DNA of 64,000 nucleotides from Flaviramulus sp. (GTDB lineage Bacteria; Bacteroidota; Bacteroidia; Flavobacteriales; Flavobacteriaceae): the NCBI RefSeq assembly GCF_013001275.1, contig NZ_JABDMV010000050.1, positions 1-64,000 of the forward strand, written 5' to 3'. Made by a program: the position numbers and the translations under genes. Under the pieces are notes generated by a model that was not told where the DNA came from, searched no databases, and saw only the letters and a program-made list of their open reading frames with translations. The stretch's first letter is position 1. Every line of letters starts with the position of its first letter. Of the stretch, positions 1 to 64,000 are shown piece after piece.

Positions 1-192
1 ATTTTTGTGGAAAGTTCAGTACCAAAACGAACCATTGAAGCATTACAAGCAGCAGTAAACTCAAAAAACCATGATGTAAGTATTGGAGGAACCTTATACT
101 CTGATGCATTGGGTAATAAAGGAACTATAGAAGGCACTTATATTGGTATGTTCACTTACAACGTTAACACAATCGTGAACGCTTTAAAATAA
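1..192 (+). CDS. Metal ABC transporter substrate-binding protein, C-terminal fragment (ZnuA/TroA family)
   Basis: The reading frame is already open at base 1, so only the last 63 residues of a larger protein are here; the GTG at base 7 is not its start. The residues fit the C-terminal lobe of cluster A-I periplasmic metal-binding proteins: FVESSVPKRTIEAL, then GGTLYSDALG, then GTYIGMFTYNVNTI. In this family these residues close the Mn/Zn site and end in the last helix. The ATPase starts 11 bases downstream and two permeases follow, so this is the first visible gene of a manganese/zinc uptake operon. The metal cannot be told from this fragment. Confidence 0.85.
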   Translation: MFVESSVPKRTIEALQAAVNSKNHDVSIGGTLYSDALGNKGTIEGTYIGMFTYNVNTIVNALK

Positions 193-203
193 ATTGATGT
201 AAA

Positions 204-941
204 ATGACACAAAAAATAGCGGTTCAAGTTGACGATTTAACGGTTGCTTATAATTACAAACCGGTTCTTTGGGATATCGATTTAGAAATTCCTGAAGGGG
301 TTCTTATGGCTATTGTAGGTCCAAATGGCGCCGGAAAATCTACGCTTATAAAGTCCATTTTAGGTATTTTAAACCCTATAGCGGGAAGTGTTAGTATTTA
401 CGGTAAATCTTATGAAAAACAACGTTCGCTAGTCGCGTATGTGCCACAAAAAGGAAGTGTTGATTGGGATTTCCCAACTACAGCTTTGGATGTAGTGATG
501 ATGGGAACTTATGGTAGTTTAGGTTGGATTAAACGACCAGGGCAAAAAGAAAAAAAAGCAGCCTTGGAAGCCTTAGAAAAAGTAGGCATGTTATCATTTA
601 AAAGCCGACAAATTAGTCAGCTTTCTGGTGGGCAGCAACAGCGTATATTTTTAGCCAGAGCCTTAGTACAAAATGCTTCTATATATTTTATGGATGAACC
701 TTTTCAAGGTGTTGATGCCACTACAGAAATAGCTATCATCAACATTTTAAAAGAACTTCGTAAAGCCGGAAAAACGGTAGTTGTTGTGCATCACGATTTA
801 CAAACCGTTCCTGAATATTTTGATTGGGTAACTTTTCTAAACGTAAAAAAAATAGCCACTGGTCCGGTTAAAGATATTTTTAATGATGATAATTTAACCA
901 AAACTTATGGTATTAATTATAAAGTAAGTATTCAAGAATAA
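204..941 (+). CDS. Metal ABC transporter ATP-binding protein (ZnuC/MntB-like)
   Basis: This is the cytoplasmic ATPase that powers Mn/Zn import. All nucleotide-binding motifs are visible in 245 residues: Walker [10 protein letters not shown] (39-47), signature LSGGQQQR (140-147), Walker B ending in MDEP (about 162-166) and the switch histidine in VVVVHHD (H197). The length is normal for the family. It lies between the binding protein and two permeases, and its TAA is followed directly by the ATG of the first permease, which suggests translational coupling. Specificity (Mn, Zn or Fe) is inferred only from family context. Confidence 0.93.
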
Positions 942-2069
942 ATGGATATAACGGAATACATACAACTAGTTTTTACCGATTATACTTTAAGAACCATAAC
1001 CCTTGGCACAGCGGTTCTAGGGGCAGTTACTGGTATGTTGGGTAGTTTTGCCGTACTGCGTAAACAAAGTCTTTTAGGTGATGCTATTTCACACGCTGCA
1101 TTACCAGGAATAGCAATTGCATTTTTAATTACGGGTGCCAAAGATAGTAACGTATTACTTTTAGGAGCATTAGTAAGTGGACTTATTGGCACTTTCTGGA
1201 TTCGTGGAATTATTAAAAAAACACATCTAAAATCAGATACCGCTTTAGGTTTAATTTTGTCTTTATTTTTTGGGTTTGGAATGTTACTGCTCACTTTTAT
1301 ACAAAAACAACCGAACGCAAATCAAGCAGGATTAGATAAATATTTATTCGGACAAGCTGCTACATTAGTTGAAAGTGATGTCTTGCTTATGACCATTGTA
1401 ACCAGTGTCTGCTTGTTTGTATTGTTACTTTTTTGGAAAGAATTTAAAATACTTCTTTTTGATGCCGATTACACCCAAACCCTAGGTTTTAATACTAAAT
1501 TTATTGATATTTTAATTACATCTTTTATAGTTTTAGCTATTGTTTTAGGGCTTCAAACTGTTGGCGTTGTACTAATGAGTGCTATGTTATTAGCGCCTGC
1601 AGCTGCCGCACGACAATGGACCAATAGTTTAAGTATGATGGTGTTTTTGGCCGCTCTTTTTGGCGCGTTTTCTGGAGTTGTTGGAACCGCAATAAGTGCG
1701 AGTCAAAACAACTTATCAACAGGACCAGTAATTGTTATTGTTGCAGGTGTTTTTGTGTTATTTTCATTTGTATTTTCACCCAGTCGCGGTTTGCTATTCA
1801 AACAAATTAGATTTATTAAAAACCGACGAGATTTGGAACTCCACAAGACACTTGCGTTTATGTTTCATATTGCAGAAACTCATGATGATGTTTCTCATCC
1901 GCATACCATAAAAATCTTAAATAACTTCCAAGGATATACAAAAAGTACGCTTCAAAAGTTAGTTGACAAAAAGTATGTGACTTTAGATGGCAGTAATTGG
2001 AGTTTAACTTCTGAAGGCTTTAAAACGGCTTCAAATCTATATAATCAACAAATGCAGAATAATGAGTAA
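942..2069 (+). CDS. Metal ABC transporter permease with C-terminal winged-helix-like tail
   Basis: Membrane permease of the ABC-3 (ZnuB/MntC) family. Residues 1-285 are strongly hydrophobic with about eight or nine membrane segments and carry the family stretch LGDAISHAALPGIA near residue 45. Residues 290-375 are soluble and charged, with helix-turn-helix-like spacing (YTKSTLQKLVDKKYV, then SLTSEGF), resembling the winged-helix of DtxR/MntR metal regulators. Typical ABC-3 permeases are about 280 residues, so this tail is an addition, though long forms are known in Bacteroidota. The last eight bases overlap the second permease gene. Confidence 0.9.
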   Translation: MDITEYIQLVFTDYTLRTITLGTAVLGAVTGMLGSFAVLRKQSLLGDAISHAALPGIAIAFLITGAKDSNVLLLGALVSGLIGTFWIRGIIKKTHLKSDTALGLILSLFFGFGMLLLTFIQKQPNANQAGLDKYLFGQAATLVESDVLLMTIVTSVCLFVLLLFWKEFKILLFDADYTQTLGFNTKFIDILITSFIVLAIVLGLQTVGVVLMSAMLLAPAAAARQWTNSLSMMVFLAALFGAFSGVVGTAISASQNNLSTGPVIVIVAGVFVLFSFVFSPSRGLLFKQIRFIKNRRDLELHKTLAFMFHIAETHDDVSHPHTIKILNNFQGYTKSTLQKLVDKKYVTLDGSNWSLTSEGFKTASNLYNQQMQNNE

Positions 2070-3222
2070 TGCTCAGATAGAAATACAATTAATTGCAAGT
2101 ATTGTTGCTATAGCCTGTGCGATTCCAGGAACTTTCTTGGTGTTACGTAAAATGGCAATGATTAGCGATGCAATTAGTCATTCAATTTTGCCCGGTATTG
2201 TTATTGGTTTTTTTATTACCCAAGATTTAAACTCACCGTTACTAATAATATTAGCCGCCTTTTCAGGAGTTATCACCGTGGTTTTGGTAGAATACATTCA
2301 AAAAACAGGGTTGGTAAAAGAAGATACGGCCATAGGTTTAGTATTTCCAGTATTATTCAGTATAGGCGTTATATTAATTGCAAAAAACGCCAATGATGTG
2401 CATCTAGATGTGGACGCCGTTTTACTTGGTGAATTAGCATTTGCCCCTTTTGATAGATTGCTTATTTCTGGGGTAGATGTAGGCCCAAAATCATTATGGA
2501 TTATTGGTAGTATTTTAATTCTCACTGTTACTTTAGTTATTGCGTTTTTTAAAGAATTAAAAGTTAGCACATTTGATGCGGGCTTATCTGCATCATTGGG
2601 GTTTTCTCCAGTTGTTATTCATTATGGATTGATGACGGTATCATCAGTAACCACAGTGGGCGCTTTTGATGCTGTTGGTGCTATTTTGGTTGTAGCGTTA
2701 ATGATTGCACCAGCAGCATCTGCTTATTTACTTACAACAGATTTAAAACGCATGCTTATTTACTCCATTTGTTTTGGAATATTAAGCGCAATTTCCGGTT
2801 ATTGGCTAGCACATTGGCTGGATGCATCTATATCCGGATCTATTACAACAATGTTAGGATTGTTATTTTTAGGTATTTATTTATTTGCCCCTAACAAAGG
2901 AGTTATCGCTGTTTTATACAGGGAAAAACAGCAACGAACCGAAGTGTTATTATTAACATTTCTATTGCATTTAAAAAACCATACTGAGAAAAGAGAACGC
3001 CATGTAAATCACTTAAATGAACATATTAATTGGCAAAAAGTACGAAGTAAAACAATTTTAGATTTGGCATTTAAAAACAACATGATTTTAATTGAAAACA
3101 AAATTGTGTCGCTTACTGAAAAAGGAGATGAATTTACTTCGCAGGCTATTGATTATATTATTACAAACGAAGATGCACAAATAGAAGACATGAAAGATGA
3201 TTTCTTTTTGTTTAGAGGCTAA
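2062..3222 (+). CDS. Second metal ABC transporter permease with soluble C-terminal tail
   Basis: A paralogue of the preceding ABC-3 permease; the two probably form a heterodimeric membrane channel. Residues 1-290 hold the membrane segments and the repeated family motif MISDAISHSILPGI near residue 35. From about residue 295 a soluble, helical, charged tail follows, with a wing-like segment (NKIVSLTEKGDEF) near the end, so this protein too ends in a winged-helix-like domain. It overlaps the upstream permease by eight bases and is followed six bases later by a YraN gene. Specificity is not fixed by sequence alone. Confidence 0.9.
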   Translation: MSNAQIEIQLIASIVAIACAIPGTFLVLRKMAMISDAISHSILPGIVIGFFITQDLNSPLLIILAAFSGVITVVLVEYIQKTGLVKEDTAIGLVFPVLFSIGVILIAKNANDVHLDVDAVLLGELAFAPFDRLLISGVDVGPKSLWIIGSILILTVTLVIAFFKELKVSTFDAGLSASLGFSPVVIHYGLMTVSSVTTVGAFDAVGAILVVALMIAPAASAYLLTTDLKRMLIYSICFGILSAISGYWLAHWLDASISGSITTMLGLLFLGIYLFAPNKGVIAVLYREKQQRTEVLLLTFLLHLKNHTEKRERHVNHLNEHINWQKVRSKTILDLAFKNNMILIENKIVSLTEKGDEFTSQAIDYIITNEDAQIEDMKDDFFLFRG

Positions 3223-3228
3223 ATTACT

Positions 3229-3588
3229 ATGGCACAACACAACGAATTAGGAAAAAAAGGCGAGCAACTTGCCGTTGATTTTCTCTTAGAGAATAAATAT
3301 GAGATTATTGAACGAAATTATAGGTTTGACAGAGCCGAAGTTGATGTTATTGCTAAACTCAATAATGTATTAGCTATAATAGAAGTAAAAACACGATCGA
3401 GTACAGATTTTGGTAACCCACAAGACTTTGTAAAACCTAAACAAATAAAACGCTTAGTGAAAGCTGTTGATGAATATGTAACCGTTAATAGTATGGATGT
3501 TGAAGTGCGTTTTGATATTATTGCCATTGTAAAAGAAGGCAAATATTTTAAAATTGAACATTTAGAAAATGCTTTCTATCATTTTTGA
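3229..3588 (+). CDS. YraN family protein (UPF0102), endonuclease-like fold
   Basis: A 119-residue protein of the YraN family, whose biological role is not established. It starts with the family hallmark GKKGEQLAVDFLLE and carries a PD-(D/E)XK nuclease-like core: AEVDVIA (D39) followed by IIEVKTRSS (E52, K54). These are the expected metal-binding and catalytic positions of the Holliday-junction-resolvase-like fold. It directly follows the metal transporter operon and probably shares its transcript. No DNA substrate can be inferred. Confidence 0.88.
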   Translation: MAQHNELGKKGEQLAVDFLLENKYEIIERNYRFDRAEVDVIAKLNNVLAIIEVKTRSSTDFGNPQDFVKPKQIKRLVKAVDEYVTVNSMDVEVRFDIIAIVKEGKYFKIEHLENAFYHF

Positions 3589-3631
3589 AATCGATTCCAA
3601 ATCACATGCGGAAAGACAATCCTTTAGTAAA

Positions 3632-4960
3632 TTATTCGTCACCAAAAAAAGCTTTTACACTTTCAAAATCTTCAGGTTTATCTGAAATTTTCTTGTCTTT
3701 ATCAAGAATGAAATACGTTGGTGTTGCGTTTACTCCATAGGCATCACCAATTTTATTGTCCCATTTTCCTTCGCCATATACATGTATAAAAGTTGGAAAA
3801 TTATTTGTTAAATCTTTCCATTTATATGGTTCATCTTCTAAGCCAATAGCAACAACTTGTATTAAGCCTTTTTCTTTAGTTTGAATATAGTTTTGTAATT
3901 GTGGTACTTCTTCTAAACAATGTGAACAACTACTATTCCAAAAAACAATAATATAATTGTCTGCACCAGTTAATTGGCTAAGTTTTTTACTTACTAATTT
4001 GCCTTTATCTTTAATTTCAATATCAAAATCTGGTGCTTGACTTCCGGTAGAAATATTTTTATATAAAATAAGTGCGTGTAAAAGTTCCTGATCATTTAAT
4101 GCTACAGCAACCTCCATTAAATAATTTTCTGAAATATAATTAGCGACCTCCTCTAAACCCAAATCAGACATTTGTTGCCATAAATCAAACCATAAAATAC
4201 GCTTTACTTTATTAGGTATAACTTTCATTTTAGCGCCAACTACATCAATGTTTTTTTTGTAGTTGCTAATCTCGTCTTCACTTCCAGCCAACATTCCAAA
4301 GACGTAATTCAGCATTTTTTCTTCTAAAAAACTAGAGCTTTGAAGCGTTTTATTATTAAAATCTACGAAATCAAAATAATGCTTTTTTAAATTGTTAGAA
4401 TAGGTTTTTAAGTCTTCAGCTCTATTTGGAATATAGGGTTTGTTTGCTTTAATAAAATGAAGCGCGATAGTTCCATTTGCTGCTTTTTCAAAACTAGTTT
4501 GAGTTTCTCTTTGAATTTTAAAAATTGTTCTTAACGCCAAAGTATCTTTACTCCTTTTACTAAAGTAACTACCTATACTTTGTGTAACCATTGACATGCT
4601 GTTGGTGTAAGAAGACAGTAATTTATTCTCGACAGATTTTATAAAATTTACACCTGTTTCTGCATTAAATAAGAGCTCTATATTTTCCTTGCCGTTGTAA
4701 ATGATATCAAAATTATAGTCTTCTTGAGGAAGCGCATATACTAACCTATACATTCCTTTAGTTGCCGTTGAATCTAATTTAAACTCAAAACTTCCATCTT
4801 TATTTATTTCAGAATTAGCAACGTATTTAGATACCGTTGGATTCACCTTATACAAAATAGCAACATTGTAATCTTCAGCGGGAGTAAATACACCTTTTAT
4901 AGATTGTTGAGCAATAATAAATGTTGGCATTAAAAATGCGAAGATAAAAATGCGTTTCAT
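3632..4960 (-). CDS. Exported thioredoxin-fold protein (TlpA/ResA-like) with long N-terminal domain
   Basis: A 442-residue exported protein with an N-terminal signal peptide (hydrophobic segment 4-17, cleavage expected near AQQ). Residues 20-120 look like the beta-rich DUF4369-type domain common in Bacteroidota thiol proteins. The central part is helical, and the last 140 residues form a TlpA-like thioredoxin domain with CSHC (C345-C348) after IIVFWNSS. It most likely acts in the periplasm as a thiol-disulfide oxidoreductase or reductase; the partner is unknown. It stands alone, 45 bases downstream of the mfd stop codon. Confidence 0.85.
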   Translation of the reverse strand: MKRIFIFAFLMPTFIIAQQSIKGVFTPAEDYNVAILYKVNPTVSKYVANSEINKDGSFEFKLDSTATKGMYRLVYALPQEDYNFDIIYNGKENIELLFNAETGVNFIKSVENKLLSSYTNSMSMVTQSIGSYFSKRSKDTLALRTIFKIQRETQTSFEKAANGTIALHFIKANKPYIPNRAEDLKTYSNNLKKHYFDFVDFNNKTLQSSSFLEEKMLNYVFGMLAGSEDEISNYKKNIDVVGAKMKVIPNKVKRILWFDLWQQMSDLGLEEVANYISENYLMEVAVALNDQELLHALILYKNISTGSQAPDFDIEIKDKGKLVSKKLSQLTGADNYIIVFWNSSCSHCLEEVPQLQNYIQTKEKGLIQVVAIGLEDEPYKWKDLTNNFPTFIHVYGEGKWDNKIGDAYGVNATPTYFILDKDKKISDKPEDFESVKAFFGDE

Positions 4961-5005
4961 TAGTTTGAATTCGTTTTACTACTTATGTTTTATTTAAAAC
5001 AATTA

Positions 5006-8000
5006 TTAAGCCACTATTGGTTGTAAAGCATTTAATGCTTCATTTACAGATTTTATTTTATCGAAAGTTAACATTAATCGCAATCCATTACGAGTTTGTT
5101 TTTCCTTCATTTTGCAATTGTTTGGATGCGTTTGAACAAATTGTAACACCTTTGTAAAATTGGCACTTTGATAAAAATTACTTTGTTGGTCGTTTATAAA
5201 ATATCCTATTAACTTACCTTGTTTCATCACAACTTTTTCAAAACCAATTTTAGTTGCAATCCATTTTATCTTCACGCTGTTTAATAAATCTGCCACTTCT
5301 GTTGGCAATTCTCCAAAACGATCAACTAATTCTCCTTCAAAAGTATGCAATTCATTTTCCGTTTTTAAATTATTTAATTGGGTATATAAATTTAATCGCT
5401 CCGTTATATTGTTAACGTAACTATCGGGAAATAATAACTCAAAATCCGTATCAATAGTAACATCTTTTACATAAACTTTAGTGGCATCATTTTCATTATA
5501 CATTTCTTTAAACTCATTTTCCTTAAGTTCTTCAATAGCCTCATTTAATATTTTCTGATAAGTATCAAAACCAATTTCATTTATAAAACCACTTTGTTCG
5601 CCGCCCAATAAATCTCCTGCCCCACGAATTTCCAAATCTTTCATCGCGATATTAAAACCACTTCCCAGTTCTGTAAATTGTTCAAGGGCTGTGATACGTT
5701 TTCTAGCATCATCTGTCATCGCAGAATATTCTGGTGTTATAAAATAACAGAATGCTTTTTTATTACTTCGCCCAACACGACCACGCATTTGATGCAAATC
5801 ACTTAAGCCAAAATTATTCGCGTTATTTATAAAAATGGTATTAGCATTAGGGACATCAAGTCCGCTTTCAACAATTGTAGTGCTCACTAAAACATCAAAT
5901 GCACCATCCATAAAAGCAAGCATAAGTTGTTCGAGCTTTTTACCTTCCATGCGTCCGTGACCTATTCCAATTTTAGCATCTGGTACTAATCGTTGAATCA
6001 TACCGGCAACTTCTTTAATATTTTCAATCCGGTTATGAATAAAAAATATTTGTCCTCCGCGTTCAATTTCATAACTAACGGCATCACGAATGGTTTCTTC
6101 ATTAAAACGAATCACATGACTTTCAATAGGGTATCTATTTGGTGGTGGTGTAGTAATTACTGATAAATCACGCGCTGCCATTAAACTAAACTGCAGCGTT
6201 CTCGGAATTGGTGTTGCAGTTAATGTAAGAACGTCCACATTATCCTTAAGGGTTTTTAATTTTTCTTTTACAGCTACTCCAAATTTTTGTTCTTCGTCAA
6301 CAATTAAAAGCCCTAAATCCTTAAATTTTACATTTTTATTTACTAGCTGATGTGTGCCGATGATAATATCAACTTTTCCTGTTTCTAGGCCCTCTAAAGT
6401 TTCTCGTTTTTCTTTAGTAGTTCTAAATCGGTTTAAATAATCAACTGTTACAGGGAACTCTTTTAATCGCTCTTTAAATGTTCTTGAATGCTGATAAGCC
6501 AATATAGTAGTTGGCACCAAAACCGCTACTTGTTTACCGTTATCAACAGCTTTAAAAGCCGCACGAATGGCTACTTCTGTTTTACCAAAACCAACATCGC
6601 CGCATACTAAACGATCCATTGGACGTTCGCTTTCCATATCCGCTTTAATATCGGCAGTGGCGGTACTTTGATCTGGTGTGTCTTCATAAATAAATGATGC
6701 TTCTAATTCGTGCTGCAAATAACTATCTGGGTTGTATTGAAAGCCTTTTTCTGTTTTACGTTTCGCGTAAAGTTTTATTAAGTTGAAAGCAACATGTTTT
6801 ACTCGCGCCTTTGTTTTTTGTTTTAAAGTTTTCCAAGCCTTACTTCCAAGTTTGTAAATTTTTGGTGGTTTGCCGTCTTTACCATTAAACTTAGTGATTT
6901 TATGAAGTGAATGAATACTTAAATACAACACATCGCGCTCCCCATAAACCAATTTAATAGCCTCCTGTTTTTTGCCTTCTACATCAATTTTTTGCAGACC
7001 TCCAAAACGCCCAATACCATGATCGATATGCGTTACATAATCACCTATTGAAAGGTTGGTAAGTTCCTTTAAAGTAAGTGCTTGCTTTTTAGCATAACCA
7101 TTTTTAATTTGAAATTTATGGTAGCGCTCAAAGATTTGATGATCGGTATAACAAACAATTTTATTATCGTGATCTATAAAACCTTGGTGAAGCGATAATA
7201 TAATTGTGTTGTAAGGTTTCACATCAAGGTGTGAATCGTCAAAAATATCATGAAAACGTTTAGCTTGTTGCTCGCTTACACAAGCTATATAATTAGTAAA
7301 ACCCTTATCATAATTAGTGTTTAAATCTTCAATTAAAAGATTAAATTGTTTATTGAAAGAAGGTTGCGGTGTTGTATTATAAATAATACTATTTCCAGAT
7401 GTTTCACTTAATATTGTAGATGTACCAAACTCAACAATTGAAAAGTCTAATAATTGTTTTTTTAATATCGTTGAACTACAAAAAAGCTCATGAGGTTCGG
7501 CATGTTTAATATTTTCTGAAAGCTCTTTAAATGCTTCTTGAGCTTTCCCATAAAAATCGTCTATTCTCGAAAAAAGTAAATCGGCATTTTTTAAGCAAAC
7601 AACTGTTTTTTGTGCTATGTATTTTAAAAAACTCTGCCTGCTTTCTTGCAATAATTTATTAGCAACATTTGGAATAATACTTACTTTTTTAATTTGCTCT
7701 ATTGAGAGTTGCGTTTCAACATCAAAGGTCCGAATGCTATCAACCTCATCGCCAAAAAATTCAATTCTGTAGGGTTCATCATGTGAAAACGAAAACACGT
7801 CAACAATCCCACCACGCACTGAAAACTCACCGGGTTCTGTAACAAAATCTACACGCTTAAATTGATACTCAAACAGTACTTCGTTTACAAAATCGATTGA
7901 TAAATTATCGTTTACCGACACTTTAAGGGTATTACGCTCTAACTCTTTTCTGGTAACAACCTGTTCAAAAAGAGCATCTGGATATGTTACAATTATTGCG

Positions 8001-8353
8001 GGTTTTTTTTGAGAGTTTATTCGATTTAAAACCTCGGATCGAAGTAGCACATTCGCATTATCTGTTTCTTCTATTTGGTAAGGCCTTCTGTAACTTCCGG
8101 GATAAAACAAGACGTCTTTATCGCCACATAATTGCTCAAAATCATTTAAGAAAAACGCTGCTTCCTCTTTGTCATTAAAAACAATTAAAAAAGGTTTTTC
8201 AGCTTGTTTAAAAATACTCGAGACTACAAAGGAAAAAGATGAACCAACAAGACCTTTTAAATGTATTTTACTTTGAGATTGGGCAATAATATTTTGCAGA
8301 TTTTGCGTTTGCGAAATCTGTGAATAGGTTTGCGAGAGTTTGGTTTTACTCAA
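5006..8353 (-). CDS. mfd: Transcription-repair coupling factor Mfd
   Basis: Mfd removes RNA polymerase stalled at DNA lesions and recruits UvrA. The 1115-residue protein has the full domain order: UvrB-like N-terminal region (SYRRPYQIEE, and RGGIVDVFSF near 180), an RNA-polymerase-interaction CarD-like domain around 435-490, a DEAD-type motor with Walker A GDVGFGKTE near 590, DEEQ near 690, TATPIPRT, motif VI QMRGRVGRS, and a C-terminal TRCF domain. The start is unusual: the frame opens with TTG (giving the family-typical MSKT), and the only nearby ATG is out of frame. It is a single gene, not visibly in an operon. Confidence 0.97.
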   Translation of the reverse strand: MSKTKLSQTYSQISQTQNLQNIIAQSQSKIHLKGLVGSSFSFVVSSIFKQAEKPFLIVFNDKEEAAFFLNDFEQLCGDKDVLFYPGSYRRPYQIEETDNANVLLRSEVLNRINSQKKPAIIVTYPDALFEQVVTRKELERNTLKVSVNDNLSIDFVNEVLFEYQFKRVDFVTEPGEFSVRGGIVDVFSFSHDEPYRIEFFGDEVDSIRTFDVETQLSIEQIKKVSIIPNVANKLLQESRQSFLKYIAQKTVVCLKNADLLFSRIDDFYGKAQEAFKELSENIKHAEPHELFCSSTILKKQLLDFSIVEFGTSTILSETSGNSIIYNTTPQPSFNKQFNLLIEDLNTNYDKGFTNYIACVSEQQAKRFHDIFDDSHLDVKPYNTIILSLHQGFIDHDNKIVCYTDHQIFERYHKFQIKNGYAKKQALTLKELTNLSIGDYVTHIDHGIGRFGGLQKIDVEGKKQEAIKLVYGERDVLYLSIHSLHKITKFNGKDGKPPKIYKLGSKAWKTLKQKTKARVKHVAFNLIKLYAKRKTEKGFQYNPDSYLQHELEASFIYEDTPDQSTATADIKADMESERPMDRLVCGDVGFGKTEVAIRAAFKAVDNGKQVAVLVPTTILAYQHSRTFKERLKEFPVTVDYLNRFRTTKEKRETLEGLETGKVDIIIGTHQLVNKNVKFKDLGLLIVDEEQKFGVAVKEKLKTLKDNVDVLTLTATPIPRTLQFSLMAARDLSVITTPPPNRYPIESHVIRFNEETIRDAVSYEIERGGQIFFIHNRIENIKEVAGMIQRLVPDAKIGIGHGRMEGKKLEQLMLAFMDGAFDVLVSTTIVESGLDVPNANTIFINNANNFGLSDLHQMRGRVGRSNKKAFCYFITPEYSAMTDDARKRITALEQFTELGSGFNIAMKDLEIRGAGDLLGGEQSGFINEIGFDTYQKILNEAIEELKENEFKEMYNENDATKVYVKDVTIDTDFELLFPDSYVNNITERLNLYTQLNNLKTENELHTFEGELVDRFGELPTEVADLLNSVKIKWIATKIGFEKVVMKQGKLIGYFINDQQSNFYQSANFTKVLQFVQTHPNNCKMKEKQTRNGLRLMLTFDKIKSVNEALNALQPIVA

Positions 8354-8425
8354 GACATTTTTTTTGCAAATATATATGAATAAACCTATAGTTTAGCCAT
8401 ACTTTTTTTACAATAAATAATAATG

Positions 8426-9532
8426 TTATTCTTGGTAAATTAAGGGGTCTGTATAAAATACAGCCAAGGCAAACCAATAGCTGACAACAGATTTTGCTCC
8501 TTTTAGTGTTTCTCCTTTTCTAGGTCCATCAATAGCCTGTCCAAAAATATTCCATTTATTTCCTTCATCATCTTTAAAAAAGACCCCTACAGAACTATTA
8601 AAATCATATTCAAAATTTAAATTAACATAATCTCCCGTTAATTCAAACGCATAAATTATATCTTGGTTTCCTACAACCAAATAGTCTTTGTTATTAAATG
8701 AATCTTTTATAACCTTACCTGAACTAAATTTTGAAAATTGATACGCCTTGGATTTATTATCATCTATTATGCCATATACTCTTTCTTTATTTGGTAAGTC
8801 GTTGTTTAAATATGATGGCCTAAATAAAAACCGATCGTTATTAAAAGCATAATCCCCGTAAGGGTTTACTCCATATTGTCTTGAAAATCCAGTTTGTTCG
8901 CTTAAAACCTTAGAATTAGGATACAGTGTTTCCCATATATCCCATGTTGTTTCTACTATGTTAATTAATTTAGGTTTCTCAGAAATTAATTTACCATTTA
9001 CACATTCCAATCGTATTTGAGACCAATTACTGTCTGTATTTCTATCGTATAATATCAGATTAGAATTATAAAGTAACCCAGAAACACCAAATGTTGTTTT
9101 AACACCATTTGATTCACTTTTCCATCCAAAAGCTGTTCCCGTTAATGGGCAATAGTTTATAGTAACAGCGTTGCCATTTATGTCATCATTAACGATTTCA
9201 TGCCAATTTAAAATTTTATGAGGATAGGCTCTTGCTTCCATTCCATCAACTATTCCAACCACTAAATCATGAGAGTTTAAAAAATCTGCTCCGTTAGCGA
9301 TAATAAATTGTGGATTATCTATAGATGGTATACCATCTTTTCCTGGACCACCATCTCTAACTTCTGCAACTGGAATTAACCAGGTTGTGTAATTTTCACC
9401 TGAAGGATTATCACTCGAGGGAATACTACCATTATTATTGGGGTTTGATTGAACAGAATCATTGTCAACGTCACTACTATTACATGATGTAATAAATAGA
9501 AGGATTACAACATAAAAAACATATTTTTTCAT
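8426..9532 (-). CDS. DUF3179 domain lipoprotein
   Basis: A 368-residue exported lipoprotein: an N-terminal hydrophobic stretch ends in the lipobox ITSC (C17), followed by an Asn/Ser-rich linker. The remainder matches what I know of DUF3179: an AYPHKILNWHEIVND segment near 105, then VTINYCPLTGTAFGW with a conserved Cys, and GLLYNSNLILYDR. The function of DUF3179 is not known. The gene lies three bases downstream of a predicted outer-membrane protein on the same strand, so the two are very probably co-transcribed and may work together at the cell envelope. Confidence 0.85.
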   Translation of the reverse strand: MKKYVFYVVILLFITSCNSSDVDNDSVQSNPNNNGSIPSSDNPSGENYTTWLIPVAEVRDGGPGKDGIPSIDNPQFIIANGADFLNSHDLVVGIVDGMEARAYPHKILNWHEIVNDDINGNAVTINYCPLTGTAFGWKSESNGVKTTFGVSGLLYNSNLILYDRNTDSNWSQIRLECVNGKLISEKPKLINIVETTWDIWETLYPNSKVLSEQTGFSRQYGVNPYGDYAFNNDRFLFRPSYLNNDLPNKERVYGIIDDNKSKAYQFSKFSSGKVIKDSFNNKDYLVVGNQDIIYAFELTGDYVNLNFEYDFNSSVGVFFKDDEGNKWNIFGQAIDGPRKGETLKGAKSVVSYWFALAVFYTDPLIYQE

Positions 9533-9535
9533 AAC

Positions 9536-10510
9536 TTAAATATTTATTCGACCTAATTTTGGTCTGGGTTTTATTTTAAATAACAAGCCTGAGGTAAGTC
9601 TATATGTTGGTGTTAATTGGGTGCCATCTACATTACTATAAAGTGGTAATTCTGCTTTTATTAAAAAGTTAAAATTAGGAGAAATAGCCACAGAAAAAGT
9701 GGGAATTATAAATACCCAATCTCCTCCGGTATTATCTAAATCAAATCCATCAATTTTATCTTTTATGGCATTTCTATATTTGAAAGTGACGCTGGGATTA
9801 ACTATAGATTTGAAAAGTAAAAATTGATCAGAAAATGCCAGAAATACCTGGAATTCGTTTCCAAATTTATACGATGCATTTTCCAAATAGGAATTGTTAG
9901 TTCCTGTCTCACGATAAGTGAATCTTGTCGAAAAAATAAAAGAAGGTCTAAAATCAAAACTTTTTGACGACGATAGCCAATAAATTATATCCCAAGCTTT
10001 ACTCCCTGGTTGTAAATCTGCATTTAAAACAATGCCTTGCTTATTTTTCTCAGTGGATGACCCCAAGGGAAGTTTTGCGCCCAGACCTAACAATACCGAA
10101 CTATAAGGCCCTAAGACCTTATTAAAGTTGTACTTCATCAAAATAACAGCATCACCAACGCCAGAAGTATTATCTAAATTTTTATTGTCAAATTGGGTGA
10201 TTATTCTTCTTTGGTTAACCCAAGTAAACAAGCCTTCTGCTGAAAAATTGTTCGTAATAGAATAACTAGAATTTATTAGAATAGAATGTGTTACTCGTAA
10301 TCTAGAATTATCATTTAATTTACTTGTGCCTTCATTAAGTGTATTTAAATTATTATAATCATACGATAATCCAACTTGAATAGTTCCTTTTTCATAAATA
10401 GGTAATCCTAGATTATTTGAAAGTGGTATGCCTCCAGAACAACATGTTTGTGCATTACTCTTTATAAGGAACACAAAGGCCACTAAAAAAATAAAGAACT
10501 TTGAACACAT
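9536..10510 (-). CDS. Predicted outer-membrane beta-barrel protein with N-terminal TCCSGG motif
   Basis: A 324-residue exported protein: signal peptide 1-20 (cleavage near SNA), then a mature N-terminus with the double-cysteine motif TCCSGG, then alternating polar/aromatic strands to the end (for example QVGLSYDYNNL, FSAEGLFTWV, AELPLY), consistent with an outer-membrane barrel of the transporter/porin kind. Similar barrels occur in flavobacteria, but I know of no assigned substrate. It is the first gene of a pair with the DUF3179 lipoprotein. The paired cysteines could bind a metal or form a disulfide; that is inference. Confidence 0.7.
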   Translation of the reverse strand: MCSKFFIFLVAFVFLIKSNAQTCCSGGIPLSNNLGLPIYEKGTIQVGLSYDYNNLNTLNEGTSKLNDNSRLRVTHSILINSSYSITNNFSAEGLFTWVNQRRIITQFDNKNLDNTSGVGDAVILMKYNFNKVLGPYSSVLLGLGAKLPLGSSTEKNKQGIVLNADLQPGSKAWDIIYWLSSSKSFDFRPSFIFSTRFTYRETGTNNSYLENASYKFGNEFQVFLAFSDQFLLFKSIVNPSVTFKYRNAIKDKIDGFDLDNTGGDWVFIIPTFSVAISPNFNFLIKAELPLYSNVDGTQLTPTYRLTSGLLFKIKPRPKLGRINI

Positions 10511-10690
10511 TAGAACTGGTTTATATTAATAGTCGCATTTATTCATAAGCCTTACTAAAATTAACGTATTCCATTATTTTATGTAAACTATTGCTCATAT
10601 TACTTATAACCTTAATTCACATCACTTAAAATATTATAAATTACATTAAAATACTAACCATATTTAACCTTAAAAAAGAAACTATTTTAT

Positions 10691-10722
10691 TTTCTTATAG
10701 CAGACATATTTATTTATATTTG
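10691..10722 (+). promoter_or_regulatory. Predicted Bacteroidota-type promoter of the TerB gene
   Basis: TATATTTG at 10715-10722 matches the Bacteroidota -7 consensus TAnnTTTG exactly. TTTC lies at 10691-10694, 20 bases upstream, in the place of the -33 TTTG. The TerB ATG follows 20 bases after the -7 box. Confidence 0.45.
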
Positions 10723-10742
10723 TAGCAATTAAAACAATTAAA

Positions 10743-11174
10743 ATGTCGTTTTCAGATTTATTTGATAGTGGATTTAAAAAGCGTAATGAAGATCATTTTG
10801 CTGCCATTGTTCGTGTTGCCATGGATGATGGAATTATTTCGCCTGAAGAAAAAGCTTTTTTAGAGAGATTGGCTAGAAATTTGAATGTAAGCGACGAAGA
10901 ATATAAAATAATTTTAAAAGATTATAAATCGCATCCTATTAATGCGCCACATTCTTATGATATACGCTTGGAGCGCTTATATGATTTATCCAGAATGGTT
11001 TATGTTGATCATATTAAAGGCGATCACGAAGAGGCATTGTTAAGAAAAATTGCGGTTGGACTTGGGTTTCATCCTGAAAATGTTAAATATATAGTTGACA
11101 AAGCCTTAACTTTGGTTAACAATGGTGTGGATTTAGATACATTTATTGACGAAATGAAAAATATGAACAGGTAG
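10743..11174 (+). CDS. TerB family protein
   Basis: A 143-residue, soluble, all-helical protein with the TerB tellurite-resistance fold: FAAIVRVAMDDGIISPEEKAFLE near residue 20 is the acidic, metal-binding-like motif (DDG..S..E) of the family, and a second acidic helix pair lies near 90-110. TerB domains occur in many stress and phage-defence settings, and no other Ter gene is nearby, so a role in tellurite resistance should not be assumed. It stands alone between two minus-strand genes and has its own predicted promoter. Confidence 0.8.
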   Translation: MSFSDLFDSGFKKRNEDHFAAIVRVAMDDGIISPEEKAFLERLARNLNVSDEEYKIILKDYKSHPINAPHSYDIRLERLYDLSRMVYVDHIKGDHEEALLRKIAVGLGFHPENVKYIVDKALTLVNNGVDLDTFIDEMKNMNR

Positions 11175-11209
11175 TTATCTATAGATTTTAAAATTAATTT
11201 ATCTAGGAA

Positions 11210-13255
11210 TTAACTTATCTGCAATCCATTATTAACAGCAGTATCAGGATTAACAAAAACCAAATTACCATCTGCAGTTTCAGTCATTAAAATCATACCT
11301 TGGCTCTCCACGCCTCGTAACATTCTAGGCGCAAGATTTACTAATACCGTAACCTTTTTTCCAACCACTTCTGCAGCTGTAAAACTTTCTGCAATCCCGG
11401 AAACTATTGTACGAATATCAATACCGGTATCAACTTTTAAAATTAAAAGCTTTTTAGTTTTTGCTATTTTTTCGGCTTCAATAATAGTTCCAACTCTAAT
11501 ATCCAACTTGGTAAAATCATCAAAGGTTATGATGTCTTTTTGCGGTTCAGTTGTTTTATTTTCAGCTTCATTTGCTTTTTTACTAGCTTCCAATTTATCC
11601 AATTGAAATTGAATAGTTTCATCTTCAACTTTAGAAAATAATAGTTCTGCCTTCCCTATTTGATGTCCTGCTTGCAATAAAATATCTTGTGTTGAAATAT
11701 CACTCCAACTATTTTTATTGAAAGCCAAAATTCCTTTTAGTTTCTCAGATGTAAAAGGCAAAAACGGTTCGCTTAACGTGGCTAGTGCTGATGCGATTTG
11801 AAGTGCAACATACATAATTGTTTTTGTTCGATCTTCATCAACTTTTATAACTTTCCACGGTTCTGCATCGGCTAAATATTTGTTTCCTAACCGTGCTAAA
11901 TTCATTAATTCTTGCCCAGCCTCTCGGAAACGATAACGCTCTATAGAGCTTGCAATTACTTCTGGATACGCTTTTACGGTTGCTAAAGTTTCTTCGTCAA
12001 CTTGTAAAAACTCAGATGGTTTTGGCACCACGCCTTCGTAATATTTGTTGGTTAAAACTACTACGCGATTAATAAAGTTTCCAAAAATAGCCACCAACTC
12101 GTTATTATTTCTTGCTTGAAAATCTTTCCAAGTAAAATCGTTATCCTTTGTCTCTGGGGCATTGGCCGTAAGAACGTACCGCAATACATCTTGCTGACCA
12201 GGAAATTCCTTTAAATAATCAGGCAACCAAACTGCCCAATTTTTTGATGTAGATAATTTGCTGCCTTCTAAATTTAAAAACTCGTTAGCAGGCACATTAT
12301 CTGGTAAAATATAAGAGCCTTCAGCCTTTAACATAGCTGGGAAAATAATGCAGTGAAATACAATGTTATCTTTCCCTATAAAATGAACCAGTTTTGTGTC
12401 TTTATGTTTCCAATAAGGTTCCCAATCTTTTCCAACTCGCTTAGCCCATTCAATGGTTGATGAAATATATCCAATTGGTGCATCAAACCAAACGTAAAGC
12501 ACCTTGCCTTCACCTCCTTCTGCGGGCACTGGAATTCCCCAATCTAAATCGCGAGTTACAGCTCTGGGTCTTAAACCATCATCAATCCACGATTTTACCT
12601 GTCCGTATACATTAGGTTTCCAGTCTTTTTTATGGCCTTTTAAAATCCATTCTTTTAAAAAGGCTTCATGCTTATCTAAAGGTAAAAACCAGTGTTTTGT
12701 TTCTTTTAAAGTGGGAACATTACCTGTTAATGCAGATTTCGGATTTATTAAGTCTGTTGCATTCAAGCTACTCCCACATTTTTCGCACTGATCGCCATAG
12801 GCTTCTTCATTGCCGCATTTAGGGCATGTTCCTGTTACAAAACGATCCGCTAAAAACTGATTTGCTTCCTCATCGTAAAGTTGTTCAGTCGTTTCTTCAA
12901 TAAACTCTCCTTTGTCATTTAAAGTTTTAAAAAATTCTGAAGCGGTTTGATGATGAATTGAAGCAGAAGTACGTGAATAATTATCGAAAGTAATTCCAAA
13001 ATCTTCAAAAGATTTTTTAATAATTGCGTGATATTTATCAACTATATCTTGAGGCGATACTCCTTCTTTTTTGGCTTTAATAGTAATTGGAACACCATGC
13101 TCGTCACTACCACCTATAAGTGCCACGTCGTTTCCAGTTAACCGTAAATAACGTGCATAAATATCTGCAGGTACGTAAACACCGGCTAAATGCCCTATAT
13201 GGATGGGTCCGTTTGTATAAGGAAGTGCTGTTGTAATTGTATATCTCTTCGGCAT
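11210..13255 (-). CDS. metG: Methionyl-tRNA synthetase
   Basis: Charges tRNA-Met. The 681 residues include the class I HIGH motif ([12 protein letters not shown], about 14-25), a zinc knuckle with paired CxxC motifs (CPKCG and CEKCG, about 144-161) and the KMSKS-loop equivalent KLSTSKNW near 335, a variant usual in this phylum. From residue 570 a C-terminal tRNA-binding (EMAP/Arc1p-like) domain follows, starting [14 protein letters not shown], preceded by a Glu/Lys-rich linker. Length and order are complete. Confidence 0.97.
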
Positions 13256-13312
13256 TATTAAATCTTATTAAAGCCGTAAAAGTACACATTTTGACTTCGA
13301 TTTAGAAAAAAA

Positions 13313-14344
13313 ATGTACATTTACATTATGTTGAAACACCTACTAACATCAAGCTTATTTTGTGTTATTTTTTTCTGCGGCGAAAAACCCGTTTTAGCAC
13401 AAAATGAAACTTCTGAAATACAAAGCATGACTTTAAAACAACCATCCTACCTAAAAGCTGGCGATACTGTTGCCATTGTTGCTCCTTCTGGGGTTTTAAA
13501 AAACAGAACCAAAGAGGTTGAACAAGCTAAATCTTTACTTAAAAATTGGGGGCTTAACCCTGTTGTTGGAAAACATGTATTTAGTAAAGCAAATCATTTT
13601 GCAGGAACAGATAATGATAGATGTGAAGATTTTCAAAATGCTTTAGATGATCCTAGCATTCGTGCCATTTGGTGTGCTCGAGGTGGATATGGCACCGTTA
13701 GAATTTTAGATAAATTAGATTATTCAAAATTTAACAAAAACCCTAAATGGGTTATTGGGTATTCTGATATTACTGCGTTACATAATCAAATTCACAACAA
13801 CGGTGTAGAAAGCATTCATGCTATGATGTGTACAAGTCTGCAGGACGATTTAAGCACTATTGAAGAAACCATTTCATCTTTAAAAAATGCCGTTTTTGGA
13901 AACCCTCTTAGTTACACATTAACTGGTTCAAAATATAACAAAACTGGTGATGCTTCTGGACAATTAGTTGGAGGCAACTTAACCATGTTACATACCATGT
14001 TAGGATCTAAAACGAGCATTAATACTTCTGGTAAAATACTTTTTATTGAAGAAATTGGCGAATACAAATATCATATAGACCGAATGCTTCAAAGCCTAAA
14101 ACGTGCTGGTTATTTTGAAAACTGCAAAGGATTAATTGTTGGTGATATGTCTAAACTTAGAAAAAACACCACGCTTTGGGGAACTTCTATAGAACAGCTT
14201 ATTTTAGATGCTTTTTCCGATTATAATTTCCCTATCGCCTTTAATATGCCAGCGGGTCATGAGAAAGATAATCGCGCTTTAATTATGGGAAGAACAATTC
14301 AGTTAGAAGTAAACAGTGAGCAATCTTCAATCATATTTCAGTAA
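13313..14344 (+). CDS. LD-carboxypeptidase (muramoyltetrapeptide carboxypeptidase, S66 family)
   Basis: Trims the terminal D-alanine from peptidoglycan tetrapeptides during recycling. It has the family signatures CARGGYGTVRIL (about 121-132), the nucleophile motif GYSD (S151), IEEIGEYKYHIDR (Glu near 247) and AGHEKDNRAL (H316), forming the Ser-Glu-His triad of peptidase family S66. An N-terminal hydrophobic segment ending VLAQ looks like a signal peptide, so this member is probably exported, unlike cytoplasmic LdcA of Escherichia coli. The internal ATG at 13328 would give the cleaner signal peptide and may be the true start. Confidence 0.9.
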   Translation: MYIYIMLKHLLTSSLFCVIFFCGEKPVLAQNETSEIQSMTLKQPSYLKAGDTVAIVAPSGVLKNRTKEVEQAKSLLKNWGLNPVVGKHVFSKANHFAGTDNDRCEDFQNALDDPSIRAIWCARGGYGTVRILDKLDYSKFNKNPKWVIGYSDITALHNQIHNNGVESIHAMMCTSLQDDLSTIEETISSLKNAVFGNPLSYTLTGSKYNKTGDASGQLVGGNLTMLHTMLGSKTSINTSGKILFIEEIGEYKYHIDRMLQSLKRAGYFENCKGLIVGDMSKLRKNTTLWGTSIEQLILDAFSDYNFPIAFNMPAGHEKDNRALIMGRTIQLEVNSEQSSIIFQ

Positions 14345-14463
14345 ATAAATACAAAATAAGACTTTTAAATGCTTTAATTCACATAGGTTTTTTTCCTAAT
14401 TGTTAAGCTTTTTGTGAGCTATACCGTTAATTTATCGAACAATAAGGCTCTCCAACTATTTTT

Positions 14464-14494
14464 TTTGGAATTATTAAAATTTGGCGTAATCTTG
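14464..14494 (+). promoter_or_regulatory. Strong Bacteroidota-type promoter match
   Basis: TTTG at 14464-14467 and TAATCTTG at 14487-14494 are separated by 19 bases, the expected spacing for the primary sigma factor of Bacteroidota (-33 TTTG, -7 TAnnTTTG, one mismatch). The predicted transcript start near 14501 fits the ATG at 14531 and rules out longer readings of that frame from 14414. Confidence 0.6.
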
Positions 14495-14530
14495 CAATCG
14501 AATATTAATAATCTATATACCCCTCAGAAA

Positions 14531-14767
14531 ATGAAAAAATTACAATTACTATTAATTGCAATGATCCTTTTGTTTGCTATTGATGTAAAAGCTGATGATA
14601 CAATCAATTCAAACTTAGATTTAATCAACCCGGACGTACGTAAATGTCTATTGGAATCTTCAAAAAGTGAAGGCTGGGAATTAACAACATTATATTTTAA
14701 TGCTGATAATAAACTAGTTATGATTTTTGAAAAAGGAGAAAACAGCAGAACTTATATGAGTAAATAA
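14531..14767 (+). CDS. Small exported protein of unknown function (78 aa)
   Basis: A short gene with a clear signal peptide (MKKLQLLLIAMILLFAI, cleavage near VKA) and a mature part of about 56 residues without membrane segments. I do not recognise the family. The frame is open upstream to a GTG at 14414, but the promoter at 14464-14494 lies inside that extension and the signal peptide begins at this ATG, so this start is preferred. A terminator follows 22 bases after the stop codon, making it a self-contained single-gene unit. Confidence 0.75.
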   Translation: MKKLQLLLIAMILLFAIDVKADDTINSNLDLINPDVRKCLLESSKSEGWELTTLYFNADNKLVMIFEKGENSRTYMSK

Positions 14768-14789
14768 TAATTATTTATCATAACATTTT

Positions 14790-14824
14790 AAACCAGCTAT
14801 TCATTTTTGTTTAGCTGGTTTTTT
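14790..14824 (+). terminator. Rho-independent terminator of the 78-aa gene
   Basis: The ten-base stem AAACCAGCTA (14790-14799) pairs with TAGCTGGTTT (14812-14821) across a 12-base loop, followed by a T run to 14824. It sits between convergent genes. Confidence 0.8.
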
Positions 14825-14825
14825 A

Positions 14826-15278
14826 TTAAACTCCAAACTGATTTAAATGATGGTCTAAGTGTTTGTAAAATAAATTATTCCATTCTGTTGCGGTTAGTTT
14901 TCCAAACGAATGCGAAGGCTTATTATCAAAATATTTTGTGCCTAATGCTTGTGTCTTCTCTAAATAATCTATTAATCTTGCTTTTTCTTCTACAAAATTT
15001 TTAGATGTAGCGATAACAAATTCTGGAGCAGTTCTACCGTTTTTCTTATATGGCTTCTCACTAACAACAAATGGTTTTACTACTGCTTTTAACATCCATG
15101 TTTTAAATTTATTGGGTTTTGGGTGTTTAGCATCATAAATCATCTCATAAGTCACATTACAATGTGCCAACATTTGGTCAACACTCATTTTCCCCCATTG
15201 TGGTTTAGCATAAGCATCTAATTTTTCAATTCTTGTAATAAGGTTGTTGGTTACTTCTCGTTCAAAGATATTTTTCAT
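14826..15278 (-). CDS. DUF1569 (DinB-like fold) protein
   Basis: A 150-residue soluble protein resembling DUF1569 of the DinB/YfiT-like four-helix superfamily. Features seen are KMSVDQMLAHCNVTYE near 30-45 (conserved His on the first helix), a proline/lysine turn, and the C-terminal motif LTATEWNNLFYKHLDHHLNQF with the HLDHHL histidines that in this superfamily usually make a metal site. No substrate is known; thiol-transfer activity occurs in relatives. It is convergent with the small exported gene and followed on the same strand by nothing closer than 22 bases. Confidence 0.8.
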   Translation of the reverse strand: MKNIFEREVTNNLITRIEKLDAYAKPQWGKMSVDQMLAHCNVTYEMIYDAKHPKPNKFKTWMLKAVVKPFVVSEKPYKKNGRTAPEFVIATSKNFVEEKARLIDYLEKTQALGTKYFDNKPSHSFGKLTATEWNNLFYKHLDHHLNQFGV

Positions 15279-15323
15279 GATATAAATTTAAAAAACTCTA
15301 AGAAATTAATAAAAAGAACCAAC

Positions 15324-16100
15324 TTAAAACTTACGTTCTTTTTGTATTTGCTCGTAAGCAGCTTGAACTTGCCTGAATTTCTCTTCGGCACCATTTTGAT
15401 GTTCTTTACCTAAGTGAATCACTTTATCCGGATGGTATTTTTTAGCCATTTTACGATATGCTTTTTTAATTTCATCAACACTAGCATTTTTATTTATCTC
15501 TAATATTTTATATGCATTGTCGCTACTATTATAAAACATAGCTTTAATACTTTCGTAATCACGGATGTTAATACCTAAATAGCCAGCCATCGAGCTAATT
15601 TTTTCCTCTTCATCTCTGGTTACCATGCCATCTGCTTTTGCAATACCAAATAAAAAATGAATAAGCTGTAATCGTGATGGATGGTCCATCATTTGTCGAA
15701 TCTGTAAACACACAGGTCTCACAGAAACTGGTTGATTACTAATTTTTTTAAACAGCCTAAAAGCGTGATTTGCACGCTCTTTGCCATACATATTTACAAA
15801 TTGTTGCCGAACAAAATCTAATTCACTTTTCTCTTGTTTGCCATCTGCTTTAATAATAACTGATGCCAATATTAAAAGGCTAACTTCGAAATCACCCGAT
15901 TGGGTTTGTGGGCGTTGTCGCGACCTAGAACCGTACATAGGTCTTCTCCCACGTTGCGTCTCACCAGTGTTTATAAACGGCCCGTTATCTCCGTTTGACA
16001 TAGAATCTATCAAACTTCCTAAAGCTAAACCAATTATAGCTCCAATTGGCCCACCAAACGACCATCCTAAAGCACCACCTATCCATTTTGAAAAACTCAT
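15324..16100 (-). CDS. TerB-DnaJ domain membrane-associated co-chaperone (DjlA-like)
   Basis: A 258-residue protein with three parts: a short N-terminal glycine-rich hydrophobic segment ([27 protein letters not shown]), a central TerB-like helical domain (about 65-175) and a C-terminal J domain with HPD at 223-225. This is the layout of DjlA-type co-chaperones, which stimulate DnaK at the membrane. The longer frame would start at TTG 16127, but a -7 box (TATATTTG on the minus strand, 16124-16131) overlaps that codon, so translation must begin later; the ATG at 16100 is the natural choice. Confidence 0.88.
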
Positions 16101-16123
16101 GTAAGTATAAAGTTTATTTATCG

Positions 16124-16131
16124 TCAAATAT
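16124..16131 (-). promoter_or_regulatory. Predicted -7 promoter element of the TerB-DnaJ gene
   Basis: On the minus strand the bases read TATATTTG, an exact TAnnTTTG match, 23 bases before the chosen ATG. No convincing -33 element was found. Confidence 0.4.
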
Positions 16132-16219
16132 AATATTTGTTAGTTGATTGCAGGAGGTAATTGTTACACAATTGGTATCTTTGTGGTCTATAAAAAGTTA
16201 ATTATTAAAATTTAAAAAT

Positions 16220-16630
16220 ATGTATCCAGCAGAATTAGTAAAACCAATGCGTGAAGATTTAACGAAAGTTGGTTTTGAAGAATTACATACTGCCGAGGCC
16301 GTTGATACTGCTTTAGCAAAAGAAGGTACTACACTAGTTGTAGTAAATTCGGTTTGTGGTTGTGCAGCAGCCAATGCACGCCCAGGTGCAAGAATGAGTT
16401 TACAAAACGCAAAACGCCCAGACCATATTGTTACGGTATTTGCCGGAGTTGATAAAGAAGCTGTTGATGCCGCTCGCGGTTTTATGGTTCCATTTCCTCC
16501 TAGCTCACCAAGTATGGCATTGTTTAAAAATGGCGAATTAGTTCACATGCTAGAACGTCATCATATTGAAGGTCGTCCTGCAGAATTAATTGCAGAAAAC
16601 CTTGTTGATGCTTTTAATGAGCATTGTTAA
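16220..16630 (+). CDS. Bacilliredoxin (BrxA/BrxB, YphP family)
   Basis: A 136-residue thioredoxin-fold protein with the diagnostic CGC motif (VNSVCGCAAANARPG, C46 and C48) instead of CxxC. In Firmicutes this family removes bacillithiol from S-bacillithiolated proteins. Length and flanking motifs (HHIEGRPAELIAENL near the end) match BrxA/B throughout. No bacillithiol-synthesis gene lies in this window, so use of bacillithiol here is inferred from the family only. A -7 box TATCTTTG lies at 16176-16183, and a terminator follows, so it is a single-gene unit. Confidence 0.9.
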   Translation: MYPAELVKPMREDLTKVGFEELHTAEAVDTALAKEGTTLVVVNSVCGCAAANARPGARMSLQNAKRPDHIVTVFAGVDKEAVDAARGFMVPFPPSSPSMALFKNGELVHMLERHHIEGRPAELIAENLVDAFNEHC

Positions 16631-16660
16631 GATAAAATTCTTTTAAATAAAAAAATTTCA

Positions 16661-16687
16661 AGACCACGATTTATTCGTGGTTTTTTT
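16661..16687 (+). terminator. Rho-independent terminator of the bacilliredoxin gene
   Basis: Stem ACCACGA (16663-16669) with TCGTGGT (16675-16681), five-base loop, then seven Ts to 16687. Confidence 0.8.
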
Positions 16688-16732
16688 ATTTTTATACGCA
16701 ACCATTTAAAAATTATCACATCTATTAATAAG

Positions 16733-17131
16733 ATGAATAAATCAATATTCAAATATTTTTTAGCGCCGCTATGTGTATTATTATTTTCCACACAATGTGA
16801 GGACGATATTGCGCCATTTAACCAAGAAGTTGAACAACAGGAACTAACTACACTAAAAGCTGAAATAGAAAATTTAGCCACTACTGCTATTTGTGATGAT
16901 ACTTTTGAATGTAAATTTATTGCTTTTGGTGCAAAGCCTTGTGGTGGCCCTTGGGGTTATTTGGTTTATTCTACTTCTATTGACACTGAGCTACTTGAAA
17001 GCTTAGTTGAAGGTTATAACCGAAAAGAAGCCATTTACAATACAACTTGGAATGTAGTTTCTGATTGTGCGTTTGCAACACCACCAGAAAGTGTAACCTG
17101 TGAAAATAACACCTGCGTTGCGATGTATTAA
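16733..17131 (+). CDS. Small cysteine-containing lipoprotein of unknown function
   Basis: A 132-residue predicted lipoprotein: a hydrophobic leader ends in STQC (C22) followed by EDD. The mature part has six further cysteines (in AICDDTFECKF, KPCGGPWG, VSDCAF and a C-terminal VTCENNTCVAMY), probably forming disulfides. I recognise it only as a flavobacterial hypothetical family. The adjacent start of plsC, 25 bases on, suggests possible co-transcription. Confidence 0.75.
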   Translation: MNKSIFKYFLAPLCVLLFSTQCEDDIAPFNQEVEQQELTTLKAEIENLATTAICDDTFECKFIAFGAKPCGGPWGYLVYSTSIDTELLESLVEGYNRKEAIYNTTWNVVSDCAFATPPESVTCENNTCVAMY

Positions 17132-17156
17132 AAGGTGGTTTTTTTATTTTTACAAT

Positions 17157-17894
17157 ATGCAAAAATTAATATCCTACCCATTAAGCATTATTTATTATTT
17201 ATGTTTTGTATTAACCCTACTAATATTTCATCCAATACAATGGATTTGTAATAATGTATTTGGGTATCCTGCACTTAAAAAAAGTGTTGATATATTACAA
17301 TTTTTTCTTATGCGCTGTATGAATGTTTTAGGTACAAGATACACATTCAACAACCCACACCAAATAGATACCGACCAACCCCTTATTATTATAGCCAACC
17401 ATCAAAGTATGCAAGACATACCGCCAATTATGTGGTATATGCGTAAACATCACCCTAAATTTATTAGTAAAATTGAATTAGGTAAAGGACTCCCAAGTGT
17501 ATCTTATAATTTACGTCATGGTGGTTCTGTTTTGATAGACAGAAAAAATCCTCGTCAATCCCTGCCAGCACTTATGGAGTTTGGAGAATATATTGAAAAA
17601 ACTAAACGTGCCGCTGTAATTTTTCCAGAAGGTACTCGAAGTAAAAATGGCGTGCCCAAACCATTTCAAACAAAAGGATTAAATATTTTATTTAAAAAAA
17701 TACCATCGGCATTAATTGTCCCAATTTCGATAAATAATTCATGGAAAACATTAAAATACGGTAAATTTCCAATGGGACTAGGTACCCACTTAATATTTAC
17801 GGTTCACAAACCTATAAAATTAGCTACCTTTGTAAATAAGCAAGAGCTTATTAATAGTATTGAAACCACTATAAAGCAGCATATACACCCCTAA
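17157..17894 (+). CDS. 1-acyl-sn-glycerol-3-phosphate acyltransferase (PlsC family)
   Basis: Membrane-bound lysophosphatidic acid acyltransferase of phospholipid synthesis. In 245 residues it has an N-terminal membrane segment, the catalytic NHQSMQD (HX4D) motif and the acceptor-binding FPEGTRS motif. The ATG at 17157 is preferred because the upstream in-frame GTG at 17100 lies inside the preceding lipoprotein gene. It is followed 11 bases later by an acyl-ACP desaturase, so the pair would couple fatty-acid desaturation with glycerolipid assembly. A second PlsC gene lies at 51761-52498. Confidence 0.92.
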   Translation: MQKLISYPLSIIYYLCFVLTLLIFHPIQWICNNVFGYPALKKSVDILQFFLMRCMNVLGTRYTFNNPHQIDTDQPLIIIANHQSMQDIPPIMWYMRKHHPKFISKIELGKGLPSVSYNLRHGGSVLIDRKNPRQSLPALMEFGEYIEKTKRAAVIFPEGTRSKNGVPKPFQTKGLNILFKKIPSALIVPISINNSWKTLKYGKFPMGLGTHLIFTVHKPIKLATFVNKQELINSIETTIKQHIHP

Positions 17895-17905
17895 ATATAC
17901 TAATT

Positions 17906-18898
17906 ATGTCGTTAAAAAATGTCAGATTAGAAGTGATGCAGTTTCTAGAAAAAGATGTTGAATCTCTTATAGAGAAATATCTTATTCCTATAGAAAGCAT
18001 ATGGCAACCAACAGATTTTTTACCGAATTCTGAAAGTGATTCTTTTTTTGAAGAAGTGCGCGAAATACGTGAACTTTCAAAAGAATTACCTTATGATTTC
18101 TGGGTGGTTTTAGTGGGTGATATGATAACAGAAGAAGCCCTGCCAACTTACGAGTCGTGGCTTATGGATGTTGAAGGTGTAGACCAAGTTGATAAAGAAA
18201 ATAGCTGGGGTAAATGGGTACGCCATTGGACTGGGGAAGAGAACCGACACGGTGATGTACTAAACAAATACCTATACCTATCAGGGCGGGTGAATATGCG
18301 TGAAATTGAAAAAACTACGCAGTATCTAATTGCAGATGGTTTTGATATTGGCACAGGTAGAGATCCTTATAAAAACTTTGTATATACCAGTTTTCAAGAG
18401 TTGGCGACTTATGTTTCTCATAATCGAGTTGCTAAAATAGCCAAAAAGAAAGGTAATAAACAGCTAGCCAAAATGTGTCAGATTATTTCAGGTGATGAGA
18501 TGCGGCACCACCATGCTTACGCAGAGTTTGTTGAGCGTATTTTTAAAGTTGATCCTAGCCAAATGATGATGGCTTTTTACGATATGATGAAAATGAAAAT
18601 TGCTATGCCAGCACATTTTTTAAGAGAATCTGGAGATAAATTAGGAACTGCATTTGAAGAATTTTCAAACACTGCACAACGCATTGGGGTTTATACATCA
18701 AACGATTATGTAGATATTTTGGACAAACTCATTAAACGTTGGGAAATTGATAAAATTAGTGGGCTATCCGATGAAGCCGAAAAAGCTAGGGATTATTTAA
18801 TGAAACTCCCTACAAGAATGTATCGTTTATCCGAACGAATTAAAATACCAGAAAACTCATTTCAGTTTAAATGGGTTGAACCTGCTATTATAAAATAA
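17906..18898 (+). CDS. Acyl-ACP desaturase (soluble di-iron, FA_desaturase_2)
   Basis: Introduces a double bond into acyl-ACP using O2 and a di-iron centre. The 330-residue soluble protein carries the two EX2H ligand motifs, EENRHGD (111-117) and DEMRHHH (197-203), plus an upstream ligand glutamate in TEEALPTYE. This is the plant stearoyl-ACP-desaturase type, also found in marine Bacteroidota. It lies directly behind plsC and ends in its own terminator, so the two form a small lipid operon. The position of the double bond cannot be read from sequence. Confidence 0.92.
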   Translation: MSLKNVRLEVMQFLEKDVESLIEKYLIPIESIWQPTDFLPNSESDSFFEEVREIRELSKELPYDFWVVLVGDMITEEALPTYESWLMDVEGVDQVDKENSWGKWVRHWTGEENRHGDVLNKYLYLSGRVNMREIEKTTQYLIADGFDIGTGRDPYKNFVYTSFQELATYVSHNRVAKIAKKKGNKQLAKMCQIISGDEMRHHHAYAEFVERIFKVDPSQMMMAFYDMMKMKIAMPAHFLRESGDKLGTAFEEFSNTAQRIGVYTSNDYVDILDKLIKRWEIDKISGLSDEAEKARDYLMKLPTRMYRLSERIKIPENSFQFKWVEPAIIK

Positions 18899-18924
18899 AC
18901 TTTATAGTATTTTAAATTTTAAAT

Positions 18925-18954
18925 AAATTCCTCTCTTAACCGAAAGGAATTTTT
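18925..18954 (+). terminator. Rho-independent terminator after the desaturase
   Basis: Stem AAATTCCT (18925-18932) with AGGAATTT (18945-18952), 12-base loop, followed by Ts to 18954. Confidence 0.65.
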
Positions 18955-18965
18955 ATTTTTAGCCC

Positions 18966-19622
18966 ATGCATACAACAGACGACGTAATAAATAAAACCAA
19001 AGCTTTTGTGGAGAAAACGCTTGATGGCGCCGAAGGTGGACACGATTGGTTTCACACCTTAAGAGTATATAATAATGCCTTACTAATATCAAAAAATGAA
19101 GATGTAGATTTATTTGTTGTTTCTCTTGGGGCTTTATTACATGATATTGCGGACAGTAAGTTTTATAATGGTGATGAATCTGTTGGTCCTAGAATGGGAA
19201 GAGAGTTTCTATTTAATCTAAATGTAGATTCATCAATAATAGAACATGTTGTTAATATTATAGAAAATATATCTTTTAAAGGCGGAAATATAACTCAGAA
19301 ATTTACATCCCCCGAATTAGACGTTATACAAGATGCGGATCGATTAGATGCAATTGGTGCCATAGGGATTGCGCGCTGCTTTAATTATGGTGGATTTATA
19401 AACAGGCCGCTATACAATCCTGATATAAAACCAAACCTTAATATGACCAAAGCTGAATATAAAAATTCTACAGCTCCTACAATTAATCATTTTTATGAAA
19501 AATTACTCCTTTTAAAAGATCGAATGAATACTAAAACTGGAAAGAAAATCGCTAATCAAAGGCATTCTTTTATGTTAAGTTTCTTAGATCAGTTTTATAG
19601 TGAATGGAAAGGTGAAAAGTAA
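18966..19622 (+). CDS. HD-domain phosphohydrolase
   Basis: A 218-residue metal-dependent phosphohydrolase of the HD superfamily. The ligand set is complete: H30 in HDWFHTLRV, H59-D60 in GALLHDIAD, and D125 in QDADRLDAIG. This subgroup is annotated simply as 'HD domain-containing protein' (YedJ-like); its nucleotide substrate is unknown. It starts 12 bases after the terminator of the lipid operon, with a T-rich -7-like sequence overlapping that terminator. Confidence 0.88.
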   Translation: MHTTDDVINKTKAFVEKTLDGAEGGHDWFHTLRVYNNALLISKNEDVDLFVVSLGALLHDIADSKFYNGDESVGPRMGREFLFNLNVDSSIIEHVVNIIENISFKGGNITQKFTSPELDVIQDADRLDAIGAIGIARCFNYGGFINRPLYNPDIKPNLNMTKAEYKNSTAPTINHFYEKLLLLKDRMNTKTGKKIANQRHSFMLSFLDQFYSEWKGEK

Positions 19623-19649
19623 TTGTTTTATTAAGTTAGATTTTTAATA

Positions 19650-19823
19650 TTAATTCTCTAAAGCAACTTGTAATGCGGTAATTTTATATTCTAAAATAGA
19701 AAGTTCCTCAGCATTTTCAATAATTTCCTCAACAGTTAATCCGTCATTACCGTTAATAAAATTCATTATTCCTTGCTTCTTATAAGTATAATATTTTAAA
19801 GCTTCGTTAATTTTATCAATCAT
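19650..19823 (-). CDS. Small acidic protein of unknown function (57 aa) behind an AraC gene
   Basis: A short open frame begins with ATG (complement of 19821-19823) and runs 57 codons to TAA. It encodes an amphipathic, mostly helical, acidic protein beginning MIDKINEALKYYTYKKQG and containing LTVEEIIENAEELSILEYKI. The even codon use and helical pattern look like a real gene. It begins 12 bases after the AraC stop codon on the same strand, with AAAAGAA just before the ATG, so it is probably co-transcribed with the regulator. I do not recognise the family. Confidence 0.6.
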   Translation of the reverse strand: MIDKINEALKYYTYKKQGIMNFINGNDGLTVEEIIENAEELSILEYKITALQVALEN

Positions 19824-19835
19824 TTCTTTTAATTT

Positions 19836-20708
19836 TTATTGAATAATTTGTTTGATTTCCTTTCTGTAGTTTGAAGCACTTTTTCCTGTTACCTCATTAA
19901 ACTGTTTATTGAAGTGTGAGAAATTATTAAATCCGCATTCAAAACAAATATCGGCGATACTCATATTGCTCTCATTCAGTAGTTTTGTGGCATGTACTAC
20001 CCTATATTCATTAACTAATTGTGTAAATGTTCTTCCTGTAGTTTTCTTAAAATATCTACAAAACGCTGGAACAGTCATACTTACTTTGTCTGCAATCTCA
20101 TCTAAAGTAATATGCTCCTGAAAATTAGCATTAACATATTTATATATAATATTTATTTTATCGTTGTCTTGTGGGCTAGTTTGAAGTGCGATACCATCAG
20201 CATTTAATAAGGTATAATCTTCTGTTTTAGCCAAAATATTTAAAATTTCTAAAAATTTTAATACACGTTCTAATCCAGAATAATCTAATAGTTTATTTAT
20301 TTTCGGACCAACTATGGATTTTGTTTCAATACCAAACTTAATTCCTTTCTTCGCAAGGCCAAACAAAGCTGAAACTTTAGCCATTTCAGGAATATTAATA
20401 AAATCATTTCCTAAAAATTCAGATTTAAATTGCACTGTTGTTTCAGTTCCATTGGCTGTAAGTCTATCAGCAAACCCATTGTGTGGTAAATTTGCACCAA
20501 TTAATATAAGTTGACTATTATTAAAATATGAAAGATGGTTGCCAATATGTGTTTTCCCTTCGCCTTTATTTACATAAACGAGCTCCAATTCAGGATGAAA
20601 ATGCCAAAACGCATAGTTTTTATCTGCCTTTTCGATATGCTGTTTTATTAACAACGAACTACCAAAACTTGGGGAAAGCTTTTCTAAAGTAGGTTTTTTA
20701 TTAATCAT
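19836..20708 (-). CDS. AraC family transcriptional regulator with cupin sensor domain
   Basis: A 290-residue regulator: an N-terminal cupin-like ligand domain (FWHFHPELELVYVNKG and LPHNGFAD, about 30-85) and a C-terminal double helix-turn-helix of the AraC/XylS type (about 190-285, with CFECGFNNFSHFNKQF). Such proteins usually sense a small sugar-like ligand, but none can be named. The frame extends to a TTG at 20729; that codon overlaps a -7 box on the minus strand (TAAATTTG, 20727-20734), so the ATG at 20708 is preferred. A 57-codon gene follows. Confidence 0.88.
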   Translation of the reverse strand: MINKKPTLEKLSPSFGSSLLIKQHIEKADKNYAFWHFHPELELVYVNKGEGKTHIGNHLSYFNNSQLILIGANLPHNGFADRLTANGTETTVQFKSEFLGNDFINIPEMAKVSALFGLAKKGIKFGIETKSIVGPKINKLLDYSGLERVLKFLEILNILAKTEDYTLLNADGIALQTSPQDNDKINIIYKYVNANFQEHITLDEIADKVSMTVPAFCRYFKKTTGRTFTQLVNEYRVVHATKLLNESNMSIADICFECGFNNFSHFNKQFNEVTGKSASNYRKEIKQIIQ

Positions 20709-20726
20709 AGTAATTCCATTTTGATA

Positions 20727-20734
20727 CAAATTTA
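20727..20734 (-). promoter_or_regulatory. Predicted -7 element of the AraC gene
   Basis: The minus strand reads TAAATTTG, an exact TAnnTTTG match, 18 bases upstream of the chosen ATG. No -33 TTTG was found at the expected distance. Confidence 0.4.
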
Positions 20735-20852
20735 CTATATATTATGCATACATTATATATTCAATTATCATAAATATGTGTTATTTTAACTTAACATAGA
20801 GTTAATAATTATTTAACAGTTAATTTAGAATATAAATTGATTAAAATGGATG

Positions 20853-20883
20853 TTTTTCTATGGCGTGTTTTGCTCTAATTTTG
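20853..20883 (+). promoter_or_regulatory. Predicted promoter of the short transcription unit
   Basis: TTTT at 20853-20856 and TAATTTTG at 20876-20883 are 19 bases apart; the second is an exact TAnnTTTG match. Transcription would start near 20890 and, with the terminator ending at 21264, gives a transcript of about 375 bases. Confidence 0.5.
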
Positions 20884-20913
20884 TACTTGAATAATTTTAA
20901 AATTTAATTTATT

Positions 20914-21159
20914 ATGTTTTTGTCCCAAAATATCAATAAATCGAACTATAAATATTTTAGTCTGTATAGGATTATGATGTTAATAGCCGATACAACAGAA
21001 AAAGTAATAACAAAATTAATTAATTTGGTATCAAGCTTTTTTAAAGCGTACTGGAAATATTATACGTTATACGATGTATACAATGTTAATCCTAATCAAA
21101 TGATTTATACCAACTCAGATTGGTCAAAAAAGAAGTATAACAAAACTGTGAAAAAGTAA
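20914..21159 (+). CDS. Possible small basic protein (81 aa), or part of a noncoding RNA
   Basis: An 81-codon frame with its own predicted promoter and terminator. The product is rich in Tyr, Lys and Asn and strongly basic at its C-terminus (SDWSKKKYNKTVKK), with one amphipathic segment (TEKVITKLINLVSSFFKAYW). An internal ATG pair at 20974 is an alternative start. I recognise no family. Because the transcript is short and well bounded, a regulatory RNA is an alternative reading. The rest of the unit (21160-21234) shows nothing I can name. Confidence 0.45.
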   Translation: MFLSQNINKSNYKYFSLYRIMMLIADTTEKVITKLINLVSSFFKAYWKYYTLYDVYNVNPNQMIYTNSDWSKKKYNKTVKK

Positions 21160-21234
21160 AAAAATAATTATCACTCTTTTATTAGAGAAACAGCATTCAT
21201 TAATTAGTTTAATGTCTTATTTAGTTTAGTTGGT

Positions 21235-21264
21235 AAAAGTGAGCTGTGGTGGCTCACTTTTTTT
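21235..21264 (+). terminator. Rho-independent terminator of the short transcription unit
   Basis: AAAAGTGAGC (21235-21244) pairs with GCTCACTTTT (21252-21261) across a seven-base loop; the T run extends to 21264. Confidence 0.85.
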
Positions 21265-21376
21265 GTTACTATTTTTTGAAAAAATCTTTTATTTTAAAAA
21301 TTACACTCTTTTTACCCACAGCTATTCTATATTAATTTAATAGATAAAATAACACATAAATCAATCAATACCAATG

Positions 21377-21407
21377 TTTTACAAGCTTTATTACTATTCT
21401 ATATTTG
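21377..21407 (+). promoter_or_regulatory. Predicted promoter of the exported 199-aa protein
   Basis: TTTT (21377-21380), a 19-base spacer, and TATATTTG (21400-21407), an exact -7 match. The start near 21414 leaves a 23-base leader before the ATG at 21437 and excludes the earlier in-frame ATG at 21374. Confidence 0.55.
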
Positions 21408-21436
21408 CAGTGTTGAACGTTAATAAAAACCAAATC

Positions 21437-22036
21437 ATGAAAAACGTAATTAAAAATTCGAAAAAAGGAATCTTAATGGTAACAATGTTTGCTGCCTCGT
21501 TAAGTTTCGCAAAGGAAACCTCATTTTTTACTATTAAAAATGATGTGAAAAAAACCGCTCTTACATTAAAAAATGTTAAAGCAGGAAACCTATTATCTAT
21601 TATAGATGATAACGGAGTGATTTTATATAAAGAAATAATTCAGAAAACTGGAATTTATAGCAAAGGATTTGATTTAACTGCATTTACAGATGGTGCGTAT
21701 CTTTTTGAACTAAATAAAGATTTAGAAATAATTACGATTCCATTTAGTGTAAAATCTAACACTGTTATTTTTAACAAAGAAAAAGGTAAAACAATATTTA
21801 AGCCTTACTTTAAAGTTAAAGAAGATGTGCTATATATTTCAAAGCTTACCTTAAATGAAACGCCTTTAACCGTAGCTATTTACTATGTAAACTCTGGTGA
21901 ATCTGAATTAAAGTACTCTGAAACAGTTGAAAATACTATGGATTATAAAAAAGCATTTAAATTAACTGGATTAGAAGAAGGAAGTTATAAAGTTATAGTT
22001 ACGTCGGAAGATAGGACATATGTAAAAAACATTTAA
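21437..22036 (+). CDS. Exported flavobacterial protein of unknown function (199 aa)
   Basis: A signal peptide (GILMVTMFAASLSFA, cleavage near residue 25) precedes a beta-rich mature protein built from two similar halves: LTLKNVKAGNLLSIIDDNG with FELNKDLEIITIPFSV, and LYISKLTLNETPLTVAIYYV with KLTGLEEGSYKVIV. This resembles small secreted beta-sandwich proteins often seen in flavobacteria; no function is known to me. It is a single-gene unit with a matching promoter and a strong terminator, which suggests high expression. Confidence 0.8.
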   Translation: MKNVIKNSKKGILMVTMFAASLSFAKETSFFTIKNDVKKTALTLKNVKAGNLLSIIDDNGVILYKEIIQKTGIYSKGFDLTAFTDGAYLFELNKDLEIITIPFSVKSNTVIFNKEKGKTIFKPYFKVKEDVLYISKLTLNETPLTVAIYYVNSGESELKYSETVENTMDYKKAFKLTGLEEGSYKVIVTSEDRTYVKNI

Positions 22037-22062
22037 TAAAAAGAGTAGTTTATTAAAACATG

Positions 22063-22091
22063 AAAGTGGGTCGAATTGACCCACTTTTTTT
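22063..22091 (+). terminator. Strong rho-independent terminator
   Basis: A ten-base perfect stem, AAAGTGGGTC (22063-22072) with GACCCACTTT (22078-22087), loop GAATT, T run to 22091. It separates the exported gene from the convergent crotonase gene. Confidence 0.88.
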
Positions 22092-22115
22092 ATTATAAAA
22101 TATGTCGTTTTGTTA

Positions 22116-22898
22116 CTATTTCCCAGGAAAATCTGCCTTACGTTTTTGTAAAAATGCTGAAGTGCCTTCTTTAAAATCTTCGGTGCCAAAACTGTTTCCA
22201 AATTCCTTAATTTCTATTTCAAACCCGTTTACACCATCTTTATAATTAGCATTTATGGCGTTTATTGCACTTGCTATTGCAACGGGCGAATTTCGCATTA
22301 TTTTAGAAGCTATTTTTTCGCACAGCGGTAATAACTCATCTTGTGTAGTTACGTGATTTACCAATCCGTAAGCCAGTGCTTGGTTAGCATCTATCATGCC
22401 TGCGGTCATTATCATTTCCATAGCGCGTCCTTTACCAACTAATTGAGGTAAACGCTGCGTACCACCATAACCAGGAATAACACCTAAAGAAACTTCTGGT
22501 AAACCAAGTTTAGCATTATCGCTGGCTACTCTAAAATGGCAGGCCATAGCCAATTCTAATCCGCCGCCAAGTGCAAAACCGTTTACCGCAGCAATAACTG
22601 GAGTTGATAAATTTTCAATAAAATCGAATACAAGTTTTTGTCCTTTTGCTGCTAATTTACCACCATTTTTAACTGTAAAATTTGCAAACTCACTAATATC
22701 TGCACCAGCAACAAAGGCCTTTTCTTCACTGCCCGTAAGTATTATAACTTTAGTGTTTTTGTCTTTATCAGCAACATCAAATGCTTCATGCAACTCTTCA
22801 ATTGTCGCCTTATTAAGGGCGTTTAATTTGTTTGGACGGTTTATTGTTATGATTGTGATTCCATTATTTTCTTGCGAAAGTATGTTGTTGTATTTCAT
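22116..22898 (-). CDS. Enoyl-CoA hydratase/isomerase (crotonase) family protein
   Basis: A 260-residue crotonase. The oxyanion-hole segment AGADISEFA (64-72) and both catalytic glutamates of true hydratases are present: E115 in ALGGGLELAMAC and E135 in LGLPEVSLGVIPGYGGTQRL. It therefore probably hydrates 2-enoyl-CoA in fatty-acid or butyrate-type metabolism. It is downstream of a small exported protein and a sensor kinase on the same strand (gaps of five and six bases), an arrangement that does not itself suggest a pathway. Confidence 0.92.
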   Translation of the reverse strand: MKYNNILSQENNGITIITINRPNKLNALNKATIEELHEAFDVADKDKNTKVIILTGSEEKAFVAGADISEFANFTVKNGGKLAAKGQKLVFDFIENLSTPVIAAVNGFALGGGLELAMACHFRVASDNAKLGLPEVSLGVIPGYGGTQRLPQLVGKGRAMEMIMTAGMIDANQALAYGLVNHVTTQDELLPLCEKIASKIMRNSPVAIASAINAINANYKDGVNGFEIEIKEFGNSFGTEDFKEGTSAFLQKRKADFPGK

Positions 22899-22903
22899 GT
22901 TTT

Positions 22904-23326
22904 TTATTCTTTAAATAGTTCTAATCCTTTGATGTGAAAGGTCTCTGATTCGTAAAAACGTAAAGCCGTTTTTATAACTTTATCTGATTTGTCTCTAGGA
23001 GATTTAGTTATATATCTGGCTTTGGAATTGTTTAAATTTAAAGAATATTGTCCTTTTAATTCATCTTCTTTCTTAGACAATAAAATAACTGACTTTCCTT
23101 CTAAAACCCAAGCTCCTTTACCATAATAATTTTCTTCTGTATTCGCTTTTGAAATAGCTGAGAGGTCTCTTAAAAAATGATATAAAAATGTGCCGTCTTT
23201 TTCCAGTGTTAATGTCCACTTTATTTTTGTTCCATCAGAATTTTTAGGTTCATTTATATACACGCCAGATTGTGCAAACGCATTGCTAAAAATAAAAAAT
23301 CCTACAATGAAAAAGAGCAGTCTCAT
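22904..23326 (-). CDS. Small exported protein of unknown function (140 aa)
   Basis: A signal peptide (RLLFFIVGFFIFSNAFAQ, cleavage near residue 18) precedes a beta-strand-rich mature domain of about 120 residues with KIKWTLTLEKDGTFLYHFL and GKGAWVLEGKSVILL. This pattern resembles small envelope-stress or NlpE/lipocalin-like domains in which a strand pair measures 'cost' terms, but the similarity is too weak to name a family. It sits six bases after the sensor kinase and five before the crotonase, so it is probably in one transcript with them. Confidence 0.65.
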   Translation of the reverse strand: MRLLFFIVGFFIFSNAFAQSGVYINEPKNSDGTKIKWTLTLEKDGTFLYHFLRDLSAISKANTEENYYGKGAWVLEGKSVILLSKKEDELKGQYSLNLNNSKARYITKSPRDKSDKVIKTALRFYESETFHIKGLELFKE

Positions 23327-23332
23327 AGATGG

Positions 23333-24793
23333 TTAATTCTCTTTTGGAAATGTTACTTTAAATGTAGTACCAATATCTTTTTGAGACTCAAATTTTATTG
23401 AGCCTTTATAAGTTTCAACAATATTTTTTACCATTGCCAATCCGAGCCCCATTCCGCTGGTTTTTGTAGTGAACTTGGGTTCGAATACTTTTTCTATATT
23501 TTCATCGGATATTCCTGAGCCATTATCAGAAATGATAATAATTACATTGTTTGCATCGTCATTTACACTAACAACAATTTTTGGTGTTTGTGATTCTGGA
23601 ATAGATTGTATACCGTTTTTAACCAAATTGGTTACAACACGTATTAGTTGTGTTCTATCAAATTTTGCAATAATTTCTTCTTTACTCGCTTTAAAAACTA
23701 AATAATCTTCATTAAAAATATCCAGTGCTAATTTTACAATTTTTACAACATTAAGTGTTTCATTTTGTTGCGCCGGCATTTTTGCAAAGTTTGAAAATGC
23801 CGAAGCGATTGAACTCATAGTATCTATTTGCTGAATAAGTGTTTTGCTATATTCATCTACTTTTAAACGTATATTATCATCATCAGGATTAAACTTGCGT
23901 TGAAAATTTTGAACTGTTAAACGCATTGGCGTTAATGGGTTTTTAATTTCGTGTGCCACTTGTTTCGCCATTTCTCTCCAAGCTTGTTCGCGTTCGCTTT
24001 TTGCTAATTGCACTGCACTTTCTTCAAGCTCATCAATCATACTATTATAGGAATTTACCAAAGTGGAAATCTCCTCGCTTGTAGTATCGACATTAATTTT
24101 TTCATTTCGCTTTTCAAGTCTTGTGGTGTTTATTTTATCACTTATAGTTTTTAATGACTTTGTGATATATTTTGATAATAAAAAAGCAATTGCAATTGCC
24201 ATTAACAATACAAACATAAATGCAAAACCAATACGCTTTAAAAACTCTTGAAGTTCTTTATTTAGAAAATCATCCTTCTCTAAATAAGGTAAATTTAAAA
24301 TAGCTATAGATTTCGATCTTTGATCTGTAATTATGGTATATGAAGATTGAAATGTTTCACCATTTTCTTGATGTTTATCCACAAATCTGTGTACCGCAGT
24401 ATTCGATATGGCGTTTAAAATCTCAGCGTTTAAGCACTTTTCGGCTGCAAAATTTTGCAAACCCGCTTTTGATGAAATAAGTAAATTGCCTTCTAAATCG
24501 TATAAATTGATTTGAAGTTTGTGTATATCGGCAACATTATAAATTTCTTCTTTAAATATTAAAGGAATGTTTTCTGTTTTTACTTCCCATGTATTTTGTC
24601 TGCCATTTAATACACGCTTTAAATGGGTTTGAATATTCTCTTCTTTTCGTTCTAATCGTCCTTTGTGGTAATCTTCGCTTTGCTCTTTATATTGATATAT
24701 TGCCACCGCCGAAATAAGTATTGATGCTAATAATACCAGAAATATCATAGCTAAAAAAATACGTGTGCGAAGCGAAAGTTTCTTTAAATTCAT
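23333..24793 (-). CDS. Membrane sensor histidine kinase (HAMP, HisKA, HATPase)
   Basis: A 486-residue two-component kinase: membrane helix 12-33, periplasmic sensor region 35-185, second membrane helix about 188-210, HAMP domain, phospho-acceptor H281 in MAKQVAHEIKNPLTPMRL, and a C-terminal ATPase with N box (VVTNLVKNGIQSI), G1 (ISDNGSGIS) and G2 (TSGMGLGLAMVK). The H box with the KNPLTP extension is of the NtrY-like type. No response regulator gene lies beside it, so it is an orphan kinase; the stimulus is unknown. Confidence 0.92.
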   Translation of the reverse strand: MNLKKLSLRTRIFLAMIFLVLLASILISAVAIYQYKEQSEDYHKGRLERKEENIQTHLKRVLNGRQNTWEVKTENIPLIFKEEIYNVADIHKLQINLYDLEGNLLISSKAGLQNFAAEKCLNAEILNAISNTAVHRFVDKHQENGETFQSSYTIITDQRSKSIAILNLPYLEKDDFLNKELQEFLKRIGFAFMFVLLMAIAIAFLLSKYITKSLKTISDKINTTRLEKRNEKINVDTTSEEISTLVNSYNSMIDELEESAVQLAKSEREQAWREMAKQVAHEIKNPLTPMRLTVQNFQRKFNPDDDNIRLKVDEYSKTLIQQIDTMSSIASAFSNFAKMPAQQNETLNVVKIVKLALDIFNEDYLVFKASKEEIIAKFDRTQLIRVVTNLVKNGIQSIPESQTPKIVVSVNDDANNVIIIISDNGSGISDENIEKVFEPKFTTKTSGMGLGLAMVKNIVETYKGSIKFESQKDIGTTFKVTFPKEN

Positions 24794-24895
24794 TGAAATT
24801 TATAATGCAATAAATATAGCAATTATCACACCAAAGACCCTAAAGGATATTTAAAAATAAACCTACAAACCGAAACTTCAGAAAAATAGTTTACG

Positions 24896-24979
24896 TTAGG
24901 GATAGAAGTGTAAATCCTTTTTTGAGGTACGATAAAAAGATTGAAGCGGATAGCCCGACCCGATAGGGTAACGCCCTAA
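24896..24979. repeat. Structured intergenic element, likely a dispersed flavobacterial repeat
   Basis: The 84-base stretch between the kinase and hemJ folds on paper into an outer stem TTAGGG (24896-24901) with CCCTAA (24974-24979), a middle hairpin in which ATC plus TTTTT (24914-24922, one bulged C) pairs with AAAAAGAT (24934-24941), and ACCC-GATA-GGGT (24958-24969). The order (GGGAT-AGAAG, ATCC-T-run, A-run-GAT, TGAAGCGGA, AGCCCG, ACGCCC) resembles short intergenic elements I recall from many flavobacterial chromosomes. It contains no ORF. Strand and function are unknown; only one copy lies in this window. Confidence 0.5.
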
Positions 24980-24982
24980 TTA

Positions 24983-25531
24983 TTAAACATCATGGTTTTT
25001 ATCTCGAATTCGCTTGTAAATTTTGAAACCAACCATAATAAGAACACCTAAAATAATAATGCCAACAATACCCCAAACCCAGTTGATGGCGCTTTTTAGA
25101 ACTACTAAAAACACCACAGCGAATAAGATGAATGTTGCACCTTCGTTCCAAATACGCATAAAATTTGATGTTTTATTTACAATATCGTTTTGTAGTTGAT
25201 TATAAAACTGATGCGTTTTTAAATGATAAATAAAGAGCAAAATAACGAATGCTAATTTAACATGCATCCATGGTTGTTGTAGCCAAAAAGGCTGCAAAAC
25301 AAGTAACCAAATAGCAAATAGTGTTGCTAAAATAGCAGACGGCCAAGTAATAATAAACCAAAGGCGTTTTGCCATTAATTTAAGTTGTTTGCCCAAAATT
25401 TCTCTATCTGGTGATGGCTCATGAAAGGCTTCTATTTGATACACAAATAATCGAGGTATATAAAATAAACCTGCAAACCAGGTAATTACAAAAATAAGAT
25501 GAAGTGATTTTATATAATTGTAATATTCCAT
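24983..25531 (-). CDS. hemJ: Protoporphyrinogen oxidase HemJ
   Basis: HemJ oxidises protoporphyrinogen IX to protoporphyrin IX at the inner membrane. The 182-residue protein has four or five membrane helices with the family pattern: IKSLHLIFVITWFAGLFYIPRLFVYQ (His near 11, Arg near 27), LMAKRLWFIITWPSAI and PWMHVKLAF. It belongs to the UPF0093/CopD-like group. The identification is strengthened by its position three bases after hemH, since HemJ supplies the substrate of ferrochelatase. HemJ is the oxidase used where HemG and HemY are absent. Confidence 0.9.
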   Translation of the reverse strand: MEYYNYIKSLHLIFVITWFAGLFYIPRLFVYQIEAFHEPSPDREILGKQLKLMAKRLWFIITWPSAILATLFAIWLLVLQPFWLQQPWMHVKLAFVILLFIYHLKTHQFYNQLQNDIVNKTSNFMRIWNEGATFILFAVVFLVVLKSAINWVWGIVGIIILGVLIMVGFKIYKRIRDKNHDV

Positions 25532-25534
25532 ATT

Positions 25535-26569
25535 CTAAACAACTTCAACTGATGTTTTTGCCCATTTATTTATCCATTTTGCTAATAAAGCCACCCAATC
25601 ATCATTATCGTTTAAACAGGGCACTGTTGTAAACTCTTTCCCGCCCATTTCATGAAATATTTCTTGACCTTCCATAGCTATTTCTTCTAGAGTTTCCAAA
25701 CAATCACTCACAAAGGCTGGTGTAACGATGGCCATGTTTTTGATGCCCTTTTTACCTAAGCGTTCGATTGTTCTATCAGTGTAAGGTTGTAACCACGGAT
25801 CGAAACCTAAACGCGATTGAAACGAAGTGGAATAAGTGCCTTCTTTTAGTTGCAAAGCTTCGGCAACCAAACGTGTTACTTCTAAACATTGATGTCTGTA
25901 ACAAAATTCATGTGCTTTACTTGGTGTAATACAGCAACTACCGTCAATTTTACAATGCGATTTTGTAATATCGCTTTTACGAATATGGCGTTCAGGAACA
26001 CCGTGATATGAGAACAATAAATGCTCGTAATTATTATCTTCTAAATGTGTTTTTACAGATTTTGAAAGTACTTCAATATAATCTGGCTTATTATAAAATG
26101 CGGGAACCGATTCTATTTTTAAGTTAGGGAAAAACTGTTGGCGAAGCTCTTCAGCCAAAACCGTAATTGTTTCAGTCGTTGCCATAGCGAACTGCGGATA
26201 AAGTGGAAACAATAACACCTCATCAACTGCTTGATCTACTAACTCTTGAAGTCCTTTTTTTATTGTCATACTCCCATAGCGCATGGCGAGTGCTACCGGA
26301 TAGTCAACTTGTTGTTGTAGCTTTTTTTGCAGTCTTTCGGATAATACAATTAACGGAGACCCTTCGTCCCACCATATTTTTTTGTAAGCGGCGGCAGATT
26401 GTTTTGGACGCGTATTTAAGATAATTCCCTTAACTAATGCTGTTCTAGCAACAAGTGGAATATCTATAACACGCTCATCCATTAAAAATTCACCTAGATA
26501 TTTTTTTACATCTTTTGGAGTTGGACTATCTGGAGACCCCAGATTTACTAATAAAATACCTTTTTTCAT
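25535..26569 (-). CDS. hemH: Ferrochelatase HemH with internal cysteine cluster
   Basis: Inserts iron into protoporphyrin IX. Motifs: LLVNLGSPDSP at the N-terminus, SYHGVPERH (catalytic His189) and the C-terminal TPAFVSDCLETLEEI. Between them, residues 206-228 hold five cysteines (206, 212, 213, 223, 228), like the class of ferrochelatases whose internal segment coordinates a [2Fe-2S] cluster. The open frame extends five codons to a TTG at 26584, but the ATG at 26569 gives the conserved MKKGILLVNLG start. It forms a minus-strand operon with an AraC regulator and hemJ. Confidence 0.95.
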   Translation of the reverse strand: MKKGILLVNLGSPDSPTPKDVKKYLGEFLMDERVIDIPLVARTALVKGIILNTRPKQSAAAYKKIWWDEGSPLIVLSERLQKKLQQQVDYPVALAMRYGSMTIKKGLQELVDQAVDEVLLFPLYPQFAMATTETITVLAEELRQQFFPNLKIESVPAFYNKPDYIEVLSKSVKTHLEDNNYEHLLFSYHGVPERHIRKSDITKSHCKIDGSCCITPSKAHEFCYRHQCLEVTRLVAEALQLKEGTYSTSFQSRLGFDPWLQPYTDRTIERLGKKGIKNMAIVTPAFVSDCLETLEEIAMEGQEIFHEMGGKEFTTVPCLNDNDDWVALLAKWINKWAKTSVEVV

Positions 26570-26590
26570 AAATGCTTTTTCCAATACTTT

Positions 26591-27097
26591 TTAAATTTCG
26601 TTATATAAAGAGCTATTTACAGTATAATAAAATGTGCTCTCATTTTTAGGTTTATTTATAAAATCAAATTTATGGTTCATTGCTTCAACAAGTACGGCTT
26701 GAATTTCTGAACCACTTAAATAAACATGTTCTTTTGGAAAATATAAAGCACATGAAAACACCGTGTTGCCGGTTTCGTTAATATTATAAACTATTTTTAA
26801 ATTTATCTGTCGTTCAGCTTTAAATATATCTTCTTTTTTCTCGGATAAAACCATTTTAAAAAAAGTATTGCTAAACCCACTTCCTACTCTATAATTTGCT
26901 CTAGTGTGTAAATTTTTAAGTTCCCTTTTTATATTTTCTGATTGACTTTCAATGGTATTCAAATAAGCGCGATGCATACTAGTCATAAAAACAGTGTAAT
27001 TATCCTCATTCGATATTTCTATTTGAATATCTTGACCGACGATAAATAACGGTGATACCATTACATATAATAAGCAAATACACGTTTTTAATGTCAT
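26591..27097 (-). CDS. Exported protein of unknown function in the heme regulator operon (168 aa)
   Basis: A signal peptide (CICLLYVMVSPLFIVGQ, cleavage near residue 21) precedes a 147-residue mature domain with alternating strands and one long helix (RAYLNTIESQSENIKRELKNL). It has one cysteine in the mature part and no transmembrane segment, so it is probably periplasmic. I do not recognise a family. It lies between a 62-codon frame and hemH with short gaps (26 and 21 bases), so co-transcription with the AraC regulator and heme genes is likely; a link to heme or porphyrin handling is inference from position. Confidence 0.7.
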   Translation of the reverse strand: MTLKTCICLLYVMVSPLFIVGQDIQIEISNEDNYTVFMTSMHRAYLNTIESQSENIKRELKNLHTRANYRVGSGFSNTFFKMVLSEKKEDIFKAERQINLKIVYNINETGNTVFSCALYFPKEHVYLSGSEIQAVLVEAMNHKFDFINKPKNESTFYYTVNSSLYNEI

Positions 27098-27123
27098 GAG
27101 TTTATATTAAATATTAGCCTTGT

Positions 27124-27312
27124 TCAAAATAATTTTTTATTGTTATCAATTTTTTGTTCATGGTATAGTTTTGGCCTTTCCTCTGTATAATCACAATCTT
27201 GAAAAATACCACATGATACATTAGATCGAACTAACGATTTTGTGTTTTTAAGCCGAGATAGTGCTTCAATTTCTGGAGATAAATATTTCATAGGATGCTT
27301 GCTTTTTTGCAT
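27124..27312 (-). CDS. Small protein of unknown function (62 aa) coupled to the AraC gene
   Basis: The frame begins with ATG immediately after the TAA of the upstream AraC gene (contiguous TAAATG), an arrangement typical of translational coupling. The 62-residue product is polar and basic, with two cysteines in SCGIFQDCDYTEE and no signal or membrane segment. I know of no family. Shortness leaves room for doubt, but the exact abutment and the operon position support a real gene. No heme-regulatory CP motif is present. Confidence 0.45.
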   Translation of the reverse strand: MQKSKHPMKYLSPEIEALSRLKNTKSLVRSNVSCGIFQDCDYTEERPKLYHEQKIDNNKKLF

Positions 27313-28212
27313 TTAGTTAAGCGACATAACATACTTTTTAGGAGTGGTACCATACTTTTTTTTAAAAGCCGCAATAAAATGACTTGAAGTACTATATCCT
27401 ACTTTCAGCCCTACTTCATTAACATTATCGTGGCCTGCTTCTAGTATTTTTCTGGCTATTTCCATTTTATAATCAAACAAAAAACTAAAAACAGAATCGC
27501 CATAAATTTGTTTAAAACCCTCTTTTAATTTTTTAAGACTCAATCCTATTTCGTCCGCCAATTCTTGTAAACTAGGTGGTTCAGCCATTCTTGAAATAAT
27601 AATATCTTTTGCTTTTCTAATTTTAATAACATTAGTTTCATCCACTAAAAACGGACATTGCTCAATATTAGCATCTTCACTTTTGTTAAAATATAAACTC
27701 ATTAACTCGTAAGCCTTTCCTTTAAAATAAAGTGATTTAATAGATTGGTTTAAATTGTAATTTATTAGCTGATTTAAAACAATAGCCATTGACGGGGAAA
27801 TTATTCCATCTTTATAATACTTTTTGTCTTTATTATCTTCACTTAAAAACGTAATATAACCTGCTTCTTGTGAGAATAGACCATGAAATTTTTTTATTGA
27901 AATTAAAATGGAAACCATCCATGAATTTGGTTCAACTTGAAGATTTATTGGTAAATCGCGTTGCGGATTATACAGTAACAAGGAATTTTCTTCTACAATA
28001 TTTAAGGTATATCTTCCGTCGTTAAAAACAAATAAGCTCGAACCCTTTACGCAAAAATGAAATTGAATGTAGTCGCTATCTATATCTTTTTCAATACTTT
28101 GAGTTATACTTTTATCGTTTTTAAAAACTAGCACCAAAACACCATCATCAACTTTTGTTTCATCAAAAGTACTTTTAGCGACACTTTTTTTATATGACGA
28201 TTCTTGATTCAT
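27313..28212 (-). CDS. AraC family regulator divergent from hemA
   Basis: A 299-residue regulator: the N-terminal part (1-190) is a beta-rich sensor domain (IQFHFCVKGSSLFVFNDGRY, a PchR-like pattern), and residues 200-299 are an AraC double helix-turn-helix (LQELADEIGLSLKKLKEGFKQ, then VGLKVGYSTSSHFIAAFKKKYG). It heads a minus-strand operon containing hemH and hemJ and diverges from the hemA operon across 193 bases. PchR-type regulators sense siderophores or iron-related ligands, so control of heme genes is a reasonable inference, not shown by sequence. Confidence 0.9.
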   Translation of the reverse strand: MNQESSYKKSVAKSTFDETKVDDGVLVLVFKNDKSITQSIEKDIDSDYIQFHFCVKGSSLFVFNDGRYTLNIVEENSLLLYNPQRDLPINLQVEPNSWMVSILISIKKFHGLFSQEAGYITFLSEDNKDKKYYKDGIISPSMAIVLNQLINYNLNQSIKSLYFKGKAYELMSLYFNKSEDANIEQCPFLVDETNVIKIRKAKDIIISRMAEPPSLQELADEIGLSLKKLKEGFKQIYGDSVFSFLFDYKMEIARKILEAGHDNVNEVGLKVGYSTSSHFIAAFKKKYGTTPKKYVMSLN

Positions 28213-28405
28213 ATTTTTTTTATTTAGATTGATTCTAAATTATTATAACGAAAACCCTTGATTTTACAGCAAAAGTAAGACATTTATCATATATTTAGAA
28301 AAAATAACATTAAAAAACCACAAACGATACTTAAAGTTCTTTGAGCGTTACTTTTTTAATAATCATCGGTATATTTTTGTTCCAAATTATTTTTCAGGTA
28401 TTAGC

Positions 28406-29668
28406 ATGCAGAAGTACAACATTTCTAAAAGTAATTACTTTTATGCCATTGGTTTAAGTTACAAAAAAGCCGATGCTGATATTAGAGGGCACTTTAGTTT
28501 AGACGACGATTCTAAATTAGCATTGATAAATCAAGCCAAAGAAAATAATATTGAAAGTTTAGTTATAACTTCTACTTGCAACAGAACCGAGATTTATGGT
28601 TTTGCACAACATCCTTTTGAGCTTATTCAATTGCTATGCGACAACACACGCGGTACCGTTGAAGAATTTCAAAAAGTGGCTTATATTTATAAAAACAAAG
28701 ATGCTATTGCGCACATGTTTCGAGTTGGCTCTGGATTAGATAGCCAAATTCTGGGCGATTTTGAAATTATTAGTCAATTAAAAATTAGTACCAAACTTTC
28801 AAGAAAACACGGTTTATTAAATCACTTTACAGAACGGTTGGTAAATGCCGTTATTCAAGCAAGCAAGCGTATAAAAACTGAAACTAATATTTCATCTGGT
28901 GCGACTTCAGTCTCTTTCGCGTCTGTTCAATATATTCTTAATACTGTCGAGAATGTATCCGATAAGAATATTTTACTTTTTGGAACCGGAAAAATAGGAA
29001 GAAACACCTGTGAAAATCTTGTAAAACACACTAAAAATGAGCATATTACTTTAATAAATAGAACTAAAGGAAAGGCAGAACAAATTGCCGGAAAATTTAA
29101 TTTATTAGTAAAAGATTACGCCAATTTACAAGAAGAAATTAGTAAGTCGGATATTTTAATTGTGGCTACAGGCGCACAACGCCCAACTATTGATAAACAT
29201 ATTATACAAACAAATAAATCGCTTTTAATATTAGATTTATCTATTCCTAAAAACGTCAATGAAAACGTTGACGATTTAGAGCATATCTCTTTAATTCATT
29301 TAGATGATTTATCGAAGATAACAGATAAAACTTTAGAGGCTAGAAAGCAACATATCCCTTCCGCAGAAGCAATAATTAAAGAAGTAAAGAGTGAATTTAA
29401 TAATTGGCTTGAAACAAGAAAATTTGCTCCTACAATTAAAGCCTTGAAACATAAATTAAATGATTTTGCTACGGCAGAATTGGATACACAACGTAAAAAA
29501 TTGTCTGACTTTAACGAAGTGCAAGCCGAATTAATAAGTAATAATATTATTCAAAAAATAACCAATCATTTTGCGCATCATTTAAAAGATGATAATGTTT
29601 CTACAGACGAAAGTTTAGAACTTATTAAAAAAGTGTTCCTTTTAGAACCTTCAAAAAAAAATGTCTAA
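28406..29668 (+). CDS. hemA: Glutamyl-tRNA reductase
   Basis: First committed step of C5-pathway heme synthesis: reduces glutamyl-tRNA to glutamate-1-semialdehyde. In 420 residues it has the catalytic cysteine motif TSTCNRTEIY (C58), LGDFEIISQLK, an NADPH-binding Rossmann segment LLFGTGKIGRNT near 190, and the C-terminal dimerisation helix. A -7 box TATTTTTG lies at 28372-28379. It leads an operon (hemA, hemCD, hemE, EI24, GNAT, hemF, hemB) with overlaps or gaps of a few bases, and overlaps hemCD by eight bases. HemL is not in the window. Confidence 0.97.
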   Translation: MQKYNISKSNYFYAIGLSYKKADADIRGHFSLDDDSKLALINQAKENNIESLVITSTCNRTEIYGFAQHPFELIQLLCDNTRGTVEEFQKVAYIYKNKDAIAHMFRVGSGLDSQILGDFEIISQLKISTKLSRKHGLLNHFTERLVNAVIQASKRIKTETNISSGATSVSFASVQYILNTVENVSDKNILLFGTGKIGRNTCENLVKHTKNEHITLINRTKGKAEQIAGKFNLLVKDYANLQEEISKSDILIVATGAQRPTIDKHIIQTNKSLLILDLSIPKNVNENVDDLEHISLIHLDDLSKITDKTLEARKQHIPSAEAIIKEVKSEFNNWLETRKFAPTIKALKHKLNDFATAELDTQRKKLSDFNEVQAELISNNIIQKITNHFAHHLKDDNVSTDESLELIKKVFLLEPSKKNV

Positions 29669-31238
29669 AACCATAAGAATTGGTACACGTGATAGTGAAT
29701 TAGCACTATGGCAAGCCAAAATAGTACAAAACCAACTCGAAAATTTAGGTCATAAAACTGAAATAGTCCCTGTAAAATCTACAGGGGATTTAGTATTAGA
29801 TAAGCCTCTTTACGAAATAGGAATTACTGGGATTTTTACAAGAACTTTGGACATCGCCATGTTAAATCATGATATTGATATTGCTGTTCATTCTTTGAAA
29901 GATGTGCCCACTGTATTGCCAAAAGGCATTATACAAGCCGCAGTTATAAAACGAGGCAATGTTAATGACACACTTATTTTTAATGACAATGAAGAGTTTT
30001 TAGGTGCAAAAAACGCCATAATAGCCACAGGCAGTTTAAGGAGACGCGCACAATGGTTAAACCGATTTCCTACACATACTATTGTTGATTTACGAGGTAA
30101 TGTAAATTCACGGTTACAAAAACTAAACGATCATGAAGATTGGAACGGCGCTATTTTTGCAGCTGCCGGTATTGGACGTATAGGAATACGACCGGAAGAA
30201 GCTGTAAATTTAGATTGGATGATTCCTGCGCCAGCTCAAGGCGCTATTATGATTACTGCTTTAGAAGATGATGAATTTGTTAAAAGCGCATGCGCCGAAT
30301 TAAACCATGAAGAAACCGAAATTTGTACTACAATTGAACGCGATTTTTTAAGCAAGCTAGAAGGAGGATGTACTGCACCTATTGGGGCCTTAGCTTACAT
30401 AAAAAACGAGGAAATTAATTTTAAGGGTGTTTTATTAAGTCCTGATGGTTCAAAAAGAATTGATGTAACTCGAGTTAAAAAATTGGGAGAACATCACGAT
30501 ATAGCACAATATTGCGCCGATTTTATTATTGAACGAGGCGGTAAACGATTAATGGACAACATTAAAAATTCAAGTAAAAAAATAAACGTGTTTTCGACTA
30601 AATCATTTACAGAAGGTCAACGCTTATTATTTCATGAAAAAGTAGTGGCAGAAAGCACGGATTTTGTTAAAATAAGTTTGAATAGAATTCCGCCACGTTT
30701 ATTAAAAAATGAGTTAAAGAATGTTATCATTACAAGTAAAAATGCAGTAGAATCTTTAACCACTAATTACTCTGCCATTGAGTTACAGTTTAAAAATATT
30801 TACTGTGTAGGCCGCAGGACAAAACGCCTTATAGAAAACAAAATTGGAAAGGTGACCCATTCTGAAAAGAATGCAAAAAAGTTAGCTGAATATTTAGTAG
30901 AATATATAGATGGTTCAGAAGCAACTTACTTTTGTAGCGATATTCGGTTAGATGCTTTACCTAATGTTTTAGCAGAAAATCATATAAAAGTTAATGAAAT
31001 AGAAGCCTATCAGACCAAATATGACGGAGTGAAAGTTGATGATACGGTTGAAAGTGTTATGTTTTATAGCCCATCGACAGTTGAAAGTTTTATTAAAAAA
31101 AACAAAGGTGAATTTATAGCGTTTTGCATTGGAGAAACTACTGCTCTTGAAGCCAAAAAATATTTTGATGATGTAAGAGTGGCTAAAGTACCAACCGTAG
31201 AAAGTGTTATTGAATTAGTAAACGAACATTACGTTTAA
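29661..31238 (+). CDS. Fused hydroxymethylbilane synthase and uroporphyrinogen-III synthase (HemC-HemD)
   Basis: One 525-residue protein carries two consecutive heme enzymes. Residues 1 to about 300 are porphobilinogen deaminase: RIGTRDSELALWQA, VHSLKDVPT, ATGSLRRRAQ and the dipyrromethane-cofactor cysteine in SKLEGGCTAPIGA (C237). Residues about 305-525 have the two-lobed HemD pattern: VIITSKNAVESL, IYCVGRRTKRLIE, ATYFCSDIRLDALPN, and VMFYSPSTVESFI with IAFCIGETTALEAKKY. The fusion channels the unstable linear tetrapyrrole directly to the ring-closing enzyme. It overlaps hemA by eight bases. Confidence 0.93.
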   Translation: MSKTIRIGTRDSELALWQAKIVQNQLENLGHKTEIVPVKSTGDLVLDKPLYEIGITGIFTRTLDIAMLNHDIDIAVHSLKDVPTVLPKGIIQAAVIKRGNVNDTLIFNDNEEFLGAKNAIIATGSLRRRAQWLNRFPTHTIVDLRGNVNSRLQKLNDHEDWNGAIFAAAGIGRIGIRPEEAVNLDWMIPAPAQGAIMITALEDDEFVKSACAELNHEETEICTTIERDFLSKLEGGCTAPIGALAYIKNEEINFKGVLLSPDGSKRIDVTRVKKLGEHHDIAQYCADFIIERGGKRLMDNIKNSSKKINVFSTKSFTEGQRLLFHEKVVAESTDFVKISLNRIPPRLLKNELKNVIITSKNAVESLTTNYSAIELQFKNIYCVGRRTKRLIENKIGKVTHSEKNAKKLAEYLVEYIDGSEATYFCSDIRLDALPNVLAENHIKVNEIEAYQTKYDGVKVDDTVESVMFYSPSTVESFIKKNKGEFIAFCIGETTALEAKKYFDDVRVAKVPTVESVIELVNEHYV

Positions 31239-31241
31239 AAT

Positions 31242-32267
31242 ATGATTAAAAACGATTTATTTTTAAGAGCATTAAAAGGAGAAACCGTTAACCGTCCACC
31301 AGTATGGATGATGCGTCAAGCAGGTCGCTATTTACCAGAATTTATGGCAATCAAAGAAAAATATGATTTCTTTACGCGCTGTCAAACTCCAGAATTAGCA
31401 AGCGAAATTACAGTACAACCTATTCGCAGATATGGTATGGATGCAGCTATTTTATTTTGCGATATTTTGGTAATACCTCAAGCTATGAATATTGAGGTTC
31501 AAATGAAACCAAACTTTGGACCTTATTTACCAAATCCTATACGGACCCAAAAAGACGTGGATAATGTAATTATACCAGATGTTAAGGAAAGTCTTAATTA
31601 TGTTTACGATGCGATAAAGGCGACAAAAGAAAAACTTAATGATGAAATTCCTTTAATTGGTTTTGCCGGATCGCCATGGACGATTTTATGCTATTGTGTG
31701 CAAGGACAAGGCAGTAAAAATTTTGATAAAGCCAAAGAGTTTTGCTTTACAAACCCTATTGCGGCACATCAATTATTACAAAAAATTACGAACACAACTA
31801 TAGCGTATTTAAAAGAAAAAGTGAAAGCTGGATGTAATGCTGTTCAAGTTTTCGATTCGTGGGGAGGCATGCTTTCACCAACCGATTATCAAGAGTTTTC
31901 ATGGCAGTATATTCAGCAAATTATACTTGCTTTAAAGGATGATGCTCCAGTGATTGCCTTCGGAAAAGGGTGCTGGTTTGCGCTAAATGAAATGTCGAAA
32001 TCGGGAGCATCAGCCCTAGGTATAGATTGGACATGTTCTGCTAGGAATGCACGATATTTAACCGGTGGAAACATAACTTTACAAGGTAATTTTGATCCAA
32101 CAAGATTGTTTTCACCTCCTTCAGAAATTAAAAAAATGGTTCACCAAATGATTAACGAATTTGGGAAAGATAAATATATTGTAAATCTTGGCCATGGTAT
32201 TTTGCCTAACGTTCCGTTAGAACATGCTAAGGCGTTTATCGACGCCGTAAAGGAATATAATGCTTAA
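31242..32267 (+). CDS. hemE: Uroporphyrinogen decarboxylase
   Basis: Removes four carboxyl groups from uroporphyrinogen III. The family signature [16 protein letters not shown] is at residues 19-34, the second signature GFAGSPWTI near 142, and [11 protein letters not shown] and [10 protein letters not shown] follow. The length of 341 residues is typical. It follows the hemCD fusion by three bases and overlaps the next gene by eight, so its translation is coupled to a downstream membrane protein that is not a heme enzyme. Confidence 0.97.
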
Positions 32268-33015
32268 AAATATAACATTAGGAATCAAAGCATACTTTGG
32301 GGCTTTTAGTTTAATTTCAAAATTAAAGCTCTGGAAATTCTTTGTAATTCCTATGGTTATCAGTTTAGTAACTGCCATTGTTATTTTTAGTTCAGCTTAT
32401 ACACTATCAGATAATATTGGTAGTTTTATTTCTAAAATATGGGATTGGGATTGGGGAAAAGAAACCTTTTCTACAATTAGTAATTTTATTGGTGGTTTAA
32501 TAATCATAGTAATTGGTCTAATCCTTTTCAAGCACATCATTATGGCACTGTCTGCACCGTTTATGAGTCCGGTTTCAGAAAAAATTGAAGCACATTTAAC
32601 TGGAAACTTACCACATTCGAGTAGAGATACTTCGTTTATGCAACAACTATGGCGAGGTATCAAAATAAACGGCAGAAACTTAATAATGGAATTGCTTTTA
32701 ACTATTCCTATTTTACTTTTAAAGTTTATTCCTGTGGTCAATATCTTTTCAACTATTTTATTATTTATCGTGCAAGCGTATTATGCTGGTTTTGGTAATA
32801 TGGACTATACTTTAGAGCGACATTTCAAATACTCCGATAGTATTAAATTTGTTCGTAAACATCGGGGCTTAGCCATTGGAAATGGTGCTGTTTTCATATT
32901 ATTTTTACTAATACCACTTGTAGGTGTTATTTTAGTTTTACCACTTTCAGTAACTGCGGCAACTTTAAAAACTGTAGAAGCTTTAGAAATAAAAACTGAT
33001 GAGTTACATGCTTAG
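32260..33015 (+). CDS. EI24 / CysZ-like membrane protein
   Basis: A 251-residue membrane protein with about four hydrophobic segments ([18 protein letters not shown] near 27-44, [47 protein letters not shown]) and the EI24 pattern [15 protein letters not shown] followed by the conserved [16 protein letters not shown]. In Escherichia coli CysZ of this family imports sulfate, but the family is broad and this one sits in a heme operon, so sulfate transport should not be assumed. It overlaps hemE and the next gene by eight bases each. Confidence 0.82.
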
Positions 33016-33547
33016 TTTCAACAACTTCAATATTGAGCCTATTCTAATTCAAGATGCTTGGAATTTATGTGATTTTATAATTGCTAATGAAGATAGGTTA
33101 AAGCGATTTTTTCCTTTAACTATAAAAGAAAACTTAACTCCAGATTTATCTAAAATTTTTGTTGAAAAAAAAGTAAAAGAATTCGAATTAAAAAAAGAAT
33201 TTCTTTTCACAATAAAAGAAAAGACGACTAACAAATTAGTTGGGTTAGTATATTTAAAAGAACTTGATTGGGATAAAAAACAAGGAGAGATTGCCTATTG
33301 TATTGGTTATGAATATGAGGGTAAAGGCATTACTACAAACGCTGTTACAACTTTATCTGATTATGCTTTTGAATACGTCGGTTTAAAAACGTTACAAATT
33401 ATAGCCCACAAAAATAATATAGCAAGTATAAAAGTTGCTGAAAACTGTAATTTTGCTTGGATTAAAACACTTAAAAAAGGATTTACGCCACCAAATGAAA
33501 ATCCTTTAGATATGGAGTTATATGAGCTATACTATGATTTTGAATAA
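33008..33547 (+). CDS. GNAT family N-acetyltransferase (RimJ/RimL-like)
   Basis: A 179-residue acetyltransferase with the GNAT core: VGLVYLKELDWDKKQGEIAYCIGYEYEGKGITTNAVTTLSDYAF, where YEGKGI is the acetyl-CoA pyrophosphate loop (motif A), and a C-terminal IAHKNNIASIKVAENCNF (motif B). It is of the ribosomal-protein-serine acetyltransferase type. The ATG at 33008 gives the eight-base overlap common in this operon; the ATG at 32999 is also possible. Why it lies in a heme operon is not clear from sequence; the target is unknown. Confidence 0.88.
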   Translation: MLSFNNFNIEPILIQDAWNLCDFIIANEDRLKRFFPLTIKENLTPDLSKIFVEKKVKEFELKKEFLFTIKEKTTNKLVGLVYLKELDWDKKQGEIAYCIGYEYEGKGITTNAVTTLSDYAFEYVGLKTLQIIAHKNNIASIKVAENCNFAWIKTLKKGFTPPNENPLDMELYELYYDFE

Positions 33548-33550
33548 TTT

Positions 33551-34459
33551 ATGAAAGATAAATTTTACCAATACATACAGAATTTACAAGATAGGATCAC
33601 ATCTAAACTTGAGGCTGTTGACGGGCTTGCAAAATTTAAAGAAGATGTTTGGGAGCGACCCGAAGGTGGCGGTGGACGAACACGTGTAATTGAAAACGGC
33701 AATGTTATTGAAAAAGGCGGTGTTAATATATCAGGTGTTCATGGCAAGCTTCCAAAATCTATGCAAACGTATTTTAATGTTGGTGATGTTGACTTTTTTG
33801 CGTGTGGTTTAAGCTTGGTTTTACATCCAAAAAACCCCATGGTTCCAACAGTACATGCTAACTGGCGCTATTTTGAAATGTATGATAAAAATGGAGGTAT
33901 TATTGATAGCTGGTTTGGTGGCGGACAAGATTTAACTCCGTATTATTTGTTTGAAGAAGATGCAAAGCACTTTCATCAAACCTGTAAAACCGCTTGCGAT
34001 AAACATAGGCCTGAATTTTATTTAAATTACAAAAAACGTTGTGATGAATACTTTTACAACGCACACCGTAATGAAGGTAGAGGTATCGGCGGCTTGTTTT
34101 TTGATTATTGTAAAACTTCAGAAAATATGTCCATGCAAAAATGGTATAATTTTGTAACAGAAGTTGGTGATAGTTTCTTAGAAGCTTATGTTCCAATAGT
34201 TGAGAAACGAAAAGATCTACCTTATACAAAAGCACACCGCAATTGGCAAGAAATTAGACGTGGAAGGTATGTGGAATTTAATTTAGTTCACGATAAAGGC
34301 ACGCTTTTCGGCCTTAAAACAAATGGTCGGATTGAAAGTATTTTAATGAGTTTACCACCACATGTCCAATGGGTCTATAATCATGAGCCAATAGCCGGTA
34401 GTGAAGAAGAAAAATTAATAGAAGTATTAAAAAATCCAGTAAATTGGATCACTAAATAA
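33551..34459 (+). CDS. hemF: Oxygen-dependent coproporphyrinogen III oxidase
   Basis: Uses O2 to convert coproporphyrinogen III to protoporphyrinogen IX. Signatures: RPEGGGGRTRVIENG near 36, SLVLHPKNPMVPTVHANWRYFE (about 96-117), WFGGGQDLTPYYLF (about 124-137), HRNEGRGIGGLFFDY and RRGRYVEFNLVHDKGTLFGL. The 302-residue length is usual. HemF plus the oxygen-consuming desaturase elsewhere indicate an aerobic organism. No oxygen-independent HemN is seen in this window, though one could lie elsewhere. Confidence 0.97.
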   Translation: MKDKFYQYIQNLQDRITSKLEAVDGLAKFKEDVWERPEGGGGRTRVIENGNVIEKGGVNISGVHGKLPKSMQTYFNVGDVDFFACGLSLVLHPKNPMVPTVHANWRYFEMYDKNGGIIDSWFGGGQDLTPYYLFEEDAKHFHQTCKTACDKHRPEFYLNYKKRCDEYFYNAHRNEGRGIGGLFFDYCKTSENMSMQKWYNFVTEVGDSFLEAYVPIVEKRKDLPYTKAHRNWQEIRRGRYVEFNLVHDKGTLFGLKTNGRIESILMSLPPHVQWVYNHEPIAGSEEEKLIEVLKNPVNWITK

Positions 34460-34467
34460 AAAAAATC

Positions 34468-35457
34468 ATGTTTCCACTAAAAAGAAATCGAAGATTACGA
34501 GCTAACGATGCTATTCGCAGTTTAGTTCGTGAAACCATAATAACGCCAAACGATTTTTTAGTACCACTTTTTGTTGTGGAAGGTAAGGGTGTGAAAGATG
34601 AAATTCCGTCAATGCCCAATTACTTTCGTTATAGTTTAGATTTGCTTGAAAATGAAGTAAAAGAACTTTGGATGCTTGGTTTAAAATCGGTGTTACTATT
34701 TGTTAAAGTACCAGACAATTTAAAAGACAACAAAGGCACTGAAGCATTAAACCCAAACGGATTGATGCAGCGCGCAATTAAAACTGTTAAAAATGCATGT
34801 CCAGAGATGTTGGTTATGACTGACGTGGCATTAGACCCTTACTCGGCTTACGGACACGACGGAATCATTGAAAATGGGCAAATTTTAAATGATGAAACTT
34901 CTGAAGTTTTAGCCGCAATGAGTCTTTCTCACGCAGAGTCAGGAGCTAATTTTGTGGCGCCTAGCGATATGATGGATGGACGCATTTTAACTATTCGCGA
35001 AGCTTTAGAAGACGAAGGATTTATTAACACAGGCATTATGAGTTATTCTGCAAAATACGCATCTGCTTTTTATGGCCCATTCCGTGATGCATTAGATTCT
35101 GCGCCCGTAAATTTAGTTGATATTCCAAAAGACAAAAAAACATATCAAATGGATTATGCTAATCGTTTTGAAGCCATTAAAGAAACCGAAATGGATATTG
35201 ACGAAGGAGCTGATATTGTAATGGTAAAACCAGGATTGTGTTATTTAGATATTGTTAGAGAAATAAAAAATGAAGTTGATGTTCCTGTTGCAGTATACCA
35301 GGTTTCTGGCGAATATGCTATGTTAAAAGCCGCAGCCGAAAAAGGTTGGCTAGAACATGATGCTGTTATGATGGAACAAATCAGCGCCATTAAGCGAGCA
35401 GGTGCCGATATCATAGCTAGTTATTTTGCAAAAGATGTTGTTAAATTGATTTCGTAA
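34468..35457 (+). CDS. hemB: Delta-aminolevulinic acid dehydratase (porphobilinogen synthase)
   Basis: Condenses two 5-aminolevulinates to porphobilinogen. Active-site lysines are present: K196 in SYSAKYASAFYGPFRDA and K254 in DIVMVKPGLCYLDI. The metal loop reads TDVALDPYSAYGHDG (118-132), so the three zinc cysteines of zinc-type enzymes are replaced by Ala/Asp, marking the magnesium-dependent class. The last gene of the hemA operon; its stop is 26 bases from the next gene, so the transcript may continue. Confidence 0.97.
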   Translation: MFPLKRNRRLRANDAIRSLVRETIITPNDFLVPLFVVEGKGVKDEIPSMPNYFRYSLDLLENEVKELWMLGLKSVLLFVKVPDNLKDNKGTEALNPNGLMQRAIKTVKNACPEMLVMTDVALDPYSAYGHDGIIENGQILNDETSEVLAAMSLSHAESGANFVAPSDMMDGRILTIREALEDEGFINTGIMSYSAKYASAFYGPFRDALDSAPVNLVDIPKDKKTYQMDYANRFEAIKETEMDIDEGADIVMVKPGLCYLDIVREIKNEVDVPVAVYQVSGEYAMLKAAAEKGWLEHDAVMMEQISAIKRAGADIIASYFAKDVVKLIS

Positions 35458-35483
35458 ATTAGCACTCAACAAAAATCATTTGA

Positions 35484-36569
35484 ATGAGTACATTAATTTT
35501 TTGGGCAACAATTTCTATTTTCTTTTCTTTTTTATGTTCCATTCTTGAAGCCGTATTATTAAGTGTTACACCTACTTTTATTAATGTTAAAAAGCAGGAA
35601 AATAAAGAGTATGCTTCAACATTAGAATCTTTAAAAAAAGATGTTGACAAACCCCTTATAGCAATACTTACTTTAAACACCATCGCCCACACTTTGGGTG
35701 CTATGATGGTGGGTATTGAGGCAGAAAAATTACCTATTAAAATTGAGTTGTTCGGTATCAATACAGTCGGCATCGTGTCTGCAATAATGACTTTTTTAAT
35801 ATTGGTTGCTTCTGAAATTATTCCAAAAACTATAGGTGCAACATACTGGAAAAAACTTGCTAATTTTACTTCAAAAGCTTTAACTGTTTTAATATTTCCG
35901 CTTAAATGGACAGGGATTTTATGGCTATTACAGCTCACAACCAAACTAATTGGTGGCCAAGGGCACGGTAGTGTTTTAAGTAGAGAAAGCTTTATGGTTA
36001 TGACAGATATGGCGCATGAAGAAGGTGTGTTTCATGAAAATGAAAGTAAAATAATAAAGAATTTATTAACCTTTAAGGATGTGTTTGCGAAAGATGTTAT
36101 GACGCCACGAACCGTGATGCAAGCTGAAGATGAAAACACAACAATTGAAGATTTTTTTAATCGTAATATGAATCTTCGTTTTTCAAGAATTCCAATTTAC
36201 TCAGATAATCCAGACAATATAAAAGGCCTCGTCTTAAAAGATGAAATCTTTAAGGAAATGGCATTAGATAATGGTGCAAAAAAACTATCAGAATTAAAAC
36301 GAAATATTATAATAGTTGAAAGAAATTTACCTATCCCGAAATTGTTTGAACAATTAATTCAGACAAGAAATCATATGGCTTTGGTAGTTGATGAATATGG
36401 TTCAGTTAGTGGTTTGGTTACCATGGAAGACGTAATTGAAACCTTGTTAGGATTAGAAATTATGGACGAAAGCGATAATGTGTCAGATTTGCAACATTTG
36501 GCTAGAAAAAGCTGGGAAGCACGAGCTAAAAAACTAGGCATTTTAGATGACTCTAAACCTAAAAACTAA
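35484..36569 (+). CDS. CNNM/CorC-type membrane protein (DUF21 plus CBS pair)
   Basis: A 361-residue inner-membrane protein. Residues 1-170 form the DUF21 membrane domain (LEAVLLSVTPTFIN, NTIAHTLGAMMVGIEAE, ASEIIPKTIGATYWKKLA), and residues about 195-320 form a CBS-domain pair beginning VMTPRTVMQAEDENTTIEDF with DEYGSVSGLVTMEDVIETLLG. Family members export or help regulate Mg2+ or other cations, and older annotations call them hemolysins. The usual C-terminal transporter-associated (CorC_HlyC) domain is absent: the protein stops about 40 residues after the CBS pair. Confidence 0.9.
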   Translation: MSTLIFWATISIFFSFLCSILEAVLLSVTPTFINVKKQENKEYASTLESLKKDVDKPLIAILTLNTIAHTLGAMMVGIEAEKLPIKIELFGINTVGIVSAIMTFLILVASEIIPKTIGATYWKKLANFTSKALTVLIFPLKWTGILWLLQLTTKLIGGQGHGSVLSRESFMVMTDMAHEEGVFHENESKIIKNLLTFKDVFAKDVMTPRTVMQAEDENTTIEDFFNRNMNLRFSRIPIYSDNPDNIKGLVLKDEIFKEMALDNGAKKLSELKRNIIIVERNLPIPKLFEQLIQTRNHMALVVDEYGSVSGLVTMEDVIETLLGLEIMDESDNVSDLQHLARKSWEARAKKLGILDDSKPKN

Positions 36570-37043
36570 ATGGAAACCTGTATTATCAATTCTCCTTTAG
36601 GCTTTACTAAAATAGTTGGTGATTTAGCAGGTATTACATCCGTAACTGTTCTTAATTCAGAAGAAAAAATAACGGATATTATCCCTGTGGAACTAGAAGA
36701 TTGTATTATTCAACTGAATCAATATTTTGAAGGAAAACGTAAAAATTTCAATCTTAAATTAAATCCTCAGGGCACGGATTTTCAAAAAAAAGTATGGCAA
36801 CTTTTAGAAAAAATCCCATTTGGAAAAACCCTTTCTTATCTAGATTTATCAAAACATTTGGGCGACATAAAAGCCATTCGAGCTGTTGCTAATGCCAATG
36901 GTAAAAACCCAATTTGGATTATTGTACCATGCCATCGTGTAATTGGGAGTGATGGTAGTTTAACCGGTTATGCTGGCGGGTTACATCGTAAACAATGGTT
37001 ATTGGAACATGAAAGTCCTTATAGACAACAATCATTATTTTAG
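36570..37043 (+). CDS. ogt: Methylated-DNA--protein-cysteine methyltransferase
   Basis: Repairs O6-methylguanine by suicidal methyl transfer to its cysteine. The 157 residues contain FQKKVWQLLEKIPFGKTLSYLDLS and the active site IIVPCHRVIGSDGSLTGYAGGLHRK with C121. It begins at the base after the stop of the CNNM protein gene, so the two are translationally adjacent. The N-terminal part (1-70) is a short ribonuclease-H-like domain as in Ogt. Confidence 0.96.
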   Translation: METCIINSPLGFTKIVGDLAGITSVTVLNSEEKITDIIPVELEDCIIQLNQYFEGKRKNFNLKLNPQGTDFQKKVWQLLEKIPFGKTLSYLDLSKHLGDIKAIRAVANANGKNPIWIIVPCHRVIGSDGSLTGYAGGLHRKQWLLEHESPYRQQSLF

Positions 37044-37094
37044 GATTAAAACTTAAAATATTTACTATATTTAATTTAACTAAATTAATTTTAA

Positions 37095-38240
37095 ATGAAA
37101 TTATTGAAACAACCTCTCAAATGGTTCCTAATTATTATAGGGTCATCTTTCCTTTTACTTTACTTATTTGACTATGACTACATTTTAAAAGGAGTTAGAG
37201 TGGTCTATTTTACTGGACATAATACCGCTTTTATTGATGACTATCCATATTTTGAAAATGATATTATACAAAAAGGAAGTGATGCTAGTCCATGGCCAAA
37301 TCATTCGGCTTACAACTCTGTTAATGAAACTAAAAAACTTTCTGAGGTGAATAAAGATTGGGGGACAGTTGCGTTTCTCATCATTAAAAATGATAGTATT
37401 TGGTTTGAAAATTATTATGATGGTTTTAATGATGCCTCATTAACAAATTCATTTTCAATGGCTAAAAGTATAACGTCGGCACTATTGGGAAAAGCAATAA
37501 TGGATGGATATATTAAAAGTCTTGATCAACCAATTAGTGACTATTATCCCGAATATTCTTATTCGAAAACAACAGTTGGGGACTTAGCATCAATGGCATC
37601 AGGATTGGATTGGGTAGAACACTATACAAGCCCTTTTTCAATAACAGCAAGGGCGAATTATGATGATGATTTGGCAGAAACTATTTTAAATCAAAAAGTG
37701 ATTAAAACCCCCGGAAAAGAATTTGAGTATCTAAGTGGAAGCACTCAATTGTTGGGAATGATTATTCAAAAAGCAACTGGGAAAACATTAGCAAATTATC
37801 TGTCAGAAAAATTCTGGCAACCTCTGGGAGCCACTAATGATGCTTTATGGCAATTAGATGATGATGAAAATAAATTAGCCAAAGCTTTTTGCTGTATATC
37901 AAGTAATGCAAAAGATTTTGCTCGTTTTGGTAAATTATACAAAGACTATGGAAAATGGAATGGAAAACAATTATTAGATTCTTCCTTTGTAGCGAAGTCT
38001 ATTACACCAAGATTTAAAGAAAGCCCACAGTATGGCTATGGTTGGTGGTTAAAAAATATTGGAAACAAACATTTTTTTATGATGCGTGGACATCTTGGAC
38101 AATATGTTATTGTAGAACCTAATGATAATGTTATTATTGTTCGTTTAGGACATAGGAAATCGCCAGATGAAGGCATCGGACACTTTACAGAAGATATCAC
38201 TCTGTATATAGAAGAGGCTTATAAAATGTTGGGAAAATGA
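37095..38240 (+). CDS. Serine hydrolase of the class C beta-lactamase family
   Basis: A 381-residue penicillin-binding-like hydrolase. An N-terminal membrane anchor (WFLIIIGSSFLLLYLF, 10-25) is followed by the nucleophile motif SMAK (S121-K124) and a YxS-like motif EYLSGSTQ near 215. A C-terminal MMRGHLGQYVIVEP plays the part of the KTG/HxG motif. Family members cleave D-amino esters or peptides (esterase EstB, 6-aminohexanoate dimer hydrolase, PBP-like), so the substrate is open. It overlaps the following exonuclease gene by four bases. Confidence 0.88.
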   Translation: MKLLKQPLKWFLIIIGSSFLLLYLFDYDYILKGVRVVYFTGHNTAFIDDYPYFENDIIQKGSDASPWPNHSAYNSVNETKKLSEVNKDWGTVAFLIIKNDSIWFENYYDGFNDASLTNSFSMAKSITSALLGKAIMDGYIKSLDQPISDYYPEYSYSKTTVGDLASMASGLDWVEHYTSPFSITARANYDDDLAETILNQKVIKTPGKEFEYLSGSTQLLGMIIQKATGKTLANYLSEKFWQPLGATNDALWQLDDDENKLAKAFCCISSNAKDFARFGKLYKDYGKWNGKQLLDSSFVAKSITPRFKESPQYGYGWWLKNIGNKHFFMMRGHLGQYVIVEPNDNVIIVRLGHRKSPDEGIGHFTEDITLYIEEAYKMLGK

Positions 38241-38950
38241 TTAGCAAATTAAATTTAGAAAACATTTTATTTCTAGATATTGAAACCGTTCCTGAAACAC
38301 AGCATTTTTCTGATTTAGACGAAACTAAGCAAGCACTTTGGGAGCACAAATCGCAATACCAACGAAAAGATGATTTTACAGCAGAAGAATTTTATGATCG
38401 TGCAGGTATTTGGGCAGAGTTTGGAAAAATTATCTGTATTTCAGTAGGTTATTTTACATTTCAAGGCGACTTAAGAAAATTTCGTGTAACATCTTTTTAT
38501 GGTGAAGAAATAAAAATATTAAAAGACTTTAAGAACTTATTAATATCTCATTTTAGCGATACTAAGCATTTGCTTTGTGCTCATAATGGCAAAGAATTCG
38601 ACTTCCCTTATATTGCCAGACGCATGATTATAAAAAATATTGAATTACCCTATAAGCTCAATTTGTTTGGCAAAAAACCATGGGAAGTACCTCATCTTGA
38701 TACATTAGAATTATGGAAATTTGGAGACTATAAAACTTATACTTCTCTTAAATTAATGACTAATGTTTTAGGAATTCCTTCCCCTAAAGATGATATTGAT
38801 GGTAGCGAAGTTTACCGGGTTTATTATGAAGAAAATGAAATCGATCGGATTATAATTTATTGTGAAAAAGACACTATTGCTGTTGCTCAAATATTTTTAA
38901 GACTAAGAGGTGATGCTATTTTAACAGACGACGAAATTATTCATATCTAA
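38237..38950 (+). CDS. DEDD-type 3'-5' exonuclease (PolB-like)
   Basis: A 237-residue predicted exonuclease with a ribonuclease-H fold, resembling the proofreading domain of family B polymerases but without a polymerase. ExoI motif FLDIETVPE gives D14 and E16, ExoII is CAHNGKEFDFPYIARRMI (about 115-132), and ExoIII is IIYCEKDTIAVAQI (about 210-223). The function in repair or RNA turnover is not established. It shares four bases with the upstream hydrolase gene and its stop codon is followed at once by the ABC protein's ATG. Confidence 0.87.
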   Translation: MISKLNLENILFLDIETVPETQHFSDLDETKQALWEHKSQYQRKDDFTAEEFYDRAGIWAEFGKIICISVGYFTFQGDLRKFRVTSFYGEEIKILKDFKNLLISHFSDTKHLLCAHNGKEFDFPYIARRMIIKNIELPYKLNLFGKKPWEVPHLDTLELWKFGDYKTYTSLKLMTNVLGIPSPKDDIDGSEVYRVYYEENEIDRIIIYCEKDTIAVAQIFLRLRGDAILTDDEIIHI

Positions 38951-40630
38951 ATGACAGAATCTTCTATTTTAAAAATTGAAAATCTTTCCATTTCATTCGG
39001 AAACAATAAGGTTATAAATAATATTTCTTATGCATTAAATAAAAACGAAATTTTAGGTATTGTTGGCGAATCTGGTTCAGGAAAATCAGTTTCGTCATTA
39101 GCCATTTTAGGTTTATTACCTAAAACCATTTCAAAAATAAACCAAGGAGCTATTATTTATAATGGGAATGATCTCACGCAATTTACTCCTAAAGAATTTC
39201 AAAAAATAAGAGGAAGTAAAATAGCTATGATTTTTCAAGAACCAATGAGTTCGTTAAATCCTTCTATGACATGCGGAAAACAAGTTCAAGAAATTTTGCT
39301 TCAGCATACTAGTTTAAAAAAAAAAGAAGCCCAGATTGAAACGACTACACTCTTTGAAAAAGTAAAACTACCCGATGTAAAGGTTACTTATAATAAATAT
39401 CCGCACGAAATTTCTGGTGGACAAAAACAACGAGTTATGATTGCTATGGCAATTGCATGTAAACCCGATATACTAATTGCCGATGAGCCCACAACTGCGT
39501 TGGATGCTACTGTTCAAAAAGATATAATTAAACTATTAAAAGAGTTACAAGCCGAAACTAAAATGAGTATCATTTTTATTACTCATGATCTGGCTTTAAT
39601 ATCTGAAATTGCCGATCGGGTTCTTGTTATGTATAAGGGCCAAATTGTTGAGGAAAATTCGGTTTTAAACATATTTAAAAATCCACAGCATAATTATACT
39701 AAAGCATTAATTAATTCACGTCCTACACTAACTGCTAGGTTAAAAACTTTACCAACTATTCAAGATTTTTTAGGAGGAGTAATAGCAAAAGAAATTATTA
39801 CAGATAAACAACGTGAACAAAAACATGACATTCTTTATAGTAAACCGCCAATATTAGAGGTTATAAATGTTGAAAAAGAGTATCTTTCTAAATCCGGAAT
39901 ATTTACAAAGGCACAATCATTCAAAGCTGTAGATAATGTAAGTTTCAAATTATATAAAGGCGAAACTTTAGGGTTGGTAGGTGAATCTGGTTGTGGAAAA
40001 TCAACTCTTGGAAATGCTATTTTACAACTTGACAAGGCCACGTCTGGTAAAATATTATACAATGGTATAGATATTACAAAACTATCCAAAAATGAAATCA
40101 GAAAGCTTAGAAAAGATATTCAAATTATTTTTCAAGACCCGTACTCTTCTTTAAATCCGCGAATAGCGGTAGGTGAAGCTATAATGGAACCTATGAAGGT
40201 GCATAAACTTTACAGTTCTGAAACTGAACGAAAAGAAAAGGTGATTGATATTTTAAACAAAGTAGGATTATCTGAAGATTATTATAATAGATATCCACAT
40301 GAGTTTTCTGGAGGTCAAAGACAGAGAATTGGCATTGCCAGAACTATTGCTTTACAACCAAAACTTATTGTTTGCGATGAATCTGTTTCTGCCTTAGATA
40401 TTTCAGTTCAAGCTCAAGTTCTAAACTTATTAAATGAGCTGAAGGAGACATTTGAGTTTACCTATATTTTTATTTCACACGACCTCGCCGTGGTAAAATA
40501 TATGAGTGACCAACTATTGGTAATGAATAAAGGTAAAATTGAAGAATTAGATGATGCCGATGTTATTTACAACCATCCAAAAAAAGAGTATACAAAAAAA
40601 TTAATTCATGCTATTCCCAAAGGATTATAG
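38951..40630 (+). CDS. ABC transporter ATP-binding protein with two ATPase domains (peptide/nickel type)
   Basis: A 559-residue fusion of two oligopeptide-transporter ATPases (the DppD/DppF or YejF arrangement). Domain 1: Walker A GESGSGKS (39-46), ISGGQKQR and ADEPTTALD. Domain 2: Walker [10 protein letters not shown] (about 344-352), FSGGQRQR and CDESVSALD. The linker carries a typical OppF-like region. No permease or binding-protein gene is beside it, so its membrane partner is encoded elsewhere. Substrate is likely peptide, but this is not certain. Confidence 0.9.
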
Positions 40631-40667
40631 CATGAATATTTTTTTGGTTAGATAATATAAACTCTTT

Positions 40668-40696
40668 AAAAACTGTAAACTCTCTTTTACAGTTTC
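40668..40696 (+). terminator. Rho-independent terminator after the double ABC protein
   Basis: AAACTGTAAA (40670-40679) pairs perfectly with TTTACAGTTT (40686-40695) across a six-base loop, 39 bases after the stop codon. The T-rich tail is interrupted (TTTCTTTG), so efficiency is uncertain. Confidence 0.6.
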
Positions 40697-40860
40697 TTTG
40701 AATTTGCCATCATCATTAGTAGGTAGTTCAGGTAGATTTGTCGCAATATTCATTAGTTTTAAAAATATGGTAGATTTGGGGAAATCTATAATTTAACTTG
40801 GTTTATTTGGGGACTGCTAATATGAAACATATTTTTAAATAAATCGGTTTAAAAACATAA

Positions 40861-40903
40861 AAAATCGATGAAATGCAATTTTATTTAACATTTTATCGAT
40901 TTT
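40861..40903 (-). terminator. Long rho-independent terminator of the CoA-transferase operon
   Basis: A 15-pair stem with one G.T pair: bases 40861-40875 with 40889-40903, 13-base loop. Read on the minus strand it ends in CATCGATTTTTTATG, giving a T run. It lies 28 bases beyond the scoB stop codon. Confidence 0.75.
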
Positions 40904-40930
40904 TATTTATTCTAGTGGCACCAAAAAAGC

Positions 40931-41584
40931 CTATAAATTCATTTCTGGAATATCACCTTCAATAATTAATTTACCCTCAGTGGCCTTTTTTATGTCATCA
41001 ACTGAAACTCCAGGGGCGCGTTCTAATAATTTAAAACCAATGTTTGTTACTTCAATTACCGCCAAATTAGTTACTATTTTCTTTACGCAGCCAACACCTG
41101 TTAACGGTAACGAGCATTGTTTTAATAACTTTGATTCTCCCGCTTTATTAGTGTGCATCATAGCGACAATTATATTTTCAGCACTTGCCACTAAATCCAT
41201 GGCTCCGCCCATACCTTTTACCATACGCCCTGGAATTTTCCAATTAGCTATATCGCCATTTTCTGCAACTTCCATGGCACCCAAAATTGTTAAATCTACA
41301 TGTTGACCTCTTATCATGGAGAAACTCATCGCAGAATCAAAAAAACTAGCGCCAGGTAACGTTGTTATAGTTTGTTTACCCGCATTAATTATATCTGCAT
41401 CTTCTTCTCCTTCAAATGGAAATGGTCCCATTCCTAGCACACCATTTTCACTTTGAAATTCTACTTCTATATCATTCCGTACATAATTAGCAACCAAAGT
41501 TGGTATACCAATACCTAGATTAACATAATAACCGTCCTGAACTTCTTTTGCAATTCGTTTTGCAATACCTGTTTTATCTAGCAT
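40931..41584 (-). CDS. 3-oxoacid CoA-transferase subunit B
   Basis: Transfers CoA from succinyl-CoA to acetoacetate or another 3-oxoacid, allowing ketone-body use. The 217-residue beta subunit starts with IAKRIAKEVQDGYYVNLGIGIPTLVANYV and has the catalytic glutamate motif FQSENGVLGMGPFP near 52-65, then AMSFSMIRGQHVDLTILGAMEV. It is two bases downstream of the A subunit, the usual operon order (A then B). The SENG motif is of the ScoB type. Confidence 0.95.
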   Translation of the reverse strand: MLDKTGIAKRIAKEVQDGYYVNLGIGIPTLVANYVRNDIEVEFQSENGVLGMGPFPFEGEEDADIINAGKQTITTLPGASFFDSAMSFSMIRGQHVDLTILGAMEVAENGDIANWKIPGRMVKGMGGAMDLVASAENIIVAMMHTNKAGESKLLKQCSLPLTGVGCVKKIVTNLAVIEVTNIGFKLLERAPGVSVDDIKKATEGKLIIEGDIPEMNL

Positions 41585-41586
41585 AA

Positions 41587-42288
41587 TTAATTTCTTTGTC
41601 TAACTGTTCGTTGTTCAATTCGTTTTTCATAATATGCTCCTTGAAAAATTCGTTGAACAAAAATTCCTGGAATATGAATTTGATTGGGGTCTAAACTCCC
41701 TAACGGAACTAACTCTTCAACTTCGGCTACCGTTATTTTTGCTGCACCGCACATATTAGGATTGAAATTTCTAGCAGTTCCTTTAAAAACTAAATTGCCT
41801 GCAGCATCTCCTTTCCACGCTTTTACAAAAGCAAAATCAGCTTTAAAGGCGTGTTCTAAAACATACATTTTGCCATCGAATTCACGAGTTTCTTTGCCTT
41901 CGGCCACTTCAGTTCCATAACCTGCCGGTGTATAGATAGCAGGGAAGCCTGCTTGAGCTGCTCTACATCGTTCCGCTAAAGTGCCTTGCGGGATTAATTC
42001 GACATCCAATTCACCCGATAGCATCTGCCTTTCAAATTCATCATTTTCACCAACATATGATGATATCATTTTATTAATTTGCTTTTTCTGTAAAAGCAAC
42101 CCTAATCCAAAATCATCAACTCCTGCATTATTTGAAATGCACGTTAACCCATTTACACCTAGTTTAACTAGGTGAGTAATGGCATTTTCTGGAATTCCAC
42201 TAAGCCCAAATCCGCCAAACATAAAGGTCATATTATTTGTAACACCTTTTAAGGCTTCTTGAACATTTAATACTTTTTTATTAATCAT
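41587..42288 (-). CDS. 3-oxoacid CoA-transferase subunit A
   Basis: The alpha subunit of the same enzyme, 233 residues. Family motifs: [15 protein letters not shown] near 22-37, [18 protein letters not shown], and [24 protein letters not shown], followed by the C-terminal [11 protein letters not shown]. In the first gene of the two-gene operon, the product pairs with the B subunit. Which 3-oxoacid it prefers is not readable from sequence. Confidence 0.95.
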
Positions 42289-42354
42289 TTTTAGCTAGTT
42301 TTTACAGTATAAAATTACGAATTATTGAATGATATGTTGAAATTATTATCAAAT

Positions 42355-42384
42355 AAAAAACCATTCTAAATTAGAATGGTTTTT
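42355..42384 (-). terminator. Terminator of the PBP1A gene
   Basis: CCATTCTA (42361-42368) pairs with TAGAATGG (42372-42379), extended by flanking A and T runs; on the minus strand a six-T run follows the stem. It lies 27 bases beyond the PBP1A stop. Confidence 0.75.
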
Positions 42385-42410
42385 GTTCAATTGAAATTTA
42401 CGAGCAAAGA

Positions 42411-44753
42411 TTATCCAAAATCTAAATCATTTGGAACTTCATCATCAGAACTTCCTTCTGTATTTGTACTTGATGCTTTTGAACAATCTACATTTATTGA
42501 TAAATTTTCTGGTGCTTCAAATTCTTCTACTGAAATATCTAATTCCTCATCTTCATAGCAGCTTTTCATATATAAGCCCCAAATTGGTAATGCCATAGCC
42601 GCCCCTTGTCCATATGTTATTGTTTTAAAGTGTACTGCCCTATCTTCACCTCCAACCCAAACACCGGTTACCAAATTTGGCACCATTCCCATAAACCACC
42701 CATCACTTTGGTTTTGTGTTGTTCCAGTTTTACCAGCAATAGGGTTTGTAAATTCATAAGGATAACCGGTAATAATTTCTTTATAATCTGGTTGATTAAC
42801 TGCCCATCTATGTCTTAACCTTGTACCCGATCCTCCTTGAGTAACACCTTCCATTAATTTTACAGTTACATAGGCAGTTTCCTGACTTAAAACATCTCGT
42901 GTTTCTGGCTTAAACTGATAAAGGATGGTTCCATTTTTATCTTCAATATTGGTAACCATAACCGGTTTTGTATATACTCCTTGATTTGCAAATGCCGAAT
43001 AGGCCCCCACCATTTCGTAAACACTTAAATCTGGTGTTCCTAAAGCTATTGAAGGAACCGGTAACATTTCAGATTCTATACCTAACTTTTTAGCCAAATC
43101 TACTACCGTTTGCGGTCCTACTTTATCGATTAATCTTGCCGTAATAGTGTTAACCGAATTTGCTAAAGCATTTTTTAAGGTTCTCTGGCCACCATAATTT
43201 CCTCCTGAGTTTTTAGGACACCATTCTTCCGGGTTTCCAAATTTCTCTGCTTCTATACAAAATGGCGTATCTGGAAATTCATCGCATGGTGAAATGTGCA
43301 ACTGATCGATGGCCGCAGTATAAACAAATGGTTTAAAGGTAGAGCCTATTTGACGTTTACCTTGATTTACCATATCATATTGAAAATGTCTGTAATTAAT
43401 TCCTCCAACCCAAGCTTTAACATGTCCTGTTTGTGGGTTCATAGACATCATTCCTGTTCTTAAAAACGATTTATAATAGCGCATGGAATCTGTTGGCTTC
43501 ATAATAGTGTCAACTTCAGAAGCCTTACCGTCTTTCCAAGCAAATACTGACATTTGAGTTGGTTTTTTGAAAGACGCTTCTATCTCTTTATCCGATTTTT
43601 TCAGATCGTACTTCATGTGCCGCCATCTTTCCGATTGTTTCATTGAACGATTTAATAAGTCAATAATTTCAGATGTCTCTAATTCTAAGAAAGGAGCCGT
43701 AGGATTTCTTCTTGGAGAATTTTGATGAAAAAATTCTGCTTGCAACTTCGACATATGCTGTTGAACAGCATTTTCAGCGTAATTTTGCATACGCGAATCA
43801 ATCGTTGTATATATTTTCAACCCGTCGTTATATAAATTCCAATTAGATCCGTCAGGTTTTGGATTATTTTTAATCCATGATTTCATAAAACCATCTAAAT
43901 AGCCCCTAAAATATGTAGCAATTCCTTCACGATGAGATTCTGGTGAATAATCTAAATCTAGATCCGTTTTCTGCAGTGAGTCTTTTACAGCCTTAGTTAT
44001 ATATTCATATTTGTACATCTGATCCAATACCACATTTCGTCTATTTCTAACTCCAATTGGATTTCGTTCAGGTCTTGGGTTATATAACGATGAATTTTTA
44101 AACATCCCTACCAACATAGCCGATTCTTTTAAACTTAAATCTTTTGGTTCTTTATTGAAATAAATTCTTGAAGCACTTCGAATACCATCAGCATTATTGC
44201 CAAAATCATAAATATTAAAATATTGAGCTATTATTTCTTCCTTTGTATATTGGCGCTCTAAACGCGTTGCAATAATCCACTCTTTTATTTTTTGAGTAAT
44301 TCTGCTAATTGTGCTTTTTGAAGCAACACCTACAAATAACTGTCTTGAAAGTTGTTGGGATATAGTACTAGCTCCTCCTTTTTTTCCCAAGAAGAAAAAT
44401 GCTCTTAATGTACCTCTTGCATCAATTCCAGAATGACTATGAAAACGAACATCTTCTGTTGCAATTAAAGCATCTATCAAATGTTTTGGTAATTCTTCAT
44501 AACCCACAGGAGTTCTATTATCATTAAAATAGAATTTACCTAATGTTTTTCCATCGGAAGAAATAATCTCTGTGGCTAAATTAGTTTTAGGGTTTTCCAA
44601 AACAGTATGGTCTGGCATTTTACCAAACGCGCCCCATGATGCTAACAAAAATATTAGTAATAATGTAAAAACGCCGCCTAAAAATACCATCCAGAACAAA
44701 CGGATGTATTTTGAAAAATCTTGATTAGTTTTTGTTGATTTATTTGTTGCCAT
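42411..44753 (-). CDS. Bifunctional penicillin-binding protein 1A
   Basis: Builds and cross-links peptidoglycan. The 780-residue type II membrane protein has a membrane anchor (residues 18-40), a glycosyltransferase-51 domain (catalytic E100 in ATEDVRFHSHSG, then STISQQLSRQLF and KEIIAQYFNIYDFGN), and a transpeptidase domain with SxxK in GSTFKPF (S471), SxN in ANSVNT, and KTGTT near 675. The C-terminal tail is acidic and Ser-rich (SSTNTEGSSDDEVPND), seen in flavobacterial homologues. It is single in its unit, with its own terminator. Confidence 0.96.
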   Translation of the reverse strand: MATNKSTKTNQDFSKYIRLFWMVFLGGVFTLLLIFLLASWGAFGKMPDHTVLENPKTNLATEIISSDGKTLGKFYFNDNRTPVGYEELPKHLIDALIATEDVRFHSHSGIDARGTLRAFFFLGKKGGASTISQQLSRQLFVGVASKSTISRITQKIKEWIIATRLERQYTKEEIIAQYFNIYDFGNNADGIRSASRIYFNKEPKDLSLKESAMLVGMFKNSSLYNPRPERNPIGVRNRRNVVLDQMYKYEYITKAVKDSLQKTDLDLDYSPESHREGIATYFRGYLDGFMKSWIKNNPKPDGSNWNLYNDGLKIYTTIDSRMQNYAENAVQQHMSKLQAEFFHQNSPRRNPTAPFLELETSEIIDLLNRSMKQSERWRHMKYDLKKSDKEIEASFKKPTQMSVFAWKDGKASEVDTIMKPTDSMRYYKSFLRTGMMSMNPQTGHVKAWVGGINYRHFQYDMVNQGKRQIGSTFKPFVYTAAIDQLHISPCDEFPDTPFCIEAEKFGNPEEWCPKNSGGNYGGQRTLKNALANSVNTITARLIDKVGPQTVVDLAKKLGIESEMLPVPSIALGTPDLSVYEMVGAYSAFANQGVYTKPVMVTNIEDKNGTILYQFKPETRDVLSQETAYVTVKLMEGVTQGGSGTRLRHRWAVNQPDYKEIITGYPYEFTNPIAGKTGTTQNQSDGWFMGMVPNLVTGVWVGGEDRAVHFKTITYGQGAAMALPIWGLYMKSCYEDEELDISVEEFEAPENLSINVDCSKASSTNTEGSSDDEVPNDLDFG

Positions 44754-44822
44754 GTGCTAAATATAAAAACACTTTGATTTTAATCTATCTTGAACAATAG
44801 TTAAAATCTTGGTGCGACAATA

Positions 44823-45314
44823 TTATTTATTTATATTTTCTATTCTAAACCCAACATCAGTAATTCCTTCAAGTTCTGCAACGCCTGACACCCTTCCGTT
44901 TTCGCGCATTGCGTGTTGAATGTTTATGGTATAATCCCCGGTTTCTTTAAAAACTACGCCCTCTTTATACCACAATTTATTTTCTTTTACATCGGTAAAT
45001 CCAGTTCCTAAAAGCTTCCCGCTGGGCTCTGCCATTTTATATTCTATAGTATCTTTTGTAGTTTTTCCATGAGGCAAAACCATTTCAACTATTAAAAATA
45101 GATTATTGTATTTGTAAGCGTTGGTATTTCTTAAATTAACAAATAAATTATAGGAATTTATCGAATCTGGTGGGGTTACCTTAAAAGAAACTACGGAATC
45201 TTTATGCCATTTATTGGGAATCGATTTATAGGTGTCGAAAATACGGTTTGAATCGCAAGAAATATTCAAAAAAGAGAAAACTAAAAAAAATAACAAGGCA
45301 TTATTTCGCAGCAT
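44823..45314 (-). CDS. gldH: Gliding motility lipoprotein GldH
   Basis: A 163-residue lipoprotein required for gliding in Flavobacterium-type bacteria. The lipobox is LNISC (C20). The mature domain has the GldH pattern IFDTYKSIPNKWHKDSVVSF, LFVNLRNTNAYKYNNLFLIV, and the C-terminal GVAELEGITDVGFRIE. The start overlaps the end of the upstream RicT gene by 14 bases, a conserved flavobacterial arrangement. Its exact role in the Gld/T9SS machinery is not fully known. Confidence 0.93.
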   Translation of the reverse strand: MLRNNALLFFLVFSFLNISCDSNRIFDTYKSIPNKWHKDSVVSFKVTPPDSINSYNLFVNLRNTNAYKYNNLFLIVEMVLPHGKTTKDTIEYKMAEPSGKLLGTGFTDVKENKLWYKEGVVFKETGDYTINIQHAMRENGRVSGVAELEGITDVGFRIENINK

Positions 45315-46557
45315 TTTTACTGTTTTGAGGTTTAGGTTTTCTTTTAATGTTCTTATTTCTATTATTCTGGTTTGGGTTATTTTTTGGCGCTTTATTTTTA
45401 TTAGATGCGGCGTTTCTATTTCTTGGATTCCCTTTCCTTCTATTATTTTTACGTTTATTATTACGTTTTGGACTATCGAAACGAGTTAAACTATCTTGCC
45501 CTACAACGTTCTCAAACTCTGTTTTAGTATCTTCTATAAGGTCTGAAGCAAATTCTTCAAGACTAGCTATTTTTACATTTTTTTTATTTGAATCAATAAT
45601 TTCATTGGCTTGCTCTGTAGTTATTTTATGCCAATTCATCCATTCGCCTTCATAAGCATACCACATGTGTCCTTTAAAAATATCTGTTTTTTGGCACACA
45701 GCTGTTCCCTTTTCAGTTTGAAGTTTTATGTCTGTTTTTGGGAAGCTTTTTAATGCATCTAAATACGTATCTAATTCGTAATTTAAACAGCATTTTAGTT
45801 TACCACATTGCCCTGCAAGTTTTTGAGGGTTTAATGATAATTGTTGGTATCGTGCTGCTGAAGTACTAACTGATCGAAAATCTGTTAACCAAGTTGAACA
45901 ACATAATTCACGTCCGCAGGATCCAATACCTCCAAGTCTTGCGGCTTCTTGACGAAAACCAACTTGTTTCATTTCGATTCGTGTTCTAAATTCACGTGCG
46001 AAGACTTTAATCAATTCTCTAAAATCTACGCGCTCTTCTGCTGTGTAGTAAAAGGTAGCTTTACTGGCATCTCCTTGAAACTCAATATCAGAAATTTTCA
46101 TTTGCAACTTTAAATCAATTGCAAATTGGCGCGCTTTCACCTTCATGGGCTCTTCCCGATCGCGAGCGTCAGACCAAATATCAATATCTTTCTGACTTGC
46201 CTTTCGGTATATTTTATAAATTTCTTCGGGTTTTTCAGAGATATTTTTGCGTTTCATTTGCACGCGAACCAATTCTCCGGTTAACGTTACCATACCTATA
46301 TCGTGCCCAGATTTTGCTTGTGTAGCCACAATATCACCAATACTTAAAGTTAAGTTTTCTGTGTTGTGGTAATATTCTTTTCTGCCATTTTTAAACCTAA
46401 CTTCAACCCAATTAAAAGGGGCTTCTCCATTAGGTAACGACATATTTGCTAACCAATCAAAAACAGTTAGTTTATTACAACTATCTGTTCCACAAGTACC
46501 ATTGTTTTTGCAGCCTTTTGGTGAGCCGTCTTTAGTTGAGCAACTTGCGCAAGCCAT
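45301..46557 (-). CDS. RicT (PSP1/YaaT) family protein with basic C-terminal tail
   Basis: A 418-residue protein of the PSP1 family, whose Bacillus member RicT acts with RNase Y and in sporulation. Conserved block: GGIGSCGRELCCSTWLTDF, LSLNPQKLAGQCGKLKCCLNYE, with several paired cysteines that in relatives bind an iron-sulfur cluster. The N-terminus has another cysteine-rich segment (CASCSTKDGSPKGCKNNGTCGTDSC). From about residue 360 the tail is almost entirely Lys, Arg and Asn, suggesting nucleic-acid binding. It is followed by gldH with a 14-base overlap. Confidence 0.88.
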   Translation of the reverse strand: MACASCSTKDGSPKGCKNNGTCGTDSCNKLTVFDWLANMSLPNGEAPFNWVEVRFKNGRKEYYHNTENLTLSIGDIVATQAKSGHDIGMVTLTGELVRVQMKRKNISEKPEEIYKIYRKASQKDIDIWSDARDREEPMKVKARQFAIDLKLQMKISDIEFQGDASKATFYYTAEERVDFRELIKVFAREFRTRIEMKQVGFRQEAARLGGIGSCGRELCCSTWLTDFRSVSTSAARYQQLSLNPQKLAGQCGKLKCCLNYELDTYLDALKSFPKTDIKLQTEKGTAVCQKTDIFKGHMWYAYEGEWMNWHKITTEQANEIIDSNKKNVKIASLEEFASDLIEDTKTEFENVVGQDSLTRFDSPKRNNKRKNNRRKGNPRNRNAASNKNKAPKNNPNQNNRNKNIKRKPKPQNSKNAAK

Positions 46558-46663
46558 ATTTTTTATATATTGAATTCGTTAATAATTTGATTATTACGAA
46601 TGAAGGTTTGTAAATAATTAACTGTAAATATAAGATTATTCTAAAGACTTAAAACAAATAATC

Positions 46664-47737
46664 CTAAATGCTTTTCTTATTTAAAACATCAAAAATATTT
46701 CTCAAGTCTTTTTTATAAGGTAAATGATCAGCACGTCCTTTTTTAAATATATCATTGCTGTTCCCTTGTCCTTTACGGAGTTCTTTTTGTTCTTCAAATG
46801 ACAAAGAGTTTATTTCTTTACAGGTGCTAGAACAACAATTATCCATTTCTGTTTTACACGAATCGCACTGAATAAACAATAAATGGCATGCTTCATTAGC
46901 GCAGTTAGTATGTACATCAAATGGATTCCCACATTGGTGGCAATTTGCAATTACGTCATCGCTAATTCGCTCTGCACGCCTATCATCAAAAACAAAATTT
47001 TGTCCTAAAAACTTGTTCTCTAAATTTTTCTCGTTTACCTGTCTTGCGTATTCAATTATACCGCCTTCTAACTGGTATACATTTTTAAAACCTTTATGTT
47101 TAAAATACGCACTGGCTTTCTCACAACGAATACCGCCCGTACAATACATAACAAGGTTTTTATCTTCCTTATGATCCTTTAAGTCATCCTCAATTATATC
47201 TAAAGATTCTCTAAAAGTGTCTACATCGGGAGTTACGGCATTTTTAAAATGACCTATTTCGCTTTCATAATGATTACGCATATCCACTAAAACAGTTTTT
47301 TCGTCTTCAAGAAGATCGTTAAACTTTTCAGCATCAACGTGAATCCCCTTATTGGTAACATCAAAAGTTTTATCGTTTAATCCATCAGCAACAATTTTAT
47401 TACGAACCTTTATTTTAAGCTTTAAAAAAGATTTGTTGTCTTGCTCAATAGCAATATTTAAACGAATGTTTTTTAGAAATTCGATAGAATCTATTTGTGT
47501 TTTAAATTCATTGAAACGATCAGCGGGCAAGGATAATTGCCCATTTATTCCTTCGTGAGCAACATATATTCTACCTAAAACGCCTAAAGCGTCCCAAGTG
47601 ACAAATAAATGATCTCTGAAAATTTGAGGATTGCCAATTTTGGCATACTTATAAAAAGAAAGTGTTAATCGATTTTTTCCAGCTTTATCAATTAATTCGG
47701 CCCTTTCTTTTGAACTTAATTTATTGTACAGTTGCAT
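46664..47737 (-). CDS. trhO: tRNA uridine(34) hydroxylase TrhO (YceA rhodanese family)
   Basis: Hydroxylates U34 of certain tRNAs, the first step to 5-carboxymethoxy- or methoxyuridine. The 357 residues have an N-terminal acylphosphatase-like domain (GRIYVAHEGINGQLSLPA near 55-72), a rhodanese domain with the catalytic loop VMYCTGGIRCEKA (C199), and a C-terminal cysteine-rich segment (CHQCGNPFDVHTNCANEACHLLFIQCDSC, then CCSSTC). The last segment resembles a zinc-binding module. It diverges from recA across 286 bases that hold a terminator-like hairpin. Confidence 0.92.
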   Translation of the reverse strand: MQLYNKLSSKERAELIDKAGKNRLTLSFYKYAKIGNPQIFRDHLFVTWDALGVLGRIYVAHEGINGQLSLPADRFNEFKTQIDSIEFLKNIRLNIAIEQDNKSFLKLKIKVRNKIVADGLNDKTFDVTNKGIHVDAEKFNDLLEDEKTVLVDMRNHYESEIGHFKNAVTPDVDTFRESLDIIEDDLKDHKEDKNLVMYCTGGIRCEKASAYFKHKGFKNVYQLEGGIIEYARQVNEKNLENKFLGQNFVFDDRRAERISDDVIANCHQCGNPFDVHTNCANEACHLLFIQCDSCKTEMDNCCSSTCKEINSLSFEEQKELRKGQGNSNDIFKKGRADHLPYKKDLRNIFDVLNKKSI

Positions 47738-47818
47738 GCTATACTAATGTTTTAAGGTTAAAGATTATTATTAAAATGCAAAAATACGATTTTAAAAGAA
47801 TGCTACAATATATCGGAT

Positions 47819-47851
47819 AAAAAAAGCACTTTAGTTGCCCAAAGTGCTTTT
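47819..47851 (-). terminator. Terminator-like hairpin between divergent trhO and recA
   Basis: AAAAGCACTTT (47822-47832) pairs perfectly with AAAGTGCTTTT (47841-47851) across an eight-base loop. On the minus strand it is followed by seven Ts, the form of an intrinsic terminator, yet the nearest gene upstream on that strand starts beyond it. It lies 82 bases before the trhO start, so it may be a leader attenuator or the end of an unannotated small RNA. Confidence 0.65.
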
Positions 47852-47963
47852 ATAATTTAGTTTGAGTTAGTCATCTTTTCAAACCATTTTTCGGAAATTC
47901 ATAGCAAAGTCTTTCCGCTTTTATTACTAGATGCAAAAAGTATAAAAAGGTTGCGTTATAAAA

Positions 47964-47994
47964 TTGTATTCTGGCAAAAGATGTAGTATTTTAG
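47964..47994 (+). promoter_or_regulatory. Predicted recA promoter
   Basis: TTG at 47964-47966 and TATTTTAG at 47987-47994 (one mismatch from TAnnTTTG) are 20 bases apart, about 30 bases before the recA ATG. A longer open frame begins at the TTG itself, which would be upstream of the transcript start. Confidence 0.4.
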
Positions 47995-48023
47995 CGTACC
48001 AATTTTCAGAAAAAAATTTAGAA

Positions 48024-49025
48024 ATGAGCAAGGAACAAGAAGCAAAATTAAAAGCATTAAAACTTACATTAGACAAACTAGATAAAGCCTACGGAAAAGG
48101 AACTGTAATGAAAATGAGCGACTCTGCAATTGTAGATGTTGACGCCATCCCATCTGGCTCTTTAGGTTTAGATATTGCATTAGGTGTGGGAGGTTATCCG
48201 CGTGGACGTGTTATAGAAATTTACGGCCCAGAATCTTCTGGTAAAACAACTTTAACTTTACACGCTATTGCTGAAGCCCAAAAAGCTGGAGGCATTGCTG
48301 CTTTTATAGATGCAGAACATGCTTTTGACAGGTTTTATGCTGAAAAATTAGGTGTTGATATTGATAATTTAATAATTTCTCAACCAGATAATGGAGAACA
48401 GGCTTTAGAAATTGCTGATAACTTAATCCGCTCTGGCGCAATTGATATTGTTGTGATTGATTCTGTAGCTGCTTTAACTCCAAGAAGTGAAATTGAAGGT
48501 GAAATGGGCGATTCTAAAATGGGATTACACGCTCGATTAATGTCTCAGGCTTTAAGAAAACTTACAGCATCTATTAGCAAAACCAATTGTACGGTAATTT
48601 TTATTAATCAATTACGTGAAAAAATTGGGGTTATGTTCGGTAACCCAGAAACAACAACTGGTGGAAATGCTTTAAAATTTTACGCTTCTGTGAGATTAGA
48701 TATTCGTCGATCTACTCAAATAAAAGAAACTGATGGCGCTGTTATGGGTAACAAAACCAGAGTTAAAGTGGTTAAAAACAAAGTAGCACCGCCTTTTAAA
48801 ATGGCCGAATTTGATATTATGTACGGTCAAGGAATAAGTAAAGTAGGTGAGATTTTAGACCTAGCCGTAGAACATGAAATAGTTAAAAAGAGTGGTTCTT
48901 GGTTTAGCTACGATGAAACTAAATTAGGGCAAGGACGTGATGCAGTTAAAGCTCTAATTAAAGATAACCCAGAGCTTATGGATGAGCTTGAAACCAAAGT
49001 AAGAAAAATAGTTTCAGGAGATTAA
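48024..49025 (+). CDS. recA: RecA recombinase
   Basis: Catalyses DNA strand exchange and induces the SOS response. The 333 residues from the ATG at 48024 start [10 protein letters not shown] as in flavobacterial RecA. Walker [10 protein letters not shown] is at 68-76, [18 protein letters not shown], the L1 loop and L2 loop ([17 protein letters not shown]) follow, then the C-terminal domain. The frame stays open 20 codons upstream to a TTG at 47964, but the predicted promoter falls inside that extension. It is a single-gene unit with a strong terminator. Confidence 0.97.
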
Positions 49026-49055
49026 CATATGTTTCTGCTAAATAACTTAATTGAT

Positions 49056-49083
49056 AAAAAATCCCGTTTCTACGGGATTTTTT
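49056..49083 (+). terminator. Strong rho-independent terminator after recA
   Basis: A 12-base stem AAAAAATCCCGT (49056-49067) with ACGGGATTTTTT (49072-49083), four-base loop, with the terminal Ts acting as the U tract. Confidence 0.9.
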
Positions 49084-49160
49084 AATTTTATACGCAACCT
49101 ATTCAATATCTGCGCATCTAATAAGTGCAAACATGTAATTAACCCCCATATTTATTTGTC

Positions 49161-49571
49161 ATGAAAAGATTTATTGTAATTTGTATGACGTTCATGCTAC
49201 TAATATCGTGTAGCCTGAATGATGATTCTACAAATTATAGTTTTGAAGTTTTACCTGTTGAAAGTGTAGATATTCCAGATGAGTTTGAATTAGGAAATAC
49301 ATATTCTATTACGGTTCATTATGAAAAGCCTTCAACATGTCACGGATTTAAAGAGTTTTATTATTATAAAGAAAACAACGAGAGAACTGTGGCTCCAATA
49401 ACGGTTGTTTTTGAAAATAATGATTGTGAAACACTTGAAAACCATACGGCTGAAGCTACGTTTAATTTTATAGTAACCAGCAATGGCTCATATATTTTTA
49501 AGTTTTGGCAAGGTGAAGATACTAATGGAGAGGCACAATATTTAATTATTGAAGTGCCTGTTACAGAGTAA
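49161..49571 (+). CDS. Small lipoprotein of unknown function (136 aa)
   Basis: A 136-residue exported lipoprotein: hydrophobic leader ending LISC (C17), then SLNDD. The mature part looks like a single beta-sandwich (ITVHYEKPSTCHGFKEFYYYKEN, EATFNFIVTSNGSYIFKFWQG, and terminal EYLIIEVPV-type strand). Two cysteines, in STCHG and NDCET, could form a disulfide. I recognise no family. It precedes an ECF sigma factor by 20 bases and could be in the same transcript, but its role is not inferable. Confidence 0.75.
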   Translation: MKRFIVICMTFMLLISCSLNDDSTNYSFEVLPVESVDIPDEFELGNTYSITVHYEKPSTCHGFKEFYYYKENNERTVAPITVVFENNDCETLENHTAEATFNFIVTSNGSYIFKFWQGEDTNGEAQYLIIEVPVTE

Positions 49572-49591
49572 AATTAAGTATTAATTAATAC

Positions 49592-50146
49592 GTGTTTGAA
49601 TTGAGTTTAAAACAACTCATAGAAAATTGTAAAATTGATGATACTAAAGCTCAGAGTGAATTATATAAACTCTTTTCGAGTAAATTATTCGCTATATGCT
49701 TAAAGTATTCGCGAAACTATGCTGAAGCCGAAGATAATTTACAAGATGCGTTTTTAACAATTTTTAATAAAATTGAACAGTATAAAAATAAAGGCTCTTT
49801 TGAAGGTTGGCTAAAACGTATTACAATAAATACAGCATTGCAACGCTACCGAAACGAAAAAGTTTTTGATATTATAAATGAAAACACCATTGAGGATGTT
49901 GAAATAGAAGTTGAGGAAGAGAATATTTCTATCGATTATCTATTAAAAATCATTCAAGAATTGCCAGATAGATACCGGTTAGTTTTTAACTTATATGTAT
50001 TAGATGGTTATTCACATAAAGAGATAGCAAATATGCTTAACATTCACATTGGTACTTCAAAATCTAATCTCGCACGAGCAAGGCAAATTTTGAAGCAAAC
50101 TATTGAAAATTATAAAATTAAGCAACAACATTCACAATCATTATAA
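49592..50146 (+). CDS. ECF-family RNA polymerase sigma factor
   Basis: A 184-residue sigma-70 factor of the ECF type, with sigma2 (LFAICLKYSRNYAEAEDNLQDAFLTIFNKIEQYK, then GSFEGWLKRITINTALQRYR) and sigma4 (LPDRYRLVFNLYVLDGYSHKEIANMLNIHIGTSKSNLARARQILK). The start codon is GTG at 49592; no ATG is present near the N-terminus. The TAA shares its last base with the ATG of the following gene, a membrane protein with an anti-sigma-like N-terminus, so the two are a coupled sigma/regulator pair. Confidence 0.93.
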   Translation: MFELSLKQLIENCKIDDTKAQSELYKLFSSKLFAICLKYSRNYAEAEDNLQDAFLTIFNKIEQYKNKGSFEGWLKRITINTALQRYRNEKVFDIINENTIEDVEIEVEEENISIDYLLKIIQELPDRYRLVFNLYVLDGYSHKEIANMLNIHIGTSKSNLARARQILKQTIENYKIKQQHSQSL

Positions 50147-51675
50147 TGAGTGATAAAAAACATATTGACAGACTTTTCCAGGAGGGCTTAAAAGATTTTG
50201 AAGCAACACCTAATAAGGCTGTTTGGAATAATATTGAAGCAAAGCTTATTCAAAAAAAGAAAAAGCGACGTATTGTCCCTATCTGGTGGCGTTACGCTGG
50301 CGTTGCTGCTTTATTGTTGTTACTTTTAACTATTGGAGGTGTTTATTTTAACTCACCTGACGATTCTCAAACTATTCAAGTTGTTGACACAAAAAATGAT
50401 GGTACAGAAAAATCAAATTTAGAGATAATAAAGCCTATTGAAGATGTAGAAAACTCGTCTGAAATAAATACGGTTATTGCGAATGACGTGAGTTCAGAAG
50501 AAAATAATAACAAATCGAAAAAAGATACTAATAAAGCCGTTTTAAAAATTTTAAAACTTTCTAACGAAACATCAATTGCCGGAAGTTCAACTTCAAAAAA
50601 TAAAAACGAAAGCAATGTTAATTTGCCTTTAAATAAGGCGTCGAATGCAAAAAACAAACTTATAAATACGAACACATATAATGCTGTTGCAAAGCTTAGT
50701 GAAAAAGAAGCAAATACTAATGTAAGTTTTCGAAATAAAACAAATAACACTAATGTAATAGCTTCATCGACGGATAAAACAGGAGACAGTTCAATTAAAA
50801 ATGATGAGAACTTAATCAATAAAGAAGACGATGAAAGTTTATTTAAAAATTCTTCTCAAGAAAACAACACAAGTATTGCGTCTACAAAAAAAGATGAACC
50901 AAAAAACAATGCGCTGACCATTGAAGAAGCCATAGATAAAACTAACAATATTATTGAAGAAGAAAACCAAAACAGATGGAGTATTGCTCCAAATGCTGCG
51001 CCTGTTTATTTTAACTCTTTAGGTGAAGGTTCTTCAATCGATCCGCAATTTAATAGAAACTCAAAAAGCGGTGAACTTAATATGAGTTATGGTCTTTCAG
51101 CTAAGTATACTTTAAATAATAAAATAAGTATTCGTTCAGGAATTAACAGGGTAAATTTAGGCTATAATACTAATGATGTAATTGTTTTTCAATCTGTAGG
51201 CGTTAGTAGTAGTTCATTGCAAAATGTTAACAATTCAGGCGACGATGATGTTTCCATAATTAGTGCAGAAAGTATAAATTCTGCGAAGTCATTAGAATCT
51301 TTTACTACAACTAACACCACTATAAATCAGACTTTAGGATACATTGAAATACCATTAGAAATTCAATATATTCTATCTGATAAAAAATTAGGTATTAATG
51401 TAATTGGCGGTTTTAGTTCATTCTTTTTAAGTAATAATGAAATAATTTCTGAAGCCGAAAATGGTAATCGATCGTTTTTGGGTGAAGCAAATAATATTAA
51501 TAAAATAAGCTATAGTGCAAATTTTGGTTTAGGTTTAAATTATCAGGTCTCAAAAAAAATAGACTTGAATTTAGAGCCTATGTTTAAATATCAAATCAAT
51601 ACATTTAAAAATACATCTGGTAGTTTTACGCCTTTTTTTATAGGTGTTTATACTGGTTTTGCTTTTAAGTTCTAG
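50146..51675 (+). CDS. Membrane-anchored partner of the ECF sigma factor with C-terminal beta-barrel-like domain
   Basis: A 509-residue protein with a short cytoplasmic N-terminus like an anti-sigma region (DRLFQEGLKDFEATPNKAVWNNIEAKL), a basic stretch, one membrane helix (about 48-68), a long Asn/Ser/Lys/Glu-rich low-complexity linker (about 75-270), and a C-terminal domain (275-509) with the strand pattern of outer-membrane beta-barrel proteins (SYGLSAKYTLNNKISIRSGINRV to FFIGVYTGFAFKF). If the barrel enters the outer membrane, one chain would bridge both membranes. Its coupling to the sigma gene suggests signal transduction. Confidence 0.75.
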   Translation: MSDKKHIDRLFQEGLKDFEATPNKAVWNNIEAKLIQKKKKRRIVPIWWRYAGVAALLLLLLTIGGVYFNSPDDSQTIQVVDTKNDGTEKSNLEIIKPIEDVENSSEINTVIANDVSSEENNNKSKKDTNKAVLKILKLSNETSIAGSSTSKNKNESNVNLPLNKASNAKNKLINTNTYNAVAKLSEKEANTNVSFRNKTNNTNVIASSTDKTGDSSIKNDENLINKEDDESLFKNSSQENNTSIASTKKDEPKNNALTIEEAIDKTNNIIEEENQNRWSIAPNAAPVYFNSLGEGSSIDPQFNRNSKSGELNMSYGLSAKYTLNNKISIRSGINRVNLGYNTNDVIVFQSVGVSSSSLQNVNNSGDDDVSIISAESINSAKSLESFTTTNTTINQTLGYIEIPLEIQYILSDKKLGINVIGGFSSFFLSNNEIISEAENGNRSFLGEANNINKISYSANFGLGLNYQVSKKIDLNLEPMFKYQINTFKNTSGSFTPFFIGVYTGFAFKF

Positions 51676-51730
51676 GTTTTTGGTTAGATCTAGGTATGTG
51701 TTTTCAATTAAGCTCGGAAATACATATCGC

Positions 51731-51762
51731 AAAAAACTGCTCGTCCCCTCGAGCAGTTTTTT
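51731..51762. terminator. Bidirectional terminator
   Basis: A 13-base perfect stem, AAAAAACTGCTCG (51731-51743) with CGAGCAGTTTTTT (51750-51762), six-base loop. With A and T runs on both sides it can end the sigma-factor operon and the convergent plsC gene. Confidence 0.88.
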
Positions 51763-52498
51763 ATTTATTAAAGGACTGTAATTGATTTAAAATAATCAAT
51801 CTTGTCTTTTCATTTAGATCTTTTGTGTTGTTTATAGACAATCCTTTTGTAGTTAAAAATTCATGCATTTTTACTCGCATTTTACCCGGCCCGCCACTAA
51901 AAAAAGTATATGAAAAACGCTTTTTATTATCCCCAAAAGTGATAGGAACGATTGGTATTTGGTGGTTTATGGCGAGTCTAAACGCACCATCTTTAAAACC
52001 GTCCAATTCAATGTGCTCTTCAGGCACGCCACCTTCTGGGAAAATACAAATACTCACACCCGTTTTTAGTCTTTTTTGAGCTCTTAAAAAAACTGCTTGT
52101 CTACTTCTTGAAGAATTTCTATCCACCAAAATACATGTGCGTTTATAGAAAAACCCAAATAAGGGGATTTTAGCCAATTCCTTTTTTCCAACAAAAACAA
52201 AAGGATTTTTTACGGTTACAAGCATTAGCATAATATCTGCCATGGATGTGTGGTTCGCAACAAACATATAGCTTTTGCTTTTTACTGGAGTTTGTACACG
52301 ATCAATTCGATAAACAAAACCCATACCTATTAATATGAATTTTGCCCATATCCGAGCAATTTTAAAAAAATAAGGATACCAAGATTCTTTCAAAATAGAA
52401 ATCAAAAGAATTGGAAACAAAATGATAATAGGTAACGCTACAAGTATGTAAAACCAAATCCGATAAAATATCCAGAAAATATATTTTAAAATCTTCAT
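51761..52498 (-). CDS. 1-acyl-sn-glycerol-3-phosphate acyltransferase, second PlsC paralogue
   Basis: A 245-residue membrane acyltransferase. The N-terminus has a long hydrophobic region (IFWIFYRIWFYILVALPIIILFPILLI), followed by the HX4D motif NHTSMAD (H83, D88) and the FPEGGVPEE motif near 155. It differs from the first copy in having the shorter FPEGG form. The open frame extends to a TTG at 52507, but that codon overlaps a minus-strand -7 box (TATTTTTG, 52505-52512), so the ATG at 52498 is preferred. It is divergent from trpS. Confidence 0.9.
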   Translation of the reverse strand: MKILKYIFWIFYRIWFYILVALPIIILFPILLISILKESWYPYFFKIARIWAKFILIGMGFVYRIDRVQTPVKSKSYMFVANHTSMADIMLMLVTVKNPFVFVGKKELAKIPLFGFFYKRTCILVDRNSSRSRQAVFLRAQKRLKTGVSICIFPEGGVPEEHIELDGFKDGAFRLAINHQIPIVPITFGDNKKRFSYTFFSGGPGKMRVKMHEFLTTKGLSINNTKDLNEKTRLIILNQLQSFNK

Positions 52499-52504
52499 AA
52501 AAAC

Positions 52505-52512
52505 CAAAAATA
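52505..52512 (-). promoter_or_regulatory. Predicted -7 element of the second plsC gene
   Basis: Minus-strand TATTTTTG, exact TAnnTTTG match, immediately before the plsC start and back to back with the trpS promoter. The leader would be very short. Confidence 0.35.
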
Positions 52513-52522
52513 CATAATTGTA

Positions 52523-52553
52523 TTGAGCAATTCTATTAAAAAAATTACCTTTG
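52523..52553 (+). promoter_or_regulatory. Predicted trpS promoter
   Basis: TTG at 52523-52525, 20-base spacer, TACCTTTG at 52546-52553 (exact -7 match), 22 bases before the trpS ATG. Confidence 0.5.
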
Positions 52554-52575
52554 CGCCTATACTTACTAAATTACC

Positions 52576-53544
52576 ATGGCAAGAATACTTACTGGCATAC
52601 AAAGTACAGGAACACCACATTTAGGGAATATTTTAGGTGCTATTATTCCAGCTATTGAAATGGCTGAAAACCCAAAAAATGATTCTTATCTTTTTATTGC
52701 AAATCTGCATACTTTAACACAAATAAAAGATGCAGAAATCCTTAGAAATAACACGTATTCTACGGCTGCCACGTGGTTGGCTTTTGGTTTAGATATCGAA
52801 AAAACAGTATTTTACAGACAAAGTGATGTGCCTCAAGTAACTGAATTATTGTGGTATTTAAGCTGCTTTTTTCCCTATCAACGATTAACCTTGGCACATA
52901 GTTTTAAAGATAAAGCAGATAGATTGGAAGATGTAAACTCTGGGTTGTTTTATTATCCAATGCTGATGGCTGCCGATATTTTATTATATGATGCTGAAAT
53001 CATTCCGGTTGGGAAAGATCAAGAGCAGCATATAGAAATGACACGAGATGTAGCATCACGTTTCCACGCAAAAGTTGGAGAAACTTTTGTGCTACCTAAA
53101 GCAGAGGTCCAAAAAAACACTATGTTAATCCCTGGTACCGATGGTGAAAAAATGAGTAAGAGTAGAAATAACATCATCAACATATTTTTAGATGATAAAA
53201 AACTGCGCAAGCAAATTATGTCTATTGAAACAGATAGTACACCGTTAGAAGACCCCAAAGATTGGAAAATATGTAACTGTTTTGCTATTTATAGTTTATT
53301 GGCTACCAATGATCAAATAAAATCTATGAAAGCCAATTATGAAAATGGAGGATATGGATACGGACATGCCAAACAGGCCTTATTTGAATTAATTGTTGAA
53401 AAATTCGCTACACAGCGAGAGCGTTATAATTACTTTATGAGTAACCTTAACGAGATAGATGCAGCTTTAGCAGTTGGTGCCGACAAAGCAAAATTGGTTG
53501 CAAATGAGGTATTAAATCGAGTAAGAGAAAAAGTTGGGTATTAA
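52576..53544 (+). CDS. trpS: Tryptophanyl-tRNA synthetase
   Basis: Charges tRNA-Trp. The 322-residue class I enzyme has the HIGH-like STGTPHLGNILGA (10-22) and KMSKS in DGEKMSKSRNN near 193-198. Length and order are typical of bacterial TrpRS. It stands alone, with its own promoter, opposite plsC. Confidence 0.97.
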   Translation: MARILTGIQSTGTPHLGNILGAIIPAIEMAENPKNDSYLFIANLHTLTQIKDAEILRNNTYSTAATWLAFGLDIEKTVFYRQSDVPQVTELLWYLSCFFPYQRLTLAHSFKDKADRLEDVNSGLFYYPMLMAADILLYDAEIIPVGKDQEQHIEMTRDVASRFHAKVGETFVLPKAEVQKNTMLIPGTDGEKMSKSRNNIINIFLDDKKLRKQIMSIETDSTPLEDPKDWKICNCFAIYSLLATNDQIKSMKANYENGGYGYGHAKQALFELIVEKFATQRERYNYFMSNLNEIDAALAVGADKAKLVANEVLNRVREKVGY

Positions 53545-53594
53545 ATACTTAAATCCATTTATTATTTATTCTAAATTGCTGTTAATTATAAAAT

Positions 53595-55055
53595 ATGAAA
53601 CATTTATTTTTAACATTACTAAGCATAATTACTTGGTGTTGTTACGCGCAAGAAGCAACAGTTTTTTCAGTAAATAACCATTTTTATTTAAAGGGTAATT
53701 CTGCTTTAATTGGTAATAATATTATTAGCACTCATCAAACAAAGGCCTTTAATGATCCTAAAAAATTTAATGATCTCCTAAAACTTAAGTATGTTGATAT
53801 AGATAATGATAATTCAACTTTTAGCTCAAGTCAGGCAAAATTAATAATTCCAGAAAACACAAAAATTAGGCATGCTGCATTATATTGGAGCGCTATTTAT
53901 CCATACAATTTTGGGAAAACAAAAGTAATTACTCTAAAAAATAAAACAAAACAAAGGACGTATTTTGGTGATGAAACGCGCGATTCAAATTTTTACCATG
54001 TGTTACTTAAAACCCCCAATAACAATTACACTCCTATAAAAGGATCAATAATTTTTAATGGATTAAAACATGATAAATTTGAAAATACTAAGCCATACGT
54101 GTGTTATGCAGATGTAACACCGCTACTTCAAAATATAAAAAACCCTAGCGGAAATTATACGCTTGCCAACATGAAAGCCACGCAGGGTTTTACCGCGGGA
54201 GGTTGTGCAGGTGGCTGGCTGTTATATGTTATATATGAAGATGAAACCGAAACTGCTAAGTCGTTTACAACCTACAATGGGTTTTCAGATGTATTTAAAA
54301 CTCCTGTTAATATTCTTTTTCAAAATTTTAAAGCGCCCGAATATGGGTCGATTAAAACATCGCTCCTCCTTGGAGCATTGGAAGGCGATCTGAAATTTAA
54401 AACAGATTACTCTTCTTTTTTAGACTCTGATAAAAAAGATTATATCCCACTTTTTAATAAAGCAAGACCTAGAAATAATTTCTTTAACAGCAGCATATCT
54501 ATAAACGATAAACCTTTTCTAAACAGATTACCTGCTAGTAGAAATACATTGGGCTTTGATTTACTAAAAATTGAAGTTCCAAATTCAAATAATACGGTTA
54601 TTTCTAATAATGCAACCGATGCAACAGTTCAATTTAACAGTAAAGCAGATAGGTTTTACCTGTTTTTTGTTGCTTTTGAAACTGAAATAAGCCCTATTTT
54701 TCTTGAAGGAAAGGAAAATGAGGGCTCTATTTTAGTCTTAAATAAAGAAAATGAGATAAAAATTGATGCTGGTGTTGAAAAAATAAGAAACTTAAAATCA
54801 ATAAAAATTCCATCAATTTCAAAAGGGTATTATTTAGTTACTAATGTGTTTTCTGTAAAAAAGAATGCCGAAAAATGGATGAGCTTTTTAGAAGAAAAAG
54901 GGCACTCTCCAAAATCTTATGTCAACCCACGAAACGGTTGGCATTATATTTATTTAAATATTAACATGGACCCGAGTATAATTTATCAAAACCGTAAAGA
55001 ACTTTCAAAAATTGATTATTTTGAAGATATATGGATCCTAAAAATCAATCTTTAG
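53595..55055 (+). CDS. Exported protein: adhesin-type N-terminal domain with C-terminal SPOR-like region
   Basis: A signal peptide (FLTLLSIITWCCYA, cleavage near residue 18) and about 350 residues that resemble the N-terminal beta-domain of large flavobacterial cell-surface proteins: HAALYWSAIYP, YVCYADVTPLLQ, GGCAGGWLLYVIYEDE, FFNSSISINDKPFLNRLPASRNTLGFD. In such proteins this domain precedes long repeats and a T9SS signal. Here it is followed instead by a short SPOR-like segment (about 410-486; GYYLVTNVFSVKKNAEKWMSFLEEKGHSP). It has no T9SS C-terminal signal that I can see. Function unknown. Confidence 0.65.
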   Translation: MKHLFLTLLSIITWCCYAQEATVFSVNNHFYLKGNSALIGNNIISTHQTKAFNDPKKFNDLLKLKYVDIDNDNSTFSSSQAKLIIPENTKIRHAALYWSAIYPYNFGKTKVITLKNKTKQRTYFGDETRDSNFYHVLLKTPNNNYTPIKGSIIFNGLKHDKFENTKPYVCYADVTPLLQNIKNPSGNYTLANMKATQGFTAGGCAGGWLLYVIYEDETETAKSFTTYNGFSDVFKTPVNILFQNFKAPEYGSIKTSLLLGALEGDLKFKTDYSSFLDSDKKDYIPLFNKARPRNNFFNSSISINDKPFLNRLPASRNTLGFDLLKIEVPNSNNTVISNNATDATVQFNSKADRFYLFFVAFETEISPIFLEGKENEGSILVLNKENEIKIDAGVEKIRNLKSIKIPSISKGYYLVTNVFSVKKNAEKWMSFLEEKGHSPKSYVNPRNGWHYIYLNINMDPSIIYQNRKELSKIDYFEDIWILKINL

Positions 55056-55058
55056 AAA

Positions 55059-56162
55059 TTAAACAATCTCAAATAGCTTTCCAGGTAGTGGTCGGATAAC
55101 CCCTTTTAATTCCATTGTTAATAAAATACTCGCTACTTTAAATATTGGTAATTCGCAATTAATTGCAATCACATCCAATTGTTGCTTCTCGTTTTGTTTT
55201 AAGTAATTATAAATTATTTTTTCGGAAGGATTTAATTCTACAAACAATTGCTTTTGTATTGCTGGTTTTTTATTATCCTCTAATTGCCAATTTAAAATAT
55301 AAGGCACATCCAATGGCGTAGTCAGCATATGCGATTTCTGGTATTTAATTAAATTATTACACCCTACACTTTGGCTATCGGTGATTCGACCGGGCACGGC
55401 AAACACATCTCGATTATATGAGGTGGCGATATCTGCGGTTACTAAGCTTCCTCCTTTTTCAGCAGATTCAATCACAATAGTAGCTTCACTTAACCCAGCA
55501 ATAATTCTATTTCGCTTTAAAAAGTTGTTTTTATCAAAAGAATCTGTACTCCAAAAATCTGTAAAAAAGCCCCCGTTCTTCTCCATGTCTGCCATATATT
55601 TTTTGTGAACTTTAGGGTAAATAGTGTTTAACCCGTGGGCTAAACATGCTATTGTTTGTAAATTATGTTTTATTGCTGATTTGTGAGCTGTAATATCGGT
55701 TCCGTATGCATATCCAGAAACAATAATAGGATTATAAGGAGCTAGTTTATCAATTAAACTTTCACAAAATGCAATACCGTTAGTTGTAATTTTTCGGGCA
55801 CCGACAATACTTATAATATGTTGATTTTTTAAATTAATATTTCCTGATTGAAATAGTAAAAGTGGCCCGTCAATACAATGTTTTAATTTTTCAGGATAAT
55901 TGTCATCTTTAAAATAAGTGGCCTTAATATTATTAGTTTTAATAAACTCTATTTCTTTCTCAGCCTCAATTAAATGATGTGTTTTAAACAAATCACTCAA
56001 AATAACGCTCCCGATTCCATCAATTTTAAGTAAATTTTGCTTCTTTTCTTTTAAAACTAATTCTGCAGAACCACAATGATTAATTAGTCTTTTTGCTGTA
56101 ATGTCACCAATATTAGGCACATGTTGTAGGGCCAAAGTATAAAGCAAATCGTTTTCTGTCAT
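55059..56162 (-). CDS. dprA: DNA-processing protein DprA
   Basis: DprA protects incoming single-stranded DNA and loads RecA during natural transformation, and is often kept in organisms not known to be competent. The 367 residues have an N-terminal SAM/HhH-like region (HVPNIGDITAKRLI), a Rossmann core with GARKITTNG, SGYAYGTDITAHKSAI and LAHGLNTIYPKVH, and a C-terminal winged-helix (NEKQQLDVIAINCELPIFKV). The open frame reaches a TTG at 56189, but ATG at 56162 gives the family start MTENDLLYTLALQHV. It is flanked by two genes with SPOR domains. Confidence 0.93.
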   Translation of the reverse strand: MTENDLLYTLALQHVPNIGDITAKRLINHCGSAELVLKEKKQNLLKIDGIGSVILSDLFKTHHLIEAEKEIEFIKTNNIKATYFKDDNYPEKLKHCIDGPLLLFQSGNINLKNQHIISIVGARKITTNGIAFCESLIDKLAPYNPIIVSGYAYGTDITAHKSAIKHNLQTIACLAHGLNTIYPKVHKKYMADMEKNGGFFTDFWSTDSFDKNNFLKRNRIIAGLSEATIVIESAEKGGSLVTADIATSYNRDVFAVPGRITDSQSVGCNNLIKYQKSHMLTTPLDVPYILNWQLEDNKKPAIQKQLFVELNPSEKIIYNYLKQNEKQQLDVIAINCELPIFKVASILLTMELKGVIRPLPGKLFEIV

Positions 56163-56266
56163 TCCAATTAGTTGATTTTGAACCTGCAATAAAGTAATTT
56201 TTACACTGTTAATAAATACTTATGCCTAAATTTTATCCAGAAGCTTAATTTTTTAACTTTGTTTTT

Positions 56267-57202
56267 ATGCAATTAGAAACATATATAAGCGATTTACTTT
56301 ATAGATACGAATGTGTTACAATCCCTGATTTTGGTGCTTTTTTAACACAACGTGTATCCGCGACTATTGATGATACTACAAACACATTTTATGCGCCAAA
56401 AAAAATGGTGTCTTTTAATGAGCAAATCCAAAAAAACGATGGTTTGCTAGCTCATTATATTGCCGATATAGAAAAAATTCCATTTGAAATTGCTAATAAA
56501 AAAATAGCTAAACGAGTAAAAATATTAAAATCCTATTTGACACAAGGTGAAACGCTTACTTTTAAAAATATTGGTGAAATTGTTTTTAATAAAGAAGGTA
56601 AGGTTTTATTTGAGCCTACATATCATTTAAACTACTTAACTGATTCCTTTGGATTGGCACAATTTGTATCGCCAAATGTTAATCGTGAAGCATATAAAAC
56701 GGAAGTTGAGAGTATTGAAAAAGTAATTCCAATTTCGATAACACGCGAGAAACGCAAAACTAAACCGTATTTAAAATACGCTGCAGTTGCTTTAATTGCG
56801 TTAACCTTGGGTGGATTTGCAGCTTCAAATTATTACGTTAAACAAATTGAACAACATAATCAAATAGCGCAACAAGAAGCATTGCAACAATTAGACAACA
56901 AAATACAGCAAGCTACTTTTAATTTAAATCCGCTTCCTGCAATTACCTTAAATGTTACTAAGCAAACTGGTAATTACCATATAGTAGCAGGAGCTTTCAG
57001 AGTTGAAACCAACTGTGATAGAAAAGTCTTGCAACTTAAATCAGATGGTTTTAATGCAAGAAAAATTGGTGTTAACAAATATGGTTTACACCAAGTTGTT
57101 TATGGCAGTTATGAGACAGGACAAGACGCTTTAAAAGCGATTCGTCAAATTAGAAAAACTCATAATAAAGACGCTTGGTTATTGATTAAAAAACTAGATT
57201 AG
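56267..57202 (+). CDS. HU-fold (CCDC81-like) and SPOR domain membrane protein
   Basis: A 311-residue protein with a composite layout specific to Bacteroidota. Residues 1-140 hold two HU-like units (YISDLLYRYECVTIPDFGAFLTQ, then KKIAKRVKILKSYLTQGETLTFKNIGEIVFNKEGKVLFEP). A membrane helix follows (about 168-188), then a linker and a C-terminal SPOR domain (about 232-311; NYHIVAGAFRVETNCDRKVLQLKSDGF). SPOR domains bind septal peptidoglycan lacking side chains, and HU units bind DNA or protein, so a division or chromosome link is possible inference only. Confidence 0.82.
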   Translation: MQLETYISDLLYRYECVTIPDFGAFLTQRVSATIDDTTNTFYAPKKMVSFNEQIQKNDGLLAHYIADIEKIPFEIANKKIAKRVKILKSYLTQGETLTFKNIGEIVFNKEGKVLFEPTYHLNYLTDSFGLAQFVSPNVNREAYKTEVESIEKVIPISITREKRKTKPYLKYAAVALIALTLGGFAASNYYVKQIEQHNQIAQQEALQQLDNKIQQATFNLNPLPAITLNVTKQTGNYHIVAGAFRVETNCDRKVLQLKSDGFNARKIGVNKYGLHQVVYGSYETGQDALKAIRQIRKTHNKDAWLLIKKLD

Positions 57203-57267
57203 TTTTTATATATTCACTAAAATTTTACTGCTTTAATACTTAACTTTGCCGCATCATTAAACCCTTT

Positions 57268-57780
57268 ATGATGAAAGCTAATACACCCAAACAATCCAGA
57301 ACTATTATGACCGATATGGTTTTGCCTGGAGAAACAAACCCTTTAAATAATTTATTTGGTGGTGAATTATTGGCGCGAATGGATCGTGCTGCGAGTATTT
57401 CTGCTCGACGTCATTGTCGCCGTATTGTAGTAACCGCTTCTGTAAATCACGTAGCGTTTAATAGAGCTGTCCCGCTTGGAAGTGTTGTAACAGTTGAGGC
57501 TAAGGTCTCTCGTGCTTTTAAAACCTCTATGGAAGTATTTATTGATGTATGGATAGAAGATCGCGAGTCGGGTGCTAGAACGAAAGCTAATGAAGCCATT
57601 TACACCTTTGTGGCTGTGGATGAAACTGGACGACCAATCGCTGTTCCTGAAGTGATTCCAGAAACTAAATTAGAAAAAGAACGCTTTGATGCCGCTTTGC
57701 GCCGTAAACAATTGAGTCTGCTTTTAGCAGGAAAATTAAAACCCCACGAAGCAACAGAATTAAAGGCTTTGTTTGATTAA
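57268..57780 (+). CDS. Acyl-CoA thioesterase (hotdog fold)
   Basis: A 170-residue hotdog-fold thioesterase of the YciA/BFIT type. MTDMVLPGETNPLNNLFGGELLARMDRAASISARRH holds the catalytic Asn/Asp region, followed by VTASVNHVAFNRAVPLGSVVTVEAKV. It hydrolyses acyl-CoA, with chain-length preference unknown. Two adjacent ATGs (57268 and 57271) are possible starts. It stands alone 65 bases downstream of the HU-SPOR gene, so co-transcription is possible but not shown. Confidence 0.9.
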   Translation: MMKANTPKQSRTIMTDMVLPGETNPLNNLFGGELLARMDRAASISARRHCRRIVVTASVNHVAFNRAVPLGSVVTVEAKVSRAFKTSMEVFIDVWIEDRESGARTKANEAIYTFVAVDETGRPIAVPEVIPETKLEKERFDAALRRKQLSLLLAGKLKPHEATELKALFD

Positions 57781-57801
57781 TTTAGCTATAATTCTAAAAT
57801 C

Positions 57802-59037
57802 TTACATTTTATAAATCCAACTTGCTGGATTCTCAGTACTTGTTCCTTTTGATATTGTAAAACTGAGTATAGTTTCACCATTTGACGGGTTTGTAAAAAC
57901 TTCGCCTATAACTTGTTTTGTGCTTACTTTTTCTCCTTTTTTTACATAAACCTGAGATAAGTTTCTATAAAGTGTTAAATAATTTCCATGCCGAATCATT
58001 ACTATAGGATTTACGTTTTTCATTTTAAGAATTTCACTTACTTCGCCATTAAAAACAGCCATTACTTTAGCGCCTTTTTCTGTTGCAATTCTAACACCGT
58101 TACTTTTAATTGTTAAAGATTTATTTATAGGATGAGGCTGTGTGCCATAACCAAGCCTCACAAATCCCTTTTCAACAGGCCATGGGAGTTTGCCTTTGTT
58201 AGACACAAAATTTGTATTTAAAACTTTCTCCTCAGGTGTTAATGCAAAACTTGTTGAACTTGTCGTTTTTCCAGTTCCAGCCTTTTTATTAGAAGCAAGA
58301 ATAGCTGCCTTTATAATTCTATCAATTTCTTTTTCAATTCTATCAGCTTCTCTTTGCTTTTTCTTGATTTGTGAAGCATAAGTAGTTAAGTTTTTTTGTA
58401 TTGATTTCATTAAAACTTCATGTTGCCTGCGCTCGCCTTCCAATGATTTTTGAACTACTCGGTTTTCGGCAATTAAGCTTTTCTTTTCTTCTTGTTGTTT
58501 AAGTAAATTGCTATTTCTTTCTTGCAATTCGATGGTTTTAATTTTTATAATCTCGCCTTGCTTTTTTTGGTGGTCTGAATACTGTTTTATATACTGCAGC
58601 CGTTTATATGCCTGTTTAAAGTTATTAGAAGATAATAAAAACATAATCCTACTTTGTTGATTTTTGCTTTTATATGATTTTACTAACATAGCGGCATAAT
58701 CTTCCTTTAACGTTGCCAATTCTTCTCTTAAATTACTTATTTTTCTTTGATTAGAATTAATTTCACGTGTAAGTAAATTTGCCTGTTGATTTGTAACTTT
58801 TATTAAATTAGATAACACACTTATTTTATAATTAAAATCTTCAATAAGTGATAACTGCGATTTTTCCTTTGATTTATTTTCCGCACGTAGTTCATTAATT
58901 TTTTGAATCTCTCGACGTAATTCAATACGACGCGTTTCTAATTGTTTCTGTTTATCATTCTGAGAAAAACCATTTGACGTACAAAGTAAAAAAAGAAAAA
59001 GTAAAAGAGGGTTATATGTGCTTTTTAACATTGTCAT
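57802..59037 (-). CDS. EnvC-like murein hydrolase activator with degenerate LytM domain
   Basis: A 411-residue exported protein: signal peptide (LLLFLFLLCTSNGFSQ), a long coiled coil (about 27-245), and a C-terminal M23/LytM-like domain (about 310-411). The catalytic motifs of M23 endopeptidases are changed: SNGVRIAT stands in place of HxxxD, LYRNLS in place of the HxH, and LSFTI in place of the last His motif. This is the pattern of EnvC, which activates amidases without cutting itself. It forms an operon with DUF4292 and TPR genes, with the start ATG overlapping the upstream stop by one base. Confidence 0.88.
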   Translation of the reverse strand: MTMLKSTYNPLLLFLFLLCTSNGFSQNDKQKQLETRRIELRREIQKINELRAENKSKEKSQLSLIEDFNYKISVLSNLIKVTNQQANLLTREINSNQRKISNLREELATLKEDYAAMLVKSYKSKNQQSRIMFLLSSNNFKQAYKRLQYIKQYSDHQKKQGEIIKIKTIELQERNSNLLKQQEEKKSLIAENRVVQKSLEGERRQHEVLMKSIQKNLTTYASQIKKKQREADRIEKEIDRIIKAAILASNKKAGTGKTTSSTSFALTPEEKVLNTNFVSNKGKLPWPVEKGFVRLGYGTQPHPINKSLTIKSNGVRIATEKGAKVMAVFNGEVSEILKMKNVNPIVMIRHGNYLTLYRNLSQVYVKKGEKVSTKQVIGEVFTNPSNGETILSFTISKGTSTENPASWIYKM

Positions 59038-59804
59038 TAAAATGTAATCTCTTTAAAGCCCGAGGGTATTTTGAATGGAAATCGTAATTCTTCATTTAAA
59101 GACACGTTTTTAAATTCTAAATTTAAAATAACTTCATCATACGCTTCAACAGCTATTATTTTAATATTCTCCGGCAAAATTTGTTTATTAATAATATGAT
59201 GCGACATGTAATCAATTTGTAAATGCCTTTGCTTATTTGGTTGTGTTATTTGTTGAGATTTTACTTTAAAATGAGAAGGGTCTAATAGAAAAAATATTTC
59301 GAATAAATCACGTTGTTTTTTAGGTTGAAGAATATAAGTGCCCTCATCAACCGTTGCTTTATAATCACCCTCTTTTAAATTAAATATAGCTTCGCCAATT
59401 AATAAATTTTGAACTTTTTGAAAGTCTAATTCAGTACCCAATAAATCGCTTAAATATTTATAATCGCCATCAAAAAAGGTGTTGTCTAGTTTATTGTAGA
59501 AACTTACTTTTTCGGGTGTTACTATTGCTCGTATTACTGAAAACGTAGCATTTATCCATAAAAACTCATCTTTTTTCATTCTGAAATTTACTGAATGAGC
59601 TTGCGTATTCCCTTTTTGAGTAAATGTTATTTTAAGCTTTGACTGAAGTGTTTTAAAATAAGGTAATTGCTTGCCGTTTTCTTTTATTAATTGCTTTGTA
59701 GTTAAATTGAAATCAGCTTCTCCAGTATTAAATACTTTTGCAGATTTACAATTAAATACTAATACTAACAACGAAGCTAAAATGATTAGGGGGCGTATTT
59801 TCAT
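59037..59804 (-). CDS. DUF4292 lipoprotein
   Basis: A 255-residue lipoprotein (leader ending LVFNC, C19) with the DUF4292 pattern: a LolA/LolB-like half-barrel with SKLKITFTQKGNTQAHSVNFRMKKDEFLWI and FYNKLDNTFFDGDYKYLSDLLG. The family is nearly confined to Bacteroidota, where it sits upstream of an EnvC-like gene as here. The function is not known; an envelope-lipid or lipoprotein role is inferred from the fold. It overlaps its two neighbours by one base each, which argues for a joint function in the cell envelope. Confidence 0.85.
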   Translation of the reverse strand: MKIRPLIILASLLVLVFNCKSAKVFNTGEADFNLTTKQLIKENGKQLPYFKTLQSKLKITFTQKGNTQAHSVNFRMKKDEFLWINATFSVIRAIVTPEKVSFYNKLDNTFFDGDYKYLSDLLGTELDFQKVQNLLIGEAIFNLKEGDYKATVDEGTYILQPKKQRDLFEIFFLLDPSHFKVKSQQITQPNKQRHLQIDYMSHHIINKQILPENIKIIAVEAYDEVILNLEFKNVSLNEELRFPFKIPSGFKEITF

Positions 59805-61165
59805 TAATTTGAACTTTCTATTTGTTTTGCTTTATCTGTAAACGCTTTAGCTTTTACAGTATTGTTTAAAAGCGCGTATGCTTTACTTAGCTGGTAATAA
59901 AAATCGGCTTCCATTTTAGTGTCCTCTATAATATAATCTAAGCCAGTTTCTAATGATTCAATCGCTTTTTTTGCTTGATTTATTTCGTTTAATGCCACTC
60001 CATTTATAAGGTAAAATAACGGTTGAGAGGGGTAATTATCAAGTGCTTCACGGCTTTTTTCTTCTGCTAAGTTATATTTCTTTAAATCCAAATAAAGTAA
60101 CATCACATTCCGTAATACATTAAAATTATTTGGTTCTAATTGTAAAGCTGCCTCAAAATATTCTAGCGCTTTTGGTATATTCCTATTTGTTAAATAATAC
60201 TGTGCTAATTCTATTAGTGTTTTACTGTTATTGGTGTCGCTAACCACAGCGGTAGCTTCAACTAAATCTGCTTCGTATTGTGGATTATCTTGAACAAACT
60301 GTACAAAATCGGTTAAAACTTTAAGTTTTGCTTCAGGTTTTATTACTGTGCTTTTAACCACGATTTTCATTGATTCGATAGCTTTTTGAGCATTATCATC
60401 ATCCAAATAAAACTTATATAAGGCCAAATGAACTAATTGTGAATTTGGGTTTAATTTTAAAAGCTCTTTCGCGGTTTCAAAAGCTTTATCTTTTTCATTG
60501 TTCTCGCTATATCTGTAAATAAGTGCTAAGTAATTTGATTCTTTATCAGGATTATTTTCAACGCGTGCTACCAAGTTTTTAATTTGATCTTTTTTTCGGC
60601 CTGTTAACTCATAAATTCTATTTCTTAAATTATCGCGAGATAGCGATACTCCAAATTCATTATCTAAATCGTCTAAAATTTCTAAAGCGTCGTCGTATTT
60701 TTCTGTTCTTACATATAGCGATGCCAAATCTTCTTTATAATCAGGATGATACTTTACAAGCTGTTTAATTGTTTTGATCGCATTTTTCAAATCTTTTTGT
60801 GATGCATAAAAGCCATATAACTCATCCAAAAACCATTCATTATCTGGGTCTTTGTCCACGGCTTTTTTTAAAGCGTCTTCAGCGGCTCCAAAATTTTTAA
60901 GAATATTGTAATTTTTACCTAACTCAAAATATAAAACAGGAACAGAATTATCAATTTCAATACATTTTAAAAGTGCATCAACAGACCTATCGTAATTTTC
61001 AATTCCTTTTTGCTTTAAAGCTTCGTAAAATAGTTCTTGAAATTCATCTTGGTTATTCCCCAAATCATCATTGGGAATCACATTCATATCTACTTGTGCA
61101 TTATTTACTTGCGGAAATATGAGTATTCCGAAGAAAATAATAATACTGTAGATTTTATGTTTCAT
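59804..61165 (-). CDS. Exported tetratricopeptide-repeat protein
   Basis: A 453-residue protein with a signal peptide (IYSIIIFFGILIFPQVNNA) and at least eight TPR units through the whole length, e.g. AEDALKKAVDKDPDNEWFL, KALEYFEAALQLEPNNF, LAEEKSREALDNYPSQPLF. The first gene of a three-gene operon with DUF4292 and an EnvC-like activator. TPR proteins in the periplasm act as scaffolds; the clients here are unknown. The one-base overlap with the next gene implies coupled translation. Confidence 0.88.
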   Translation of the reverse strand: MKHKIYSIIIFFGILIFPQVNNAQVDMNVIPNDDLGNNQDEFQELFYEALKQKGIENYDRSVDALLKCIEIDNSVPVLYFELGKNYNILKNFGAAEDALKKAVDKDPDNEWFLDELYGFYASQKDLKNAIKTIKQLVKYHPDYKEDLASLYVRTEKYDDALEILDDLDNEFGVSLSRDNLRNRIYELTGRKKDQIKNLVARVENNPDKESNYLALIYRYSENNEKDKAFETAKELLKLNPNSQLVHLALYKFYLDDDNAQKAIESMKIVVKSTVIKPEAKLKVLTDFVQFVQDNPQYEADLVEATAVVSDTNNSKTLIELAQYYLTNRNIPKALEYFEAALQLEPNNFNVLRNVMLLYLDLKKYNLAEEKSREALDNYPSQPLFYLINGVALNEINQAKKAIESLETGLDYIIEDTKMEADFYYQLSKAYALLNNTVKAKAFTDKAKQIESSN

Positions 61166-61263
61166 TTGCAGATTCGTGATTTTTCGATACTATTAACTTT
61201 ATAATCACTTTTCAAATAATGTTCCAAACTTTTGTCTGAACATACATAATTTTAAATTTGAGT

Positions 61264-62283
61264 TTATTCTAAAACTGAATAATCTCCTATGCTTATACTT
61301 TTAAAGTCACCGTTGTATTGAACGTGATTTCCTATCATAGCTTCATCTAAACTAGCATTTTTAATAGAAGTATGCGTTTGAATTAAGCTATTTTTAACTT
61401 TTGAATTTTCAATTATGCAATTGGCTCCAACCGATACAAATGGGCCTATAGTTGTATTTTTTAGCACAACGTTTTCACCAACAAAACAAGGTTCAATAAT
61501 TTTTGAATTCTCCAATTTTGCAGAATCTGCAACTAATTGTTCTTTCCCATCGTCTTTTAAAAACTCAAGCATTCTTTTGTTGGTTTCGATAGTAATGGCT
61601 TTGTTGCCACAATCCATCCATTCATCAACCGTTCCTGTTTTAAAAATTTTTCCATCAGCCATCATTCGTTTTATTCCATCGTTAATTTGGTATTCGCCTC
61701 CATTCATAACGTTTTCATCAAGAATTTCTTGTAATTTTTCTTTTAAAACTGCTACTTCTTTAAAATAGTAAATCCCAATTACAGCTTGGTCAGAAACAAA
61801 GTTTTCTGGCTTTTCAACCAACTCTACAATTTCTTGTTTTTCATTTAGCTTAACAACACCATAAGCTTCAGGATTATCAACTTGTTTTGTCCAAATAACA
61901 CTATCGGCATTAGGATCTAAATCAAATTCTGCTCTAATTAAGGTATCAGCGTATGCGATTACTGCAGGACCTGATAGAGATGGTTTTGCACTCATAATTG
62001 CATGCCCTGTTCCAAGTGGCACATCTTGTCTGTAAATAGAGGCTTTTGCGCCTAAACTTTCAGCTAAATTCTTTAAACTGGATACAACCTCGTCACCAAA
62101 CCAAGCAGGATCGCCAAGAACAAAGGCAATTTCTTCAATTGGTTGTTTTAAAACTTTGGCTATATCTTTTACTAAACGATGAACAATGGGTTGTCCCGCA
62201 ACAGGAATTAATGGTTTTGGTACTGTTAAACTATGTGGGCGTAATCGACTTCCTCGACCTGCCATTGGCACTATTATTTTCAT
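61264..62283 (-). CDS. Sugar-1-phosphate nucleotidyltransferase with left-handed beta-helix tail
   Basis: A 339-residue NDP-sugar pyrophosphorylase. The N-terminal nucleotide-binding loop is AGRGSRLRPHSLTVPKPLIPVAGQP (8-32), followed by the catalytic and sugar-binding motifs GTGHAIMSAKPSL and VIAYADTLI and a short VELVEKPENF. Residues about 250-339 form the hexapeptide beta-helix with IIEPCFVGENVVLKNTTIGPFVSVGANCIIENS. The substrate (glucose-, mannose- or N-acetylhexosamine-1-phosphate) is not decided by these motifs. It lies with dut and a polysaccharide flippase, suggesting surface-glycan synthesis. Confidence 0.88.
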   Translation of the reverse strand: MKIIVPMAGRGSRLRPHSLTVPKPLIPVAGQPIVHRLVKDIAKVLKQPIEEIAFVLGDPAWFGDEVVSSLKNLAESLGAKASIYRQDVPLGTGHAIMSAKPSLSGPAVIAYADTLIRAEFDLDPNADSVIWTKQVDNPEAYGVVKLNEKQEIVELVEKPENFVSDQAVIGIYYFKEVAVLKEKLQEILDENVMNGGEYQINDGIKRMMADGKIFKTGTVDEWMDCGNKAITIETNKRMLEFLKDDGKEQLVADSAKLENSKIIEPCFVGENVVLKNTTIGPFVSVGANCIIENSKVKNSLIQTHTSIKNASLDEAMIGNHVQYNGDFKSISIGDYSVLE

Positions 62284-62318
62284 ACTTTAAAAGTTGATTT
62301 GTGTGTTTTTTTATTTGT

Positions 62319-62753
62319 TTATTTTACTCCTGTGCTTCCAAAACCGCCTTCACCTCTATCCGTTTCAGAAAGTGTTTCTACTTCGTTCCATTCTGCGCGT
62401 TCGTGTTTTGCTATTACTAATTGAGCAATCCGCTCTCCATTATTTATGATGAATTCTTCATTTGAAAGATTAACTAAAATAACCCCTATTTCTCCTCTGT
62501 AATCAGCATCGATAGTTCCTGGAGCATTAAGTACTGTTATACCTTTTTTTGCTGCTAAACCGCTCCTTGGTCTTACCTGTGCTTCAATTCCTAACGGCAG
62601 CTCAATAAACAGTCCTGTGCCAACAATACTTCGTTCTAATGGTTTCAGTACTCTTGGTTCAGAAATATTGGCACGTAAATCCATTCCTGCAGAAGCAATA
62701 GTTTCGTAATGCGGCAATTCATGATTAGATTTGTTTACTATTTTAATTTGCAT
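62319..62753 (-). CDS. dut: Deoxyuridine 5'-triphosphate nucleotidohydrolase
   Basis: Hydrolyses dUTP to dUMP to keep uracil out of DNA. The 144-residue trimeric dUTPase has all five motifs: GMDLRAN (near 24), [10 protein letters not shown] (near 62), [13 protein letters not shown] (about 82-94), GERIAQLVI (near 109), and the C-terminal Gly-rich [10 protein letters not shown]. The gene starts one base after the flippase stop codon on the same strand, so the two are co-transcribed. Confidence 0.97.
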
Positions 62754-62754
62754 A

Positions 62755-64000
62755 TTATTTTTTTAACAATTGCTTTAATTCGTTTCTTTCAGAAAAATAA
62801 ATAATTCCCAAAAATACAATTAACATAGATATTCCAACAGTATAATTACCTCTAAATTGATAGAATAGCAACATAGATAACCCGGTGGAGATAATAAAAT
62901 ACGTTCCAATTTTTTTAAGGTTATATGGTATTGGATAATACTTGTTACCGAAATAATAAGATAAAAGCATCATTACTGAGTAAGCACTTAATGTAGCGAT
63001 TGCAGATCCTTTATAGCTTATTATAGGTATTAACCAAAAATTTAGTAACAGAGTTAATAAAGCGCCAAATACTGATATATAAGCTCCAAATTTCGTCCTG
63101 TCAGTTATTTTATACCATACTGAAAGGTTGTGATATATACCCAAGCAAAAATTTGCTAGCAAAATGATTGGAACAATCCACATAGCATTCCAATAAGCTT
63201 CATCACCAATAAAAATCACTTTTAATACATCTGCAAATACAACTACTGTAAGTAATATGACTGAACCAAAAATGACAAAATATTCTAAAATTCTAGCATA
63301 GTTTTTTTGAGGGTTTTCTGTTATGGCGTGACTAAAAAAGAATGGCTCAATTCCCAAACGAAAGGCTGTTGCAAACAAGGTCATAAACAACGCTAGTTTA
63401 TAACATGCAGCGTACATTCCTATTTCGGTTTTTGCAATATCCGCTGGCAATAATTTATCTAATAAAATTCTATCAAAAGTTTCATTAATAGAAAACGCGA
63501 CACCAGCAATTAGAATTGGGAAGGCATAACGCATCATTTGTTTCCAAAGTATCGTATTGAATGTATATTTTATCTTAAAATAAAACGGTAGCATTAATAA
63601 TAGTGTTATTCCACTCGCTACCAAGTTTGCAATGAATATGTAATTAATTTCGAAATTTGGTATATAAATTGAATCTAAAATTGAAGATTCAGAAGCCAGG
63701 TCTTTTAACCATAAAAGCAAAAATAAATTTAACCCTAGGTTTATTACAACATTTAATATTTTAATAAGAGCATATTTCATTGGTTTTGCTTTCGCTCGTA
63801 ACCAAGCAAAAGGAATAATAACCAGTGCGTCCAGCAACAAAATACAAATCACTAGGTTAATATATTCTACCTTTATATCAATAACATTTGCAATGTTATC
63901 TTGAAAAACAAGAGCAATTACGAAAAAGATTAATGACGTAATTATTAAAGATATAGTAGACGTTCCAACTACTTTAGATTTGTCATCTTCCTTATTAAAA
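62755..64000 (-). CDS. Polysaccharide flippase (Wzx/MATE-like), C-terminal part, cut by window edge
   Basis: A multi-span membrane protein with about ten hydrophobic segments. The frame stays open through the right edge of the window, so the visible 415 codons lack the N-terminus; a GTG at 63852 is not the start. Features: [40 protein letters not shown] and [31 protein letters not shown], as in Wzx-type oligosaccharide-lipid flippases of the MVF/MATE superfamily. It probably exports a lipid-linked glycan made with the help of the nearby nucleotidyltransferase. Confidence 0.87.

Follow-up and report, generated by a model that had tools for sequence, protein, structure and literature searches.

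The stretch of DNA analysed here (the window, 64,000 nucleotides from Flaviramulus sp.) carries a three-gene unit between recA and a plsC-like gene, encoding a small lipoprotein, a sigma factor and a partner protein (Table 1). A sequence-only reading had placed an ECF sigma gene and its partner at 49592-51675, and both the coordinates and the assignment of the sigma factor proved correct: its product matched the two Pfam sigma domains, Sigma70_r2 (E 1.5e-14) and Sigma70_r4_2 (E 2.5e-16), and belongs to the ECF factors in general (Pfam, NCBIfam TIGR02937). Translation may begin at GTG 49592 or at TTG 49601, of which the TTG fits most homologues (MSL...). The sigma and partner reading frames overlap by one base, at 50146.

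Table 1. Features of the lipoprotein-sigma-partner locus and of related motif sites in the window.
Feature	Position	Strand	Remarks
Motif copy	16697..16723	+	before lipoprotein gene 16733-17131
Terminator-like hairpin before trhO	47818..47852	-	~77-110 nt past the second motif; custom hairpin rule; not in the general terminator scan
Motif copy beside recA	47929..47955	-	faces away from recA towards trhO; conserved in most loci
Terminator-like intrinsic hairpin closing recA	49055..49084	+	terminator scan, 13 pairs; sets recA apart from the operon
Promoter motif CGCAACC-N16-ATCT	49093..49119	+	ECF-type, conserved; ends ~42 nt 5' of the lipoprotein ATG
Small lipoprotein gene	49161..49571	+	136 aa; lipobox ...ISC-SLNDDS; beta-sandwich-like AlphaFold model, pLDDT 86
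ECF sigma gene	49592..50146	+	184 aa; Sigma70_r2, Sigma70_r4_2; TIGR02937 above cut-off
Dma-type partner gene	50146..51675	+	509 aa; putative two-membrane anti-sigma factor
Cytoplasmic N-domain, putatively sigma-binding	50146..50280	+	residues 1-45; two helices in model; KKKKRR before membrane helix
Inner-membrane helix	50281..50349	+	residues 46-68; hydropathy, helix in model
Periplasmic tether	50350..50973	+	residues 69-276; low confidence over 72-254; short helix 259-272
Predicted eight-stranded outer-membrane beta-barrel	50974..51672	+	residues 277-509; AlphaFold, Foldseek, OMP_b-brl
Terminator-like intrinsic hairpin 3' of operon	51731..51762	+	terminator scan

We found the partner next to an ECF sigma gene in all 81 loci compared, with the same domain order throughout, an arrangement far beyond chance; the neighbouring sigma factor is presumably its cognate factor. 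The full order of lipoprotein, sigma factor and partner was kept in 79 of the 81 (the upstream lipoprotein is missing in L047 and L061), and the most fitting reading of the locus is a lipoprotein-sigma-Dma operon of flavobacteria, with a gene order like that of nigD-ecfO-reo, retained in about 80 Flavobacteriaceae. The lipoprotein itself satisfied the lipobox rule in 79/79 homologues; it gave no confident Pfam or PDB match, and no PDB fold matched below E 0.001. We rejected its identification as NigD, since it scored 14.5 bits against a family cut-off of 60; its best matches to NCBIfam NigD1/NigD2 had E values of 0.019-0.023, and weak matches were seen in 6 of 45 members.

The partner was described from its sequence as having a cytoplasmic anti-sigma-like start, a single membrane helix and an Asn/Ser-rich linker of about 200 residues, and all three parts were recovered. 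There is one hydrophobic segment (~46-68) and no second one in the 81 homologues, and an AlphaFold2 model, built on an alignment of 56 sequences, has helices at 4-14, 24-36 and 46-68 and a pLDDT below 50 over 72-254. Positive residues beside a membrane helix mark its cytoplasmic side (the positive-inside rule), so that the KKKKRR directly before the helix suggests an N-terminus in the cytoplasm. Among the 56 aligned homologues mean pairwise identity was 73% in the charged N-domain (1-45), 62% in the barrel and 19% in the linker, the most divergent part. The linker (69-276, ~208 residues) is of low complexity and rich in N, S and K; its length of 164-298 residues in these homologues corresponds, by simple arithmetic, to a contour of 59-107 nm, ample for the periplasm. 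The 45-residue N-domain matched no named anti-sigma family and gave weak DUF4179 matches in 7 of the 56; as nothing in the PDB was convincing either, we rejected its assignment to a known anti-sigma domain.

For the C-terminal 233 residues the model shows eight strands, at 277-507, with high confidence. Both ends of the modelled barrel lie on the same side, where the turns are short, and the opposite loops are longer, as in OmpA. The best Foldseek matches in the PDB include OmpA, NspA, OmpW and Ail (OmpA 9fzd, E 4.7e-7), with TM-scores, normalised by target, of up to 0.67; OMP_b-brl matched 49 of 56 members at E up to 0.1, and the last residue is Phe in 81/81 homologues. By these predictions the C-terminal domain is an OmpA/OmpX-like barrel with short periplasmic turns and long outer loops, which bears out the outer-membrane character proposed for it earlier; the soluble fold that would have spoken against it did not appear.

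A predicted outer-membrane barrel at the C-terminus could also mean that the partner is simply an outer-membrane protein that loses its hydrophobic segment as a signal peptide and neighbours the sigma gene by chance. We consider this very improbable: the helix is preceded by a conserved, charged stretch of 45 residues, far beyond the n-region of a signal peptide and 73% identical across genera; the sigma and partner genes overlap or abut in nearly all of the 81 loci; and the same N-domain and helix occur beside sigma genes without any barrel. The last of these arrangements was found in distant Bacteroidota, where proteins of 216-263 aa (and one of 369 aa, L186) have a homologous N-domain and helix (hhalign 98.7%). 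In 10 of the 11 loci of this kind that were read (L177, L179, L181, L186, L251-L255 and L257; the exception is L256), the short anti-sigma-like gene is directly followed by a separate barrel-type gene with a signal peptide; two of these barrels were confirmed by Pfam and the others judged by eye. Homology between the fused barrel and those of the split loci was not supported (hhalign probability 16%); it is gene order, not sequence, that suggests the barrel to be part of the system. The split loci suggest that barrel and anti-sigma factor can work as partners in trans.

A further alternative grants the chain its role as sigma regulator but makes the barrel no more than an anchor, with sensing done by the tether in the periplasm or by the lipoprotein of the operon. 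The lipoprotein gene directly upstream in 79/81 loci, the occurrence of either a lipoprotein or a small secreted protein in several of the more distant loci, and a partly conserved helix in the tether before the barrel would all fit such an arrangement. However, L047 and L061 do without the upstream lipoprotein, and much of the barrel, outer loop 4 included, is highly conserved, more than a bare anchor needs. We regard an anchoring role alone as possible but rather unlikely, and favour a barrel that takes part in sensing.

The motif CGCAACC-N16-ATCT was present, at fixed spacing, in the proximal upstream region of the operon in 81/81 loci. The genome of the window contains the exact motif five times and the reversed one not at all; across 41 genomes the reversed motif and a motif with spacing one base longer both gave 0 sites. 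With a matrix built from the 81 operon sites, and a cut-off of at least 16 chosen after the scores were seen, 22 of the 24 genomes in which Dma was matched over its full length had sites, vs 2 of the 28 others (Fisher p 3e-10, the genomes not being independent). Both exceptions among the latter, G029 (17.0) and G080 (18.7), have single sites, and positive genomes reach best scores of 16.6-36.9; G068 has a full Dma match without an exact motif. This co-occurrence is confounded by shared ancestry. We infer that the Dma-linked sigma factor reads CGCAACC-N16-ATCT. The motif might instead be read by a different ECF factor, the Dma-linked one having another target sequence, and the genome of the window does contain roughly a dozen related sigma genes. 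We think this improbable, since all 81 operons carry the motif proximally upstream, since in loci lacking the lipoprotein (L141, L152, L268) it lies directly 5' of the sigma gene, and since it tracks the presence of the Dma protein.

The motif marks a small predicted regulon. The five sites in the genome of the window precede the operon, the recA-trhO side, the lipoprotein gene 16733-17131, a lipoprotein gene on contig 42 and, on contig 4, a 28-aa membrane ORF. As a held-out test we searched 41 genomes of the family with a stricter pattern, and 27 had sites; 39 sites were read in genomes unused before, 8 of them belonging to the recA-trhO side or to the operon family itself. The remaining 31 comprised 25 sites before lipoproteins (24 by an automatic rule, L269 by eye), four before a single-helix ORF of 28-36 aa and two, both assigned by eye, before a protein of outer-membrane type. 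Of 614 background ORFs, drawn from 80 loci only, the automatic lipoprotein rule picked out 4.1%, a local background set here against genome-wide held-out sites. Genes behind earlier sites, named by eye, include glycosyltransferases (L147, L151), a SusD-like gene (L263) and SusC-like genes (L158, L209, L213). Just past their Cys the motif-linked lipoproteins are acidic, with a mean of 2.5 D/E in six positions vs 1.4 in 25 background lipoproteins; such acidic stretches resemble the surface-export signals of Bacteroidetes. The sigma-Dma operon of genome G088 encodes homologues of both lipoproteins that stand alone behind the motif in the genome of the window (39% identity, E 5e-26; 30%, E 1e-6), the product of 16733-17131 thus having a relative within a sigma-Dma operon, and a third lipoprotein of the G088 operon resembles, by eye, ones that follow motifs in L302 and L308. 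Literature searches on the motif and on flavobacterial anti-sigma factors of outer-membrane stress returned nothing useful; what is new here is the probable promoter sequence together with the probable target genes, most of which encode small lipoproteins of the outer membrane.

Two side observations were made in these surveys. G088 carries two more sigma-Dma-like pairs in tandem (L195:1711-5318), beyond its main pair. The 28-aa single-helix ORF (MKIILIISVLIxINLILLxFSVNKKTDP) is unannotated and lies ~25-30 nt past the motif in several genomes (L114:1550-1640, on contig 4 of the window's own genome, L261, L168, L296, L298 and L306), with longer, looser relatives in L130, L264 and L247.

Beside recA, the second motif is followed by a conserved leader in 72 loci, with a terminator-like hairpin before trhO in 71 of the 72 (custom rule). 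This hairpin suggests a short separate transcript, and because it intervenes, trhO itself is unlikely to be the target. An intact 30-aa ORF (MKFFK...NALGVSV...NSNCKADGG) is present in 15 loci, and no Rfam family scored above its gathering threshold in the region. The unit may encode a small RNA, or it may be a decaying microprotein gene.

Taken as a whole, the locus most probably encodes a two-membrane partner that regulates the sigma factor, whose regulon lies behind CGCAACC-N16-ATCT; within this explanation sigma binding, both membrane insertions, the signal and the release are the inferred steps. Binding of the sigma factor by this partner is suggested by gene order, the shared N-domain and studied relatives. 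At rest, the partner would hold the sigma factor at the inner membrane. A disturbed outer membrane, or a barrel disturbed in its assembly or integrity, would free it, by proteolysis of the tether or a conformational change, and the freed sigma factor would transcribe its own operon, a group of small outer-membrane lipoproteins and the membrane microprotein behind the motif. With sigma and anti-sigma factor under one promoter, the response may first amplify and then reset. A textbook parallel is RpoE-RseA of Escherichia coli, in which an autoregulated ECF factor, kept at the inner membrane, governs an outer-membrane stress output; RseA, however, has no barrel, and the outer-membrane signal there goes through separate proteins. 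More tentatively, and with less than even expectation, the Dma-type pair might serve Flavobacteriaceae as a general switch for outer-membrane stress, controlling family-wide small surface lipoproteins, a membrane microprotein of 28-34 aa and, as a regulatory RNA or peptide, the short transcript that runs divergently from recA to its terminator, the equivalent in Bacteroidota of the small-RNA arm of E. coli RpoE. The experiments on two-membrane anti-sigma factors that we found in the literature come only from Bacteroidales of the gut. A version conserved in Flavobacteriaceae, with a sharply defined promoter motif and lipoproteins as its predicted regulon, would point to an envelope-stress system common to Bacteroidota in general, and the motif would supply a reporter for finding the signal of the flavobacterial system.

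The sequence-only reading had called a single chain acting at the surface and on a sigma factor inside an unusual signal device. The predicted architecture agrees with this, and unusual it is, but the type is not new: single chains that span both membranes and regulate a sigma factor are known from Bacteroides and Phocaeicola and have been described as Dma or Reo (PMC13088901, PMC9308784, PMC13114119). By its predicted architecture, rather than by sequence comparison with Dma1, the partner is a flavobacterial member of this Bacteroidota class of dual membrane-spanning anti-sigma factors. Dma proteins have an N-terminal sigma-binding domain, one membrane helix, a long disordered tether and a C-terminal barrel; in Bacteroides thetaiotaomicron Dma1 and Dma2 pair with Das1 and Das2, Dma2 lies in a three-gene operon and the output of Dma1 runs via NigD1 (PMC13088901). 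The window's partner appears to share the four-part architecture, and its gene likewise adjoins an ECF sigma gene; the operon, in contrast, lies between recA and plsC and encodes a different lipoprotein. Reo extends from the cytoplasm to the surface and controls a NigD regulon; for EcfO-Reo of Bacteroides fragilis and Phocaeicola vulgatus this includes three NigD surface lipoproteins and a glycosyltransferase of the LPS region, and the system is inducible by antibacterial toxins, which its authors read as outer-membrane stress (PMC9308784, PMC13114119). The consecutive locus numbers M0N98_03762 (nigD), 03761 (sigma) and 03760 (anti-sigma) imply that the three genes are neighbours (PMC9308784, PMC13114119). 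The operon of the window resembles EcfO-Reo in having a lipoprotein gene beside those of the sigma and anti-sigma factors and surface lipoproteins in its predicted regulon, and differs from it in that its lipoprotein is no clear NigD.
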